Below, piece after piece: positions 1 to 48,721 of a DNA stretch of 48,721 nucleotides. The notes under the pieces are model-generated. The model saw nothing but the letters and a program-made list of their open reading frames with translations, was not told the origin of the DNA and searched no databases. The stretch spans positions 1 to 48,721 of the forward strand of contig QKFD01000022.1 in NCBI GenBank assembly GCA_003251535.1, written 5' to 3'. Within the stretch, counting starts at the first letter, position 1, and each line of letters opens with the position of its first letter. Source of the DNA: Chromatiales bacterium. GTDB taxonomy: Bacteria; Pseudomonadota; Gammaproteobacteria; Thiohalomonadales; Thiohalomonadaceae. The position numbers and the translations under genes are program-made.

Positions 1-221
1 CCTGCCGGCACCGAGGCCCGTAGGACGTGAAACTTCTCGTCGGCCGTCAGCACTGACCAGTCAACGAGGAGCAAGGGGCGCTTCTCCTCCCACACAATCC
101 AACGCGCCATCGCGGCATACAGCACCGGTGCTTCCCCGGGGAGATGCTTATTTCCCACCAAGAGGTCCATCTGCTTGATGGACGCCTTTTCCGTCACATT
201 GCGCGGCGAGCGACGGCCCAT
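1..221 (-). pseudogene. IS4-family transposase fragment, running off the left edge
   Basis: The minus-strand frame is open from an ATG at 221 to the window edge (73 codons). It reads like the region before and around the first catalytic Asp of IS4/IS10-type DDE transposases: a basic IKQMDLLVGN segment, then LLLVDWS (the first DDE Asp), then FHVLRASVP. In IS10 this block is preceded by about 40 further N-terminal residues. Upstream of 221 the frame stays open but the sequence soon matches nothing transposase-like and merges into the neighbouring transporter gene, so the 5' end appears cut. Whether the 3' part is intact lies outside the window. No terminal inverted repeat could be identified between 221 and about 287. 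Confidence 0.75.
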
Positions 222-286
222 CCCTATATCCGTCCCGCGGGCGCACCGGGGTAACCGCCGGTTCCACACAGAACGTCATAGACCCG

Positions 287-709
287 ATCATCGACCTCAT
301 GGTGGTGCGTTCTGATGCCCCTGATAGCCTCAAGCGGGCGCTGACGGGGGCCTGGTATGAGGTGATGGCGCAGATGAGTTCTGGCAGCAAGGCGGGCGCC
401 AGCGCCATTGAGCAGATGGCGGTCCAGGCGGGTGCCACGGTGGCGGAGTTTAAGGCCCAGCTCAAGACCACTGCGATGTTCTATGAGGCCGCGGAAGGGG
501 CCCGCTTCGCCCGCTCCGACGTCCCCGCCAAGACGATGGAGCAGGTGCGCTCCTTTGCCTTTGCTAAGGGACTCTATGGCGAGCGCGCCGCCAGCAAAGA
601 CCTGGTGGGGATCGAGTTTGCCGATGGCAGCGTGATTGGCGACACCTCCAACGTGAAGCTGCGCTTCACCGCCGACTACATGCAGCTGGCGGCCGACGGC
701 AAACTTTGA
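287..709 (+). pseudogene. C-terminal remnant of a NitT/TauT-type (urea-carboxylase-associated) ABC transporter substrate-binding protein
   Basis: About 140 residues in frame, beginning IIDLMVVRSDAP and containing LTGAWYEVM, FKAQLKTTAMFY, GIEF.DG and a final NVKLRF..YMQ.AADGKL. These are typical of the last third of periplasmic binding proteins found beside urea carboxylase genes. A complete protein would be roughly 350 residues with a signal peptide. Here homology stops at about position 287 and the frame has a stop at 176-178, so the signal peptide and first lobe are missing. An ATG at 299 could start a 136-residue product, but that would lack export and ligand-binding parts. The remnant directly precedes its expected permease and ATPase. 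Confidence 0.75.
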
Positions 710-843
710 GGACCTACCGCCGCCAAGGGGGCAGAGGCGGCTGTGGCCCACTGGGCAGTGACCTGATGGCGCTGCGCTGGGCCGCAAACCGCCTCTACAC
801 CCGCTCTCATCGTTGCGGCTGAACTTCCATACGAGGCGCACCC

Positions 844-1671
844 ATGCGTGTCCCGCTCCTGTTTGGTCTCCATGCTGACCCGCCACCGGCGGTGCGCTGG
901 CTATTGGCACTACTCCCCTTTGTCCTCATGCTGGCGATCTATCTCGTCGCCTCGGAGATCCGCCACGAGGCCAATCCCCAAGATAAGCTGCTGCCCACCA
1001 TCAGTCAGATGGTGGACGCCATGCAGGCGGCGGCCTTCGAGCCGGATCGGCGCAGTGGCAACTATCTGCTGTGGAACGACACGCTGGTGAGTTTGCAGCG
1101 CCTTGGCCTCGGTGTGGTGATCGCCGCCGTGGGGGGGCTGCTATTGGGGCTCAATATGGGGCTCTTCCCCGGTCTGCGGGGCTTGGCCTTCTCTGCGCTG
1201 ACCTTCGTCTCCATGGTCCCGCCGCTTGCCATCTTGCCCATTCTGTTCATCGCAGTCGGGATCGATGAGGCGGCAAAGGTCACGCTGATTGTGCTCGGGC
1301 TCCTGCCGACCATCGCCCGCGATATGCTCATGGCCACTGAAAAGATCCCCGCTGAGCAGATCGCCAAGAGCCTCACCCTGGGGGCCTCGCAGTTGGCCCT
1401 TGCCTATCGCATCGTGCTGCCGCAGATCCTGCCGCGGCTCATTGAGTCGGTGCGTCTTGCCCTGGGGGCCGGCTGGTTGTTCCTCATCGCGGCCGAGGCG
1501 ATCGCCTCCACCGATGGCCTCGGTTACCGCATCTTTCTGGTGCGCCGCTATCTAGCGATGGACCTCATCATCCCCTATGTGCTCTGGATCACCTTGATCG
1601 GTTTCCTCACCGATTTCGCGCTTAGATGGGTGCTGCGCCGTTTCTTCCCTTGGTACCACACCGGCAAATGA
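844..1671 (+). CDS. ABC transporter permease, NitT/TauT type, urea-carboxylase-associated
   Basis: This 275-residue inner-membrane protein has an N-terminal hydrophobic segment (about residues 18-36), a soluble stretch rich in DKLLPT and RRSGNYLLWNDT motifs, and then about five membrane helices of the BPD_transp_1 fold. The EAA-type coupling loop is at about 165-185 (TLGASQLALAYRIVLPQILP). The tail GWLFLIAAEAIASTDGLG..IFLVRRYLAMD is characteristic of the permease beside urea carboxylase and allophanate hydrolase genes. The ATG follows a weak GAGGC Shine-Dalgarno. The ATPase gene starts 10 bp after the stop, so the two are probably co-transcribed. The substrate (a small urea-related or other nitrogen compound) is inferred from family context only. 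Confidence 0.85.
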   Translation: MRVPLLFGLHADPPPAVRWLLALLPFVLMLAIYLVASEIRHEANPQDKLLPTISQMVDAMQAAAFEPDRRSGNYLLWNDTLVSLQRLGLGVVIAAVGGLLLGLNMGLFPGLRGLAFSALTFVSMVPPLAILPILFIAVGIDEAAKVTLIVLGLLPTIARDMLMATEKIPAEQIAKSLTLGASQLALAYRIVLPQILPRLIESVRLALGAGWLFLIAAEAIASTDGLGYRIFLVRRYLAMDLIIPYVLWITLIGFLTDFALRWVLRRFFPWYHTGK

Positions 1672-1681
1672 GGGGCATTGG

Positions 1682-2590
1682 ATGAACTCGCCTGTTCAGC
1701 ACCTGCTGCACGTGGAGGATGTACACAAGCAGTACGGCAACAAGATGGTCCTGGATGATGTCGATCTAGCGGTGCGCCAGGGGGAGTTCTGCACGGTGGT
1801 GGGCCCCTCCGGCTGCGGCAAATCCACCCTGCTGCGGATGATCCTCGGTATGGAGCGCCCCACCTCCGGTCACCTGCTGATCGATGGGCAACCGGCCGGG
1901 GTGCCGGACGCCACACGGGGCATTGTCTTCCAGCGCTACTCACTGTTTCCCCATCTCACGGCCTTGCAAAATGTCATGTTGGGCCGTGAACTCAGCTGCG
2001 GTCTGTGGGAGCGATATCGGCGGCGGGCCGAGTTCCGGGACGAGGCGATGCTCTTTCTGGAGCGGGTGGGGCTTGCCCACTCCGCCCACCGCTACCCCCA
2101 TGAACTCTCTGGCGGTATGCAGCAGCGGGTGGCCATTGCCCAGGCGATCATCCTCAAACCACGCATTCTGCTGATGGATGAGCCCTTTGGTGCCCTTGAC
2201 CCGCAGACGCGCGAAGAGCTTCAGCTGTTTATGCTGGAACTCTGGGAGCAGAGTGGCATGACGGTGCTATTCGTGACCCACGATCTCACCGAGGCGATCT
2301 ACCTCGGCTCGCGCCTATTCGTGCTCTCCCAGTTTTATACGGATGAGCGCGGCAACGGTGCCCACGTCAACCGTGGGGCGCGCATCGTCGCCGACTATCA
2401 ACTTAGTCCCACCCCCGCTGCACCCTCCGCCAAGGACTCCAAGGCGTTTGTCACCCTAGCCGAGGAGATCCGCCACCTCGGATTCGACCCGGCGTACCTC
2501 CAGCACGTCTCCGACTTCACCCTGCACCACCCAGACGCCTTCCAGACCTTGGCACCGGAGCAGATGCGGAGGGGGTCTAGCGAGGGGTGA
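1682..2590 (+). CDS. ABC transporter ATP-binding protein, NitT/TauT type, urea-carboxylase-associated
   Basis: The 302-residue ATPase powers the preceding permease. Walker [10 protein letters not shown] is at 41-49, the Q-loop at about 84, signature LSGGMQQ at 142-148, Walker B ILLMDEP at 162-168 and the switch His at 200. After the nucleotide-binding domain there is a C-terminal extension of roughly 70 residues ([20 protein letters not shown] and onward), longer than in plain nitrate/taurine ATPases; I recall such tails in the urea-carboxylase-associated group. All catalytic motifs are intact, although the binding-protein gene upstream is broken. The transporter could work only with a binding protein encoded elsewhere. 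Confidence 0.87.
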
Positions 2591-2608
2591 GGGGATATCC
2601 AGCACGGA

Positions 2609-2643
2609 CTGTCACCCGGCAGGGCACGTCGGGGGTGTGACAG
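2609..2643 (+). other. Stem-loop after the transporter operon
   Basis: CTGTCAC at 2609-2615 is complementary to GTGACAG at 2637-2643 (7 bp, 21-nt loop). It lies 19 bp after the ATPase stop and has no T-run, so termination is only a possibility. Confidence 0.35.
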
Positions 2644-2714
2644 CCGATCCATATGACGTCACTGGCAGGGGGGCGTGGGGGGGCGTGCCTCTGTCTTCAT
2701 GACGGCAACCCCCT

Positions 2715-2720
2715 TACAAT
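2715..2720 (+). promoter_or_regulatory. Possible -10 element for dcd
   Basis: TACAAT matches the sigma-70 -10 consensus at 5 of 6 positions and lies 26 bp before the dcd start codon, giving a short leader. No convincing -35 box is visible at 16-18 bp upstream. Confidence 0.4.
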
Positions 2721-2746
2721 GCACCCCTCGTTTTGGGGGTAGTCGC

Positions 2747-3313
2747 ATGAGCATCAAATCTGATCACTGGATCCGGCGCATGGCCGCCGAGCAGCACATG
2801 ATTGAACCGTTTGAGCCGGGTCAGGTGCGGGCGGTGGATGGCAACCGCATCATCTCCTATGGCACCTCTAGCTACGGCTACGACGTGCGCTGTGCCGATG
2901 AGTTTAAGATCTTCACCAACATCAACACCGCCATCGTCGACCCCAAGGCGTTCGATGCAAAAAGTTTCGTAGATGTTAAGTCGGACGTCTGTATTATTCC
3001 CCCCAACTCCTTTGCCCTCGCCCGTACCGTGGAGTATTTCCGCATCCCGCGCCGGGTCTTAACCATCTGTCTGGGCAAGTCCACCTATGCTCGGTGTGGC
3101 ATCATTGTCAACGTGACCCCCCTGGAGCCGGAGTGGGAGGGGCACGTTACCCTGGAGTTCTCCAACACCACCCCTCTGCCCGCCAAGATCTATGCCAATG
3201 AGGGAATTGCCCAGATGCTATTTTTGGAGTCGGACGAGGAGTGTGCCGTCTCCTATGCCGATCGGGGCGGAAAATATATGGGGCAGACCGGGGTCACGTT
3301 GCCGAAAACTTGA
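2747..3313 (+). CDS. dcd: dCTP deaminase
   Basis: The 188-residue enzyme deaminates dCTP to dUTP, feeding dUMP for thymidylate synthesis in the cytosol. The start MSIKSDHWI and the length match the gammaproteobacterial enzyme. Seen are [13 protein letters not shown] near residues 36-48, the nucleotide-binding/catalytic stretch [10 protein letters not shown] (about 110-119), [19 protein letters not shown] with the catalytic Glu, and a C-terminal GKYMGQ.GV tail that folds over substrate. An upstream in-frame ATG at 2675 would add 24 non-conserved residues; the ATG at 2747 is preceded by GGGGGT and is preferred. Confidence 0.96.
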
Positions 3314-3398
3314 CGCGCTTTGTCTGGAGTGGGCGCGGTTTGCACCGTCCTACGGGGCGTGATAAAAACGGAACGACCGGAGTTTTCCGGGGGGAAGC

Positions 3399-3422
3399 GT
3401 TGGGAGTGAGAGCCCTCCCAAC
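3399..3422 (+). other. Stem-loop in the leader of the CZB gene
   Basis: GTTGGGAG (3399-3406) pairs perfectly with CTCCCAAC (3415-3422). A smaller hairpin, CCGGA/TCCGG, precedes it at 3377-3390. They lie between dcd and the CZB gene; neither is followed by a T-run, so they may be processed leader structures or weak terminators. Confidence 0.4.
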
Positions 3423-3449
3423 CACAATAAACCACAGCGCGACGACGAC

Positions 3450-3833
3450 ATGCATAAACAACCGAAAGCCGAGATCCTCTCCCGCATCCGCCGGGCCCGC
3501 TCTTCGCATATCAAGTGGCGCTCTTACGCCTATGGGATGCTCGCTGGTCTGGAAGTGACCGAGGAGCACACCCCCATTGACTGCCACAACTGCGGATTTG
3601 GTCAGTGGTACTACGAGGAAGGTCAGCGCCTTTTCGGCCACATGGACACCTACGAGGGGTTAGAGATCCCCCACAAGGTGATGCACCAGGTCTATGACAA
3701 GATTTTTGACCTGGCGCAGCGGGGCAGACTAGACGAGGCGATTGGCTACGAAGACAAGCTGAACGCCCTCTCCCGGCAGCTGCTGGAGGCACTTGACCTG
3801 CTGGAACAAGAGGTCAAAGAGACATTGGCGTGA
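3450..3833 (+). CDS. Stand-alone CZB (chemoreceptor zinc-binding) domain protein
   Basis: The 127-residue soluble protein carries the signature of the CZB domain that binds zinc through a 3-His/1-Cys site. Candidate ligands are His20 in HIKW, Cys48 in CGFGQW, and His75 and His79 in PHKVMH. CZB domains usually form the C-terminus of chemoreceptors or a module of diguanylate cyclases (for example DgcZ), where zinc loss or cysteine oxidation by HOCl is sensed. Here the domain is the entire protein, with a helical C-terminal tail (about 85-127) rich in Leu and Glu. No receptor or CheW gene is adjacent. A partner could be one of the c-di-GMP enzymes far downstream, but that is speculation. No clear Shine-Dalgarno precedes the ATG. 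Confidence 0.8.
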   Translation: MHKQPKAEILSRIRRARSSHIKWRSYAYGMLAGLEVTEEHTPIDCHNCGFGQWYYEEGQRLFGHMDTYEGLEIPHKVMHQVYDKIFDLAQRGRLDEAIGYEDKLNALSRQLLEALDLLEQEVKETLA

Positions 3834-3859
3834 GATGGGGTGGGGCGCTAGAACCCGGT

Positions 3860-4600
3860 TTAGCGCTCCGCCGCCTCCACTGGCTTTATCCCCTGCTGAA
3901 ACTTCAGCGGCCGGCCGGCGATGGTATGGCCGTCATCCTCCTGCTCTAGCTGGATGAAGACATAGCCGAAGTCGATGGCCGCCCAGAAGCGGGTCTTGCG
4001 CTCCTTATTGTTGGAGATCCGCTCCACCTTGAGGGTGCGCAGGAGACCCATCGGTGTCTCCAGCTGCTCCTCCCCCAGGACCTGGAAGCGGTATTCGCGG
4101 ATCTTGCTGCGGTCGGCCACCGCATACTCGATATGCTGTTTGCCGGCGGCCAGATCGCGCCTCAGCTGTATCTGATAGTCGAGTTTGTCCAGCACCTGCG
4201 GGGTAATGGGTAGCGTGGTCCACTTGTTGTCCCGCAGTGAGGCGACGGTGCTGGCCTGCCAATCGAACTCCAACCGCTCCACCGTCTCCTTACTGCCGTT
4301 GGTGTGGCGATACAGATAGTGCTGTGGCTGCGGCCAACCCTCCTCCAGGCGCCACCAGCTGCGCTCGGTAAAGCGGTCATCTTTGAATACTGATACCAGT
4401 CCGGTGGTGTACATCACATGTTCGAGGATGAACCCCTTCCCCTGCGGATCCGGGTGTAGCGAGCGCTCCATACGACCGATAGTGAGGCCATCCAGCTCTA
4501 GGGAGAACTCGGCATAAAACGGCTGGGTGAGATCCAGCTCCTCCCCATGGCCGATCAGCGGTAAGAGTAGGAGGAGGGGGAGCAGACGGTGGAGGCGCAT
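3860..4600 (-). CDS. Exported DUF3108 family protein
   Basis: The 246-residue protein begins with a signal peptide (basic MRLHR, a Leu-rich core, probable cleavage after about residue 19). The mature part is beta-rich and matches DUF3108: the opening F.AEFSLELDGLTIG.ME, a YTTGLVSVFKDD segment, the central DKLDYQIQLRRDL and a final FWAAIDFGYVFIQLEQEDDGH. In other gammaproteobacteria such genes often sit near purine genes; here the gene stands alone and converges with the CZB gene (26 bp apart). The function is unknown, presumably periplasmic. Confidence 0.75.
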   Translation of the reverse strand: MRLHRLLPLLLLLPLIGHGEELDLTQPFYAEFSLELDGLTIGRMERSLHPDPQGKGFILEHVMYTTGLVSVFKDDRFTERSWWRLEEGWPQPQHYLYRHTNGSKETVERLEFDWQASTVASLRDNKWTTLPITPQVLDKLDYQIQLRRDLAAGKQHIEYAVADRSKIREYRFQVLGEEQLETPMGLLRTLKVERISNNKERKTRFWAAIDFGYVFIQLEQEDDGHTIAGRPLKFQQGIKPVEAAER

Positions 4601-4722
4601 GGGTCGCTAAACCGTGGAGGATGAGGCGCCATGGTACCAGTGACCATTCCAAATGCTCACCCTTGCAATGGAACGGTCATGGGCGCTGGCTAGGTGCGGT
4701 GAAGGAGAGGGCAACGATGGGG

Positions 4723-4728
4723 TACAAT
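4723..4728 (+). promoter_or_regulatory. Possible -10 element of the GT39 operon
   Basis: TACAAT in the context GGTACAATGGCGCC resembles gammaproteobacterial sigma-70 promoters, but the -35 region is poor. If used, it gives a leader of about 255 nt before the GTG at 4992. Confidence 0.3.
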
Positions 4729-4860
4729 GGCGCCCCTTTTTTTGCCCGGACCCAGCCCCGGCCCTGCGCTATCTCACTACTACCCGTGACTAGAGCCACC
4801 ACCCACCGCGGTCGATCCCGCCCCCAGCAGGGAGTCTCCTGTACTGCCACACCCTCCCTC

Positions 4861-4882
4861 GGGCGAGGGCGAGGGCGAGGGC
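4861..4882 (+). repeat. Short tandem repeat, GGGCGA x3.7
   Basis: Three complete GGGCGA units and a partial fourth lie in the leader region of the GT39 operon. Copy number could vary by slippage. Confidence 0.7.
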
Positions 4883-4991
4883 ATCTTTGTGGCCATGGGG
4901 CCAAGGGCCAGCCTTGGGGCCGCGGGGCGGGCAGGCGAGATCTCCACGCCAGCCCTGCGGGTGCTCCCCGTCTGTCTGGGGGAGTGGGCCG

Positions 4992-6494
4992 GTGATCTCC
5001 TCGCAGCAGCCGCTCTTTTTTGCCCAGGCGCTGCGTGCGGTGCGCCCCTTGGACGAACGTCGGGTCTCCCTGTTACTCCTGCTGCTGCCGGCGCTGCTGC
5101 GGCTGGTGGTGGCGCCACTGCCAGAGTTGGGGGTGGATGAGGCCCACTACGCCCTCTATGGTCTCCATCCGGCCCTCTCCTACTTCGATCATCCGCCGCT
5201 GGTCGGCTGGCTACAGGCGGTCGCCCTATTTATTGGAGAGAGCCCTTTGGTGCTGCGGCTGTGGGCCATCGCCCTCTCCACCCTCTCCGCTTGGCTGCTC
5301 TATCGTCTTACGGCAGAGCTGTTTCCCCGGCCGGGGGAGAGTGTGGCACTGGTGGCCTTGGCCGCCTTTCAGCTGCCGGTGATGTTGACCCTGCTGGGTC
5401 TCGCCTTGGTGCCGGAGACTCCCCTTATCACCGCCGCCTTGGCCAGCGCCCTCTATCTGCGACGGGCGGTGGAGGAGGGGGGCAGGGGGCGAGATTGGCT
5501 GCTGTTGGGGCTACTGTTTGGGCTCGCCGGACTCGCCAAGTACACCGCCATCACCCTAGTGGCAACGGCACTGCTCTACCTTCTTCTGCGCCGCCGTCTC
5601 CACCTGCTCCTGACACCATGGCCGTGGCTGGCGGCCCTGCTCGCCCTGTTGGTCATCTCGCCGGTGCTGTGGTGGAACTATCAGCACGACTTCATCTCTT
5701 TCCACTATCAGCTCAACCACGGCGCCCCCGATCGCCCCTGGTCGTGGAGCAACCTGCTGCGGGCGCAGGGGATCCAGCTGGCGGTCTACACCCCAGCCAT
5801 TTTCCTCCTCGCCTGGATCGTCCCATTGGTGGCGTTGGCGAGGGGGGAGTGGCGCCAGCCGGGGGCCGCGCTCTCCATCGCCCTGGGTCTACCGGTGCTA
5901 CTGCTCATCGCCTGGGGGGCTGGACGGGAGGATGGACTACCCCACTGGGCCGCCCTCGGTTTTACCGGCCTATTGCCGCTCATCGCCCACTACATCGTGG
6001 TGCGCTGGCGCTTGCGCTGGCTGCGTTGGTTGGTGCGGGGCTCACTGGTCTATGCCGGCTTGCTACTGGTGGTGGTCTTTTCCAATCTGCTCTACCCATG
6101 GCTGCCCTTTCGCCCCTATCGCCACCCGCTGGGGGATCTCATCGGCTGGCGTGAGGCGGCAGTGGTCGCTCGCCAGCTGCGCGATGAGGTGGCACCCAAC
6201 GCCCCTATCTTTGTCGGTCACTGGACCCTGGCCAGCCGTATTGCCTGGTATGCTCGACCCGCTGCGGTGCAGGTGACCGATGACCGCATTGATCAATTTG
6301 ACCTCTGGTTTGGCTCCCCCCTCCCCGGTGCCTCTGGGGTGCTGGTGGTGCCGGACTACTACCAAAACAAACCGGCCGCCGGTCTCGACCGCTTCGGCTA
6401 TTGCGAACAGCGCCGCGAATATACCGCCACTCTCCATGGTGATACCCCAGTCCATACCTTCCGGTTCTACGCCTGCTATGGCTACCATGGCTGA
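4992..6494 (+). CDS. Family 39 (ArnT/PMT-like) polyprenyl-phosphate-sugar glycosyltransferase
   Basis: The 500-residue multi-pass membrane protein has the hallmark acidic motif of GT39/PMT_2 enzymes in the first periplasmic loop (VDEAHYALYG, about residues 46-55), followed by SYFDHPPLVGWL. About ten more hydrophobic segments follow, then a soluble C-terminus from about residue 390 (GHWTLASRIAWYARP.AVQVTDDRIDQFD). Family members move a sugar from undecaprenyl or dolichyl phosphate to lipid A or protein. The GTG at 4992 is chosen because GGGGAGTGGG lies just upstream and the preceding in-frame codons look non-coding. The downstream phosphatase gene overlaps its end. Lipid A or another envelope lipid is the likely acceptor, inferred from the neighbours. 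Confidence 0.82.
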   Translation: MISSQQPLFFAQALRAVRPLDERRVSLLLLLLPALLRLVVAPLPELGVDEAHYALYGLHPALSYFDHPPLVGWLQAVALFIGESPLVLRLWAIALSTLSAWLLYRLTAELFPRPGESVALVALAAFQLPVMLTLLGLALVPETPLITAALASALYLRRAVEEGGRGRDWLLLGLLFGLAGLAKYTAITLVATALLYLLLRRRLHLLLTPWPWLAALLALLVISPVLWWNYQHDFISFHYQLNHGAPDRPWSWSNLLRAQGIQLAVYTPAIFLLAWIVPLVALARGEWRQPGAALSIALGLPVLLLIAWGAGREDGLPHWAALGFTGLLPLIAHYIVVRWRLRWLRWLVRGSLVYAGLLLVVVFSNLLYPWLPFRPYRHPLGDLIGWREAAVVARQLRDEVAPNAPIFVGHWTLASRIAWYARPAAVQVTDDRIDQFDLWFGSPLPGASGVLVVPDYYQNKPAAGLDRFGYCEQRREYTATLHGDTPVHTFRFYACYGYHG

Positions 6495-7281
6495 ACCGCT
6501 GCCCCTCCCACCCCAACGCCCCCTGGTATGGCTGCCACCGCTGCTGCTATTGGCCGCCATGGCGCTGGTCTGGTTGGGGGGATTCAACATAGCGCTATTT
6601 CTCGCCATCAATCCGTTGGGGCTCTACACCGGCCCCACCCCCTGGCAGTGGGTGACGGTGCTGGGAGACACACTGGTGGTGCTCAGCTTGGCGCTGCTGC
6701 TGGTGGGGCGTCGGCCACGCCTGCTGTGGGGGCTATTCATCACCGCCCTGGTGGCCACTGCGCTGGTGCATGGCCTGAAGCAGGGGACCGATCTCTGGCG
6801 GCCGGCCGGGGTACTGGAGGCGGGGAGTTTCCAGGTGATAGGGGTATCGCTGCGCGCCTTCTCCTTCCCCTCTGGCCACACCGCTACCGCCTTCGCCTTT
6901 GCCGGCCTACTGGTGATGGGGCGGGTGGGGGGCCGCCTGACCGCCATCGCCCTGCTCGGGGGGGCGTTATTGGTCGGTATCTCGCGGATCGTGGTGGGGG
7001 CCCACTGGCCGGTGGATGTGCTGGGCGGGGCGGCGATTGGTTGGGGCTCTGCGGCGCTTGGCCTGTGGTGGGCACAGTGGGGTCAGATCGCCAATTGGCC
7101 GCTAGTACAGCAGGGGGTGGCGCTGTTATTGATCCTGGCGGCGCTGCTGCTTCTGTTCCACGACAGCGGCTACCCCGCTGCGCGGCTGCTACAGATGTTG
7201 CTGGCCGCGGAGTCGCTGGTGTTGGCGGCGCCGCAGCTGGCGCAGCTGTTCCGCCCCCGTCCCACTGTGGCAGAGGGGTGA
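6478..7281 (+). CDS. PAP2-superfamily lipid phosphatase
   Basis: This membrane phosphatase (267 residues from the ATG at 6478; a second ATG at 6487 is equally possible) shows the complete three-part PAP2 signature: KQGTDLWRP (KX6RP), PSGHT, and SRIVVGAHWPVD (SRX5HX3D). About six helices are expected, with the active site at the periplasmic face. Relatives dephosphorylate undecaprenyl diphosphate, phosphatidylglycerophosphate or lipid A. The start lies inside the end of the GT39 gene, so translation is probably coupled. In this cluster it may recycle the polyprenyl carrier or trim a lipid phosphate. Confidence 0.85.
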   Translation: MATMAEPLPLPPQRPLVWLPPLLLLAAMALVWLGGFNIALFLAINPLGLYTGPTPWQWVTVLGDTLVVLSLALLLVGRRPRLLWGLFITALVATALVHGLKQGTDLWRPAGVLEAGSFQVIGVSLRAFSFPSGHTATAFAFAGLLVMGRVGGRLTAIALLGGALLVGISRIVVGAHWPVDVLGGAAIGWGSAALGLWWAQWGQIANWPLVQQGVALLLILAALLLLFHDSGYPAARLLQMLLAAESLVLAAPQLAQLFRPRPTVAEG

Positions 7282-7283
7282 CC

Positions 7284-8192
7284 ATGGCCGCCTGGATCGT
7301 CCGGATCGCCATCACTGCACTGCTGTTTGGGCTCATCTTGCGCCATGTCGATCTGGGCCAGGTGGGGGCCACCCTGGGCCAGGTGGAGTGGATCTGGCTG
7401 CTGCCCGCCCTGCTGTTGCAGCTGCTGGCGGCGGCCATCGCCGCCTTCCGTTGGCACCGTATCATGCATGTGCTGCGCTTTGGCCACTCATATCTCTTCT
7501 ATCTGCGCAGCTTCTTCAAGGGGATGTTTTTTAACCAGGGACTCCCCACCAGCATCGGCGGAGACGCCCTGCGGATCCTCGATGTGGCGCGGGAGGGGCA
7601 TGGTAAGCGGGAGGCCTTCTATGGGGTGGCGGTGGATCGGGCCGCCGGCCTCATCGGCCTGCTGGTGTTCAATCTAGGCGCCTTTGCCCTCTGGCCGGAG
7701 CTGCTGCCCCAACAGGTGGCACTGCCGATTCTGCTGCTGCTGGCCTTGGGCTGCGCCAGCTTTGTCCTCTTTAGCCAACTCCACCGGGTGGGGCTGCTGG
7801 CCCAACTACCAGGGGCGCGTTGGTTGCACGAGCTGTCGCAACGGCTCAGTACCGTCTTTAGTGATCTCGGTGGGTGGGGCCAGCAGCTGCTGCTCTCCGG
7901 TTGGGTCCACTTCTTTACCGTGCTATCGGTCTGGTGCGTCGGGCGCGGGGTGGGGCTGCCGGTGGGGCTGGCCGCCTTCATGGTGATCGTGCCGCCGGTC
8001 CTGCTGCTGACGGTGGTACCCATCTCCCTGGCTGGTTGGGGGGTGCGCGAGGGGGGCTTCATCGGCCTATTCCTGCTAGTGGGGGCCGACGAGGGGCGGG
8101 TGCTATCGATGTCGCTGCTGTTTGGACTGCTGCTTATTGTGGCCAGCCTACCTGGGCTGGTGTTCTACCTGACCGGTCGCCACCGGCTCTGA
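7284..8192 (+). CDS. Lysylphosphatidylglycerol-synthase-type transmembrane protein (UPF0104/AglD-like, putative lipid flippase)
   Basis: The 302-residue integral membrane protein has seven or eight hydrophobic segments. Family motifs are W.R.. at about residue 55 (FRWHRIMHVL), SFFKGMFFNQGLPTSIGGDALR (about 75-96), VDRAAGLIGLLV (about 115) and a late PISLAGWGVREG (about 250). The fold corresponds to the membrane half of MprF, which flips aminoacyl-lipids; stand-alone versions commonly accompany glycolipid genes. It starts 2 bp after the PAP2 stop, behind a good AGAGGGGTG Shine-Dalgarno. A longer frame runs upstream through the PAP2 gene from 6528 but is only an out-of-frame shadow. Confidence 0.82.
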   Translation: MAAWIVRIAITALLFGLILRHVDLGQVGATLGQVEWIWLLPALLLQLLAAAIAAFRWHRIMHVLRFGHSYLFYLRSFFKGMFFNQGLPTSIGGDALRILDVAREGHGKREAFYGVAVDRAAGLIGLLVFNLGAFALWPELLPQQVALPILLLLALGCASFVLFSQLHRVGLLAQLPGARWLHELSQRLSTVFSDLGGWGQQLLLSGWVHFFTVLSVWCVGRGVGLPVGLAAFMVIVPPVLLLTVVPISLAGWGVREGGFIGLFLLVGADEGRVLSMSLLFGLLLIVASLPGLVFYLTGRHRL

Positions 8193-8205
8193 GAGGACTC
8201 TCTTC

Positions 8206-9438
8206 ATGCGCGTCGACACCATGCGCCGCATCGACCGCTACGCGGGGGTGCCGCTCTGTTTCCTCCTGACCCTGCTCATGGCCCCCTTCCGCTCGCCCTG
8301 GCCGGTGCCGGTGCGGCGGGCGCTGTTCATCGAGCTATCGGAGATGGGGAGCGCGGTACTGGCCGACCCCGCCATGCGCAAGCTGCGGGCCGCTGGTGCA
8401 GAGCTTTACTTCGTCATCTTTGCCCAGAATGCCGCCAGCCTGCGGCTGCTGGCCACGGTGCCGGAGGCCAACGTCTTTACCATCCGCGCCACGGGCCTCT
8501 GGCCGCTCCTGGTGGATACCCTGCGCTTCCTCGTCTGGAGTCGGCGTCAGGGGATCGACACGGTGATCGATCTGGAGCTTTTCTCCCGCTATACCGCACT
8601 GTTGACCGGACTCTGTGGGGCGCGCAACCGCATCGGTTTCCACCGCTTTCACAATGAGGGGCTCTACCGCGGCGAGCTGCTCAGTCGGCGGGTGGCCTAT
8701 AACCCCCATCAACACATCGCCAAAAATTTCATCGCCTTAGTGGATGCTGCATTGGCGCCGGGGGAGGAGCTGCCCTTCTCCAAGCGGCGGGTGGCCGACG
8801 AGGAGCTGGCGCTGGCCAAGGTGTCATTCGCGGAGGAGACACTGCTCCCGCTGCGGGCACGGGTGGTGGAGAGTTGTGAGCTATACGCTGGCGAGCGGCT
8901 GGTGCTCATCAACCCCAACGCCAGCGAACTACTACCCCAGCGCCGCTGGCCGGCGGCGCGCTATATTGCCCTGATGCAGAGGTTACTGGAGCGCTACGAC
9001 GACATCCTTATCCTCATCACCGGGGCGCCAACGGAGCGGGAGGAGGCGGAGCGGTTGCGGCAGCAGGTGGGGAGTCCACGCTGTATCAACTTTGCCGGCC
9101 GGGTGGCGTTTGCGGAGCTGCCCCAGCTCTATACCATCGCCAGCCTGATGGTGACCAACGACTCGGGCCCCGGCCACTTCTCCGCGGTGACCGATCTCCC
9201 CACCTTTGTCCTGTTTGGCCCCGAGACCCCAGCCCTCTACGGCTCGCTCGGCAATAGCACGCCGATCTACGCCGGCCTCGCCTGCTCGCCCTGTGTGAGT
9301 GCCGCCAACCACCGCAAGACCGCCTGTAGCGAGCCCCGTTGTATGACCGCGATCGAGGTGGAGGAGGTGGTAGCTGCGCTGCTCCCGGTATTGGGCGAGC
9401 CGACGCAGGGGGAGCCGGAGGCGTCTGAGCCGATCTGA
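8206..9438 (+). CDS. Glycosyltransferase family 9 (heptosyltransferase-like)
   Basis: The 410-residue protein has a short N-terminal hydrophobic anchor (about 13-28), then the GT9 Rossmann domains: an RRALFIELSEMGSAVLADP start, LINPNASE (about 237), ALMQRLLERYDDILILITG, and the donor-site motif TNDSGPGHFSAVTDLPTFVLFGPETP (about 318-343). The late CSPC..A.......C..P.CM cysteine pattern occurs in heptosyltransferase-like proteins. Family members add heptose or related sugars to LPS cores. It is 13 bp behind the flippase-like gene and closes the four-gene set; the exact sugar and acceptor cannot be read from sequence. Confidence 0.83.
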   Translation: MRVDTMRRIDRYAGVPLCFLLTLLMAPFRSPWPVPVRRALFIELSEMGSAVLADPAMRKLRAAGAELYFVIFAQNAASLRLLATVPEANVFTIRATGLWPLLVDTLRFLVWSRRQGIDTVIDLELFSRYTALLTGLCGARNRIGFHRFHNEGLYRGELLSRRVAYNPHQHIAKNFIALVDAALAPGEELPFSKRRVADEELALAKVSFAEETLLPLRARVVESCELYAGERLVLINPNASELLPQRRWPAARYIALMQRLLERYDDILILITGAPTEREEAERLRQQVGSPRCINFAGRVAFAELPQLYTIASLMVTNDSGPGHFSAVTDLPTFVLFGPETPALYGSLGNSTPIYAGLACSPCVSAANHRKTACSEPRCMTAIEVEEVVAALLPVLGEPTQGEPEASEPI

Positions 9439-9523
9439 TGGGTATCCCACCCTCGGCCGTGCGACCGGTGGTTGGCGGGTTGCCCCGGTCCTCAACGACA
9501 CCCCTGTGGAGTGATGCTGTCCC

Positions 9524-10858
9524 ATGATGACCTGGCCCCAGCTACTCAGTCGCGCCCGACTCGGCAAACCCGGCTCCCGAGAGGAGCGGGGACGCAGCGA
9601 ATTCCAGCGCGATTTCGATCGTATTGTCTTCTCCTCCCCCTTCCGGCGGCTCCAGGACAAGACCCAGGTCTTTCCGTTGGCCCAGACTGACTATGTGCGC
9701 ACCCGCCTGACCCACAGCCTGGAGGCCTCCTGTGTCGGCCGCTCCCTTGGCACTTTGGTGGGGGCGGAGTTGATCACGCGCCATCCGGAGTTGGCGGCGG
9801 CGGGCTTCAATGAGGCCGATCTGGGGGCGGTGGTGGCCGCCGCCTGCCTGGCTCACGACATCGGCAATCCCCCCTTCGGCCACGCCGGCGAGGCGGCCAT
9901 TCAGGAGTGGTTTCTCCACGACCCGCGCGGTCAGCGGCGGCTGATCGGCCTCACCCCGCAGCAGCGGGCCGATTTCGAACGGTTTGAGGGTAACGCCCAG
10001 GGGTTCCGTATCCTCTGTCGGTTACAGGGGGAGCCCGAGGCGGGGGGGATGCGCCTCACCTACGCCACCTTGGCGGCCTTTACTAAGTATCCCCGGGCGG
10101 CCCATCTGCCGGTGGCGCCGGGGCAGGTGAGCAGTAAAAAGCACGGCTTCTTCGCCGCTGATGTCGAACTGTTTGAGCGGGTGGCGGAGGCGACGGGTCT
10201 GTTGGCCCGGGGAGATGGACGCTGGGCACGCCACCCGTTCGCCTTTCTGGTGGAGGCGGCGGATGATATCTGCTATCGCATCATCGACGCCGAGGATGGG
10301 GTCCACGAGCGCCTCATCCCCTTCGAACTGCTGCGGGAGCTGTTGCTGACCATCATCGATGACCCCCAGGCGGCGCGGCGCGCAGACGGGATGCCGCAGG
10401 CCAAGGCGGTGGAATATCTGCGGGCCGCCGCCATGGGGGCCGCTATCCGGCAGGTGACCGCCCACTTTCTGACGGTGGAGGAGGCGCTACTGGCGGGCGA
10501 GTATGAGCGGGAGCTGACCGCTGAGATCCCCGCCCAGGTGGGTCTGGCCCAGCTCCAGCAGGCGGCGCGGGAGCACGTCTATACCGCCCGGCCGGTGCTG
10601 GAGGTGGAGGCGGCTGGTTTCAATGTGCTAGGGGAGTTGATCGATCGCTTTGTCGGGGCGCTGGAGCAGATGGCGGAGGGGGAGAGCGGACAGCAGCGCC
10701 ATCGGGTCCATCTGGGGCTCATTCCAGAGCCCTATCGACAGGCGGAACAGGATCCCTATCTACGGCTGCTGGCGGTCACCGATTTTGTCTCCGGCATGAC
10801 CGACTCCTCGGCAGTGGCCACCTACCAACGGCTATTGGGGATAGCGCTACCGGGCTGA
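9524..10858 (+). CDS. dgt: Deoxyguanosinetriphosphate triphosphohydrolase-like HD protein (dGTPase)
   Basis: This 444-residue HD-superfamily hydrolase removes tripolyphosphate from dNTPs, lowering nucleotide pools. Motifs are RDFDRIVFSSPFRRLQDKTQV (29-49), His64 in RLTHSLEAS, the metal pair His111-Asp112 in LAHDIGNPPFGH, FEGNAQ.FRI (about 152) and D..ICYRIIDAED (about 250). The order and length fit type-1 dGTPases common outside the enterics. A GGAG sequence about 13 bp upstream supports the ATG at 9524. It converges with folE2. Confidence 0.92.
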   Translation: MMTWPQLLSRARLGKPGSREERGRSEFQRDFDRIVFSSPFRRLQDKTQVFPLAQTDYVRTRLTHSLEASCVGRSLGTLVGAELITRHPELAAAGFNEADLGAVVAAACLAHDIGNPPFGHAGEAAIQEWFLHDPRGQRRLIGLTPQQRADFERFEGNAQGFRILCRLQGEPEAGGMRLTYATLAAFTKYPRAAHLPVAPGQVSSKKHGFFAADVELFERVAEATGLLARGDGRWARHPFAFLVEAADDICYRIIDAEDGVHERLIPFELLRELLLTIIDDPQAARRADGMPQAKAVEYLRAAAMGAAIRQVTAHFLTVEEALLAGEYERELTAEIPAQVGLAQLQQAAREHVYTARPVLEVEAAGFNVLGELIDRFVGALEQMAEGESGQQRHRVHLGLIPEPYRQAEQDPYLRLLAVTDFVSGMTDSSAVATYQRLLGIALPG

Positions 10859-10862
10859 GCGG

Positions 10863-10880
10863 GCCTTCACCCCTGAAGGA
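10863..10880. other. Hairpin between convergent dgt and folE2
   Basis: CCTTCA and TGAAGG face each other across a short C-rich loop in the 51-bp gap. There is no T-run on either strand, so it is at most a weak bidirectional terminator. Confidence 0.35.
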
Positions 10881-10909
10881 TCCAGCTCGCTTGCCACGGT
10901 GGGGGAGGA

Positions 10910-11722
10910 CTAGGCGCGGGACTCGCTGCGCTTATCGCGCTCGATCAGGGCGTAGGCGGAGTGGTTGTGAATGGATTCGAAGTTCTCCGACTCCACCACG
11001 TAGGAGCTGATGCGGTCATCCTGGTTGAGGCGGGCGGCGACGTCACGCACCATATCTTCCACAAACTTGGGGTTGTCGTAGGCGCGCTCGGTAACAAACT
11101 TCTCGTCGGGGCGTTTGAGCAGGGCGTATAGCTCGCACGAGGCCTCCTGCTCCACCAAGTCGATCAGCTCCTCTATCCAGACAAAGCCATCGCAGCGGGC
11201 GGTGACGGTGACGTGGGAGCGCTGATTGTGGGCGCCGCGATCGGAGATCGACTTGGAGCAGGGGCAGAGGCTGGTGACCGGCACCACCACCTTGACGGTC
11301 AGGTTCGGTTGGCCCCGGGCGATCTCGCCGATGAAGGTCACCTGGTAGTCCATCAAGCTCTGCACGCCGGAGACGGGGGCCGCCTTTTGGACAAAGTAGG
11401 GGAAGCCCATCTCGATGTGGCCGGTCTCTGCCTCCAACACCTCCACCATCTCTGCCAACATCTCCTTGAAGGACTGCACCGACAGCTCCCGTTCGCGGCG
11501 GTTCAAGATCTCCACGAAGCGGGACATATGGGTCCCTTTGAAGTTGTGCGGCAGCCGCACGTACATGTTGAAGTTGGCGATGGTGTGCTGTTCGCCACCG
11601 CTGCGGTCCAGGATACGCACGGGGTGGCGCACATCCTTGATGCCGACCTTATCGATGGGGATCTGGCGGGTATCGATGCTGGCCTGAACGTCGGCAATGG
11701 TGTCGCAGCAGGCTTCGGTCAT
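10910..11722 (-). CDS. folE2: GTP cyclohydrolase FolE2 (type IB)
   Basis: The 270-residue enzyme converts GTP to 7,8-dihydroneopterin triphosphate, the entry to folate and, through QueD, to queuosine. Family features are [12 protein letters not shown] (24-35), HMSRFVE (65-71) and the active-site cysteine block SLCPCSK (151-157), with H.QRSH.TV soon after. FolE2 works with metals other than zinc and replaces or backs up FolE under zinc limitation. The start at 11722 (MTEACC) is chosen over an upstream ATG at 11785 whose extension overlaps queD. The queD stop is 1 bp away, so the two are translationally coupled. Confidence 0.95.
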
Positions 11723-11723
11723 T

Positions 11724-12107
11724 TCAAGGTTCCTCGGTGTAGCGGACGCAGGCGCGGTCGGTCTCCCAGAGGGTGATCGCCACAACCTGCACTCCGGGAC
11801 GGTTCAGCGCTGCAACCATCCCCTGATAGATGTGGGCGGCCAGATGTTCCGCTGTGGGGTTGATCTGGTCGAAGGGGGGGATCTCGTTCAGGTAGCGGTG
11901 ATCCAGACGGCCGCACACCTCGCGCGCCGCTGTCTTGATCTCCTTGAAGTCGATCACCATGCCGAGCGAGTCGAGCCGATCGCTCGCCACCTCCACCTCT
12001 ACCTTCCAGTTGTGCCCGTGCAGCCGCCGACAGTCGCCGGGGTAGTCGCGCAGGGAGTGGGCAGAGGCGAACTCAGCGAGGACCTTTAGTGTGAACTTGG
12101 CCGCCAT
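11724..12107 (-). CDS. queD: 6-carboxy-5,6,7,8-tetrahydropterin synthase
   Basis: This 127-residue PTPS-fold enzyme converts dihydroneopterin triphosphate to 6-carboxytetrahydropterin, the first committed step toward queuosine and archaeosine-type deazapurines. Zinc-binding His17 (ASAHSL), His30 and His32 (LHGHNW) and the catalytic Cys26 (DCRRLHGH) are present, as are DH (LDHRYLN, about 88) and the late E in LWET that binds the pterin. It directly precedes folE2, which makes its substrate, and follows dxs by 26 bp on the same strand. Confidence 0.94.
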
Positions 12108-12133
12108 AAGTAGTTTAGCGAGTTAGTGAGACT

Positions 12134-14017
12134 TTATGTGGTGGCTCGTTGGCCCGGTAACAAGGTGGCGAGCCGTTCGCTGCTGGCGCGGAAGATGCCA
12201 TCGGCATCCAACCCCTGCTCTGTCAGGAGACCCGAGCGATCACCATGCTCGATGAAGCGGTCTGGTAGACCCAGCTGGAGCAGTGGCACCACTAGGCCGT
12301 GGGCGGCCAGCAGCTCTGCCACCCCACTGCCAGCCCCGCCGGCAATGGCGTTCTCCTCCACCGTTACCAGCAGCTCATGTTCGCTGGCCAGTTGCAGGAT
12401 CAACTCGCTATCTAGCGGCTTGATAAAGCGCATGTTGGCCACGCTGGCATTGAGCCTATCACCCGCCGCCAGGGCCGCTGAGACCATGCTGCCAAAGGCG
12501 AGCAGCGCCACCCGCTCTCCCCGGCGTACCTGCTCACCTCGACCGATGGGGAGCGGCGTCAGCTCCGCCTCTGGTGCAACGCCGGGCCCGCTGCCGCGGG
12601 GATAGCGCACGGCGCTGGGGCCGTCGTGGAGGAAGCCAGTGGTCAGCATCCGCCGGCACTCCGCCTCATCCGCCGGCGCCATCACCACCAGATTGGGGAT
12701 GCAGCGGAGGAACGAGTGGTCAAAGGCGCCGGCATGGGTGGGGCCGTCAGGACCCACCAGGCCACCCCGGTCTATAGCGAACAGCACCGGCAGGTTTTGC
12801 AGGGCGACATCGTGGATAAGCTGATCGTAGGCGCGCTGCAAGAAGGTGGAGTAGATGGCCACCACCGGCCGCTGCCCGTCACAGGCAAGGCCCGCCGCTA
12901 GGGTGACGGCGTGCTGCTCAGCGATGCCGACATCAAAATAGCGCTCCGGGAAGCGGTTGGAGAACTCCACCAGCCCGGAGCCCTCCCGCATGGCAGGGGT
13001 GATGCCCACCAGGCGGGGATCGGCGCTGGCCATGTCACACAACCACTGGCCGAACACCTGGGTATAGGTGAGGCCGCCGCCGCTGCTCAGCATCTGGCCG
13101 GTCTCGGGGTCGAAGCGGCTAACCCCGTGGTAGGCACACGGATTTTGCTCTGCGGGGGGAAAGCCCTTGCCCTTGCGGGTGACCACATGCAGAAACTGTG
13201 GGCCGGTGAGGCCGCGCAGGTTTTGCAGGGTGGGGATGAGGGTATCGACATCGTGGCCATCGACCGGGCCGATGTAGTTGAAACCCAGCTCCTCAAATAG
13301 GGTGCCAGGCACCACCATCCCTTTGACGTGCTCTTCTGCGCGCTTAGCCAGCTCCCACATGGGGGGCACATTGCGCAGCACCTTCTTACTCCCCTCCCGC
13401 ACCGAGGCGTAGAACTTGCCGGAGAGGACCCGGGCCAGATAGTTGGAGAGGCCGCCGACATTGGGGGAGATGGACATCTCGTTGTCGTTCAACACCACCA
13501 GCAGGTTGGCATCTAGATCACCGGCGTGGTTGAGTGCCTCGAAGGCCATCCCGGCGGTCATGGCGCCATCACCGATCACCGCCACCACCTTGCGCCCAGA
13601 GCCGGAACGGCGGGCCGCCAGCGCCATCCCAAGGGCCGCACTGATGGAGGTGCTGGAGTGGCCGACACCAAAGGTGTCGAAGGGGCTCTCCTCCCGGTTG
13701 GGGAAACCGGCTAGGCCCCCCCGCTGGCGCAGACTCTCCATCCGCTCCTTGCGGCCGGTGAGGATCTTGTGGGGGTAACTCTGATGGCCCACGTCCCACA
13801 CCAGCCGATCATTGGGGGTGTCGAAGACGTAGTGCAGGGCGATGGTCAGCTCCACCGTGCCCAGGTTGGCCGCCAGGTGGCCGCCCGTGCGGCCGACCGA
13901 TTCGAGCATGAACCGTCGCAACTCCTCCGCCAGCCGCTTCAACTGGGTAGGCGGGAGCTGTCTCAGATCGGCCGGGGAGTCGATCTGGGCGAGCAGGGGG
14001 TAACGGCCTAGGGGCAT
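12134..14017 (-). CDS. dxs: 1-deoxy-D-xylulose-5-phosphate synthase
   Basis: The 627-residue thiamine-diphosphate enzyme condenses pyruvate with glyceraldehyde-3-phosphate, opening the MEP isoprenoid pathway and supplying precursors of thiamine and pyridoxal. Seen are [12 protein letters not shown] (about 78-89), [12 protein letters not shown] (about 116), the TPP/Mg motif [15 protein letters not shown] (about 147), the catalytic Glu and pyrimidine-domain block [15 protein letters not shown] (about 363) and [13 protein letters not shown] (about 418). It is full length, between ispA and queD in one minus-strand operon. The ATG at 14017 has no strong Shine-Dalgarno. Confidence 0.97.
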
Positions 14018-14120
14018 CGGCGGCTCACGATCGGAAAACCGCTAATGATGGGGTGCGCTGGCCTCTCATGCAACCTTGGCGTTGGGGCTGGGGCGAAAAA
14101 GGGGGCGGTTTAGCACGGTG

Positions 14121-15011
14121 CTACTTCTTTCTATTGACGATAAAGTCCGCCAACGCCGCTAGTGGGGCGGCCGCCGGGCCGAACTCGGTCAGCAGGGCAT
14201 GGGCGTGATCAAGGTGCTCGCGCGCCTTTGCCTTGGCCCCCTCTAGGCCGAGCAGGCGGGTGTATGTGGACTTGTTACGTTGCTCGTCCGAGCCTTGATT
14301 CTTACCCATCTCCGCCGTATCCCCCTCCACGTCCAAGATATCGTCGCGGATCTGGAAGGCGAGGCCGATGGCGTCGGCAAACTGGTCGAGCCGTTCCAGC
14401 TGCGGTTCAGTCACGGTGGGGGCAGCGAGCGCACCTAAGCGGACGCTGGCGCGGATCAGGGCACCGGTCTTGTAGCGGTGCATCCGCGATAGTCCCGCGA
14501 GATCCAATGAGTGGCCGGTGGCGTCGATATCGAGCGCCTGCCCACCACACATACCAGCAACCCCAGAGGCGCGGGCCAAGGTAGCCACCATCTTCAGGCG
14601 GGCACTGACGGGGATGGTGAGGGCGGGATCGGCGGCCAGTAGCTCAAAGGCGAAGGTCTGGAGGGCATCGCCTGCGAGGATCGCCGTCGCCTCATCGAAG
14701 GCCCGGTGGCAGGTGGGGCGACCGCGCCGTAGATCGTCGTCATCCATCGCGGGCAAGTCGTCATGCACCAGGGAGTAGGCGTGGATCAGCTCTACCGCGC
14801 AGGCGGGGACATCTAATGTCGCCAGCGAGACGCCAAATAGGTGGCCGGTGGCATAGACCAGGGCCGGCCGCACCCGTTTGCCCCCATCCAGGGTGGCGTA
14901 GCGCATCGCCTGGTGGAGCCGTTCTGGTGAGTTGTTGGGGGCGGGGAGCCGTGCGCCCAGGGCCGCTTCGGTGCGTTGGGCGGCGAGTTGGAGTAGTTCG
15001 GCAAGGGTCAC
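14121..15011 (-). CDS. ispA: Farnesyl diphosphate synthase (geranyltranstransferase)
   Basis: The 296-residue prenyltransferase joins DMAPP and IPP into farnesyl diphosphate for quinones and the undecaprenyl carrier. The first Asp-rich motif is VHDDLPAMDDDDLRRG (about 82-97) and the second QIRDDILDVEGD (about 221-232), with GKRVRPALVY (about 44) in front. The start is a GTG whose bases overlap the xseB stop (GTGA), so translation is coupled. About 100 bp separate it from dxs downstream. Confidence 0.96.
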   Translation of the reverse strand: MTLAELLQLAAQRTEAALGARLPAPNNSPERLHQAMRYATLDGGKRVRPALVYATGHLFGVSLATLDVPACAVELIHAYSLVHDDLPAMDDDDLRRGRPTCHRAFDEATAILAGDALQTFAFELLAADPALTIPVSARLKMVATLARASGVAGMCGGQALDIDATGHSLDLAGLSRMHRYKTGALIRASVRLGALAAPTVTEPQLERLDQFADAIGLAFQIRDDILDVEGDTAEMGKNQGSDEQRNKSTYTRLLGLEGAKAKAREHLDHAHALLTEFGPAAAPLAALADFIVNRKK

Positions 15012-15268
15012 TCTTCACCCTCCGCCACAAAGGGGGCCAACTCGCTATGGCCACTTCTCTCTATAAGGATCTGCACCTTCTGCTCCGCCGCCTTCAATAC
15101 CGTCTCACAGCGGCGCACCAGGGCGATCCCCTGCTCGAAATCGGCCAGTGCCTGCTCTAGCGATAGCTCACCATGCTCCATGCGCTCCACCAGCATCTCC
15201 AGTGCCTGTAATGAGTGCTCCAGATCGGCAGGGGACTCGGTGGTTTCAGGGGTGCTCTTTTTGGCCAT
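15008..15268 (-). CDS. xseB: Exodeoxyribonuclease VII small subunit
   Basis: The 86-residue helical subunit of exonuclease VII has the family pattern FE-type helix (DLEHSLQALEMLVERMEHGELSLEQ split across residues 17-41) followed by LADFEQGIALVRRCE and a C-terminal helix. It is the first gene of the xseB-ispA-dxs-queD-folE2 series; xseA is not in this window. The divergent region to 15508 holds its likely promoter. Confidence 0.93.
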   Translation of the reverse strand: MAKKSTPETTESPADLEHSLQALEMLVERMEHGELSLEQALADFEQGIALVRRCETVLKAAEQKVQILIERSGHSELAPFVAEGEE

Positions 15269-15507
15269 GGGCTGGGCTAACGGTGGGAGGGGGGCCTAAC
15301 TTACCCCACACCTCCTAGGGGGTCAAAGGGGGAGGGGGGCCGAGAGGGGGTGGGAATATCCACCCGATTCTTACGCCATTTTCAGCAAATGCCTACAGTC
15401 GGATCAGATTTATCCTACAGACAGTCGGGGCTCAGGCTGGCAATCTAACACCCGTGACGGACGACCAGGCAACCACGGACGGTACTTTACTAACGAAGGT
15501 CAATCAA

Positions 15508-15696
15508 ATGGAGATGGGCCGCTGGGAACAGGACGGGCTGCACAGGGATATAGCAGAACTGGAAGGTCTGCTTGCGCGCGCCAAGGATTTAGAAGATGAC
15601 ATTGATGTCCGTTGGGTACGGAAACTCTTCGAAGAACTTCTCCAGCGCCGTAGGGATATGTTACGCAGGTTGCAGGATAAGCAGCGTTTAGCCTAG
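15508..15696 (+). CDS. Small coiled-coil protein of unknown function
   Basis: From the ATG at 15508 the product has 62 residues, very rich in charged residues and Leu (GLLARAKDLEDDIDVRW, RKLFEELLQRRRDMLRRLQDK), suggesting two amphipathic helices. The start is preceded by GAAGGT at good spacing. A longer reading from the GTG at 15454 (80 residues) lacks a ribosome-binding site. A strong intrinsic terminator follows 12 bp after the stop, so this is a monocistronic, well-defined transcription unit. I do not recognise the family. Confidence 0.6.
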   Translation: MEMGRWEQDGLHRDIAELEGLLARAKDLEDDIDVRWVRKLFEELLQRRRDMLRRLQDKQRLA

Positions 15697-15708
15697 TGAA
15701 AACTGCCG

Positions 15709-15736
15709 GCCCCGGGGGACGCCCCGGGGTTTTTTA
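15709..15736 (+). terminator. Rho-independent terminator of the small coiled-coil gene
   Basis: A GC-only stem (CCCCGGGG facing CCCCGGGG around a GAC loop, about 15710-15729) is followed by seven T residues. It is the clearest plus-strand terminator of the window. Confidence 0.9.
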
Positions 15737-15782
15737 TTGGGCGGCCGTCAGCCATCTCGTTATGTTTTGATGATCCCCACTG

Positions 15783-15822
15783 GGAAACCCGGATCCATAG
15801 TGTCGGGTTTCCTCTTTTTTTA
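15783..15822 (+). terminator. Second intrinsic terminator in tandem
   Basis: GGAAACCCG (15783-15791) pairs perfectly with CGGGTTTCC (15804-15812) and is followed by TCTTTTTTTAT. It lies 47 bp past the first terminator. It either backs that one up or ends a separate short RNA starting between them or within the small gene. Confidence 0.8.
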
Positions 15823-15928
15823 TGGCTGTGGAGCGGCATCGCTATCCAGGCTAAGGGGATCCCAAAAGCAAGCGGGGGACAGCGCCAGAGTGCAGCGCTG
15901 CCCCACCTAATCCGCTCTGTGTCCTGGA

Positions 15929-16477
15929 TCAGTCTTCGTAACCGTCCCCATCGCCGTCGTCGTCGAACTCCCCATCACCGTCATCATCCGCAGGATCTGT
16001 GGGGTCCTCGCTAATGCGGGCGCGCTGGGTACTGATAAGGGCGGCGAAGCCGTCATACCAGTCAGAGAGCAGCGTGGGATCGCCACCCTCTATAGTGAGT
16101 ACAAAGGCGAGCTGGTAGTCCCCGGCGGGGAGATCGGTGGTATCTAAGGTGGCGATACCCTGATTGGTCGTGGGGGAGGCGACCTCAATCGGCACGCTCA
16201 TTAGGCTGCCGTCTGGCATGAACACCACCAGGTGGGCCTCGGCACCACCACTCCAGTAGCCGTCAACACTGGAGGGGATGGTGACGCTAACGGTAATGGT
16301 ATCCCCTGGGTAGTAGATATGCTGATCAAGCTGGATGAGGCCGGAACGGGTCCCTGGCTTGCCGGTGATCTTCGTCTGCCCAACCCCCTGGCCATGACCC
16401 GGAGTGGCCTGGGCAATCCCTGCTGTTAGCAGGGCAGTGGCGGCAATGACTGCCAACACTACCTTCTTGATCTGCAT
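15929..16477 (-). CDS. Secreted protein with an Asp/Gly-rich C-terminus
   Basis: The 182-residue product has a signal peptide (MQIKKVVLAVIAATALLTAG, cleavage near AQA at 22-24). A predicted beta-sandwich middle follows (YYPGDTITVSVTIP, AHLVVFMPDGSL, LPAGDYQLAFVLT) that reads like an immunoglobulin-like fold. The tail consists almost only of Asp and Gly (DDDGDG, DDDGDGDG, final YED), reminiscent of calcium-binding type-3 or dockerin-like DxDxDG loops. Calcium binding is inference. No family was recognised. A CTTAAG double site lies about 110 bp upstream. Confidence 0.65.
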   Translation of the reverse strand: MQIKKVVLAVIAATALLTAGIAQATPGHGQGVGQTKITGKPGTRSGLIQLDQHIYYPGDTITVSVTIPSSVDGYWSGGAEAHLVVFMPDGSLMSVPIEVASPTTNQGIATLDTTDLPAGDYQLAFVLTIEGGDPTLLSDWYDGFAALISTQRARISEDPTDPADDDGDGEFDDDGDGDGYED

Positions 16478-16583
16478 CTCTCTCTCCCGTTGTGTTGTGG
16501 TCCCATCAGGGGATGGGTTGCGCCCAGGTTAGTCGGGAGTTGCCTGCCGCCTCTGTGAGCTAGGCCACAGCTTCGGATAAACA

Positions 16584-16600
16584 CTTAAGAGTGGCTTAAG
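16584..16600. promoter_or_regulatory. Paired CTTAAG palindromes, possible operator
   Basis: Two identical CTTAAG hexamers (16584-16589 and 16595-16600) start 11 bp apart, about one helical turn, in the 268-bp region upstream of the secreted-protein gene. Such spacing suits a dimeric regulator; identity unknown. Confidence 0.35.
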
Positions 16601-16745
16601 ATCTGTGGGCTGGATTACGTTGGGGCGCCTTAGGATTGCCTGGGGAGAGGCAGAGAGTTGTCAGCAGGGGAGCGGAAGGCTGGCTGCACGAACCCCGCTG
16701 GACACATAGGCAGCGGGGCTACTCGGCATATATGGAAGGGTAAGA

Positions 16746-16821
16746 TGGCGCTCCCACGGGGATTCGAACCCCGGTTTTCGCCGTGAGAGGGCGACGTCCT
16801 GGGCCTCTAGACGATGGGAGC
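16746..16821 (-). tRNA. tRNA-Glu (anticodon CTC), copy 1
   Basis: The 76-nt minus-strand gene has acceptor GCTCCCA/TGGGAGC, an anticodon loop CTCTCAC on the stem TCGCC/GGCGA (anticodon CTC, reading GAG), a T-arm CGGGG-TTCGAAT-CCCCG, discriminator G and an encoded CCA. It is followed downstream of copy 2 after a 32-bp spacer, so the two are probably processed from one transcript. Confidence 0.95.
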
Positions 16822-16853
16822 GTGGAAAGCTGATGTGGTGCAGCGCAACAAAT

Positions 16854-16929
16854 TGGCGCTCCCACGGGGATTCGAACCCCGGTTTTCGCCGTGAGAGGGC
16901 GACGTCCTAGGCCTCTAGACGATGGGAGC
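16854..16929 (-). tRNA. tRNA-Glu (anticodon CTC), copy 2
   Basis: Identical to copy 1 in acceptor, anticodon and T-arm, with encoded CCA. It differs at a single D-region base (A where copy 1 has G, plus-strand TCCTAGG versus TCCTGGG). It is the promoter-proximal copy of the pair. Confidence 0.95.
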
Positions 16930-16984
16930 ATGGTTTTTGCATCTCAGCGGCTACCAGCCGACGAGAGCGTGGTATTATACGCGG

Positions 16985-18436
16985 ATGTTTTCCTGGCTCA
17001 AGCGATCTTTCGCCAAAAAATTCGGTCTGGCCCCGGCGGTCTCCGCTGGCCCTGCGCCTGCCCCTAGCGATCCCATACCCGTGGCGGAACCGACCGCCAT
17101 AACGGAGGGCTCCCCTGCCATCATTAACCGCACGGAGCATGGTATCTCGCGTATGAATATCAGCGCGAATGCACTCAAGGTGCTCTACCGGTTGCAAAAA
17201 GGGGGATACGAGGCCTATCTGGTGGGTGGCGGGGTGCGCGACCTCCTCCTCGGGCGCGAGCCAAAGGACTTTGATGTCGCCACCAGTGCCACGCCGGAGG
17301 AGGTGCGCGCCCTATTCCGCAACTGCCGCCTCATCGGCCGCCGCTTCCGCTTGGCCCACGTCAGGTTTGGCCAGGAGATTATCGAAGTGGCCACCTTCCG
17401 CGCCCAGCATGTGGTAGAGGAGGGCGAGGAGGAGGCCGCGGCCGGGCGTACCTCTGAGGAGGGGATGATCCTCCGCGACAATGTATGGGGCAACATCGAG
17501 CAGGATGCCTGGCGGCGTGACTTTACCGTTAATGCCCTCTACTACAACATCGCCGACTTTTCGGTCGTGGACTACACGGGCGGTGTGGAGGATCTAAAGG
17601 AGGGGCGGCTACGGATCATCGGCGACCCCGAGCTACGGTTCCGCGAGGACCCCGTGCGGATGCTGCGGGCCGTGCGTTTTGCCGGCAAGCTCGGTTTTCG
17701 CATCGACGAGCGCTCGGAGCAGGTGATCTATGCCGCAGGTCACCTCCTGCGGGCGGTGCCTTCGGCCCGGCTGTTTGACGAGTGTTTGAAGATGTTCCAC
17801 GCCGGTTATGCCGTGGAGACCTTCGAGCTGTTACGCCACTACCGCCTGTTTGAACACCTGTTCCCCGATACGGAGGAGGCGCTGGCCCACGAGGAGCACG
17901 GCTTCCCCATCACCTTTGTCAGTCGCGCGTTGGAGAATACCGATCTCCGTATCCAGGAGGGGAAGGGGGTCACTCCGGCCTTCCTGTTCGCCGCCCTGCT
18001 ATGGGAGCCGGCCCGGTTGCGGTCGGAGCAGCTCCAGGCAGAGGGGGTGCCCCCGGTACCGGCGATGCAGCAGGCGGGTGAGGAGACGGTGGGGCGGCAG
18101 GTCAAATCGGTCGCCTTTCCCAAGCGCTTTACCCTCCAGGCGCGGGAGATCTGGGAGATGCAGGAGCGACTGCCGCGCCGCAACGGCAAGGCTCCTCTGC
18201 GGCTGTTGGAGCACCCTCGATTCCGGGCCGGTTATGACTTCCTGCTGCTGCGCGCCGAGAGCGGTGAGCCGGTGGCAGAACTGGCGGAGTGGTGGACCCG
18301 TTTTCAGGCGAGCGACGACGCTGGCCGGGCCCGGCTCTTGGCCGGGAATCCAGCAGATGTAAAGCGCCGTAAACGGCGGCGGCGCAGCAGTAGTCGGCGG
18401 CAACGCCCGGCGGGCGAATCAGGCCCAACCGAGTGA
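16985..18436 (+). CDS. pcnB: Poly(A) polymerase I
   Basis: The 483-residue nucleotidyltransferase adds 3' poly(A) tails that promote RNA decay. After a variable Pro/Ala-rich N-terminus (20-45) comes the catalytic head: YLVGGGVRDLLLGREPKDFDVAT (about 77-99) with the DxD metal pair, RRFRLAHVRFG (about 120) and RRDFTVNALYYN (about 178). Then RDPVRMLRAVRFAGKLGF (about 222) follows. The tail is strongly basic (KRRKRRRRSSSRRQR), as in other PcnB proteins, and likely binds RNA. An ATG at 16922 is in frame but lies inside the tRNA, so 16985 is chosen. The last 4 bp overlap folK. Confidence 0.95.
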   Translation: MFSWLKRSFAKKFGLAPAVSAGPAPAPSDPIPVAEPTAITEGSPAIINRTEHGISRMNISANALKVLYRLQKGGYEAYLVGGGVRDLLLGREPKDFDVATSATPEEVRALFRNCRLIGRRFRLAHVRFGQEIIEVATFRAQHVVEEGEEEAAAGRTSEEGMILRDNVWGNIEQDAWRRDFTVNALYYNIADFSVVDYTGGVEDLKEGRLRIIGDPELRFREDPVRMLRAVRFAGKLGFRIDERSEQVIYAAGHLLRAVPSARLFDECLKMFHAGYAVETFELLRHYRLFEHLFPDTEEALAHEEHGFPITFVSRALENTDLRIQEGKGVTPAFLFAALLWEPARLRSEQLQAEGVPPVPAMQQAGEETVGRQVKSVAFPKRFTLQAREIWEMQERLPRRNGKAPLRLLEHPRFRAGYDFLLLRAESGEPVAELAEWWTRFQASDDAGRARLLAGNPADVKRRKRRRRSSSRRQRPAGESGPTE

Positions 18437-18918
18437 CGGTTGTTGCCTATATCGGCCTCGGTAGCAACCTCGCCGATCCACCGCAGCAGCTGCGCCAGGC
18501 CCTCGCGGCCCTCAACCAGCTGCCCACCAGCCGCCTGCTGTGCCACTCCTCCCTCTACCGCTCGGCCCCTATGGGGCCGGCGGATCAACCCGATTATGTC
18601 AACGCGGTCGCCGCCCTGGAGACCGCCCTGGCACCGCTGCAACTGCTCGATGAGTTGCAGGCCATTGAGGCGCGGCAGGGGCGGGTGCGGGCGGAGCGTT
18701 GGGGGCCGCGTACCTTAGATCTTGATCTACTGCTCTATTCCGACACCCTTATCGATCACCCGCGCTTGCAGGTTCCCCATCCTGGCATCCCCGCGCGGGA
18801 GTTTGTCCTCTATCCGTTGGCAGAGATCGCCCCAGAGTTACAACTGCCGGGGTTAGGGGCGCTGACGGAGCTTCTGGCCCACTGCCCGAACCGTGGACTC
18901 GCCGTGATCGGTGCGTGA
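18433..18918 (+). CDS. folK: 2-amino-4-hydroxy-6-hydroxymethyldihydropteridine pyrophosphokinase
   Basis: The 161-residue HPPK transfers pyrophosphate from ATP to the pterin alcohol in folate synthesis. Motifs: YIGLGSNLADP at the start, SSLYRSAPMGPADQPDYVN (about 37-55), the ATP/Mg block RWGPRTLDLDLLLY (about 92-105) with both catalytic Asp residues, and VPHPGI..REFVL (about 115-127). The GTG start overlaps the pcnB stop in GTGA. It fits functionally with folE2 and the pan genes. Confidence 0.95.
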   Translation: MTVVAYIGLGSNLADPPQQLRQALAALNQLPTSRLLCHSSLYRSAPMGPADQPDYVNAVAALETALAPLQLLDELQAIEARQGRVRAERWGPRTLDLDLLLYSDTLIDHPRLQVPHPGIPAREFVLYPLAEIAPELQLPGLGALTELLAHCPNRGLAVIGA

Positions 18919-19014
18919 TATCCTGCTGTCCCGCGCTAAGCGGGGGCAGCAGCCGGTGGTGCCACCCCCTGCCATCCCCGACCTTCAACCCCATCCTGGA
19001 GCCATGACTGAACG

Positions 19015-19671
19015 ATGCCGAGCAGCGAGGCGCGCCGTTTTATAGTCGTTGAGGGGCCGATTGGGGTTGGGAAGACCACTTTGGCGCGGCGTCTGGCGCA
19101 CACCTTCGGCTGTGAGCTGCTGTTGGAGGCGCCGGAGCAGAACCCCTTTCTTGATCGCTTCTACCGCGACATGCGCAGTGCCGCCTTTCAGACCCAGCTC
19201 TCGTTCCTACTCCAGCGGGCGCGGCAGCTAGAGGCGCTACGGCAGACCGATCTCTTTCTTCCCGTCCAGGTGGCCGATTTTCTGATAGAGAAGGATCGCC
19301 TGTTCGCCAGCCTGACGCTAGATGAGGCGGAGATGCGGCTCTATGACCAGGTATATGCCCACCTCACCCTCCAGGCCCCCACTCCCGATCTAGTGATCTA
19401 CCTCCACGCCCCGGTAGAGCTGCTGCTGGAGCGCATTGCCAGCCGTGGGCGCCCCTATGAGCGGGAGATCTCGCCGGAGTATGTTGCCCGAGTGGCCGCG
19501 GCCTATGCACGCACCTTCCAGGAGTTTGATACGGCTCCACTGTTGATGGTCGATAGCGCCCAGACCGATCTCCTGCGGAACGATGCGGATTACGCACTAC
19601 TGTTACAGCAGATCGACTCGATCCAGTCGGGTCGCCACCACTTCCATGCCGTCGCTGCGAGGTTTTCATGA
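19015..19671 (+). CDS. Deoxynucleoside kinase (dGK/dAK family)
   Basis: The 218-residue P-loop kinase has Walker A GPIGVGKTTLARRL (residues 14-27), the substrate Glu/Asp region LEAPEQNPFLDRFY (36-49), QTQLSFLLQRA-RQL (59-71) and the lid RGRPYEREI (143-151). It phosphorylates deoxynucleosides for salvage. The folK-kinase-panB order recurs in gammaproteobacteria. Its stop overlaps the panB start (ATGA). Whether it prefers dG, dA or dC cannot be told. Confidence 0.85.
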   Translation: MPSSEARRFIVVEGPIGVGKTTLARRLAHTFGCELLLEAPEQNPFLDRFYRDMRSAAFQTQLSFLLQRARQLEALRQTDLFLPVQVADFLIEKDRLFASLTLDEAEMRLYDQVYAHLTLQAPTPDLVIYLHAPVELLLERIASRGRPYEREISPEYVARVAAAYARTFQEFDTAPLLMVDSAQTDLLRNDADYALLLQQIDSIQSGRHHFHAVAARFS

Positions 19672-20492
19672 GTCAGATCACGCTTGCTACTCTGCGCCAG
19701 ATGAAGGCGCGGGGGGAGAAGTTCGCCTCCCTCACCGCCTACGACGCCAGTTTTGCCCGTATCTTTGATGCCGCAGGGGTGGAGGTGCTACTGGTGGGTG
19801 ACTCTCTGGGGATGGTATTCCAGGGGCAGGAGAGCACTCTGCCGGTGACTGTGACAGAGATGGTCTACCATACCGCCTGCGTGCGGCGTGGGGCCCAGCG
19901 GGCCCTGGTGATGGCCGATATGCCATTCATGAGCTGTGCCAATCCGGAGTTGGCGCTGATGAATGTCGGGCGGGTAATGCAGGAGGGGGGGGCCCACATA
20001 GTCAAGATCGAGGGGGGGGCCATCATGTTGGACACGGTGCGGCTACTCGCTGCCCACGGGATCCCCATCTGCTCCCACCTGGGGTTGCTGCCGCAGCGGG
20101 TCAATAAGATGGGGGGCTACCGGGTGCAGGGGCGGGATGAGGCCTCCGCAGCGGCTATCCTCGGTGATGCCCAAGCGTTGGTGGCCGCAGGGGCCGACAT
20201 GCTGCTATTGGAGTGTGTCCCGGCCGATCTGGCGCAGGAGGTGAGTTCGGCAGTGGAGGTGCCGGTCATCGGGATCGGGGCCGGTGCCGGCTGTGACGGC
20301 CAGGTGTTAGTGAGCTACGACATACTCAACATCACCCTGGGTAAAACACCCAAATTTGCCAAGGATTTCCTTGCCGCCGCCGGTTCAGTGCAGGGGGCGG
20401 TGGAGCGCTATGTAGCGGAGGTCAAGGGGGGTACCTTCCCGGCGGAAGAGCACACCTTCAAGTCGAGTGTTGTGGCGCCTCCCGTGTCATAA
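19668..20492 (+). CDS. panB: 3-methyl-2-oxobutanoate hydroxymethyltransferase
   Basis: The 274-residue TIM-barrel enzyme adds a hydroxymethyl group from 5,10-methylene-THF to ketoisovalerate, giving ketopantoate. Present are [23 protein letters not shown] split near the start, LVGDSLGMV with the Mg-binding Asp (about 42-50), DMPFMS (about 84), KIEGG (about 114), CSHLGLLPQ (about 137) and IGIGAG (about 199). It is translationally coupled to the kinase upstream. Confidence 0.97.
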
Positions 20493-20530
20493 GGGGGGAA
20501 GATGGCGACTGTAACCCTGGAGGTATATCG

Positions 20531-21424
20531 ATGCAGACCGTTTCTACCATCGCCGAGGTCCGCGCACGGGTAGCGCGCTGGCGTGAGGCGGCCGAGCGTG
20601 TAGCGCTGGTGCCCACGATGGGGAATCTCCATGATGGCCACATTGCGCTGGTGCGGCAGGCGCGCAGTCATGCCGATCGTGTGGTGGTCTCCATCTTTGT
20701 CAATCCGCTTCAGTTTGGGCCAAATGAGGACTTCTCCGCCTATCCGCGGACCCCAGAGCAGGATGCGGAGCGGCTGGCCGAGGCCGGTGCTGACCTGCTG
20801 TTTTTGCCGCAGGAGCAGGAGATCTACCCCCATGGCCGGCAGGGGACCACCATCGTTGAGGTCCCGGGGATCTCTGAGATCCTCTGCGGGGCATCGCGGC
20901 CAGGCCACTTTCGAGGGGTGGCCACGGTGGTGACCAAGCTGTTCAACATAGTGGGTCCCGATGTGGCGCTGTTTGGGGAGAAGGATTTCCAGCAGCTGTT
21001 AGTGATTCGGCGGCTGGTGGCCGATCTCAATCTGCCGCTGGCGATCCGCGGGGTCCCCATTGTGCGGGAGGCGGATGGCCTGGCTATGAGTTCTCGCAAT
21101 GGCTATCTCTCCAGCGCTGAACGGGCATCTGCCCCGGGCCTCTATCGGGCCCTACAGGAGGGGGCGGCCCGGTTACTGGCGGGGGAGCAGGTCTACAGAG
21201 AGGTGGAGGAGGCGATGGCCCATTCGATAGTGGTTGCCGGCCTGCAACCTGACTATGTCACCATTCGCCGGCGAGAGGATCTCGCTGAACCGGCGATGGG
21301 AGAGCGCGATTTGGTGATCCTGGCAGCGGCCCGTTTGGGGCGAACGCGGTTAATAGATAACCTCGCTGTCACCGTTCCATCACCTTCGGGCATTGAACCA
21401 CCCGTCCCTAGCGGCGATAATTGA
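20531..21424 (+). CDS. panC: Pantothenate synthetase
   Basis: The 297-residue enzyme joins pantoate and beta-alanine with ATP. The class-I signature is intact: [16 protein letters not shown] (about 27-42) with HIGH-like [21 protein letters not shown] (about 57-73), [15 protein letters not shown] (about 126-140), GEKDFQQL (about 150) and [12 protein letters not shown] (about 184-195) with the KMSKS-like segment. GGAGG precedes the ATG by 8 bp, 38 bp after panB. Confidence 0.97.
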
Positions 21425-21461
21425 CCGTTCCGGTTTTCAACGGACACAGGACAGAGCTTCC

Positions 21462-21842
21462 ATGCAGTCAACGATGCTGAAAGCCAAACTACACCGGGCG
21501 CGCGTGACCCATGCCGAGCTCGAGTACGAAGGCTCCTGCGCCATTGATGAGACGCTACTCGCGGCCTCTGGGATCCGCGAGTATGAGCAGATCCACATCT
21601 ACAATGTGACCAATGGCGAGCGTTTCATCACTTACGCGATTCGGGCCGAGGCGGGGTCCGGGGTGATCTCCGTCAATGGGGCCGCCGCGCACAAGGCGCA
21701 GCCAGGTGATATCGTCATCATCTGCGCCTATACCATGTTGAGCCAACAGGAGTTGGCCCAATTCAAACCGTCGTTGATCTACGTCGACGAGCACAACTGC
21801 ATTGCCCGTATCGGCCACGCCATCCCGGTACAGGCCGCTTGA
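21462..21842 (+). CDS. panD: Aspartate 1-decarboxylase precursor
   Basis: The 126-residue pro-enzyme makes beta-alanine for PanC. It cleaves itself between Gly24 and Ser25 (YEGSCAID) to create the pyruvoyl cofactor. The adjacent AYTML..EL and the NVTNGERF substrate loop are typical. The start [13 protein letters not shown] at 21462 is chosen, since an ATG at 21393 would add 23 residues inside panC. It completes panB-panC-panD. Confidence 0.97.
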
Positions 21843-21850
21843 CGCGGCAG

Positions 21851-21881
21851 GGGCCGTGGCCGGAACCACCGGCCATGGCCC
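21851..21881. terminator. Strong hairpin between convergent panD and the SAP gene
   Basis: A 13-bp stem (21851-21863 against 21869-21881, one G-U type mismatch, loop AACCA) fills the 60-bp gap. No T-run follows on either strand, so it may end transcription with Rho or protect 3' ends from both sides. Confidence 0.55.
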
Positions 21882-21902
21882 TGAACCGCGCACCTCCGCC
21901 CT

Positions 21903-22100
21903 CTATACCCCTTTCTGAGCCTCCAAGCACTCCTCTAACCAGAGACAGTTGCGCTGTACGCAGCTGCCAGAGGCGCTGCCGAAACAGGTGAAGTGGCCCT
22001 CTGCGCGCTGGATGGCGCGGATGAGGTCCGCCTTCGTGAACCGCTCTGTGGTGTGCACTCCCTTGGCATGGGCGATATCGAGGATCTCTTGACGTTGCAT
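21903..22100 (-). CDS. Small SAP-domain protein with four cysteines
   Basis: The 65-residue protein has a SAP-like helix-loop-helix (about 3-34: EILDIAHAKGV..TERFTKADLIRAIQRAEG). In other proteins that motif binds DNA or RNA. A compact cysteine-rich tail follows: Cys39, Cys47, Cys52 and Cys58 (FTCFG, GSCVQRNCLW, EECL). I recall similar short proteins in gammaproteobacteria, always with a C-x-G...C...NCLW...C tail. The four cysteines could hold zinc or an Fe-S cluster (inference). The start at 22100 is taken because codons upstream (to an ATG at 22211) are unlike coding sequence. Confidence 0.75.
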   Translation of the reverse strand: MQRQEILDIAHAKGVHTTERFTKADLIRAIQRAEGHFTCFGSASGSCVQRNCLWLEECLEAQKGV

Positions 22101-22613
22101 GGTTACACCCTCGCGCAGCTGACGGGTGGGATGGCCCGCACCCGGCAATATAGGAGAGTTGGGGGACGGGATCCAAATAAATTGTGAGATCGATTTCACA
22201 CTCCCACCCACCTCCCATAGGCCGCTAACGGGCCAGCACTCCTATATATCTAGTGTACGGTTCACTCCTGGCTGGCCTCGGCCGCAGGCCACGGTTGTCG
22301 GCGGATCCATGCGTTGGCTATCCGTGGTGGTGCGGGGTGAGCGGCTAAGCTCTATGGCATGGGTGATCCATTGAACACCTCCCTCGCACCGGCGTGGGGG
22401 GAGGCGGAGCGCCAAGCGCGGAGGGGCAATGGTCATGGAGGGGGTATATAAATTCTGGGCCGGCGGGCGTGTTGGGTCACCCTCCTCGTCGGCCTCCTAT
22501 CTGCTATCCCGAGTGGGTGGCGGGTAGGGGAATAGGGGCCACCCGGCGGGCCAACTCATGGTGGTTATGGGTCCCGCCAGGCACAACTACCAACACCAAC
22601 AGAGGGCAATATC
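22101..22613. other. 513-bp divergent regulatory region between the SAP gene and tal
   Basis: It holds the 18-bp palindrome at 22183-22200, a TATATA-rich segment at 22243-22250 and a TATAAA hexamer at 22447-22452 that may be the tal -10 box (its -35 is unclear). No convincing coding sequence; the open frames on both strands are low-complexity Arg/Pro/Gly readings. Confidence 0.5.
22183..22200. promoter_or_regulatory. 18-bp palindrome, candidate operator
   Basis: TGTGAGATCGATTTCACA is palindromic at 16 of 18 positions. It has CRP-like half sites (TGTGA/TCACA), but 8 bp apart rather than the 6 bp of CRP. It lies 83 bp upstream of the SAP gene start. Confidence 0.5.
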
Positions 22614-23732
22614 GTGAATCGATTGCGGCAGCTTCAAGACCACGGCCAGAGTGTCTGGATCGACAATCTCGCCCGCCAGATGGTGCGTAGTGGAGAGCTG
22701 AAGAGGCGCGCTGACGAGGAGGGGATTCGGGGCGTGACCTCCAATCCGGTAATCTTCCACAAGGCCATCTCCGGTAGTGCCGAGTATGACCAGCAGATTG
22801 CCGAACTCTTTGCCCAAGGCAAGGGCACCAAAGAGGTATATGAGGCGCTGGTGACCACCGATGTGCGCGAGGCGTGCGATGCGTTGCGGCCGGTGTGGGA
22901 GGCGACGGGTGGACGGGAGGGGTTTGTCAGCCTGGAGGTGTCACCCCTGCTGGCACGCGATACCCAGGGTTCCATCCAAGAGGCGCGCTACCTGCATAGC
23001 TGGGTCGATCGTCCCAATCTGATGATCAAGATCCCCGGTACGGTTGAGGGGATCCCCGCTGCGGAGCAGCTGATCTACGAAGGGATCGACGTCAACATCA
23101 CCCTGCTCTTTGCCGTGGATCGCTATGAGGCGGTGGCTGAGGCCTATATGCGGGCCCTGGAGCGGCGCCTCGCCGAGGGCAAGGCGATCGATCGCAGCGC
23201 CTCGGTCGCCAGCTTCTTCCTCTCCCGCATCGATGTCCTCGTGGATGAGCGGCTCTCCGCCATGGTCGATGGTGAGAGCCACCCTGGTTGCCCCCCGGTG
23301 CCGCAATCCCTGTTGGGCAAGGCGGCAGTGGCCAATGCCAAACTGGCCTATCAGGTGAGTCTGCGGCTTGGGGCGGGCGAGCGCTGGCGGGGTTTGGCCG
23401 CCAAGGGGGCCCATCCCCAGCGGCTGCTGTGGGCCAGTACCAGCACCAAGAATCCGAAGTATCAGGACACCATGTATGTTGAACCGTTGGTGGGGCCGCA
23501 TACGGTGAACACCATGCCGAATGAGACCATCGCCGCGGTATTAGATCACGGCAATATCCAGCCCAACACGGTGACCCAAGGGCTCTCTGAGGCCCATCAG
23601 GTGATGGAAGATCTGGCCAAACTCGGTATCGATATGCGACAGGTCACCGACCAGCTGGAGGAGGAGGGGATCGATAAATTCGTCAAGCCGTTTGAGGCGC
23701 TGTTGGCGTTGATCGAGTCGAAGCGCGCATAG
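22614..23732 (+). CDS. tal: Transaldolase
   Basis: The 372-residue enzyme of the long TalAB-like (class tal, roughly 370-residue) group exchanges dihydroxyacetone units in the pentose phosphate pathway. Seen are QSVWIDNLAR (about 12), GVTSNPVIFHKA (about 40), FVSLEVSPLLA (about 103), the Schiff-base Lys in LMIKIPGT (about 136-143), DVNITLLFAVDRYEAV (about 158) and ASTSTKNPKY (about 284). The start is a GTG with AGAGGG 9 bp upstream. The gene is separated from glyA by about 150 bp, so it may be its own unit. Confidence 0.94.
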   Translation: MNRLRQLQDHGQSVWIDNLARQMVRSGELKRRADEEGIRGVTSNPVIFHKAISGSAEYDQQIAELFAQGKGTKEVYEALVTTDVREACDALRPVWEATGGREGFVSLEVSPLLARDTQGSIQEARYLHSWVDRPNLMIKIPGTVEGIPAAEQLIYEGIDVNITLLFAVDRYEAVAEAYMRALERRLAEGKAIDRSASVASFFLSRIDVLVDERLSAMVDGESHPGCPPVPQSLLGKAAVANAKLAYQVSLRLGAGERWRGLAAKGAHPQRLLWASTSTKNPKYQDTMYVEPLVGPHTVNTMPNETIAAVLDHGNIQPNTVTQGLSEAHQVMEDLAKLGIDMRQVTDQLEEEGIDKFVKPFEALLALIESKRA

Positions 23733-23820
23733 CCACCGCCAGGTGCGGGGGGGCCTACAGTCGCCACCATGGGGGATTGGGCGCCTCCCCGACCACCATG
23801 CAATCGCCCCCCGGATCAGT

Positions 23821-23826
23821 TAGTAT
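23821..23826 (+). promoter_or_regulatory. Possible -10 element of the glyA operon
   Basis: TAGTAT (4 of 6 matches) lies just upstream of a leader hairpin and 61 bp before the glyA start. No clear -35. Confidence 0.3.
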
Positions 23827-23836
23827 TTGCTACTTT

Positions 23837-23856
23837 TTCCCGGGGCCACCCGGGAA
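23837..23856 (+). other. Leader hairpin upstream of glyA
   Basis: TTCCCGGG and CCCGGGAA form a perfect 8-bp stem with a GCCA tetraloop, near the predicted transcript 5' end and 30 bp before the glyA ATG. It could protect the mRNA; it does not resemble a glycine or THF riboswitch. Confidence 0.45.
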
Positions 23857-23886
23857 GTGGATCTTTCTAGCGATCGGGGGCGTTCC

Positions 23887-25143
23887 ATGTTCACCAAAGA
23901 GATGCATATTGCCGGGTATGACGATGAGTTGTGGCAGGCGATGGAGAGCGAGCGGCAGCGCCAGGAGGAACACATCGAGCTCATCGCCTCCGAAAACTAC
24001 ACCAGCCCGCGGGTCCTGGAGGCCCAGGGTTCGGTACTGACCAATAAGTACGCCGAGGGCTATCCGGGCAAGCGCTACTACGGCGGCTGTGAGTTTGTCG
24101 ATGTGGCCGAGCAGCTGGCCATCGATCGTGCCAAGGAGCTGTTCGGCGCGGCTTACGTCAACGTCCAGCCCCACTCCGGTTCCCAGGCCAACGCCGCGGT
24201 CTATATGGCACTGCTGGAGCCGGGTGACACGGTGCTCGGCATGTCTCTGGCCCACGGTGGCCACCTCACCCATGGGGCCAAGGTCAACTTCTCCGGCAAG
24301 CTCTACCACGCGGTGCAGTATGGCCTCGATCCCGCCACCGGCGAGATCGACTACGAAGAGGTGGCACGCCTGGCCCAGGAGCACAAGCCGAAGATGATCG
24401 TCGCCGGCTTCTCCGCCTACTCTCGGGTGGTCGATTGGCAGCGCTTCCGCGAGATTGCCGATGCCGTGGGGGCCTATCTGTTTGTGGACATGGCCCACGT
24501 CGCCGGCCTGATCGCGGCAGGGGTCTATCCCAGCCCGGTGGCCATTGCGGATGTCACCACCACCACCACCCACAAGACCCTGCGTGGTCCCCGTGGGGGC
24601 CTCATCCTCGCCCGCGGGAATCCCGAGATCGAAAAGAAGCTCCAGTCCCTGGTCTTCCCCGGGACCCAGGGCGGGCCGTTGATGCATGTGATCGCCGCCA
24701 AGGCGGTCGCCTTCAAGGAGGCGCTGGAGCCGGAGTTCAAGGACTATCAGGCGCAGGTGGTGGCCAACGCCCGTGCCATGGCCGAGGTGTTCATCGAACG
24801 GGGCTACGATGTGGTCTCCGGCGGCACCGATAACCACCTGTTTCTGGTCTCCCTGATCAAGAAGGGGTTGACCGGTAAAGAGGTGGACGCCGCCCTGGGA
24901 CGCGCTTACATCACCGTCAACAAGAACTCGGTCCCCAATGACCCACAATCCCCCTTCGTCACCTCCGGGATTCGGGTGGGGAGCCCGGCCATCACCACCC
25001 GTGGATTCAAGGAGGCGGAGAGCCGCGAACTGAGCGGCTGGATCTGCGACATCATGGATGCCGTGGGTGATGAGGCGGTTGAGGCGCGGGTGCGTCAGCA
25101 GGTGCTGGAGCTGTGCGCCCGCTTCCCGGTCTACGGGCGTTGA
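23887..25143 (+). CDS. glyA: Serine hydroxymethyltransferase
   Basis: The 418-residue PLP enzyme interconverts serine and glycine, supplying one-carbon units. It follows the E. coli sequence closely: [14 protein letters not shown] (about 28-41), [15 protein letters not shown] (about 58-72), [10 protein letters not shown], the PLP Lys in [14 protein letters not shown] (about 222-235) and [12 protein letters not shown] (about 355). The start [16 protein letters not shown] parallels the usual N-terminus, so the ATG at 23887 is preferred over 23827. nrdR follows after 18 bp. Confidence 0.98.
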
Positions 25144-25161
25144 TGGCCGCTGGAGGCGACC

Positions 25162-25683
25162 GTGCGTTGCCCCTTCTGTAGTGCGCCGGAGACCAAGGTA
25201 GTCGATTCCCGCCTCGCCAACGAGGGGGATGCGGTGCGTCGTCGGCGCGAGTGCCTCACCTGTGCCGCCCGCTTCACCACCTTTGAGCACGCCGAACTGG
25301 TGCTGCCGCAGGTGGTGAAACGGGATGGCACGCGGGCACCGTTCGATGACAAGAAACTCAGGGCCGGCATGGATCGCGCCTTGGAGAAGCGGCCGGTGGC
25401 GGCGGAGGCGGTGGAGGCGGCCATCAACCGCATCCACAAGCGCATCCATGCCCTGGGGGAGAGGGAGGTCCCTACGGCCAAGGTGGGGGAGTGGGTGATG
25501 GCGGAGCTGCGGCAGTTAGATGAGGTGGCCTATGTCCGCTTCGCCTCGGTCTATCGCCGTTTCCAGGATCTCTCCGCCTTCCGCGAGGAGATCGATCGCC
25601 TACAGAACGAACCCTCTCCCGAGGCGGCCCGCAGCCAACTACCCCTACTGGAAGGTGAGCAGGGGCGGCGCGGTGGTGGCTAG
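25162..25683 (+). CDS. nrdR: Transcriptional repressor NrdR
   Basis: The 173-residue repressor of ribonucleotide reductase genes has an N-terminal zinc ribbon (CPFC at 3-6, CLTC at 31-34), then an ATP-cone domain from about residue 47 ([16 protein letters not shown]) that senses ATP/dATP. The C-terminus (after about 150) is longer and low in complexity. The GTG start has GGAGG 6 bp upstream. Placement after glyA and before ribD is conserved. Confidence 0.96.
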
Positions 25684-25735
25684 TCCACCCCGTTACCATC
25701 CCAGCCTGCCGTCTCTGCCAGCGTAAAGGTATCCC

Positions 25736-26842
25736 ATGCTATTTAGTACCGACGACCACCGCCACATGGCCCATGCCCTGCGCCTGGCCGAACGCGGCCT
25801 GCTCACCACGGCCCCTAACCCCCGGGTCGGGTGTGTGCTGGTGCGAGAGGGGAGTGTGGTGGGCGAGGGGTGGCACGGCTATGCCGGTGGCCCCCATGCC
25901 GAGGTGGAGGCGCTGCGCCAAGCCGGTGCCGCGGCCCAGGGCGCTACCGCCTATGTCACCTTGGAGCCGTGCTGCCACCATGGTCGTACCCCCCCCTGTA
26001 GTGAGGCGTTGATTGCTGCGGGAGTGAGTCGGGTGGTGGCGGCAATGGAGGACCCCAATCCCCGGGTAGCGGGGAGTGGTCTGGCACAGCTGCGTCAGGC
26101 GGGTATCGACAGCTCCGTGGGGTTGCTGGCGACAGAAGCGGAGCGGCTCAATATCGGTTTTGTGGCGCGGATGCGTCGGGGGCGCCCCTGGCTGCGCTGC
26201 AAGCTGGCCATGAGCCTGGATGGTCGAACCGCCATGGCCTCGGGCGAGAGTAAGTGGATTACCGGCGAGGCGGCCCGGCTTGATGTCCAACGGCTGCGGG
26301 CCCGTTCCGGCGCCATCGTCACCGGCATCGGCACGGTGTTGCAGGATGACCCCAATCTCACTGTCCGCATCCCGCGTGACCACCCCGTGCCGCCCCCCCT
26401 GCGGGTGGTGCTGGACCCCCATCTATCGCTCCTGCCCGGGGCCCGTATCCTCCAGGCGCCGGGGGAGGTGCTGGTGATCACCGCCAGTGACGATCTCGCC
26501 CCAGCGGAGCCGCTCACCGCCGCCGGGGCCGAGGTGATCCGGCTACCCCATGGCCCAGATGCGGTGGATCTCCACGCGCTGCTGGCGCTGTTGGCGGAGC
26601 GGGAGGTGAATGAGGTGTTGCTGGAGACCGGCGCCACCCTCAGTGGGGCGATGCTGTCCGCCGGATTGGTGGATGAGCTGGTACTCTATGTCGCCCCACT
26701 GCTGATGGGGGATGGTGCGCGCGGTCTATTTCACCTGCCTGGGTTGGCGGGTATGGCCGATCGCATCCAGCTCCAGATCGATGAGGTGCGGCTAGTGGGG
26801 GGCGATCTGCGTATCACCGCCCACCCCTCCCAGGGTACCTAA
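25736..26842 (+). CDS. ribD: Bifunctional diaminohydroxyphosphoribosylaminopyrimidine deaminase / 5-amino-6-(5-phosphoribosylamino)uracil reductase
   Basis: The 368-residue two-domain riboflavin enzyme has an N-terminal cytidine-deaminase-like zinc domain with PHAEVEAL (about 51-58) and CCHHGRTPPCSEAL (about 79-92). The C-terminal NADPH-dependent reductase opens at KLAMSLDGRTA (about 157-167) and contains GTVLQDDP..TVR (about 200) and NEVLLETGATLSGAML (about 292-307). Both halves look intact. It heads the rib block with ribE 74 bp downstream. Confidence 0.96.
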   Translation: MLFSTDDHRHMAHALRLAERGLLTTAPNPRVGCVLVREGSVVGEGWHGYAGGPHAEVEALRQAGAAAQGATAYVTLEPCCHHGRTPPCSEALIAAGVSRVVAAMEDPNPRVAGSGLAQLRQAGIDSSVGLLATEAERLNIGFVARMRRGRPWLRCKLAMSLDGRTAMASGESKWITGEAARLDVQRLRARSGAIVTGIGTVLQDDPNLTVRIPRDHPVPPPLRVVLDPHLSLLPGARILQAPGEVLVITASDDLAPAEPLTAAGAEVIRLPHGPDAVDLHALLALLAEREVNEVLLETGATLSGAMLSAGLVDELVLYVAPLLMGDGARGLFHLPGLAGMADRIQLQIDEVRLVGGDLRITAHPSQGT

Positions 26843-26916
26843 GAGGGGCCGGCTCGCCCCGCCCTGAGCAACCTTTCAGTCGGCCCAAGCCCAAAGAGCG
26901 GACCACAGATAAACCC

Positions 26917-27585
26917 ATGTTCACCGGTATCATCCAGGCCGTTGGCACCATTGCTGCCCTCGATCCCAAGGGGGCGGACGCCCGGGTGCGGGTGCGCACC
27001 GGGCAGCTCGACCTCAGCGACGTGGCGCTAGGGGACTCCATCGCCGTCAACGGTATCTGCCTCACCGCGGTGGCGCTGCCAGGGGATGGCTTTCTGGCCG
27101 ATGTCTCCGGGGAGACCCTCTCCCGCAGCGCCTTTGCCGATCTGCGGGTGGGCAGTGCGGTCAATCTGGAGAAGGCGCTCACCCTTGCCACTCGGCTTGG
27201 CGGCCACCTGGTGAGCGGCCATGTTGACGGTATCGGCACGGTGGTGGCGCGGCGCGAAGAGGGGCGCTCGGTGCGTTTTCGCATCGCCGCCCCCGCTGAG
27301 CTGGCGCGCTACATCGCCGAAAAGGGCTCTATTACCGTGGATGGCATCAGCCTCACCGTCAATCGGGTGGTGGGGGCCGAGTTTGAACTGAATATAGTGC
27401 CCCACTCCCTCAGTGAGACCACCCTTGGCCAGTTCCAGCCGGGACGGCGGGTAAACCTGGAGGTGGATCTCATCGCCCGTTATCTGGAGCGGTTGATGCT
27501 AGGGGAGCGCGCCGCGCTCCCCTCCGAGGGAGAGGGGCTCACCACGGCCTTCCTCGCCGAGCACGGTTTTCTAAATTCCAGATGA
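26917..27585 (+). CDS. ribE: Riboflavin synthase, alpha chain
   Basis: The 222-residue enzyme dismutates two lumazines to riboflavin. It is a tandem of two lumazine-binding barrels. The first opens MFTGIIQAVG and contains VNGICLTAV (about 45-53) and GGHLVSGHVDG (about 91-101). The second holds VDGISLTVN (about 142-150) and NIVPHSLSETTL (about 160-171). No FMN riboswitch was found in the 74-bp gap upstream. Confidence 0.96.
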   Translation: MFTGIIQAVGTIAALDPKGADARVRVRTGQLDLSDVALGDSIAVNGICLTAVALPGDGFLADVSGETLSRSAFADLRVGSAVNLEKALTLATRLGGHLVSGHVDGIGTVVARREEGRSVRFRIAAPAELARYIAEKGSITVDGISLTVNRVVGAEFELNIVPHSLSETTLGQFQPGRRVNLEVDLIARYLERLMLGERAALPSEGEGLTTAFLAEHGFLNSR

Positions 27586-27635
27586 GGGCCGGCCGTCCCG
27601 GCGAAGGCCCCGTACCACCAAAAAGCAAGACACCT

Positions 27636-28751
27636 ATGCCACTCAACAGCATTGAAGAGATTATCGAGGATATCCGTCTCGGTAAGATGGTGATCCTGAT
27701 GGATGACGAGGATCGGGAGAACGAGGGGGACCTGATTATGGCCGCCTCCCTGGTCCGGCCCGAGGATATCAACTTCATGGCCCGTTACGGCCGCGGCCTC
27801 ATCTGTCTCACCTTGACCCGCGAGCGCTGCCGTCAGCTGCGGCTGCCGCTCATGGTGAGTGACAACAATGAGAAACACGCCACCGCCTTCACCCTCTCCA
27901 TCGAGGCGGCTGAAGGGGTGACCACCGGCATCTCCGCCTATGATCGGGCCCACACCGTGCGCACCGCCGTTGCGCCTGCCGCGGTCCCTGAGGATCTGGT
28001 CCAACCGGGCCACATCTTCCCCTTGATGGCGCAGCCGGGTGGGGTACTGACCCGGGCCGGCCACACCGAGGCGGGTTGCGACCTGACCCGCCTCGCTGGG
28101 CTGGAGCCGGCCTCGGTGATCGTGGAGATCCTCAATGAGGACGGCACCATGGCGCGCCGGCCCGATCTAGAGGTATTTGCCGCCCAACACGGCATCAAGA
28201 TCGGGACCGTTGCCGATCTCATCCAGTATCGGCTGCGCACCGAACCCACCATCGAACGGGTGTCGGAGTGCACCATGGCCACCGACTTTGGCCCCTTTCA
28301 GCTGGTGGGTTACCGCGACCTCATCGGCCGCGAACTCCACCTCGCCCTGGTGCGGGGAGATATCGATCAGCAGCACCCCACCCTGGTGCGGGTCCATATG
28401 CAGCACACCCTGTGCGACCTATTCGGTAACCACCGCCACAGCTGCGGCTGGCCGCTGCGGGAGGCGATCCGCCACATCGCCGAGGCGGGCAGTGGGGTGG
28501 TCATCGTGCTGCGACAGCACGAGGGGGCGGATGAGCTGGCACGCACCATCCGCGACTACGCCCAAGAGGACGCCGGCATCATCCCGCCCAAGCAGGAGAA
28601 ACCGGCCGATCTGCGCACCTACGGCATCGGCGCCCAGATCCTCCTCGACCTGGGGGTGAAGCAGATGAAGGTGATGAGTTCACCGCGTAGGCTGCATGGC
28701 CTCTCCGGCTTTGGGCTGGAGGTGGTGGGGTACGAGGGGCGGGAAGAGTAA
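27636..28751 (+). CDS. ribBA: 3,4-dihydroxy-2-butanone 4-phosphate synthase fused to a degraded GTP cyclohydrolase II domain
   Basis: The 371-residue fusion has an intact N-terminal DHBP synthase domain (DDEDRENEGDL at 23-33, TRAGHTEA at 139-146), which makes the four-carbon riboflavin precursor. The C-terminal half (about 205-371) aligns with GTP cyclohydrolase II. In place of the three zinc cysteines of E. coli RibA (the HSEC and RCDCG motifs), however, it shows His257, His268 and Cys270, and the RQEGRNIGL-like catalytic stretch reads RQHEGADEL. The second half is therefore probably not a normal cyclohydrolase. Similar RibBX-like proteins are known in proteobacteria. The ATG at 27636 is preferred over one at 27582 that overlaps ribE. 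Confidence 0.93.
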   Translation: MPLNSIEEIIEDIRLGKMVILMDDEDRENEGDLIMAASLVRPEDINFMARYGRGLICLTLTRERCRQLRLPLMVSDNNEKHATAFTLSIEAAEGVTTGISAYDRAHTVRTAVAPAAVPEDLVQPGHIFPLMAQPGGVLTRAGHTEAGCDLTRLAGLEPASVIVEILNEDGTMARRPDLEVFAAQHGIKIGTVADLIQYRLRTEPTIERVSECTMATDFGPFQLVGYRDLIGRELHLALVRGDIDQQHPTLVRVHMQHTLCDLFGNHRHSCGWPLREAIRHIAEAGSGVVIVLRQHEGADELARTIRDYAQEDAGIIPPKQEKPADLRTYGIGAQILLDLGVKQMKVMSSPRRLHGLSGFGLEVVGYEGREE

Positions 28752-28757
28752 GCCAAA

Positions 28758-28777
28758 GCGGGGTGACGGCACCCCGC
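28758..28777 (+). other. Hairpin between ribBA and ribH
   Basis: GCGGGGTG and CACCCCGC form a perfect 8-bp stem with an ACGG loop, 7 bp after the ribBA stop. No T-run follows; it may trim or stabilise the polycistronic message. Confidence 0.5.
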
Positions 28778-28849
28778 CAGCGCGGGCTGGAGTCGTGGGC
28801 ACGGGCCGCCAACTGCACAACGTAATCAAGTAGATAAGAAGGCCAATCG

Positions 28850-29323
28850 ATGAACATCAAAACCTATGAAGGCGATCTCCTGGTCTCCGGCGCCCGTTTC
28901 GGTCTGCTGCTGGCCCGTTTCAACGGCTTCATCACCGATCGCCTGCTGGAGGGGGCCGTCGATGCCCTGCGGCGCCACGGCGCCCGCGACGAAGACCTGG
29001 AGCTGGTGAAGGTCCCTGGGGCGTTCGAGATCCCGGTGGCGGCCAAGCGCATGGCGGCCAGCAAGCGCTACGACGCCATCATCGCCCTGGGGGCGGTGAT
29101 CCGCGGTGGTACCCCCCACTTCGACTACGTGGCCGGGGAGTGCACCAAGGGGTTGGCCCAGGTCTCCCTGGAGTTTGGTGTCCCTGTCGCCTTTGGCGTA
29201 TTGACAGTCGATACTATTGAACAGGCGATCGAGCGAGCCGGCACCAAGGCCGGCAATAAGGGGGCCGAGGCGGCCCTCTCGGTGATCGAGATGGTCAACC
29301 TCTTTAAACAGTACGGCGGCTAA
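28850..29323 (+). CDS. ribH: 6,7-dimethyl-8-ribityllumazine synthase
   Basis: The 157-residue subunit of the lumazine synthase shell condenses the RibD product with the RibB product. [15 protein letters not shown] (about 20-34), [12 protein letters not shown] (about 56-67), [16 protein letters not shown] (about 80-95) with the catalytic His, and [21 protein letters not shown] (about 113-135) are all present. The stop codon overlaps the nusB start (TAATG). Confidence 0.97.
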
Positions 29324-29817
29324 TGGGTCGGCAACGCAAACATCCGGGCGAAGCCCGTAGCGCGGCGCGACGCTGGGCACTCCAGGCGCTCTATCAGTGG
29401 CAGCTCACCGGCCAACCGATGGGGGAGGTGATTGTCCAGTTCCTGGCCGATCTGCTCCCCACCGATGAGTCGGAGGAGGGGGAGGCGGAGGATGGTATCG
29501 CCCGGGAGGCCGACCGCGCCTACTTTACGGAGCTACTGGAGGGGGTGGCCGCCGAGCGCGCCACCCTCGACCAACTCATCAGCGAGTGGGTCGATCGCCC
29601 CCTGGAGCAGGTGGACCCGGTGGAGCGGGCCGCCTTGCGGTTGGGGGCCTTCGAGTTGAAGTTCCGCCTCGATGTCCCCTACCGAGTGGCCATCAACGAG
29701 GCGGTGGAGCTGGCCAAGTTGTTTGGCGGCGAGCAGGGGCACCGCTACGTCAACAGTGTGTTGGATAAGGTTGCCCGCGTCGTGCGAACGGCGGAGATGG
29801 GCGCCAAACGGCCTTGA
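29323..29817 (+). CDS. nusB: Transcription antitermination factor NusB
   Basis: The 164-residue all-helical RNA-binding protein joins NusE at boxA for rRNA antitermination. It shows ARRWALQALYQWQLT (about 13-27), FTELLEGVA, LDQLISEWVDRPLEQVDPVERAALRLGAFEL (about 80-110, in two parts) and VAINEAVELAKLFGGEQGHRYVN-VLD. A charged insert (about 48-63) is slightly longer than usual. It is coupled to ribH by a TAATG overlap. thiL, its usual downstream neighbour, is absent. Confidence 0.95.
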   Translation: MGRQRKHPGEARSAARRWALQALYQWQLTGQPMGEVIVQFLADLLPTDESEEGEAEDGIAREADRAYFTELLEGVAAERATLDQLISEWVDRPLEQVDPVERAALRLGAFELKFRLDVPYRVAINEAVELAKLFGGEQGHRYVNSVLDKVARVVRTAEMGAKRP

Positions 29818-29840
29818 GTGGCCCCACCCAGGGTGAGGTG

Positions 29841-32522
29841 ATGAGCGGCTGGAGCGGCGATCAGCGCAAGTTTCCTTTCCTCTTGGCAGCGAGCTATATC
29901 GCCTTTGGGGCGATCTGGATCCTGCTTTCGGATCGTTTGGCCGCCCTCTTGGCGGCCGGCGATCCGGTCCTCCTGACCCAGATCCAGAACTACAAGGGGT
30001 GGCTATTCATCGCCGTCACCGGCCTTGGGTTATTCCTCTTAGCCACCTTCTTTACCCGTGATGTCGCCCATGCCCGCACCGCCTTGATGGAGGAGCGGGA
30101 CTTCATCGCCTCGGTGCTGGATACCGCCGGCGCGCTGGTATTGGTGCTGGATCCCGCCGGTCGGTTGGTGCGCATCAACCGGGCGGTGGAGGAGGCGACC
30201 GGCTTCAGTGGCAGCGAGCTGATTGGCCAGAGCATCTGGGATCGGCTTATCCCGCGGGAGGAGATGGAGCGGGTGCGGCCGGTGTTTGACGCCCTGCTCG
30301 ACTCCCGCCAACCCAACCGCAGCGAAAACTACCTCCTCACCCGCGACGGGGGGCGCCGCCTGGTCACCTGGAGCAATACCGTTTTGGTCGATAGGACGGG
30401 CCAGGTGCGCCACCTCATCGCCAACGGTGTCGATATCACCCGCCAACACCAGGCGTTGATGGCGCTCCAGGCATCGGAGCAGCGCTTCCGGCGGCTGTTG
30501 GAGGGGGCGGCCGATGCCATCTTGGTGGCCGATGCCGAGAGTGGGGTGATCCTGCAAGCCAACCCACGGGCGGAGCTGCTGCTCGGGCGCACCACGGCCG
30601 AGTTGGTGGGGATGCACCAGGCCGATATCCACCCACCCGAGGAGCGGGCCCGCTATCGCGCCCTGTTCCGCAGCAGCAGCGTGGAGGGGCGCATCCTCGA
30701 TCAGGAGGCGCTCTGTGTGGTGCGGGCCGATGGTCTGCGGGTGCCGGTGGAGATCAGCTCCACGGTGATCGAGCTGGAGGGGCGGCGGGTGGTGCAGGGC
30801 ATCTTCCGCGATATCAGTGAACGCCACCGGGTGGAGGATCAGCTGCGCCGCCTCTCCCGGGTAGTGGAGACGGCCCCGGTGGCCATCATGATCACCGACA
30901 TCAGTGGCCGCATCGAGTACTGCAATCCCCGCTTCTACGACACCTCCGGTTACAGCCCGGCCGAGGTGATCGGCCAGAACCCCCGTCTCCTCAAATCGGG
31001 GGAGATGGCGCCAGAGCTGTTCCGTGATCTGTGGCAGACCATCTCCTCCGGGCGGGAGTGGTTCGGCGAGATGAAGAACCGGCGTAAGGATGGCGAGGCC
31101 TTCTGGTGGCACTGCGCCGTCGCCCCCATCCGGGATCGGGAGGGGGTGATCACCCACTACGTCAATATTGCCGAGGATATCAGCCGACTCAAGGTGGCAG
31201 AATCGACGGCGCGCCAGCTCACCTACTACGACCCCCTCACCAATCTCCCCAACCGTAGCCTCTTCCGGGAGCGGCTGGAGGCATCGGTACGCAGTGCCAA
31301 GGCACAGGGCGAGCAGGTGGCGCTGTTACTGGTGGATCTCGACCAGTTCAAGAAGGTCAACGACACCCTGGGCCACGCGGCGGGAGACCAGCTGATCCGC
31401 CAGGTGGCCCACCGCCTCGCCGAGGCGATCCCCTCCAGTGCCACCTTGGCGCGCCTGGGGGGCGATGAGTTTGCGGTCACCCTGCCCGATCCGGCTGAGG
31501 CCGAGGCGGCGGCGGTGGCGCGGCGGCTGCTGGAGGCGCTGGGGCGCCCCTTCTCGCTCCAGGGCCAGGAGATCTTTGTCACCGCCAGCATCGGTATCGC
31601 CCTCTACCCCAATGACGCCCGCGAGGTAGAGGAGCTGATCAGCAACGCCGATGTGGCGATGTTCCGCGTCAAAGAGGTGGGCCGCAACAGCTACCACTTC
31701 TTTACCGCGGATCTCAACGCCGCCTCCTTCGAGCGCTTGATGTTGGAGTCCGAGCTGCGCCACGCCCTGGCCCGGGAGCAGCTGCTACTCCACTACCAAC
31801 CCAAGGTGCGCCTGGCGGATGGGCGTCTCACCGGCATGGAGGCGCTGGTGCGCTGGCAGCACCCCGAGCTGGGGTTGGTCTCCCCCGGCCGCTTTATCCC
31901 ACTGGCGGAGGAGACCGGGCTCATCGTGCCTCTGGGGGAGTGGGTGCTGCGCAGCGCCTGTCAGCAGACCCGGCTCTGGCGCGATTTGGGACAGCAGGGG
32001 CTGCGGGTGGCGGTCAACCTCTCGGCACAGCAGTTCAAACTGCCCGATCTGGTGGAGCGCATCACCGCTATTTTGGTCGAGAGCGATCTACCCGGTGAGG
32101 CGCTGGAGCTGGAGATCACCGAGTCCGATATCATGCGCGATGCCGCCGAGGCGGCGCGTATCCTGAAGCAGCTCAAGGAGATGGGGATCCGCCTCTCCAT
32201 CGACGACTTCGGCACCGGCTACTCCTCCCTCGCCTACCTCAAACGGTTCCCCATTGACACCCTCAAGGTGGATCAATCCTTCTCCCGCGAGGTGACCGAG
32301 AGCCCTGATGATGCCGCCATCGCCCGCGCCGTCATCGCCTTGGGGCGCAGTATTGGGGCCCAGGTGGTGGCGGAGGGGGTGGAGACCCGCGCCCAGCTGG
32401 AGTTCTTCATCGCCGAGAGCTGTGATGAGGTGCAGGGCTTCTTCCTCAGTCGCCCGGTGCCGCCTGAGCAGTTCCAGCAGCTATTTGACTGCGCTGAGTG
32501 GTTGAGCGGACGCTGTGCTTGA
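29841..32522 (+). CDS. Membrane PAS-PAS-PAS-GGDEF-EAL cyclic-di-GMP enzyme
   Basis: The 893-residue protein has two N-terminal membrane helices (about 10-32 and 55-75), three PAS domains (about 80-200, 205-325, 330-445), a GGDEF domain and an EAL domain. The GGDEF signature ARLGGDEF is intact, but the RxxD inhibitory site expected just before it is missing (sequence PSSAT). The phosphodiesterase keeps EALVRW, NLSAQQF, EITESD, DDFGTGYSS, KVDQSF, AEGVET and the QGFF region. Both synthesis and breakdown are therefore possible, switched by the sensors. A TTG at 29814 would overlap nusB; the ATG at 29841 follows AGGGTGAGG. Confidence 0.9.
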   Translation: MSGWSGDQRKFPFLLAASYIAFGAIWILLSDRLAALLAAGDPVLLTQIQNYKGWLFIAVTGLGLFLLATFFTRDVAHARTALMEERDFIASVLDTAGALVLVLDPAGRLVRINRAVEEATGFSGSELIGQSIWDRLIPREEMERVRPVFDALLDSRQPNRSENYLLTRDGGRRLVTWSNTVLVDRTGQVRHLIANGVDITRQHQALMALQASEQRFRRLLEGAADAILVADAESGVILQANPRAELLLGRTTAELVGMHQADIHPPEERARYRALFRSSSVEGRILDQEALCVVRADGLRVPVEISSTVIELEGRRVVQGIFRDISERHRVEDQLRRLSRVVETAPVAIMITDISGRIEYCNPRFYDTSGYSPAEVIGQNPRLLKSGEMAPELFRDLWQTISSGREWFGEMKNRRKDGEAFWWHCAVAPIRDREGVITHYVNIAEDISRLKVAESTARQLTYYDPLTNLPNRSLFRERLEASVRSAKAQGEQVALLLVDLDQFKKVNDTLGHAAGDQLIRQVAHRLAEAIPSSATLARLGGDEFAVTLPDPAEAEAAAVARRLLEALGRPFSLQGQEIFVTASIGIALYPNDAREVEELISNADVAMFRVKEVGRNSYHFFTADLNAASFERLMLESELRHALAREQLLLHYQPKVRLADGRLTGMEALVRWQHPELGLVSPGRFIPLAEETGLIVPLGEWVLRSACQQTRLWRDLGQQGLRVAVNLSAQQFKLPDLVERITAILVESDLPGEALELEITESDIMRDAAEAARILKQLKEMGIRLSIDDFGTGYSSLAYLKRFPIDTLKVDQSFSREVTESPDDAAIARAVIALGRSIGAQVVAEGVETRAQLEFFIAESCDEVQGFFLSRPVPPEQFQQLFDCAEWLSGRCA

Positions 32523-32536
32523 GGGGGCGTTGGGAT

Positions 32537-32568
32537 AAAAAAACGGCGGCCCCATAAAGGGGCCGCCG
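32537..32568 (-). terminator. Intrinsic terminator for the minus-strand small gene
   Basis: CGGCGGCCCC/GGGGCCGCCG (32544-32568, ATAAA loop) is followed on the minus strand by seven T residues (32543-32537). It ends transcription from the gene at 32620-32892 and, read the other way, may also slow the GGDEF/EAL transcript. Confidence 0.88.
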
Positions 32569-32619
32569 GTGTTGTGAGGGTTAGGACGTCACCCTCTGAC
32601 TATCTTCACGGCATGGGCC

Positions 32620-32892
32620 TCAGGCAGCCATCGCCTCGCGGGCCAAGGTTGCCAGCGTCTCGCAGTGGCAATCGCACAGCTGTAGCAGCAGATCCTGGGC
32701 GCCACCCCCCTCCTCGGCGAGGCGTAGCTGCTCGATGATCAACCATTCGTTTCCGCAGATCCCGGCCGCGGGGTCAGCCCCCTCGGCCATCAGCTGGTGA
32801 CTCAGTTGGCGCAGACGGTCGAACTCTAACGGCAGGTCAGTGTGTAGATAGTGGGTCACGTCGATTCCCTCCTCGTGTAGGTCAAAGTGCAT
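32620..32892 (-). CDS. Small hypothetical protein with a CDCHC tail
   Basis: Reading from the ATG at 32892 gives 90 residues (HFDLHEEGIDVTHYLH at the start); a longer reading from 32949 adds 19. The middle is helical (LEFDRLRQLSHQLMAEGADP). The end holds three cysteines, LCDCHCETLA, which together with Cys65-region ICGNEW might bind metal. The longer start leaves almost no space between its GGGGGAA and the ATG, and AT-rich promoter-like sequence covers 32893-32935, so the shorter form is preferred. No family was recognised; the strong terminator downstream supports a real gene. Confidence 0.6.
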   Translation of the reverse strand: MHFDLHEEGIDVTHYLHTDLPLEFDRLRQLSHQLMAEGADPAAGICGNEWLIIEQLRLAEEGGGAQDLLLQLCDCHCETLATLAREAMAA

Positions 32893-33009
32893 TAGAAGAT
32901 TAGGCGATGCTAACGTATATGCAAATGACCGACTTCTCAGTTTGGGCATTTCCCCCTGACGTGGCTGGCTGTCCCGCCACCGAGGCGAGTGGGGGCCTGG
33001 CGGCCGCTA

Positions 33010-33447
33010 TCAGGGGGCCTGGTTGAGGTGGAGCCAGTAGTGGCAGAGGGTGGTGAGGGTAGTGACAAAGCGCTCAAACTCCACCGGCTTGGCGACATAG
33101 GAGTTGGCACCGGCGTCGTAGGCGCGGAGTAGATCGCAGGGCTGGCGAGAGGTGGTGAGGACCACCACCGGCAGGTAGCGTAGCTGGCGATCCTGGCGGA
33201 TCCGCCGCAGTACCTCCACGCCGTCCAGCTTGGGGAGGTTGAGGTCCAGCAGGATGAGGTGGGGGTGCTGCTCGGGGTTGGCGGGGTCGTAGTGGGCCAC
33301 CCACTCCGCCGCCTCCTCCCCATCCCGCAGCACCTCCAGGCGGTGGGCTAACTGGCTCTGAAGTAGGGCGGCACGGGCCAGCTCGCGGTCGTCCGGGTTA
33401 TCTTCCACCAGCAGGATTAGGGGGGCGGGGTGTGCTTGCATGGCCAT
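33010..33447 (-). CDS. Single-domain response regulator (Rcp1-like)
   Basis: The 145-residue receiver domain alone has the acidic pair in LVEDNPDDRE (about 13-22), the phospho-acceptor Asp in LLDLNLPKLDG (about 66-76), Thr in VVLTTS (about 95-100) and the conserved Lys in YVAKPVEF (about 117-124). The D.NPDD..L and L.LLDLNLPK pattern is that of Rcp1-type regulators partnered with phytochrome-like kinases. It starts 12 bp after the histidine kinase gene, so the two form a pair. With no output domain, it presumably acts by protein contact. Confidence 0.92.
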   Translation of the reverse strand: MAMQAHPAPLILLVEDNPDDRELARAALLQSQLAHRLEVLRDGEEAAEWVAHYDPANPEQHPHLILLDLNLPKLDGVEVLRRIRQDRQLRYLPVVVLTTSRQPCDLLRAYDAGANSYVAKPVEFERFVTTLTTLCHYWLHLNQAP

Positions 33448-33459
33448 CTCCTTACCTCA

Positions 33460-35724
33460 TCAAGCGGCGCGCTCGGCCTGCGCATCGCCACACAGTCGGA
33501 AATAGAAGGTGGCCCCCTGATCGGGCACCGCCTCCGCCCAGATCTCCCCCCCGTGGCGGGCGATCACCCGTTGTACCGTCGCCAAGCCGATGCCGGTGCC
33601 AGCAAACTCCTCCTCACCGTGGAGTCGCTGGAAGGGGCTGAACAGCTTGCCGGCATAGCGCATATCAAACCCCACGCCGTTATCCCGCAGTTGGAATACC
33701 GTGCGGCCGTTGGCATCGGGTTGGGCGGTCAGCTCGATCTCGGCCTGCGCCCGGGTGCTGGTATATTTCCAGGCGTTCTCCAGTAGGTTCTCCAAGGCCA
33801 GGCGGCAGAGCCGGGGGTCACAGTGGCCGCGCAGCTGTGGCTGGATACGGACCGTCACCTGGCGCTGGGGTGCTTGGGCCCGCAGGGTATCGATGATCTC
33901 GTGGGCGATCCGGCTCAGGTCGATCTCCCTCACCCGCAGCTCGTAACGGTTGATGCGGGAGAGGCCGAGCAGGTCATCGATCAACTCGGCCATGCGGTTG
34001 GCGGCGCGCTGGACCCGTTGGAGATAGTCCTGCCCCTCCGCCGGCAACTGATCGGCGTAGCGCACCACCACCAGCCGAGAGAAGCCCTCGATACTGCGGA
34101 GTGGGGCGCGGAGATCGTGGGAGACCGAGTAGGTGAACGCCTCCAACTCGGCGTTGGTCTGCTCCAGGGCGGCGGTCCGCTCGCGCACCCGTGCCTCCAG
34201 GCGGCGGTTGAAGCCGACCAGCTGTTCACGGGCCAGCACCTGCTCGGTGATATCGCGCGCCACCCCCTCCACCGCTACGGGCTGGCCCTCCTCATCCCAC
34301 ACGTAGTAGGCGTTGATGGCGGCGTAGAGTGGGCCACCGTCGTCACGCGGTAGCTTCACCTCAAAGCCCCGCAGCTCGCCGCCACTCTCCGCCAGGCGGG
34401 CCAACAGCCGCGCTAGATCGGCGGGATCGGCGAGGCAGCGGCAGAGATCCAGATAGTGCCCCTCCTTGGCGGGGACGCCGCTCAACTCCTTGACCGACTG
34501 GGTGGACCAGAGCGGCCGCCCATCGATATCGAGGCGGAAGATCACATCCTGCACCCGCCGCAAGACCGCCTCTAGATCCCGCTGCGTCATCTCATGGCGG
34601 GCCTCGGCCTGCTCCCTGCCCCGGCGGTTCTCCTCCACCAGGGCGCGCAGCTCCGCCTTGCGCTGCTCCAGGACGCTGGCCATACGGTCAAAGTGTTGGC
34701 CTAGCTCCAGCAGTTCCGCGGGTCCGTTGTGGATGCCGCTGCGGGCCGCCAGGTCGCCGTTGGCGAGGCGACGAGTGGTGGCGAGCAGGCGCTGGAGCGG
34801 GGGTTCAATGAAGAGCCGACTGCCGAGTAGCGCCCCACCCACCCCGAGGAGGGTCATCACCGCCATGAGGGTCAGGGTGGTCACCAGCAGCTGATTGGCC
34901 GGTGGGGTGATGAGCCGGATGGGGCGGCCGACGGCGAGCAGCACCTGGCGACCAGCGGCGGTGGTCAGTAGCTGGCTGTGGGCAAACTCCCAGCGCTCCC
35001 CCCCGTGGTCGAGGGAGAGGCTGCCGGTAGGGGTGTGGAGTAGGCGGAATGAGGCGGCCACCAGCGCCGGCAAGGGGGCGCTCGACGGGCCGTAGTGGCC
35101 GATCACCTCCCCCCGCTCATCGACCAAGGTCACCGTGGTGCCGGCGGGTAGATGCTGCTGGGCAACCAGCTCGCCAAACCAACTCAATGGGAGTGACGCC
35201 CCGACCACCGCCAGCAGGGTGCCGTCGGCCTCCCGCACCGGATAGCTGAGGGTGAGCACCTGCTCCCCGGTGATGCGCCCGCGGATGAAGTCACCCACGA
35301 CAAAGCCCGTGCCGGCGGCGGCCCGCTGGAACCAGGCGGTGTCGGCCGAGTTGACCCGCTCCGGGAGCGGTTCGGCACTGGCGAAGGCCGTGCCATCCGG
35401 CGCGTTGGCAAAGAGGTTGAGATAGATGGGGTGCTCGGCCTTGAGGGCCGTCAGTAGCTCGGAGGTGGTTCCCGCCGCACGCTGGCGCACCTGGGGTAGG
35501 CGGGCGAGGGCGGCCAGCAGCTGGCGCGTGGCGTTGAGGGTGTTGTGGTGGGCGCTGGCCAGTAGTTCCCGCTCCTGTTCCAGCTCCGCCACCGCCAGCT
35601 CGATGAGGTGGGACTGCTCTTTGAAATAGCCGACCAACGCCAGCAGCAGCGCCGGTAGCAGCGCTGCGGCGGTGAGCAGCGCGAGGCGGGCGCGCAGGCT
35701 GGCGAATGGGCGTAGGCGTGCCAC
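33460..35724 (-). CDS. Membrane sensor histidine kinase (Cache-HAMP-PAS-HisKA-HATPase)
   Basis: The 754-residue kinase has a first membrane helix (about 12-33), an extracytoplasmic dCache-like sensor (about 35-275; YLNLFANAPDGTAFAS, LTLSYPVREADG), a second helix (about 280-303) and HAMP (about 305-358). PAS (about 385-500), a coiled-coil linker, the phospho-acceptor block SVSHDLRAPLRSIEGFSRL (about 535-553) and an ATPase with N-box LENLLENAWKY, G1 DNGVGFDM and G2 GTGIGLATVQR complete it. The SHDLRAPL form is that of phytochrome-like kinases using Rcp1-type receivers, matching the next gene. Cache domains bind small external ligands; which one is unknown. Confidence 0.93.
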   Translation of the reverse strand: MARLRPFASLRARLALLTAAALLPALLLALVGYFKEQSHLIELAVAELEQERELLASAHHNTLNATRQLLAALARLPQVRQRAAGTTSELLTALKAEHPIYLNLFANAPDGTAFASAEPLPERVNSADTAWFQRAAAGTGFVVGDFIRGRITGEQVLTLSYPVREADGTLLAVVGASLPLSWFGELVAQQHLPAGTTVTLVDERGEVIGHYGPSSAPLPALVAASFRLLHTPTGSLSLDHGGERWEFAHSQLLTTAAGRQVLLAVGRPIRLITPPANQLLVTTLTLMAVMTLLGVGGALLGSRLFIEPPLQRLLATTRRLANGDLAARSGIHNGPAELLELGQHFDRMASVLEQRKAELRALVEENRRGREQAEARHEMTQRDLEAVLRRVQDVIFRLDIDGRPLWSTQSVKELSGVPAKEGHYLDLCRCLADPADLARLLARLAESGGELRGFEVKLPRDDGGPLYAAINAYYVWDEEGQPVAVEGVARDITEQVLAREQLVGFNRRLEARVRERTAALEQTNAELEAFTYSVSHDLRAPLRSIEGFSRLVVVRYADQLPAEGQDYLQRVQRAANRMAELIDDLLGLSRINRYELRVREIDLSRIAHEIIDTLRAQAPQRQVTVRIQPQLRGHCDPRLCRLALENLLENAWKYTSTRAQAEIELTAQPDANGRTVFQLRDNGVGFDMRYAGKLFSPFQRLHGEEEFAGTGIGLATVQRVIARHGGEIWAEAVPDQGATFYFRLCGDAQAERAA

Positions 35725-35823
35725 TGGATCCTCCTGAATGGGCCATAGCGCGATTCTCCCGTGCCACCAGGCAGGGCGATATCAGCGGTGTGCGCGGCTT
35801 ACTGTCGGTCTTGCTCCTACAGC

Positions 35824-35842
35824 GCCAGGGGGGTCTCCTGGC
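35824..35842. promoter_or_regulatory. Inverted repeat upstream of the FNR-like gene
   Basis: GCCAGG and CCTGGC flank a 7-bp centre in the divergent region between the kinase gene and the FNR-like gene, 44 bp before the latter's start. Possible operator; no known consensus. Confidence 0.3.
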
Positions 35843-35885
35843 CGCGCGGTGGTCTAAGATGGAGACTCTAAAAATGAGGTCCGTC

Positions 35886-36590
35886 ATGAATCGCTCCCCC
35901 GCTTGGTGCCACCGTGTCGTCTGCCGCGCCTGCTCGGTGCGGGCCTCAGTGCTGTTTGCTGGGGTAGCGCCGGAGCTGCTGGCCCCCATCGAGGCGCAGA
36001 TCGACGAGGCGCGGCTGCCGGCGCGGGCGCGGCTCTACCCTCTGGGGGGGCGGGCCGATGCGGTGTTCACGGTCCAGTCGGGGCTCATTAAGCTGGTGCA
36101 GTCGCTACCGGATGGGACCGAGCGCATCGTGCGGCTGTTGAGCGGCGGTGATGTCGCGGGGTTAGAGGCGCTGGTCGAACAGCCCTACCAGCAAGAGGCG
36201 GTGGTGCTCCAGACCGCCCGTATCTGTCGCATCCCTGTGGCGGTACTGCGCCAACTGGCCGAGGAGAGCCCGCCCCTCTATGGCGAGCTGATGCGCCGCT
36301 GGCAGCGGGCGCTGGCGGAGGCGGATGCCTGGTTGACAGAGCTATCCACCGGCTCGGCCCGGCAACGGGTGGCGCGCCTGCTGCTGCGCCTGGCCGATAG
36401 CCAGGGTGAGGGGCGCTGCGCCCTGTTTAACCGCCGCGATCTAGGGGCCAGCCTAGGGGTGACCACCGAATCGGCCAGCCGGGCGGTGGCCAATCTGAAG
36501 CGGGAGGGGCTGCTACTGGAGCGGCCAGGGGGGTTCCACATTGATCCCGCGGGGATGGCGCGGGCGGCCCTCAATCCGGCGGGTGGCTAG
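35886..36590 (+). CDS. Crp/Fnr-family regulator with FNR-type cysteines
   Basis: The 234-residue regulator has a cyclic-nucleotide-fold sensor and a C-terminal winged helix. The N-terminus carries Cys8, Cys13 and Cys16 (WCHRVVCRACS). Cys114 (ICRIPVAVL) aligns with Cys122 of E. coli FNR (VCEIPFETL). The position of FNR Cys29 is hydrophobic here, so any Fe-S cluster would use a shifted set of ligands. The recognition helix reads TTESASRAVANL; its Glu, Ser and Arg match the FNR residues that read TTGA. The ATG at 35886 follows GAGGT at 5 bp. An FNR-type box lies 14 bp after its stop. Confidence 0.85.
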   Translation: MNRSPAWCHRVVCRACSVRASVLFAGVAPELLAPIEAQIDEARLPARARLYPLGGRADAVFTVQSGLIKLVQSLPDGTERIVRLLSGGDVAGLEALVEQPYQQEAVVLQTARICRIPVAVLRQLAEESPPLYGELMRRWQRALAEADAWLTELSTGSARQRVARLLLRLADSQGEGRCALFNRRDLGASLGVTTESASRAVANLKREGLLLERPGGFHIDPAGMARAALNPAGG

Positions 36591-36604
36591 GGCTGGGGAT
36601 GGGA

Positions 36605-36618
36605 TTGAGAATTGTCAA
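36605..36618. promoter_or_regulatory. FNR-type binding site TTGA-N6-TCAA
   Basis: TTGAGAATTGTCAA has perfect TTGA/TCAA half sites. Its centre (36611.5) is about 42 bp upstream of the start point predicted from the TACTAT hexamer at 36642, the class-II activation position. Confidence 0.75.
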
Positions 36619-36641
36619 TGTCTTTCCCCAGTGGAGAGGTC

Positions 36642-36647
36642 TACTAT
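36642..36647 (+). promoter_or_regulatory. -10 element of the NifX-like gene
   Basis: TACTAT (4 of 6 consensus) is correctly spaced from the FNR-type box; no -35 hexamer is present, as expected for an activator-dependent promoter. Predicted start point about 36654. Confidence 0.55.
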
Positions 36648-36680
36648 TCTGCCATCGGTCCCCCTTGGAGGTATCCCACC

Positions 36681-37025
36681 ATGAAAATCGCAGTGACTAG
36701 CCAGAACTTCCGTACCATCACCGGCCACGCCGGTAAGGCGCGCCGCTTCCTGGTATTTGATCTGGATCAGCAGGGGGGCGGTGGCGAGGTGGATCGTATC
36801 GATCTACCGATGGGAATGGCATTTCACGACTTCAAAGGCGATGGTCCACACCCCATCGATCGGGTGGAGGTGGTGGTGACCGCCGGCTGCGGCGACGCCT
36901 TTTTTGAGCGTATGGAGCGGCGCGGTATCCGCGTGGTGGCCACCGCCGCCAACGATCCGCTCTCGGCGGCGCAGGCGGTGGCCCGGGGCGAGGTGCTGCC
37001 ACCGGCCGCCCCCCACGAGCACTAA
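36681..37025 (+). CDS. NifX/NafY-like (dinitrogenase FeMo-cofactor-binding domain) protein
   Basis: The 114-residue product matches the Nitro_FeMo-Co fold: MKIAVTSQNFRTITGHAGKARRF at the start (in two parts), a beta-rich middle and VVVTAGCGDAFFERMERRGI (about 65-84) with a conserved Cys. In nitrogen fixers such domains carry FeMo-cofactor; many non-fixing bacteria have stand-alone members of unknown role that may bind Mo, Fe-S or other metal clusters. The tail HEH could contribute ligands. GGAGG lies 8 bp before the ATG. No nif genes are in the window. The FNR-type promoter suggests oxygen- or NO-linked control. Confidence 0.82.
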   Translation: MKIAVTSQNFRTITGHAGKARRFLVFDLDQQGGGGEVDRIDLPMGMAFHDFKGDGPHPIDRVEVVVTAGCGDAFFERMERRGIRVVATAANDPLSAAQAVARGEVLPPAAPHEH

Positions 37026-37081
37026 CCGCTAGGCAAGACCACCCACCCCAGCCCCCCTCCCGCGCCTCGTGGGGGGGGTGA

Positions 37082-40000
37082 CTACTCAGGCGGCGGCGTC
37101 AACCACTGCGGGGGCGGTTGGTAACGGGCGGCCCAGCCCATCAACTCCTCCGCCGGCATCGGCTTGGCGATGCCGTAGCCCTGGGCCAGCTGGCAACCGA
37201 GCTGCATCAATAGTGTGCCGTGCTGCTCGCTCTCCACCCCCTCGGCGATCACCCGCCGACGGAAGGCGTTGGAGAGGCCGATCACCCCCTCGACGATAGC
37301 GCGATCCCCTGGGTCCTCCAGCATGTCACGGACAAACGACTGGTCGATCTTGAGCGTCCCGGCCGGCAGATGACGCAGATAGGTGAGGGAGGAGTAGCCG
37401 GTGCCAAAGTCATCCAGCGCAAAGGAGACGCCGAGCCGACTGCACTCCTGGATCACCCGCGACACCCGCTCGATATCCTCCAACGCCGTCGATTCCAGGA
37501 TCTCCAGCTCCAAGGCGTCCCGCGGCAGGTGGGGGTAGTTGGCCAGCAGCCCTTCCAGGTGGCGGGGCAGTTCGGTCATCTGGAGGGCATGGGCGGAGAT
37601 GTTGACGCTCACCGCCAGCGGCAGCCCCTGGCGATGCCAACTGCCGGTCTGGCGCAGGGCCTGGGCCAGCACCCAGAGGTCCAGCTCCAGCGCCACCGGG
37701 CTATCGGTCAGTAGGGGCAGGAATTCGCCCGGGGGGAGGAGGCCCCGCTCCGGGTGTTGCCAGCGGATCAACGCCTCCGCGCCAAACACCCGGCCGGTGG
37801 GCATCTCCACCTTGGGCTGGTAGTGGAGGCTGAACTCCCCCTGCCGCAACCCGCTGCTGATGCGCTGCTGTGCCTCGCGTCGGGCCCGTAGTTGTAGATC
37901 GCGATCGGGATCGAAGAACTCGATGCGGTGGCGGCCCCCCTCCTTGGCGCTATACATCGCCTGATCGGCGTGCCGCAACAGGGTATCCGCGTCCGAGTTG
38001 TCGAGCGGGTAGAGGGTGGCGCCGATACTGGCCGAGAGGGTGAGTTTGATCGACTCCAGGGCAAACGGCTCGGCGATCACCGCGGTGATACGCCGCAGCA
38101 CTGCGCGGCTCTCCTCCACGTTGATGAGATCGGTCAGCAGCAGGACAAACTCATCGCCCCCGAGGCGGGCCACCGTATCCCCAGCGCGGATCGCCAGGCG
38201 CAGTCGCTCCGCCACCTCCACCAGCAGCTGATCCCCTATCTGGTGGCCGTGGGTGTCGTTGATCGGCTTGAAGCCATCCAAATCCAGATAGCAGACCGCC
38301 AACAGCCGGCCGCTCCGCTGCGCCTGCGCGGCGCTGACATGGAGGCGATCTGCCAACAGGGTGCGGTTGGGCAGCCGGGTGAGGGGATCGTAGTGGGCCA
38401 GGTAGGCGAGCTGCTGCTCAAACTGTTTACGCTCGGTGATATCCCTGCCCACCACCACCAGCCCCTTGCGCTGACCATCGGCATGGAAGGTGGGGATCTT
38501 GATGACATCGAACACCAGTTGGGAGCCGTCGGGGCGCGGGATCTCCTCATCTTGGCGACTCGCCGTGGCGGCCCGCCAGGCCCGTTCATCGGTCACCTGG
38601 CAGGTGCTGAGGGCCTCGCGGTAGAAGTCGCTGTAGATGGCCAACTCGGCGTCGGTCTTGCCGACATAATCGACCCCATCCAGCTGGAATAGGTGGAGAT
38701 CAAAGTGGTTGGCCAGTAGCCAGCGGCCGTCGCCATCTTTGAAGCAGACGATATCGGGCATGGCATCAATGAGGGTGCGGAGCATCTCCTCATTGGCCTG
38801 CAACTGCTCTTGGGCGCGGGTCAATTCGGTGATGTCACGGCTGATCCCCAGTAGGCCGCTCACCCGCCGGCTGCCCTCATCCAACACCGGCCACTTATTG
38901 GTGCTGACCCAGCCGAGGACGCCATCGGCGTTGTAGTAGGGGGTCACCTTGTTGAGTAGCGGCAGCGCCTCGCTATAGACCGGCTCCTCCTCCTTGGCGT
39001 AGATGCGCGCCATCTCGGGCGGGAAGACCTCGCTGTCGTGTTTACCCACCATCTCGCGCCAGCTCCGGTGGCCGGTGATGATGGCGAGGGGCTGGCTACA
39101 GAAGCGGTAACGGCCATCGGCATCCTTGAAGTAGAGGAAGTCGGTGGTGTTCTCCAAGAAGGTGAGGAAGTCGCGGTTGAGGGTCCGTAGCTGCTGATCC
39201 GCCTGGAGGCGATCGGTGATATCCCAAAAGATCGCCTGCACCCCCTCCACCTGACCGCTGGGACCGAAGATGGGGGTCTTGATCAGCTCCACCGAGCGCA
39301 GCTCGCCCCCATGTAGAAAGCGGTTCTGCTCAATGGTGTGGAGCGGTGCACGCTCCGCCATCACGCGCAGCTCCTCGGCCCGAAAGGTGGCGGCGGTCTC
39401 TTGCGGGAAGAGTTCAAAGGCGCTCTTGCCCCGCAGTGCCTCAAGGTGGGTACCTAGCTCCTCCAGCAGGGCGCGGTTGGCAAAGGTGATATGGCCGTCG
39501 CCATCCACGCGGTAGATATTGAGCGGCAGGCTATCCACCAGTGATTCGTAGAGCGCTCGGCTCTCCACCAGCTGCGCCTGCTCCTCCCGCAGCGCCCGCT
39601 CCGCCAGGTAGCGGCGGCGGATGTTGATGCCAAGCAAGAGGATCACCAGCCCCTGAATGGTCAACAACACCCACAGCAGCCGTTGGTGGTGGTGGTGGCT
39701 CGCATCCAGCTCGGCGGAGCGCTGTGCCACCAGTTGCTCCAAGCGGGCCTGATAGTCGCGCAGGTCCCCCTCCACCACCGTTTTGCCGGTGATGTCGTGG
39801 ATGATGGAGTGGAGCACCGTGCGGCCATCATTCAACCGAATGGGGGAGGAGTAGACCTCTACGGTGCGGATGGAGCCATCCGCCAGGCGGTGGGGAAAGA
39901 CAAAGTAGTTGCGCTGCTCCGCCGCGGCATGGGCCCGCTCCGCCGCCACCTCCTCCGCACTCAACAGGTTGAAGTCCTGGATCTTCATGCGGGTGAGCTG

Positions 40001-40222
40001 TTCGATGGGGTAGCCGTAGAAGCGGGCGGCGGCCTCGTTGGCGTCGATAATCTGTCCGCTCTGCGGCTCGATGAAGAGCATGATGGCGGTGTGGGGGCGG
40101 AACAGGGTGGAGAGCAGGTTCTCGCTGGCGCTCACCACGGCGACGGCGACCGGCATGAGGGCGATACAGACAGCGAGTAGCAGCACCGGCAGCCGGCGGC
40201 GTAGATGGGAGCTGAGGGCCAT
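37082..40222 (-). CDS. Membrane multi-PAS GGDEF-EAL cyclic-di-GMP enzyme
   Basis: The 1046-residue protein has membrane helices near 12-32 and 183-203, one PAS domain between them in a short external or membrane-linked loop (about 45-150), and three more PAS domains (about 235-350, 355-475, 485-600). The GGDEF domain (about 615-770) has an intact ARLGGDEF and an RAGD inhibitory site just before it. The EAL domain (about 785-1035) keeps EALIRW, NISAHAL, EILEST, DDFGTGYSS, KIDQSF, AEGVES and AQGYG. Both activities look intact, unlike the first GGDEF/EAL protein, which lacks the inhibitory site. It converges with the NifX-like gene. Confidence 0.9.
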   Translation of the reverse strand: MALSSHLRRRLPVLLLAVCIALMPVAVAVVSASENLLSTLFRPHTAIMLFIEPQSGQIIDANEAAARFYGYPIEQLTRMKIQDFNLLSAEEVAAERAHAAAEQRNYFVFPHRLADGSIRTVEVYSSPIRLNDGRTVLHSIIHDITGKTVVEGDLRDYQARLEQLVAQRSAELDASHHHHQRLLWVLLTIQGLVILLLGINIRRRYLAERALREEQAQLVESRALYESLVDSLPLNIYRVDGDGHITFANRALLEELGTHLEALRGKSAFELFPQETAATFRAEELRVMAERAPLHTIEQNRFLHGGELRSVELIKTPIFGPSGQVEGVQAIFWDITDRLQADQQLRTLNRDFLTFLENTTDFLYFKDADGRYRFCSQPLAIITGHRSWREMVGKHDSEVFPPEMARIYAKEEEPVYSEALPLLNKVTPYYNADGVLGWVSTNKWPVLDEGSRRVSGLLGISRDITELTRAQEQLQANEEMLRTLIDAMPDIVCFKDGDGRWLLANHFDLHLFQLDGVDYVGKTDAELAIYSDFYREALSTCQVTDERAWRAATASRQDEEIPRPDGSQLVFDVIKIPTFHADGQRKGLVVVGRDITERKQFEQQLAYLAHYDPLTRLPNRTLLADRLHVSAAQAQRSGRLLAVCYLDLDGFKPINDTHGHQIGDQLLVEVAERLRLAIRAGDTVARLGGDEFVLLLTDLINVEESRAVLRRITAVIAEPFALESIKLTLSASIGATLYPLDNSDADTLLRHADQAMYSAKEGGRHRIEFFDPDRDLQLRARREAQQRISSGLRQGEFSLHYQPKVEMPTGRVFGAEALIRWQHPERGLLPPGEFLPLLTDSPVALELDLWVLAQALRQTGSWHRQGLPLAVSVNISAHALQMTELPRHLEGLLANYPHLPRDALELEILESTALEDIERVSRVIQECSRLGVSFALDDFGTGYSSLTYLRHLPAGTLKIDQSFVRDMLEDPGDRAIVEGVIGLSNAFRRRVIAEGVESEQHGTLLMQLGCQLAQGYGIAKPMPAEELMGWAARYQPPPQWLTPPPE

Positions 40223-40532
40223 TTAAGCGCAGGCCCGGTGGCCGTCGGCGGGGCTGAGGCGCGGGGGGGGAATCTCAGAACTCCTTGAGCTGGCGTGGCG
40301 GGCGCCCATCGCCTCGGTCATCTCCAAACACCCTCTTTTGCTGGATCTCGGCGACACCGCGCCCCTGGTCGAGGACGTACCTTTGGAACGACCCCAGTTT
40401 TAGTAGGGTTGAATTCTACCATGGCCGGCTGACACCTGTGAGATCTGACAGGGGGATGGCTGGTGGCAGGGTGAGAGCCTGCCCGCTTAGAATACCGACC
40501 CACTTGCTTCCGGGACACCCAACGCTCACCCC
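40223..40532. other. 310-bp divergent intergenic region before the repeat-protein/cyclase operon
   Basis: It separates the divergent GGDEF-EAL gene and the repeat-protein gene. It holds a GTAG/CTAC inverted repeat around GGTTGAATT (40412-40430), a TAGAAT hexamer (40488-40493, 5 of 6 to the -10 consensus) without a good -35, and two CTGACA copies about 15 bp apart (40428-40450). No coding sequence was recognised. Confidence 0.4.
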
Positions 40533-41081
40533 ATGACCGATCCCCAGCAGGACCTTCTCGCCACCGCTGAGGCGGAGATCCGCGATCTCCGGCGCACGGT
40601 CATCTCCCTGCGGGAGGTGTTGGAGCGCACCGAGCTGGAGGGGCATACCGCGGTACAGCGGGCCACCGCCCAGGCCGGGGCTGAGTTGGCCCAACTGCGC
40701 ACCACCATCGGGGTGTTGCGCGATGAGCTGGAGCACGTGGGGCTGGAGCGAGAGCGGATTTTGCAGCAGGAGCGGCTGACCGCCAGCCAAGAGGGGCAGC
40801 AGCTGCGCGATACCGTGGCGGCGCTGCGCGAGGCGCTGGAGCAGGCCCGCAACGACGCCGCCGAGGCGGTGCGGCAGGCGGTCTCCGCCAGCCAGGGGGA
40901 GATCAACCAGCTGCGCAGCACCGTCGCGGCCCTGCGCGCCACCCTGGAGGCCGAACGTTTCCACCGCGAGGCGGCGGAGCTGGAGGCGGAGCGGATCTAC
41001 GCCGAGGAGCGCCAGCAGCTGCATGAGACCATTCACCGCCTGCGGGAGACACTGGAGCGTGGGCGCGGTGAGACCGGATAG
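40533..41081 (+). CDS. Helical repeat protein: five 36-residue repeats (QLRxTVxxLRxxLE)
   Basis: The 182-residue protein is almost entirely helical, with no signal peptide or membrane segment. The motif [QDL]LRxT[VI]xxLRxxLE recurs with its first Leu at residues 19, 55, 91, 127 and 163, exactly every 36 residues; the fifth unit ends at the C-terminus. Thr (22, 58, 94, 130, 166), Leu-Arg (26-27 and so on) and Leu-Glu (30-31 and so on) are invariant except that the fifth copy has LH for LR. Linkers between motifs vary but always end in Glu. The cyclase gene begins 3 bp after its stop. I know no family with this repeat; a rod-like partner or scaffold for the cyclase is the simplest inference. 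Confidence 0.85.
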   Translation: MTDPQQDLLATAEAEIRDLRRTVISLREVLERTELEGHTAVQRATAQAGAELAQLRTTIGVLRDELEHVGLERERILQQERLTASQEGQQLRDTVAALREALEQARNDAAEAVRQAVSASQGEINQLRSTVAALRATLEAERFHREAAELEAERIYAEERQQLHETIHRLRETLERGRGETG

Positions 41082-41084
41082 CGG

Positions 41085-43379
41085 ATGACCATGATGGGTA
41101 CAGAGGGGCAACAGCCGATGGGCAGTGGGGATGGGCAGCAGCTGGCGGAGCGGGTGCGCTATCTGGAGCTGTTGTTGGAGGTGACCCGGCGCATGGCCAG
41201 CGTCGATTCCCTCGACGAGGTGCTGCGCACCCTGGTGGAGATCACCACCGCTGAGTTGCGGGCGGAGCGCGGCTCGCTCTTTCTCAACGACCCACAGACC
41301 AATGAACTCTACTCGCGGGTGGCCCAGGGCCATATCCAGCGGGAGATCCGCTTCATCAACACCACGGGTATCGCGGGTCACGTCTACAGCAGCGGCCAGG
41401 CGGCGATTGTCGATGACGCCTACACCGATCCCCGCTTCAACCGCTCCATCGATGAACAGACCGGCTTTACCACCAAGAGCGTGCTCTGTATCCCCATCAA
41501 GACCGTCAAGGGGGAGGTGATCGGCGTCGCCCAGAGCCTCAACAAGCGGGGGCGATCCTTCAATAGCGCCGACCTGGAGCTGTTTCAGGCGATGATCGCC
41601 CAGGGCACCTTGGCCCTGTTGAGCGCCCAGCAGATCGAGCGGATGCGGGCGCTCCGCCAGCAGGAGATGGAGTTTATCAATGTGGTATCGGAGGTGACCG
41701 CCGATATCCAGTTGGGCTCCCTGCTGCGGCGGGTGATGGGGGAGGCGACCCGGCTGCTCACCGCCGAGCGCTCCACCCTGTTTCTGAATGACGACAAGAC
41801 CGATGAGCTTTGGTCAGAGGTGGGGGAGGGGCTGGAGTCGATGCAGATCCGTTTCCCCAACCACGTCGGGATCGCCGGGGCGGTCTTCACCTCCGGTCGC
41901 TCCATCAACATCCCCTACGCCTACGCCGATCTGCGCTTCAACCCCGCCTTTGACCGCCAGACCGGCTTTTTTACCCGCTCCATCCTCTGTGTGCCCATCG
42001 TCAATAAGCAGGGGCGGACCATCGGTGTGACCCAGGTGCTCAACAAGCGCGGTGGGCCGTTTACCGCGGAAGATGAGTCACGGCTGCGGGCCTTCACCGC
42101 GCAGATCTCCATCGCCCTCGAAAACGCCAAGCTGTTCGCCGATGTGCAGAGCATGAAGAACTATAACGAGGCGATGCTGGAGTCGATGGCGAGCGGGGTC
42201 ATCACCCTGGACGAGGCGGAGCGCATCGCCACCTGCAACGCCGCCGGGCTGCGCATCCTGCGGGTGGGGGCGGCGGAGATCTTGGGGCGGCCGGTGCGGG
42301 AGTGCTTCACCGGCAGCAACGCCTGGGTGCTGGAGCGGCTGCGGCATGTGGCGGAGAGTGCCGTCACCGACACCATCATGGAGGGGGAGCTGCATATCGG
42401 CGAGGAGGCGGTGTCGGTCAATCTCACCGCCCTGCCACTGCTCTCCGCCGAGAAGCGGCGCATCGGCTCGATGCTGCTCATCGAAGATATCAGCAACGAG
42501 AAGCGGCTCAAATCCACCATGTCGCGCTACATGGACCCGGGGATCGCCGATCGGCTGGTGGCCAGCGGGGCCGAGGTGCTGGGGGGGCAGAGTGTCACCG
42601 CCACGGTGCTGTTCTGCGATATCCGCGCCTTCACCTCCATCGCCGAGCAGCTGGGGGCGCAGGGGACGGTGACCCTGCTCAACGACTACTTCACCCTGAT
42701 GGTGGAGTGCATCGCCCGCGAACAGGGGATGTTGGACAAGTTCATCGGCGACGCCATCATGGCCGCCTTCGGTATCCCGGTGGCCCACGACGACGACGCC
42801 GACCGGGCGGTGCGGGCCGCTATCCACATGATGCGCGAGCTGACCACCTGGAACCGGCTGCGCGTCTCCGACGGCAAGCTGCCGGTGGATATCGGCATCG
42901 GCCTCAACACCGATCAAGTGGTGGCCGGCAACATCGGCTCGAAGAAGCGGATGGACTACACCATCATCGGCGATGGGGTCAATCTGGCGGCGCGCCTGGA
43001 GTCGGCCTGTAAGCAGTACGGCACCCACATCCTGGTGAGCGAGTTCACCTACCGTCGGCTGCGCGGCACCTACTTTGCCCGGGAGCTGGACCTGGTGGTG
43101 GTGAAGGGGAAGTCGGCGCCGGTGGCCATCTTCGAGATCCTCGATTACCACAACGACGACACCTATCCCCAGCTGATCGACGCCCTCCGGGCCTTCAAGG
43201 TGGGGCTCACCCAGTATCGCCGCCGTGAATGGGCCGCCGCCAGCGAGGCGTTCCGCGAGGTGCTGGAGATCAACCCCCGCGATCAGGCGGCGGCGATCTA
43301 CCTGGAGCGGTGCGCCTGGTTCAGCGCCCACCCGCCGGAGGAGCAGTGGAATGGGGTCTGGGTCATGGAGTCGAAGTGA
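41085..43379 (+). CDS. Class III adenylate cyclase with GAF-GAF-PAS regulatory domains
   Basis: This 764-residue soluble cyclase has the layout of cyanobacterial CyaB1/CyaB2: GAF-A (about 40-185), GAF-B (205-350), PAS (360-475), catalytic domain (500-680) and a TPR-like tail (690-750). Metal-binding Asp512 (LFCDIRAF) and Asp556 (FIGDAIM), substrate Lys552 and Asp624 (RMDYT), and transition-state Asn633/Arg637 (GVNLAAR) indicate ATP as substrate and an intact site. GAF-B holds a full NKFDE cyclic-nucleotide motif (Asn320, Lys321, Phe326, Asp330, Glu331), while GAF-A ends in Asp-Leu. Feedback by cAMP through GAF-B is likely by analogy. ATGs at 41091 and 41094 are alternative starts. Confidence 0.93.
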   Translation: MTMMGTEGQQPMGSGDGQQLAERVRYLELLLEVTRRMASVDSLDEVLRTLVEITTAELRAERGSLFLNDPQTNELYSRVAQGHIQREIRFINTTGIAGHVYSSGQAAIVDDAYTDPRFNRSIDEQTGFTTKSVLCIPIKTVKGEVIGVAQSLNKRGRSFNSADLELFQAMIAQGTLALLSAQQIERMRALRQQEMEFINVVSEVTADIQLGSLLRRVMGEATRLLTAERSTLFLNDDKTDELWSEVGEGLESMQIRFPNHVGIAGAVFTSGRSINIPYAYADLRFNPAFDRQTGFFTRSILCVPIVNKQGRTIGVTQVLNKRGGPFTAEDESRLRAFTAQISIALENAKLFADVQSMKNYNEAMLESMASGVITLDEAERIATCNAAGLRILRVGAAEILGRPVRECFTGSNAWVLERLRHVAESAVTDTIMEGELHIGEEAVSVNLTALPLLSAEKRRIGSMLLIEDISNEKRLKSTMSRYMDPGIADRLVASGAEVLGGQSVTATVLFCDIRAFTSIAEQLGAQGTVTLLNDYFTLMVECIAREQGMLDKFIGDAIMAAFGIPVAHDDDADRAVRAAIHMMRELTTWNRLRVSDGKLPVDIGIGLNTDQVVAGNIGSKKRMDYTIIGDGVNLAARLESACKQYGTHILVSEFTYRRLRGTYFARELDLVVVKGKSAPVAIFEILDYHNDDTYPQLIDALRAFKVGLTQYRRREWAAASEAFREVLEINPRDQAAAIYLERCAWFSAHPPEEQWNGVWVMESK

Positions 43380-43419
43380 GCCCTAGCGAGCTAAGACCCA
43401 TGTCAGGGGGCGCTTGAGG

Positions 43420-44172
43420 GTGGAGGCGCTCGCCCCTGAACTACTCCTCATTGCCCTGCTGGTCGGGGCGGGGGCTGGGCTGTTTGATACCGTGGTTGGC
43501 GGGGGTGGGCTGATCACCCTGCCGGCCCTGCTGGCCTTTGGCCTGGGGCCGGCCGAGGCGCTGGCCACCAATAAGCTCCAGGGGAGTTTGGGCACCCTCG
43601 CGGCCACCCTCCAGTTCCGCCGACTGGGGCTGCTCGATCTCGCTATCTTGGGCCCGGCCGCCCTCTGCGCCTTTCTGGGTTCGCTGTTGGGGGCGCTGCT
43701 GGTCAGCGTGTTGAGTGCCACCACCCTGGAGCGGATCATCCCGCTGTTGCTCCTACTCTTTGCCGCCTATTTTCTCTTCTCTCCCCGTATCGCCGAGGAG
43801 GACTCCCAGGCGCGGCTGGGACCACTGCCGTTCGCGGTCACCGCGGCACTGGGGATCGGCTTCTACGATGGCTTCTTTGGGCCGGGTACCGGCTCCTTCT
43901 TCTCGGTCGCCATCATCATGCTGCTGGGCTTCAACCTGCGGCGGGCTATCGGCAACACCAAGCTGCTCAACTTTGCCAGCAACCTGGGGGCGCTGTTGGT
44001 CTTCACCCTGACGGGCCACATCCAGTGGCTGCTGGGGTTGACGCTGGGGGTGGGACAGATGGCCGGCGCCTGGCTCGGCTCCCATGCCGTGGTCAAGGCC
44101 GATCTCCGCCTCCTCAAACCGCTGCTGGTGGTGGTGGCTCTGGCCATCTCCATCAAGCTACTGCTCCACTAA
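43420..44172 (+). CDS. TSUP-family (TauE/SafE) membrane transporter
   Basis: The protein has about 250 residues, eight hydrophobic segments and the duplicated family motif: GAGAGLFDTVVGGGGLITLPALL in the first half (in two parts), followed by ATNKLQGSLGT, and GFYDGFFGPGTGSFF plus NTKLLNFASNLGALL in the second. Such carriers move sulfite, sulfonates or other organic anions. The GTG at 43420 is chosen because AGGGGG lies 9 bp upstream; the TTG at 43414 would be too close to it. It is separated by 40 bp from the cyclase gene and may be read through. Substrate unknown. Confidence 0.87.
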   Translation: MEALAPELLLIALLVGAGAGLFDTVVGGGGLITLPALLAFGLGPAEALATNKLQGSLGTLAATLQFRRLGLLDLAILGPAALCAFLGSLLGALLVSVLSATTLERIIPLLLLLFAAYFLFSPRIAEEDSQARLGPLPFAVTAALGIGFYDGFFGPGTGSFFSVAIIMLLGFNLRRAIGNTKLLNFASNLGALLVFTLTGHIQWLLGLTLGVGQMAGAWLGSHAVVKADLRLLKPLLVVVALAISIKLLLH

Positions 44173-44279
44173 CCCCCACCCCGCTTGGGCCGCCGCCCCC
44201 TGCGATGGGGGCGGGTAGAGCGCCCAGCGGGGGCCGCCAGGTGCTTGAGAAATTCAGAAAACTCTAATTTTTTAAGCGT

Positions 44280-44308
44280 TTGCCATGCAAAATCGAATCT
44301 CCCATACT
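44280..44308 (+). promoter_or_regulatory. Sigma-70-type promoter before the LprI-like gene
   Basis: TTGCCA (44280-44285, 5 of 6 to the -35 consensus) and CATACT (44303-44308, 4 of 6 to -10) are spaced exactly 17 bp, in an AT-rich stretch unusual for the window. Predicted start about 44315, leaving a 110-nt leader. Confidence 0.55.
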
Positions 44309-44425
44309 CCTTGGCAGATCTCCTCTCCGCAGGGCACCGGGTGGATGCCGGCGGCCCCAGGCAGGGGATGAGGGGCCCCCGTCCCCGCTGAAAACCAGAC
44401 GCTACCGACACAGGAGTGGACCGCC

Positions 44426-44809
44426 ATGCGCAGCGCCCTTACCCTCATCGTTGCCCTCTTAGCCCCCCTCAGCCCCACCGCCCTGCACGCCGAACCGGCC
44501 GCCGAGTGTGGTAGCGATAATGTCTGCCTCTCCCGCCAGCTCCAGGCGGCGGAGCGGGAGATGGATGAGCTGGTGGTGACTATCCAACGGCAGACGCTGC
44601 AAGCGGGTAGCGGGCCGTCCGCCTTTGCCGCCCGCCGCTCATTTGATGACGCCCAGAGCATGTTTGTGGTCTATCGCGGCATCACCTGTAACTGGCAGTA
44701 CAATGGCGCCACTACCCAGCGTAGCGAGACGTTGCGGGGCTGTATGGTCCGCATGACCCAGCAGCGCAACGATGAGCTGCGGCTGTGGCTCGCCGATCAC
44801 CCCACCTGA
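44426..44809 (+). CDS. Periplasmic LprI-like (DUF1311-type) protein
   Basis: The 127-residue exported protein has a signal peptide (about 1-22, ending LHAEP). The mature part has four cysteines (ECGSDNVCLSRQL, ITCNWQY, GCMVRM), likely two disulfides, and a helical core LQAAEREMDELVVTIQ with later RRSFDDAQSMFVVYR. The pattern resembles the LprI N-terminal domain, which inhibits lysozyme in mycobacteria, but the family is broad and the role here is unproven. It is followed by a small gene 11 bp away. Confidence 0.6.
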   Translation: MRSALTLIVALLAPLSPTALHAEPAAECGSDNVCLSRQLQAAEREMDELVVTIQRQTLQAGSGPSAFAARRSFDDAQSMFVVYRGITCNWQYNGATTQRSETLRGCMVRMTQQRNDELRLWLADHPT

Positions 44810-44820
44810 TATAGGTCACC

Positions 44821-45057
44821 ATGCCCCATCCCATCCACGACCCCGAGGCGGGCCCCCTGAGTGAGGTCTACGCCATCGTCTACACCCCACGCCGTCAGCG
44901 CGATCGCTTCCCTGAGAACTGTGTCGAGGTGGTGGCCTCGGCGGAGGCGGCGCTGGCCGGCGCCGATCCCGACCACCACCGTCACCCGGCGCGGGTCATC
45001 GGCCCCTCCCGTTCATCCGAGGGGTTGCGGCTCTACTACCTGGTCGGCTGGCTATAA
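44821..45057 (+). CDS. Small conserved protein of unknown function
   Basis: The 78-residue product contains YAIVYTPRRQRDRFPENCVEVV (residues 17-38, in two parts), a central AGADPDHHRHPARVIGPSRSSEG and an ending LRLYYLVGWL. I recall similar YTPRR.RDRFPE...GPSRSSEG proteins in other gammaproteobacteria, without known function. It is soluble, with a compact alpha/beta look. Its start lies 11 bp after the LprI-like stop, which may place it in that unit. Confidence 0.65.
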   Translation: MPHPIHDPEAGPLSEVYAIVYTPRRQRDRFPENCVEVVASAEAALAGADPDHHRHPARVIGPSRSSEGLRLYYLVGWL

Positions 45058-45221
45058 GGCCGGCCGATCCCTCCTCCACGTGCCCTATTGACGGCAGCGG
45101 TAGCCCCGCCCTTGGCCCTGCCGGGGGCGCTGAATTGTCCTCCCCAATTGCACCATTGACTGCGGCAGGGGGAGGGGGGAGATTGGCCGCGCCAAACTGG
45201 CACGTTAGAGGACCCTAATTT

Positions 45222-46562
45222 ATGAAGCGGATGTTTCTGCTGCTGACCCTGTTGCCAGTGGTGGCCATGGGCGGTGCCAGCGGGGCCAGGCTGCCCGAGT
45301 TTGTCTTCACGCCGCCCCCCTTTGCCGACCAAAGTGATCCCAAGATCGCCCAGCTTATCTCCCGCTCCGCGCAGCTCACCTATGAGTATCCGGCCAAGGC
45401 CCGCCCGTTGGTGGTCGAGGCGCTGGAGATGGCCAGCAAGGGGCGGGAGATAGAGGAGTATGACTACCTCTATAGCCTCTACCTGTTGGAGAAGAACTGC
45501 TTCTCCGGCCCGGACTCCGCCGAGTTTGGACCCGGTACGCCGGAGGACTACGACCGGGTGGCCTGGCTGCTCCTTGGGCTGCTAGAGGGGAAGGCCGGGC
45601 AGTGGGTCTTCACGCCCCAGGGGCGGTTCTACCTGGAGGCCTATTTCGCCGTAGGTAATGGCCTGGCCTGGCGGCTCTATGAGCAGGCCGGGGAGGACCC
45701 ACAGAAGTTGGCGAAGGCGCTGGCCGTGGTCCAGCCAGTGGCGGCCTTGGTGGACCGCCCGCAGTATAACTATGTCTTGGATACCGAGGTCCGTATCCTG
45801 CTCAAGATGGGGCGTAGTGAGGAGGCCTATCGGATCGTCCACCAGGTGCTCGCCCGTCACCCGCAGTTTGAGAATTTTGCCGATATCCGCAAGAGTGCGG
45901 CCTATCAGACGTGGCTGGAGGAGCTGACCGCCATGACCACGGAGGGCACCTCTAGCGATGGCCCCCAGCCGGAGTCAGAGGTGGAGCGCATCCAGCAAGG
46001 GCTGGATAAGTTTAATAAGTACCTGGCGAAGGCGTTTGATCCATCGACCGTGGAGTGGTACCGGCTGGGCTTCAAACCACCGGATAGCGCCGACACCCTC
46101 GCGGCCCTCGGTAAACAGACCGGCCTCCCGGTACCCACCAGCCTATCCGAACTGCTGACCCGCTATGGGGCACCCCACTCACCGGCCGAGACCGATTGGC
46201 AGGCGCTAGAGCTATATTCAGCGGCCGAGCTGCTGCACCAGTCCACCGGACTGAGTGCGGCCATTGATGAGACCTGGGGCGGACGCCCTGAGTTGGCGGA
46301 GTGGTTTACCCCTGAGCAGCGGCAGCGGATCGATCGGCAGGGGGTGGTCTTCGGCACGCGCAGGATCGACGACAATACCATCGAGTACCTCATGTACGAC
46401 GCCGCGGGCACCTTCCTCCGCGTCAGCTACTTCCAGGACGATCCGACCGACGCCGTGCAGTTCTTGACAGCCCTGCTCGACACGCCGCCCACTGGCGGCT
46501 CGTTGGAGGCGTTGTTAGCCGAACAGTTGCGTGAGATAAGGCGTGCCCTGAGCGAGGAGTAG
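45222..46562 (+). CDS. Exported protein with TPR-like N-terminal half and possible SUKH (SMI1/KNR4-like) C-terminal domain
   Basis: The 446-residue protein has a signal peptide (MKRMFLLLTLLPVVAMGG). The helical half (about 35-235) has repeating pairs such as RPLVVEALEMASKGREIEEYD and SEEAYRIVHQVLARHPQFENF, like TPR arrays. From about 275 the text resembles SUKH proteins: WYRLGFKPPDSADTLAALG, then GLPVPTSLSELLTRYGAP, LELYSAAELL and a late VVFGTRRIDDNTIEYLMYDA..FLRVSYFQDD. SUKH domains are best known as immunity proteins against nuclease toxins, but many have other roles. No toxin gene is adjacent. The GCACGTTAGAGGACC leader gives a usable Shine-Dalgarno (AGAGGA). Confidence 0.6.
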   Translation: MKRMFLLLTLLPVVAMGGASGARLPEFVFTPPPFADQSDPKIAQLISRSAQLTYEYPAKARPLVVEALEMASKGREIEEYDYLYSLYLLEKNCFSGPDSAEFGPGTPEDYDRVAWLLLGLLEGKAGQWVFTPQGRFYLEAYFAVGNGLAWRLYEQAGEDPQKLAKALAVVQPVAALVDRPQYNYVLDTEVRILLKMGRSEEAYRIVHQVLARHPQFENFADIRKSAAYQTWLEELTAMTTEGTSSDGPQPESEVERIQQGLDKFNKYLAKAFDPSTVEWYRLGFKPPDSADTLAALGKQTGLPVPTSLSELLTRYGAPHSPAETDWQALELYSAAELLHQSTGLSAAIDETWGGRPELAEWFTPEQRQRIDRQGVVFGTRRIDDNTIEYLMYDAAGTFLRVSYFQDDPTDAVQFLTALLDTPPTGGSLEALLAEQLREIRRALSEE

Positions 46563-46576
46563 GGGTTACCCCTTCG

Positions 46577-46612
46577 GGTGGCTAGATCCAGGCCTCCTGG
46601 GATCTAGCCACC
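46577..46612. terminator. 13-bp perfect hairpin between convergent genes
   Basis: GGTGGCTAGATCC (46577-46589) and its exact complement (46600-46612) flank a 10-nt loop in the 69-bp gap between the exported-protein gene and phoH. There is no T-run; it probably ends both transcripts or protects their 3' ends. Confidence 0.6.
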
Positions 46613-46631
46613 GCCCGGCAGATAACGGTTC

Positions 46632-48050
46632 TTAGAGCACCGTGGAGGCGAAGTCGGCCAAGCGCGAGCGCTCACCGCGCCGCAGGGTGACGTGGCCGCT
46701 GTGATCCCACCCCTTGAAGCGATCCACCACATAGGTGAGACCGGAGGAGGTCTCGGTGAGATAGGGGGTGTCGATCTGGGCGATGTTGCCGAGGCAGACC
46801 ATCTTGGTGCCAGGGCCGGCCCGGGTGATGAGGGTCTTCATCTGTTTGGAGGTGAGGTTCTGCGCCTCATCGATGATGACGAACTTGGAGAGGAAGGTGC
46901 GCCCGCGCATGAAGTTGAGGGAGCGGATCTTGATGCGCTTGTTGAGCAGATCCTGGGTGGCGGCGCGCTGCCAGTCGTTTTTGTTCTCCTTCTGCGTCAA
47001 CACCTCCAGATTGTCCATCAGCGCCCCCATCCAGGGCGTCATCTTCTCCTCCTCGGTGCCGGGGAGGAAGCCGATATCCTCGCCCACCGGCACGGTGACG
47101 CGGGTCATGATGATCTCGGTATAGCGGTTGTCATCCAGCGTCTGGGTGAGGGCCGCCGCCAGGGTGAGCAGGGTCTTGCCGGTACCGGCCTGGCCCATCA
47201 GGGTGACAAAATCGATCTCCGGGTCCATCAACAGGTTGAGGGCAAAGTTCTGCTCCCGATTGCGGGCGGAGATCCCCCACACCGGATGGCGCCCATTCTG
47301 GAAGTCGCGGGTCAGCTCGATCACCGCGCTCTCCCCCTCCACCTGCCGCACCACCGCCTCGAACGGCTGCTCCCCCTCTAACCAGAGGAACTGGTTGGGC
47401 GACCAGCTGGCGGTCATCGGTCCTTGCAAGCGATAGAAGGTGCGCCCCGACTCCTGCCACGACTCCATCGACTTACTGTGCTGCTCCCAGAAGTCGGCCG
47501 GCAGCTCGTCACTGCCGGTGAAGAGCAGGTTGACATCATCCAGCACCTGGTCGTTGCGATAGTCCTCCGCCGGGACCCCCACCACCGCCGCTTTAATGCG
47601 CAGGTTGGTGTCCTTGGAGACCAGGGTGACGGTGATCTCGGGGTGGTCCTTCTGGAGCGCCAGGGCGGTGCCGAGGATGGAGTTGTCGTTCTTATTGCCC
47701 GGTAGCCCCTGTGGTAGGGCGGAGTCGAGGATGTGGGTCTGGAAAAAGAGCCGGCCGGAGGGGCCGAAACTGAGGGCCAGCTCCGGGGCGGTGAGGGGGA
47801 GCCCATTTTCTAGGTCGGCGGGGTTAACGCCGGTCATCATGTCGTCTAGGAATCGGCTTGCCTGCCGGGCGTTGCGGGCGACTTCAGAGTGGCCCTTCTT
47901 GTTGTTGTCCAGCTCCTCCAACACCACCATCGGCAGGAACACATCGTGCTCCTGAAAGCGAAAGAGGGCGGTGGGGTCGTGCATCAGCACATTGGTGTCG
48001 AGAACGAACAGGCGCTTGCCGCTGATGGGGAGCCGCTTCTTCTTGGCCAT
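46632..48050 (-). CDS. PIN domain-PhoH ATPase fusion (YlaK/PhoH2-type)
   Basis: The 472-residue protein joins an N-terminal PIN nuclease domain (Asp18 in LFVLDTNVLMHDP, Glu45/46 in VVLEELDNNKKG, later acidic residues near 120-148) to a C-terminal PhoH ATPase with P-loop GQAGTGKT (286-293), Walker B-like FVIIDEAQNLT (about 393-403) and the arginine-rich GDxxQ-like NIAQIDTP. PhoH2-type proteins unwind and cut RNA in mycobacteria. The gene is next to bcp in many gammaproteobacteria. Both active sites look intact. Confidence 0.93.
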   Translation of the reverse strand: MAKKKRLPISGKRLFVLDTNVLMHDPTALFRFQEHDVFLPMVVLEELDNNKKGHSEVARNARQASRFLDDMMTGVNPADLENGLPLTAPELALSFGPSGRLFFQTHILDSALPQGLPGNKNDNSILGTALALQKDHPEITVTLVSKDTNLRIKAAVVGVPAEDYRNDQVLDDVNLLFTGSDELPADFWEQHSKSMESWQESGRTFYRLQGPMTASWSPNQFLWLEGEQPFEAVVRQVEGESAVIELTRDFQNGRHPVWGISARNREQNFALNLLMDPEIDFVTLMGQAGTGKTLLTLAAALTQTLDDNRYTEIIMTRVTVPVGEDIGFLPGTEEEKMTPWMGALMDNLEVLTQKENKNDWQRAATQDLLNKRIKIRSLNFMRGRTFLSKFVIIDEAQNLTSKQMKTLITRAGPGTKMVCLGNIAQIDTPYLTETSSGLTYVVDRFKGWDHSGHVTLRRGERSRLADFASTVL

Positions 48051-48089
48051 AGGGAGATCCCGGGAGAGGGTGGGTGGGGTGGGTGGTTT

Positions 48090-48557
48090 TTATAGGGCGC
48101 GCACGGCGGCGAGGACCTCCTCGGCGTGGCCCTCTATCTTTACCTTGCGCCAGACGCGGCGGACGATGCCCTCGGCGTCAATGAGAAAGGTGCTGCGCTC
48201 GATGCCGCGCACCTTCTTGCCATACATGTTCTTGTCCTTCATCACCTCGAAGCGCTGGCAGAGCTGCTCCTCGCTATCGGAGATGAGATCAAACGGGAAG
48301 CCCTGCTTGGCCTTGAAGTTTTCGTGGGTCTTCAGGCCATCGCGGGAGATCCCCAGGACCACCGCGCCGGCGGTACTGAAGGCGTCATGGAGATCGCGGA
48401 AGTTCTGCCCCTCGGTGGTGCAGCCGGGGGTGTTGTCGCGCGGGTAGAAGTAGAGCACGACGATCTGGCCCCGCAGATCGGCCAGATGGATCTCCTTGCC
48501 GCCGGTGGCGGGCAGGGTGAAGTCGGGGGCCGGCTGGCCCGGGGTGATCGGTTCCAT
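48090..48557 (-). CDS. bcp: Thiol peroxidase of the Bcp/PrxQ family
   Basis: The 155-residue thioredoxin-fold peroxidase reduces hydrogen peroxide and organic hydroperoxides. The peroxidatic Cys46 is in PRDNTPGCTTEG. The resolving cysteine usually five residues later (as in E. coli) is replaced by Gln51. The only other cysteine is Cys100 (SEEQLCQRF), 54 residues away. A conserved late segment KNMYGKKVRGIERSTFLID follows. It sits between phoH and gcvR, as in related genomes. Confidence 0.95.
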   Translation of the reverse strand: MEPITPGQPAPDFTLPATGGKEIHLADLRGQIVVLYFYPRDNTPGCTTEGQNFRDLHDAFSTAGAVVLGISRDGLKTHENFKAKQGFPFDLISDSEEQLCQRFEVMKDKNMYGKKVRGIERSTFLIDAEGIVRRVWRKVKIEGHAEEVLAAVRAL

Positions 48558-48631
48558 AGCGGTTGGCCTCGTCGTCAGAGGTGGTGGTGAGAGGTGGAGC
48601 GGGGCGGGGCAGCCAGTCGATTCACTGGCGC

Positions 48632-48721
48632 TCAGCCCTTGACGGGCTCCAAGACGGCATCAAGGTTGAGGGTATCGCAGAAGTCGAGGAACTCCTCCCG
48701 CAGGTGGGAGATGGGGAGATC
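48632..48721 (-). CDS. gcvR: Glycine cleavage system transcriptional repressor GcvR (C-terminal end only)
   Basis: The last 29 codons of a minus-strand gene continue beyond the right edge. The sequence ending LREEFLDFCDTLNLDAVLEPVKG is the conserved C-terminus of GcvR-type ACT-domain regulators. The gcvR-bcp pairing is conserved in gammaproteobacteria, including E. coli, which supports the call. Confidence 0.8.
   Translation of the reverse strand, partial: DLPISHLREEFLDFCDTLNLDAVLEPVKG

Follow-up and report, generated by a model that had tools for sequence, protein, structure and literature searches.

Tandem-GAF cyclases are well-known enzymes that, to our knowledge, have been studied as single proteins. 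In Pycsar systems a cyclase is accompanied by an adjacent effector that is gated by cyclic nucleotide. Long helical proteins with surface repeats are also described, since straight coiled coils that mix heptads and hendecads exist, as do tropomyosin-like repeat rods.

The window, which here means the whole stretch of 48,721 nucleotides that was analysed (contig QKFD01000022.1 of a Chromatiales bacterium), carries a gene for a repeat protein, hereafter the rod, directly in front of a tandem-GAF class III cyclase gene. A first-pass annotation had described a repeat protein ending 3 bp before a GAF-GAF-PAS cyclase, and had proposed that the two are made together and that a rod of regular repeats could cluster or bridge the cyclases, with repeat number setting the geometry. 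We followed the pair across related loci and whole genomes, and analysed both proteins by profile searches, repeat statistics and structure prediction. Conservation supports a partnership of rod and cyclase well, and we infer that the two proteins would bind and how. The reading that we favour, tentatively and at a little under an even chance, is that the rod is a dedicated scaffold for the cyclase in a two-protein signalling module.

Results

Layout of the locus

The two genes and their spacer are as follows.

40533..41081, + strand: rod (repeat) gene, ATG start, 182 aa, stop TAG at 41079-41081
41082..41084, no strand: spacer between rod stop and cyclase start, 3 bp, CGG
41085..43379, + strand: tandem-GAF class III adenylyl cyclase gene, ATG start, 764 aa

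Both open reading frames lie on the + strand in one shared reading frame with only CGG between them, and a consensus scan, the one method applied, found no terminator-like site between the genes. The open reading frames, the CGG spacer and the Pfam domains given below confirm the arrangement first annotated. In the window's genome, domain and rod-profile searches returned six Guanylate_cyc genes against one rod gene. The median dN/dS was 0.142 for rods (25 close pairs, not independent of one another), a value at which the rod genes look like real genes under selection. For cyclases it was 0.085 (16 of those pairs).

Conservation of the pair

A scan of a sequence collection, with the cyclase as query, gave 104 related loci, of which the best 80 were kept. 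Adding the window and one genome of the same family brought the set to 82 loci. A rod gene directly precedes the cyclase in 80 of these 82 (79 found by script and one, L005, by eye). Two close loci without a rod are cut by the contig edge, 173 bp (L027) and 127 bp (L034) before the matched start. Over 131 cyclase loci there were 111 rod matches, two close loci at a contig edge without a rod, and 18 loci at 48.8% identity or below without one. By spacing estimated from alignment to the window's start, the two genes overlap by about 50 bp at one extreme and are 140 bp apart at the other. Rod precedes cyclase in every paired locus seen, and the claim that the genes are made together is upheld by their adjacency, common strand and order wherever both ends are visible. 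No fusion of rod and cyclase occurs among the 111 rod matches. Rod and cyclase distances correlate (r = 0.83, 65 loci), as linkage alone would predict.

The loci carry beta-, gamma-, alpha- and deltaproteobacterial, Rokuibacteriota and Riflebacteria labels, with titles that include Rhodocyclaceae, Sulfuritalea, Massilia, Pseudoduganella, Gallionella, Methylobacter, Methylomonas, Riflebacteria, Deltaproteobacteria, Rokuibacteriota and Rhodospirillaceae, some of the metagenome-bin titles being plainly wrong. Plasmids gave no cyclase match at E≤1e-100 and no rod match at E≤1e-6. Viral contigs gave one match, L146; there the pair comes after an integrase-like ORF and is, because of that ORF, probably host flank.

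A third conserved neighbour was sought among ORFs of at least 90 aa within about 4 kb, many loci being shorter than this. With shadow ORFs of the cyclase set aside, the most widespread family reached no more than 21 loci out of 82, and none extended beyond one clade. The rod might instead be a localisation tether, binding a third component (the cell pole, the membrane, the nucleoid or another filament) and bringing the cyclase there. We regard this as quite unlikely: the length of the rod, its many similar sites and the absence of any Pfam or NCBIfam match above cut-off would suit such a role, but it has no conserved third gene nearby, though the partner could lie elsewhere.

Whole genomes were searched in three surveys, whose counts are kept separate because the surveys and the collection loci overlap in species. 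Among 274 genomes of the window's class, the rod occurs in 7, the window's genome being one of them, each time directly upstream of the cyclase. Here 12 cyclase matches at E≤1e-100 were found in 10 genomes; all 7 with an identity of at least 54% are paired, and the other 5, at 49% or below, are unpaired. The 349 genomes of the order to which the L053 genome belongs contain 24 with a rod, all 24 beside the cyclase, and 37 cyclase matches in 30 genomes, 24 of them (54-76% identity) paired and 13 (45-49%) unpaired; 7 of these 13 are second copies in pair-bearing genomes. In 39 genomes from the phylum of a Riflebacteria-titled locus, the rod is found in 7, always at the cyclase (7/7), and 33 cyclase matches occur in 20 genomes. 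Eight of the 33 are 66-69% identical, seven being paired and one beginning at a contig end, and no rod was found at the 25 cyclases of 49% identity or less. Finally, each of 25 genomes behind the collection loci has one rod gene, at the cyclase, the multiple matches in two genomes being one gene. Rod thresholds were E≤1e-8 in the class survey and 1e-6 elsewhere (order survey, phylum survey and the 25 genomes). The class and order surveys scored up to 12 or 9 rod candidates, respectively, and 3 cyclase candidates per genome, so that weak rods and extra cyclases can escape them.

The first-pass annotation had named homologues never next to cyclases, together with no effect on activity or interaction, as the outcome that would speak against it; the homologues found always adjoin this cyclase (80/82 loci; 7/7, 24/24 and 7/7 in the surveys). 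That rod and cyclase are co-transcribed and functionally separate is extremely improbable, as in the genomes searched the rod never occurs without this cyclase, and this branch of cyclases is without a rod only at contig ends and keeps no other gene.

Sister class III cyclases, about 40-49% identical to that of the window, were found at L102-L104, L126-L140, L153-L162 and L164. At E≤1e-3 the rod profile returned nothing at 29 of 29 distant cyclase loci (the 18 above and 11 further), and L153-L164 were checked for a rod over the whole loci. The three surveys contain 43 distant matches, of which 14, in the phylum survey, were judged by the rod profile alone, some of them at a contig end. For an unrooted tree of 117 cyclases, exact duplicates were dropped and 12 loci that were truncated or duplicated were taken out by hand; in this tree the 99 paired sequences split from the 18 unpaired ones with a support of 1.0. 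Within the genomes searched, the rod belongs to one branch of tandem-GAF cyclases and not to tandem-GAF cyclases generally. The rod-less sisters present in some pair-bearing genomes are natural controls.

The cyclase

The domains and key residues of the cyclase are listed here, numbered by residue.

41127..41198, + strand: N-terminal helix before GAF-A, residues 15-38 (AF2 model, moderate quality)
41211..41609, + strand: GAF-A, residues 43-175 (Pfam PF01590)
41745..42125, + strand: GAF-B, residues 221-347 (Pfam PF13492; NKFDE residues 320, 321, 326, 330, 331)
42168..42506, + strand: PAS domain, residues 362-474 (PF00989 and PF08448)
42597..43115, + strand: class III catalytic domain, residues 505-677 (PF00211; D512, K552, D556, D624, N633, R637)
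43194..43283, + strand: TPR-like helical hairpin, residues 704-733 (TPR_2 below cut-off; AF2 helices 697-712, 716-729, 734-748)

GAF, GAF, PAS and Guanylate_cyc matches occur in that order, all above the Pfam cut-off, followed by the C-terminal TPR_2 match below it. The best PDB matches are 1ykd, the tandem GAF of Anabaena CyaB2 (E 3e-44), and, for the catalytic domain, 3r5g ('CyaB'), presumably a Pseudomonas protein. D512, K552, D556, N633 and R637 are present in 99 of 99 aligned paired cyclases, and D624 in 94, with Asn in the other 5. We take these residues to be the two metal-binding Asp, the Lys and Asp for adenine, and the Asn and Arg for the transition state, and we assume that K552 and D624 point to ATP as the substrate. 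With all six in place, the enzyme should be active. The 18 aligned sister cyclases have the same residue at five of the six sites, and Glu replaces Asp624 in 14 of them.

At the NKFDE sites of GAF-B the paired cyclases have N, F, D and E in 99/99, with K in 90 and R in 9 at the second site. In GAF-A, 81 of the 99 have Leu at the last site, and the final Glu is missing in the window cyclase. As far as the main text of PMC4411481 gives the cAMP-contacting pocket residues of CyaB2, N359 among them, GAF-B retains R and T of that pocket and N359 aligns with Thr. Binding of cAMP by the cyclase is uncertain, because GAF-A is without its last NKFDE residue and N359 is replaced by Thr; by homology to Anabaena CyaB2, stimulation by cAMP through the GAF domains may occur. 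Thirty-four alignment columns are kept in paired and not in unpaired cyclases; the catalytic domain has 13 of them and GAF-B has 9. The segment 277-296 accounts for five of the nine. It aligns with the region of CyaB2 around D356 and N359, and may be a docking surface or reflect a different ligand preference.

The AF2 model of the cyclase (mean pLDDT 73, pTM 0.39) contains the helix 15-38 and long linker helices at 161-205, 328-365 and 471-498 that connect the GAF, PAS and catalytic domains. A rod that captured these linker helices could serve as a stoichiometric inhibitor or chaperone, holding the cyclase off or keeping it soluble, and the making of both genes together would fit this too. We consider such a role very unlikely, for it leaves unexplained the fixed 36-residue unit and the changing unit number of the rod.

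Repeat structure of the rod

The register of the repeat in the window rod is as follows.

40575..40682, + strand: repeat unit 1, residues 15-50
40683..40790, + strand: repeat unit 2, residues 51-86
40791..40898, + strand: repeat unit 3, residues 87-122
40899..41006, + strand: repeat unit 4, residues 123-158
41007..41078, + strand: repeat unit 5, partial (half-unit and short tail), residues 159-182

At a lag of 36 residues the protein is identical to itself at 51 of 146 positions, against 14.8 +/- 3.6 (maximum 30) in 5000 shuffles. The repeat is old and maintained at the protein level, because DNA identity at the corresponding lag of 108 is 51% and a tandem-repeat finder called no repeat in the gene. 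The common plan is a short head, a number of 36-residue units, and a final unit of about half length with a short tail. Repeat cores are spaced by 36 or 72 residues in 79 rods, 72 marking a unit missed by the strict pattern, and by 36 in the L005 rod; all 31 further rods also match themselves best at a lag of 36, though only weakly in the case of L105, and the period is 36 throughout the 111 rods examined. The consensus of 320 full units is EIxQLKxTVxALREELExARxERExAVQxA, then six variable residues, and the best-kept positions are R13 (99%), L12 (97%), L16 (95%) and E17 (94%). All Pfam matches of the rod are below threshold. Matches at E≤1e-3 to DUF6779 (14 of 30 rods) and Cnn_1N (9 of 30) were taken as generic coiled-coil similarity and not as the rod's family.

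Copy number varies: of 79 rods, 32 have five copies, 23 six, 22 four, and one ten. An apparent three-copy rod, L055, was dismissed as a start-codon artefact, its open frame being 165 aa. Non-redundant counts used 75 of the 79 scripted loci, reduced to 24 at 85% cyclase identity. Copy number changes by one unit between the close relatives L029/L032, L035/L038 and L061/L069, in which cyclase identity is 90-92%, so rod length is free and only unit size and phase are fixed; recombination that gains or loses whole units could account in part for the fixed size. Rods of four, five, six or ten copies, changing by one unit beside near-identical cyclases, do not agree with a repeat number that sets geometry. 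That part of the first-pass annotation is not supported, and its rod and the joint making of the two proteins stand. With length free and unit size and phase fixed, a multivalent strip, and with it the scaffold, is favoured over a set-length ruler or lever.

A lever-like alternative is a detached signalling helix, in which the C-terminal end of the rod stacks on the N-terminal helix of the cyclase and a signal passes along a common two-fold axis. The constant upstream position of the rod and the helix 15-38, right before GAF-A, with which the cyclase model opens are in its favour, and an N-terminal enzyme domain on the L165 rod (see below) would suit input at the far end. Unit number nevertheless varies between near relatives. 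A lever should also accept indels of 7 or 11 residues between units, and none was seen in 79 and 31 rods; nor are the terminal repeats better conserved (first 2.84 and last 2.76 bits, inner repeats 2.85-3.10). We judge this mechanism unlikely.

Predicted helical and coiled-coil character of the rod

AF2 modelled the window rod, as a single chain with 30 sequences, as one unbroken helix over residues 4-181 (mean pLDDT 95, pTM 0.49). This helix and the self-identity at lag 36 agree with the rod of regular repeats first proposed. Of 12 periods tried over 79 whole proteins, 3.60 residues per turn gave the highest hydrophobic moment, above both 3.5 and 3.67. An ordinary heptad rhythm of 3.5 was rejected, as it fits the first half of the unit only: the first 20 residues favour 3.5 or less and the second half 3.7-3.8. 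Heptad-like and hendecad-like halves thus cancel, and since 36 residues at 3.6 per turn make exactly ten turns (about 54 angstrom), all units would face the same direction. The rod is predicted to be a continuous alpha-helix with a regular hydrophobic seam.

In our own heptad reading of the unit, a positions are I/V/L and d positions L/L/A. Positions 1, 15 and 22, at g, are acidic in 97, 54 and 67%, and positions 6, 13 and 20, at e, are basic in 85, 99 and 43%. By the usual rules for coiled coils, acidic g and basic e charges favour parallel pairing; Leu at d combined with beta-branched residues at a would fit a parallel dimer as well, and the rod is probably a parallel two-stranded coiled coil. 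It has no match among PDB sequences at E≤1.

A rod fused to a hydrolase-like domain

At one locus of the order survey (L165, genome G520; L122/L165), a protein of 634 aa has the rod as its C-terminal part, and only 5 bp separate its stop from the cyclase ATG. The N-terminal part has an HCHDDH motif, which we take to resemble that of metallo-beta-lactamase-fold enzymes. Its profile matches, to Lactamase_B_2 (E 2e-4) and to an MBL-fold hydrolase of NCBIfam (E 0.018), are below threshold. In the PDB the top matches were 7t28, a putative metal-dependent hydrolase (E 0.016), and 7u2r, Apyc1 (E 0.29). Apyc1 is an enzyme that breaks cyclic nucleotides. A search of the other loci examined for relatives of this domain found none. 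We take this single, weak case to be a real fusion; it would fit a scaffold able to bring a second nucleotide enzyme to the cyclase, and the fused domain may be active. Other long ORFs were rejected as fusions. In L061 and L062 (784 and 905 aa) the N-terminal parts overlap opposite-strand ORFs and the rod starts at an internal ATG; for L112, L116 and L123, Pfam returned no match and the ORFs, judged by eye, look like read-through of a non-coding frame.

Discussion

As a scaffold, the rod would be a long straight coiled coil presenting identical residues on the same side in each unit, and hence a strip of identical sites. Its partner, a tandem-GAF, PAS-containing class III cyclase, would make cAMP. 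The rod could then hold cyclase dimers side by side, or a cyclase beside another enzyme; clustering of cyclases would be compatible with the scaffold. A more specific version, which we think rather unlikely, makes the rod a molecular comb, whose units dock cyclase dimers on one face in linear arrays, with neighbours switched on through local cAMP and a nucleotide-destroying enzyme attachable. If true, it would be a dedicated array scaffold for bacterial cAMP synthesis. More generally, a rod that gates or clusters the cyclase would mean that cAMP in bacteria is controlled at a further, new level, and would offer protein design a repeat rod of defined 36-residue pitch.

The enzyme belongs to a known kind. 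Searches of open-access papers found no description of the partner family or of the obligate-looking pair. The match between Pycsar and this locus lies in the catalytic domain, to which PycC models align with a best E of 3e-27. Unlike Pycsar, there is no PycC match beyond that domain, and the rod has no cyclic-nucleotide-binding or effector domain above cut-off. We rejected a Pycsar-like defence role, the rod being without an effector domain, no other neighbour being conserved, and the Apyc1-like match lying in another genome. The rod resembles straight mixed heptad/hendecad and tropomyosin-like rods in its surface repeats along a long helix and in its average of 3.6 residues per turn, and differs in having no PDB sequence match at E≤1. 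For the cyclase, the nearest systems are Anabaena CyaB1 and CyaB2. Its pairing with a rod gene would set the window cyclase apart from them, the main text of PMC4411481 containing neither 'operon' nor 'upstream'; like them, it has the GAF-GAF-PAS-class III order, and, with the pocket taken from that text, its GAF-B keeps the NKFDE motif together with R and T.

Origin of the rod-cyclase pair

Among the best 80 of 104 related loci, many homologues titled Rhodocyclaceae share 74-78% identity with the window's cyclase, whereas the sole close homologue found in its own family, for which 19 genomes were searched, is 59% identical. Furthermore, in an unrooted cyclase tree the window's enzyme groups within the Rhodocyclaceae-titled homologues (support 0.86). 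This higher identity and tree placement point to a possible transfer of the rod-cyclase pair.

Another copy of the pair terminates a viral contig (L146, 2837-6846). An integrase-like ORF directly precedes it, and a prophage may have inserted here.

Genes neighbouring the pair

The following genes were recorded in the window and at L005, a homologous locus in genome G003 of the window's own family.

Window 29814-32522, +, large PAS-GGDEF-EAL protein (domain matches)
Window 35706-36590, +, Crp/Fnr-type regulator (cNMP_binding and HTH_Crp_2 domains)
Window 37082-40222, -, large PAS-GGDEF-EAL protein (domain matches)
Window 45222-46562, +, 446-aa ORF (no Pfam match at E<=1e-5)
L005 4198-5199, -, HD-GYP phosphodiesterase-like ORF (likeness judged by eye)

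The Crp/Fnr-type regulator gene lies upstream of the rod gene, at a distance of about 4 kb; its product is a possible cAMP reader, and any link to the pair is hypothetical. Transcription of the PAS-GGDEF-EAL gene at 37082-40222 points away from the rod gene; at L005, the HD-GYP-like ORF overlaps the rod gene start by 4 bases.

In the single rod fusion found (L165, 2559-4463, -; L122), a metallo-beta-lactamase-like protein carries the rod as its C-terminal part, and the fusion gene lies immediately ahead of the cyclase gene.

Position 624 in unpaired cyclases

Aligned unpaired cyclases (L102-L104, L126-L140) have Glu in place of Asp624 in 14 of 18 cases. The residue at this position contributes to base selection in class III cyclases.
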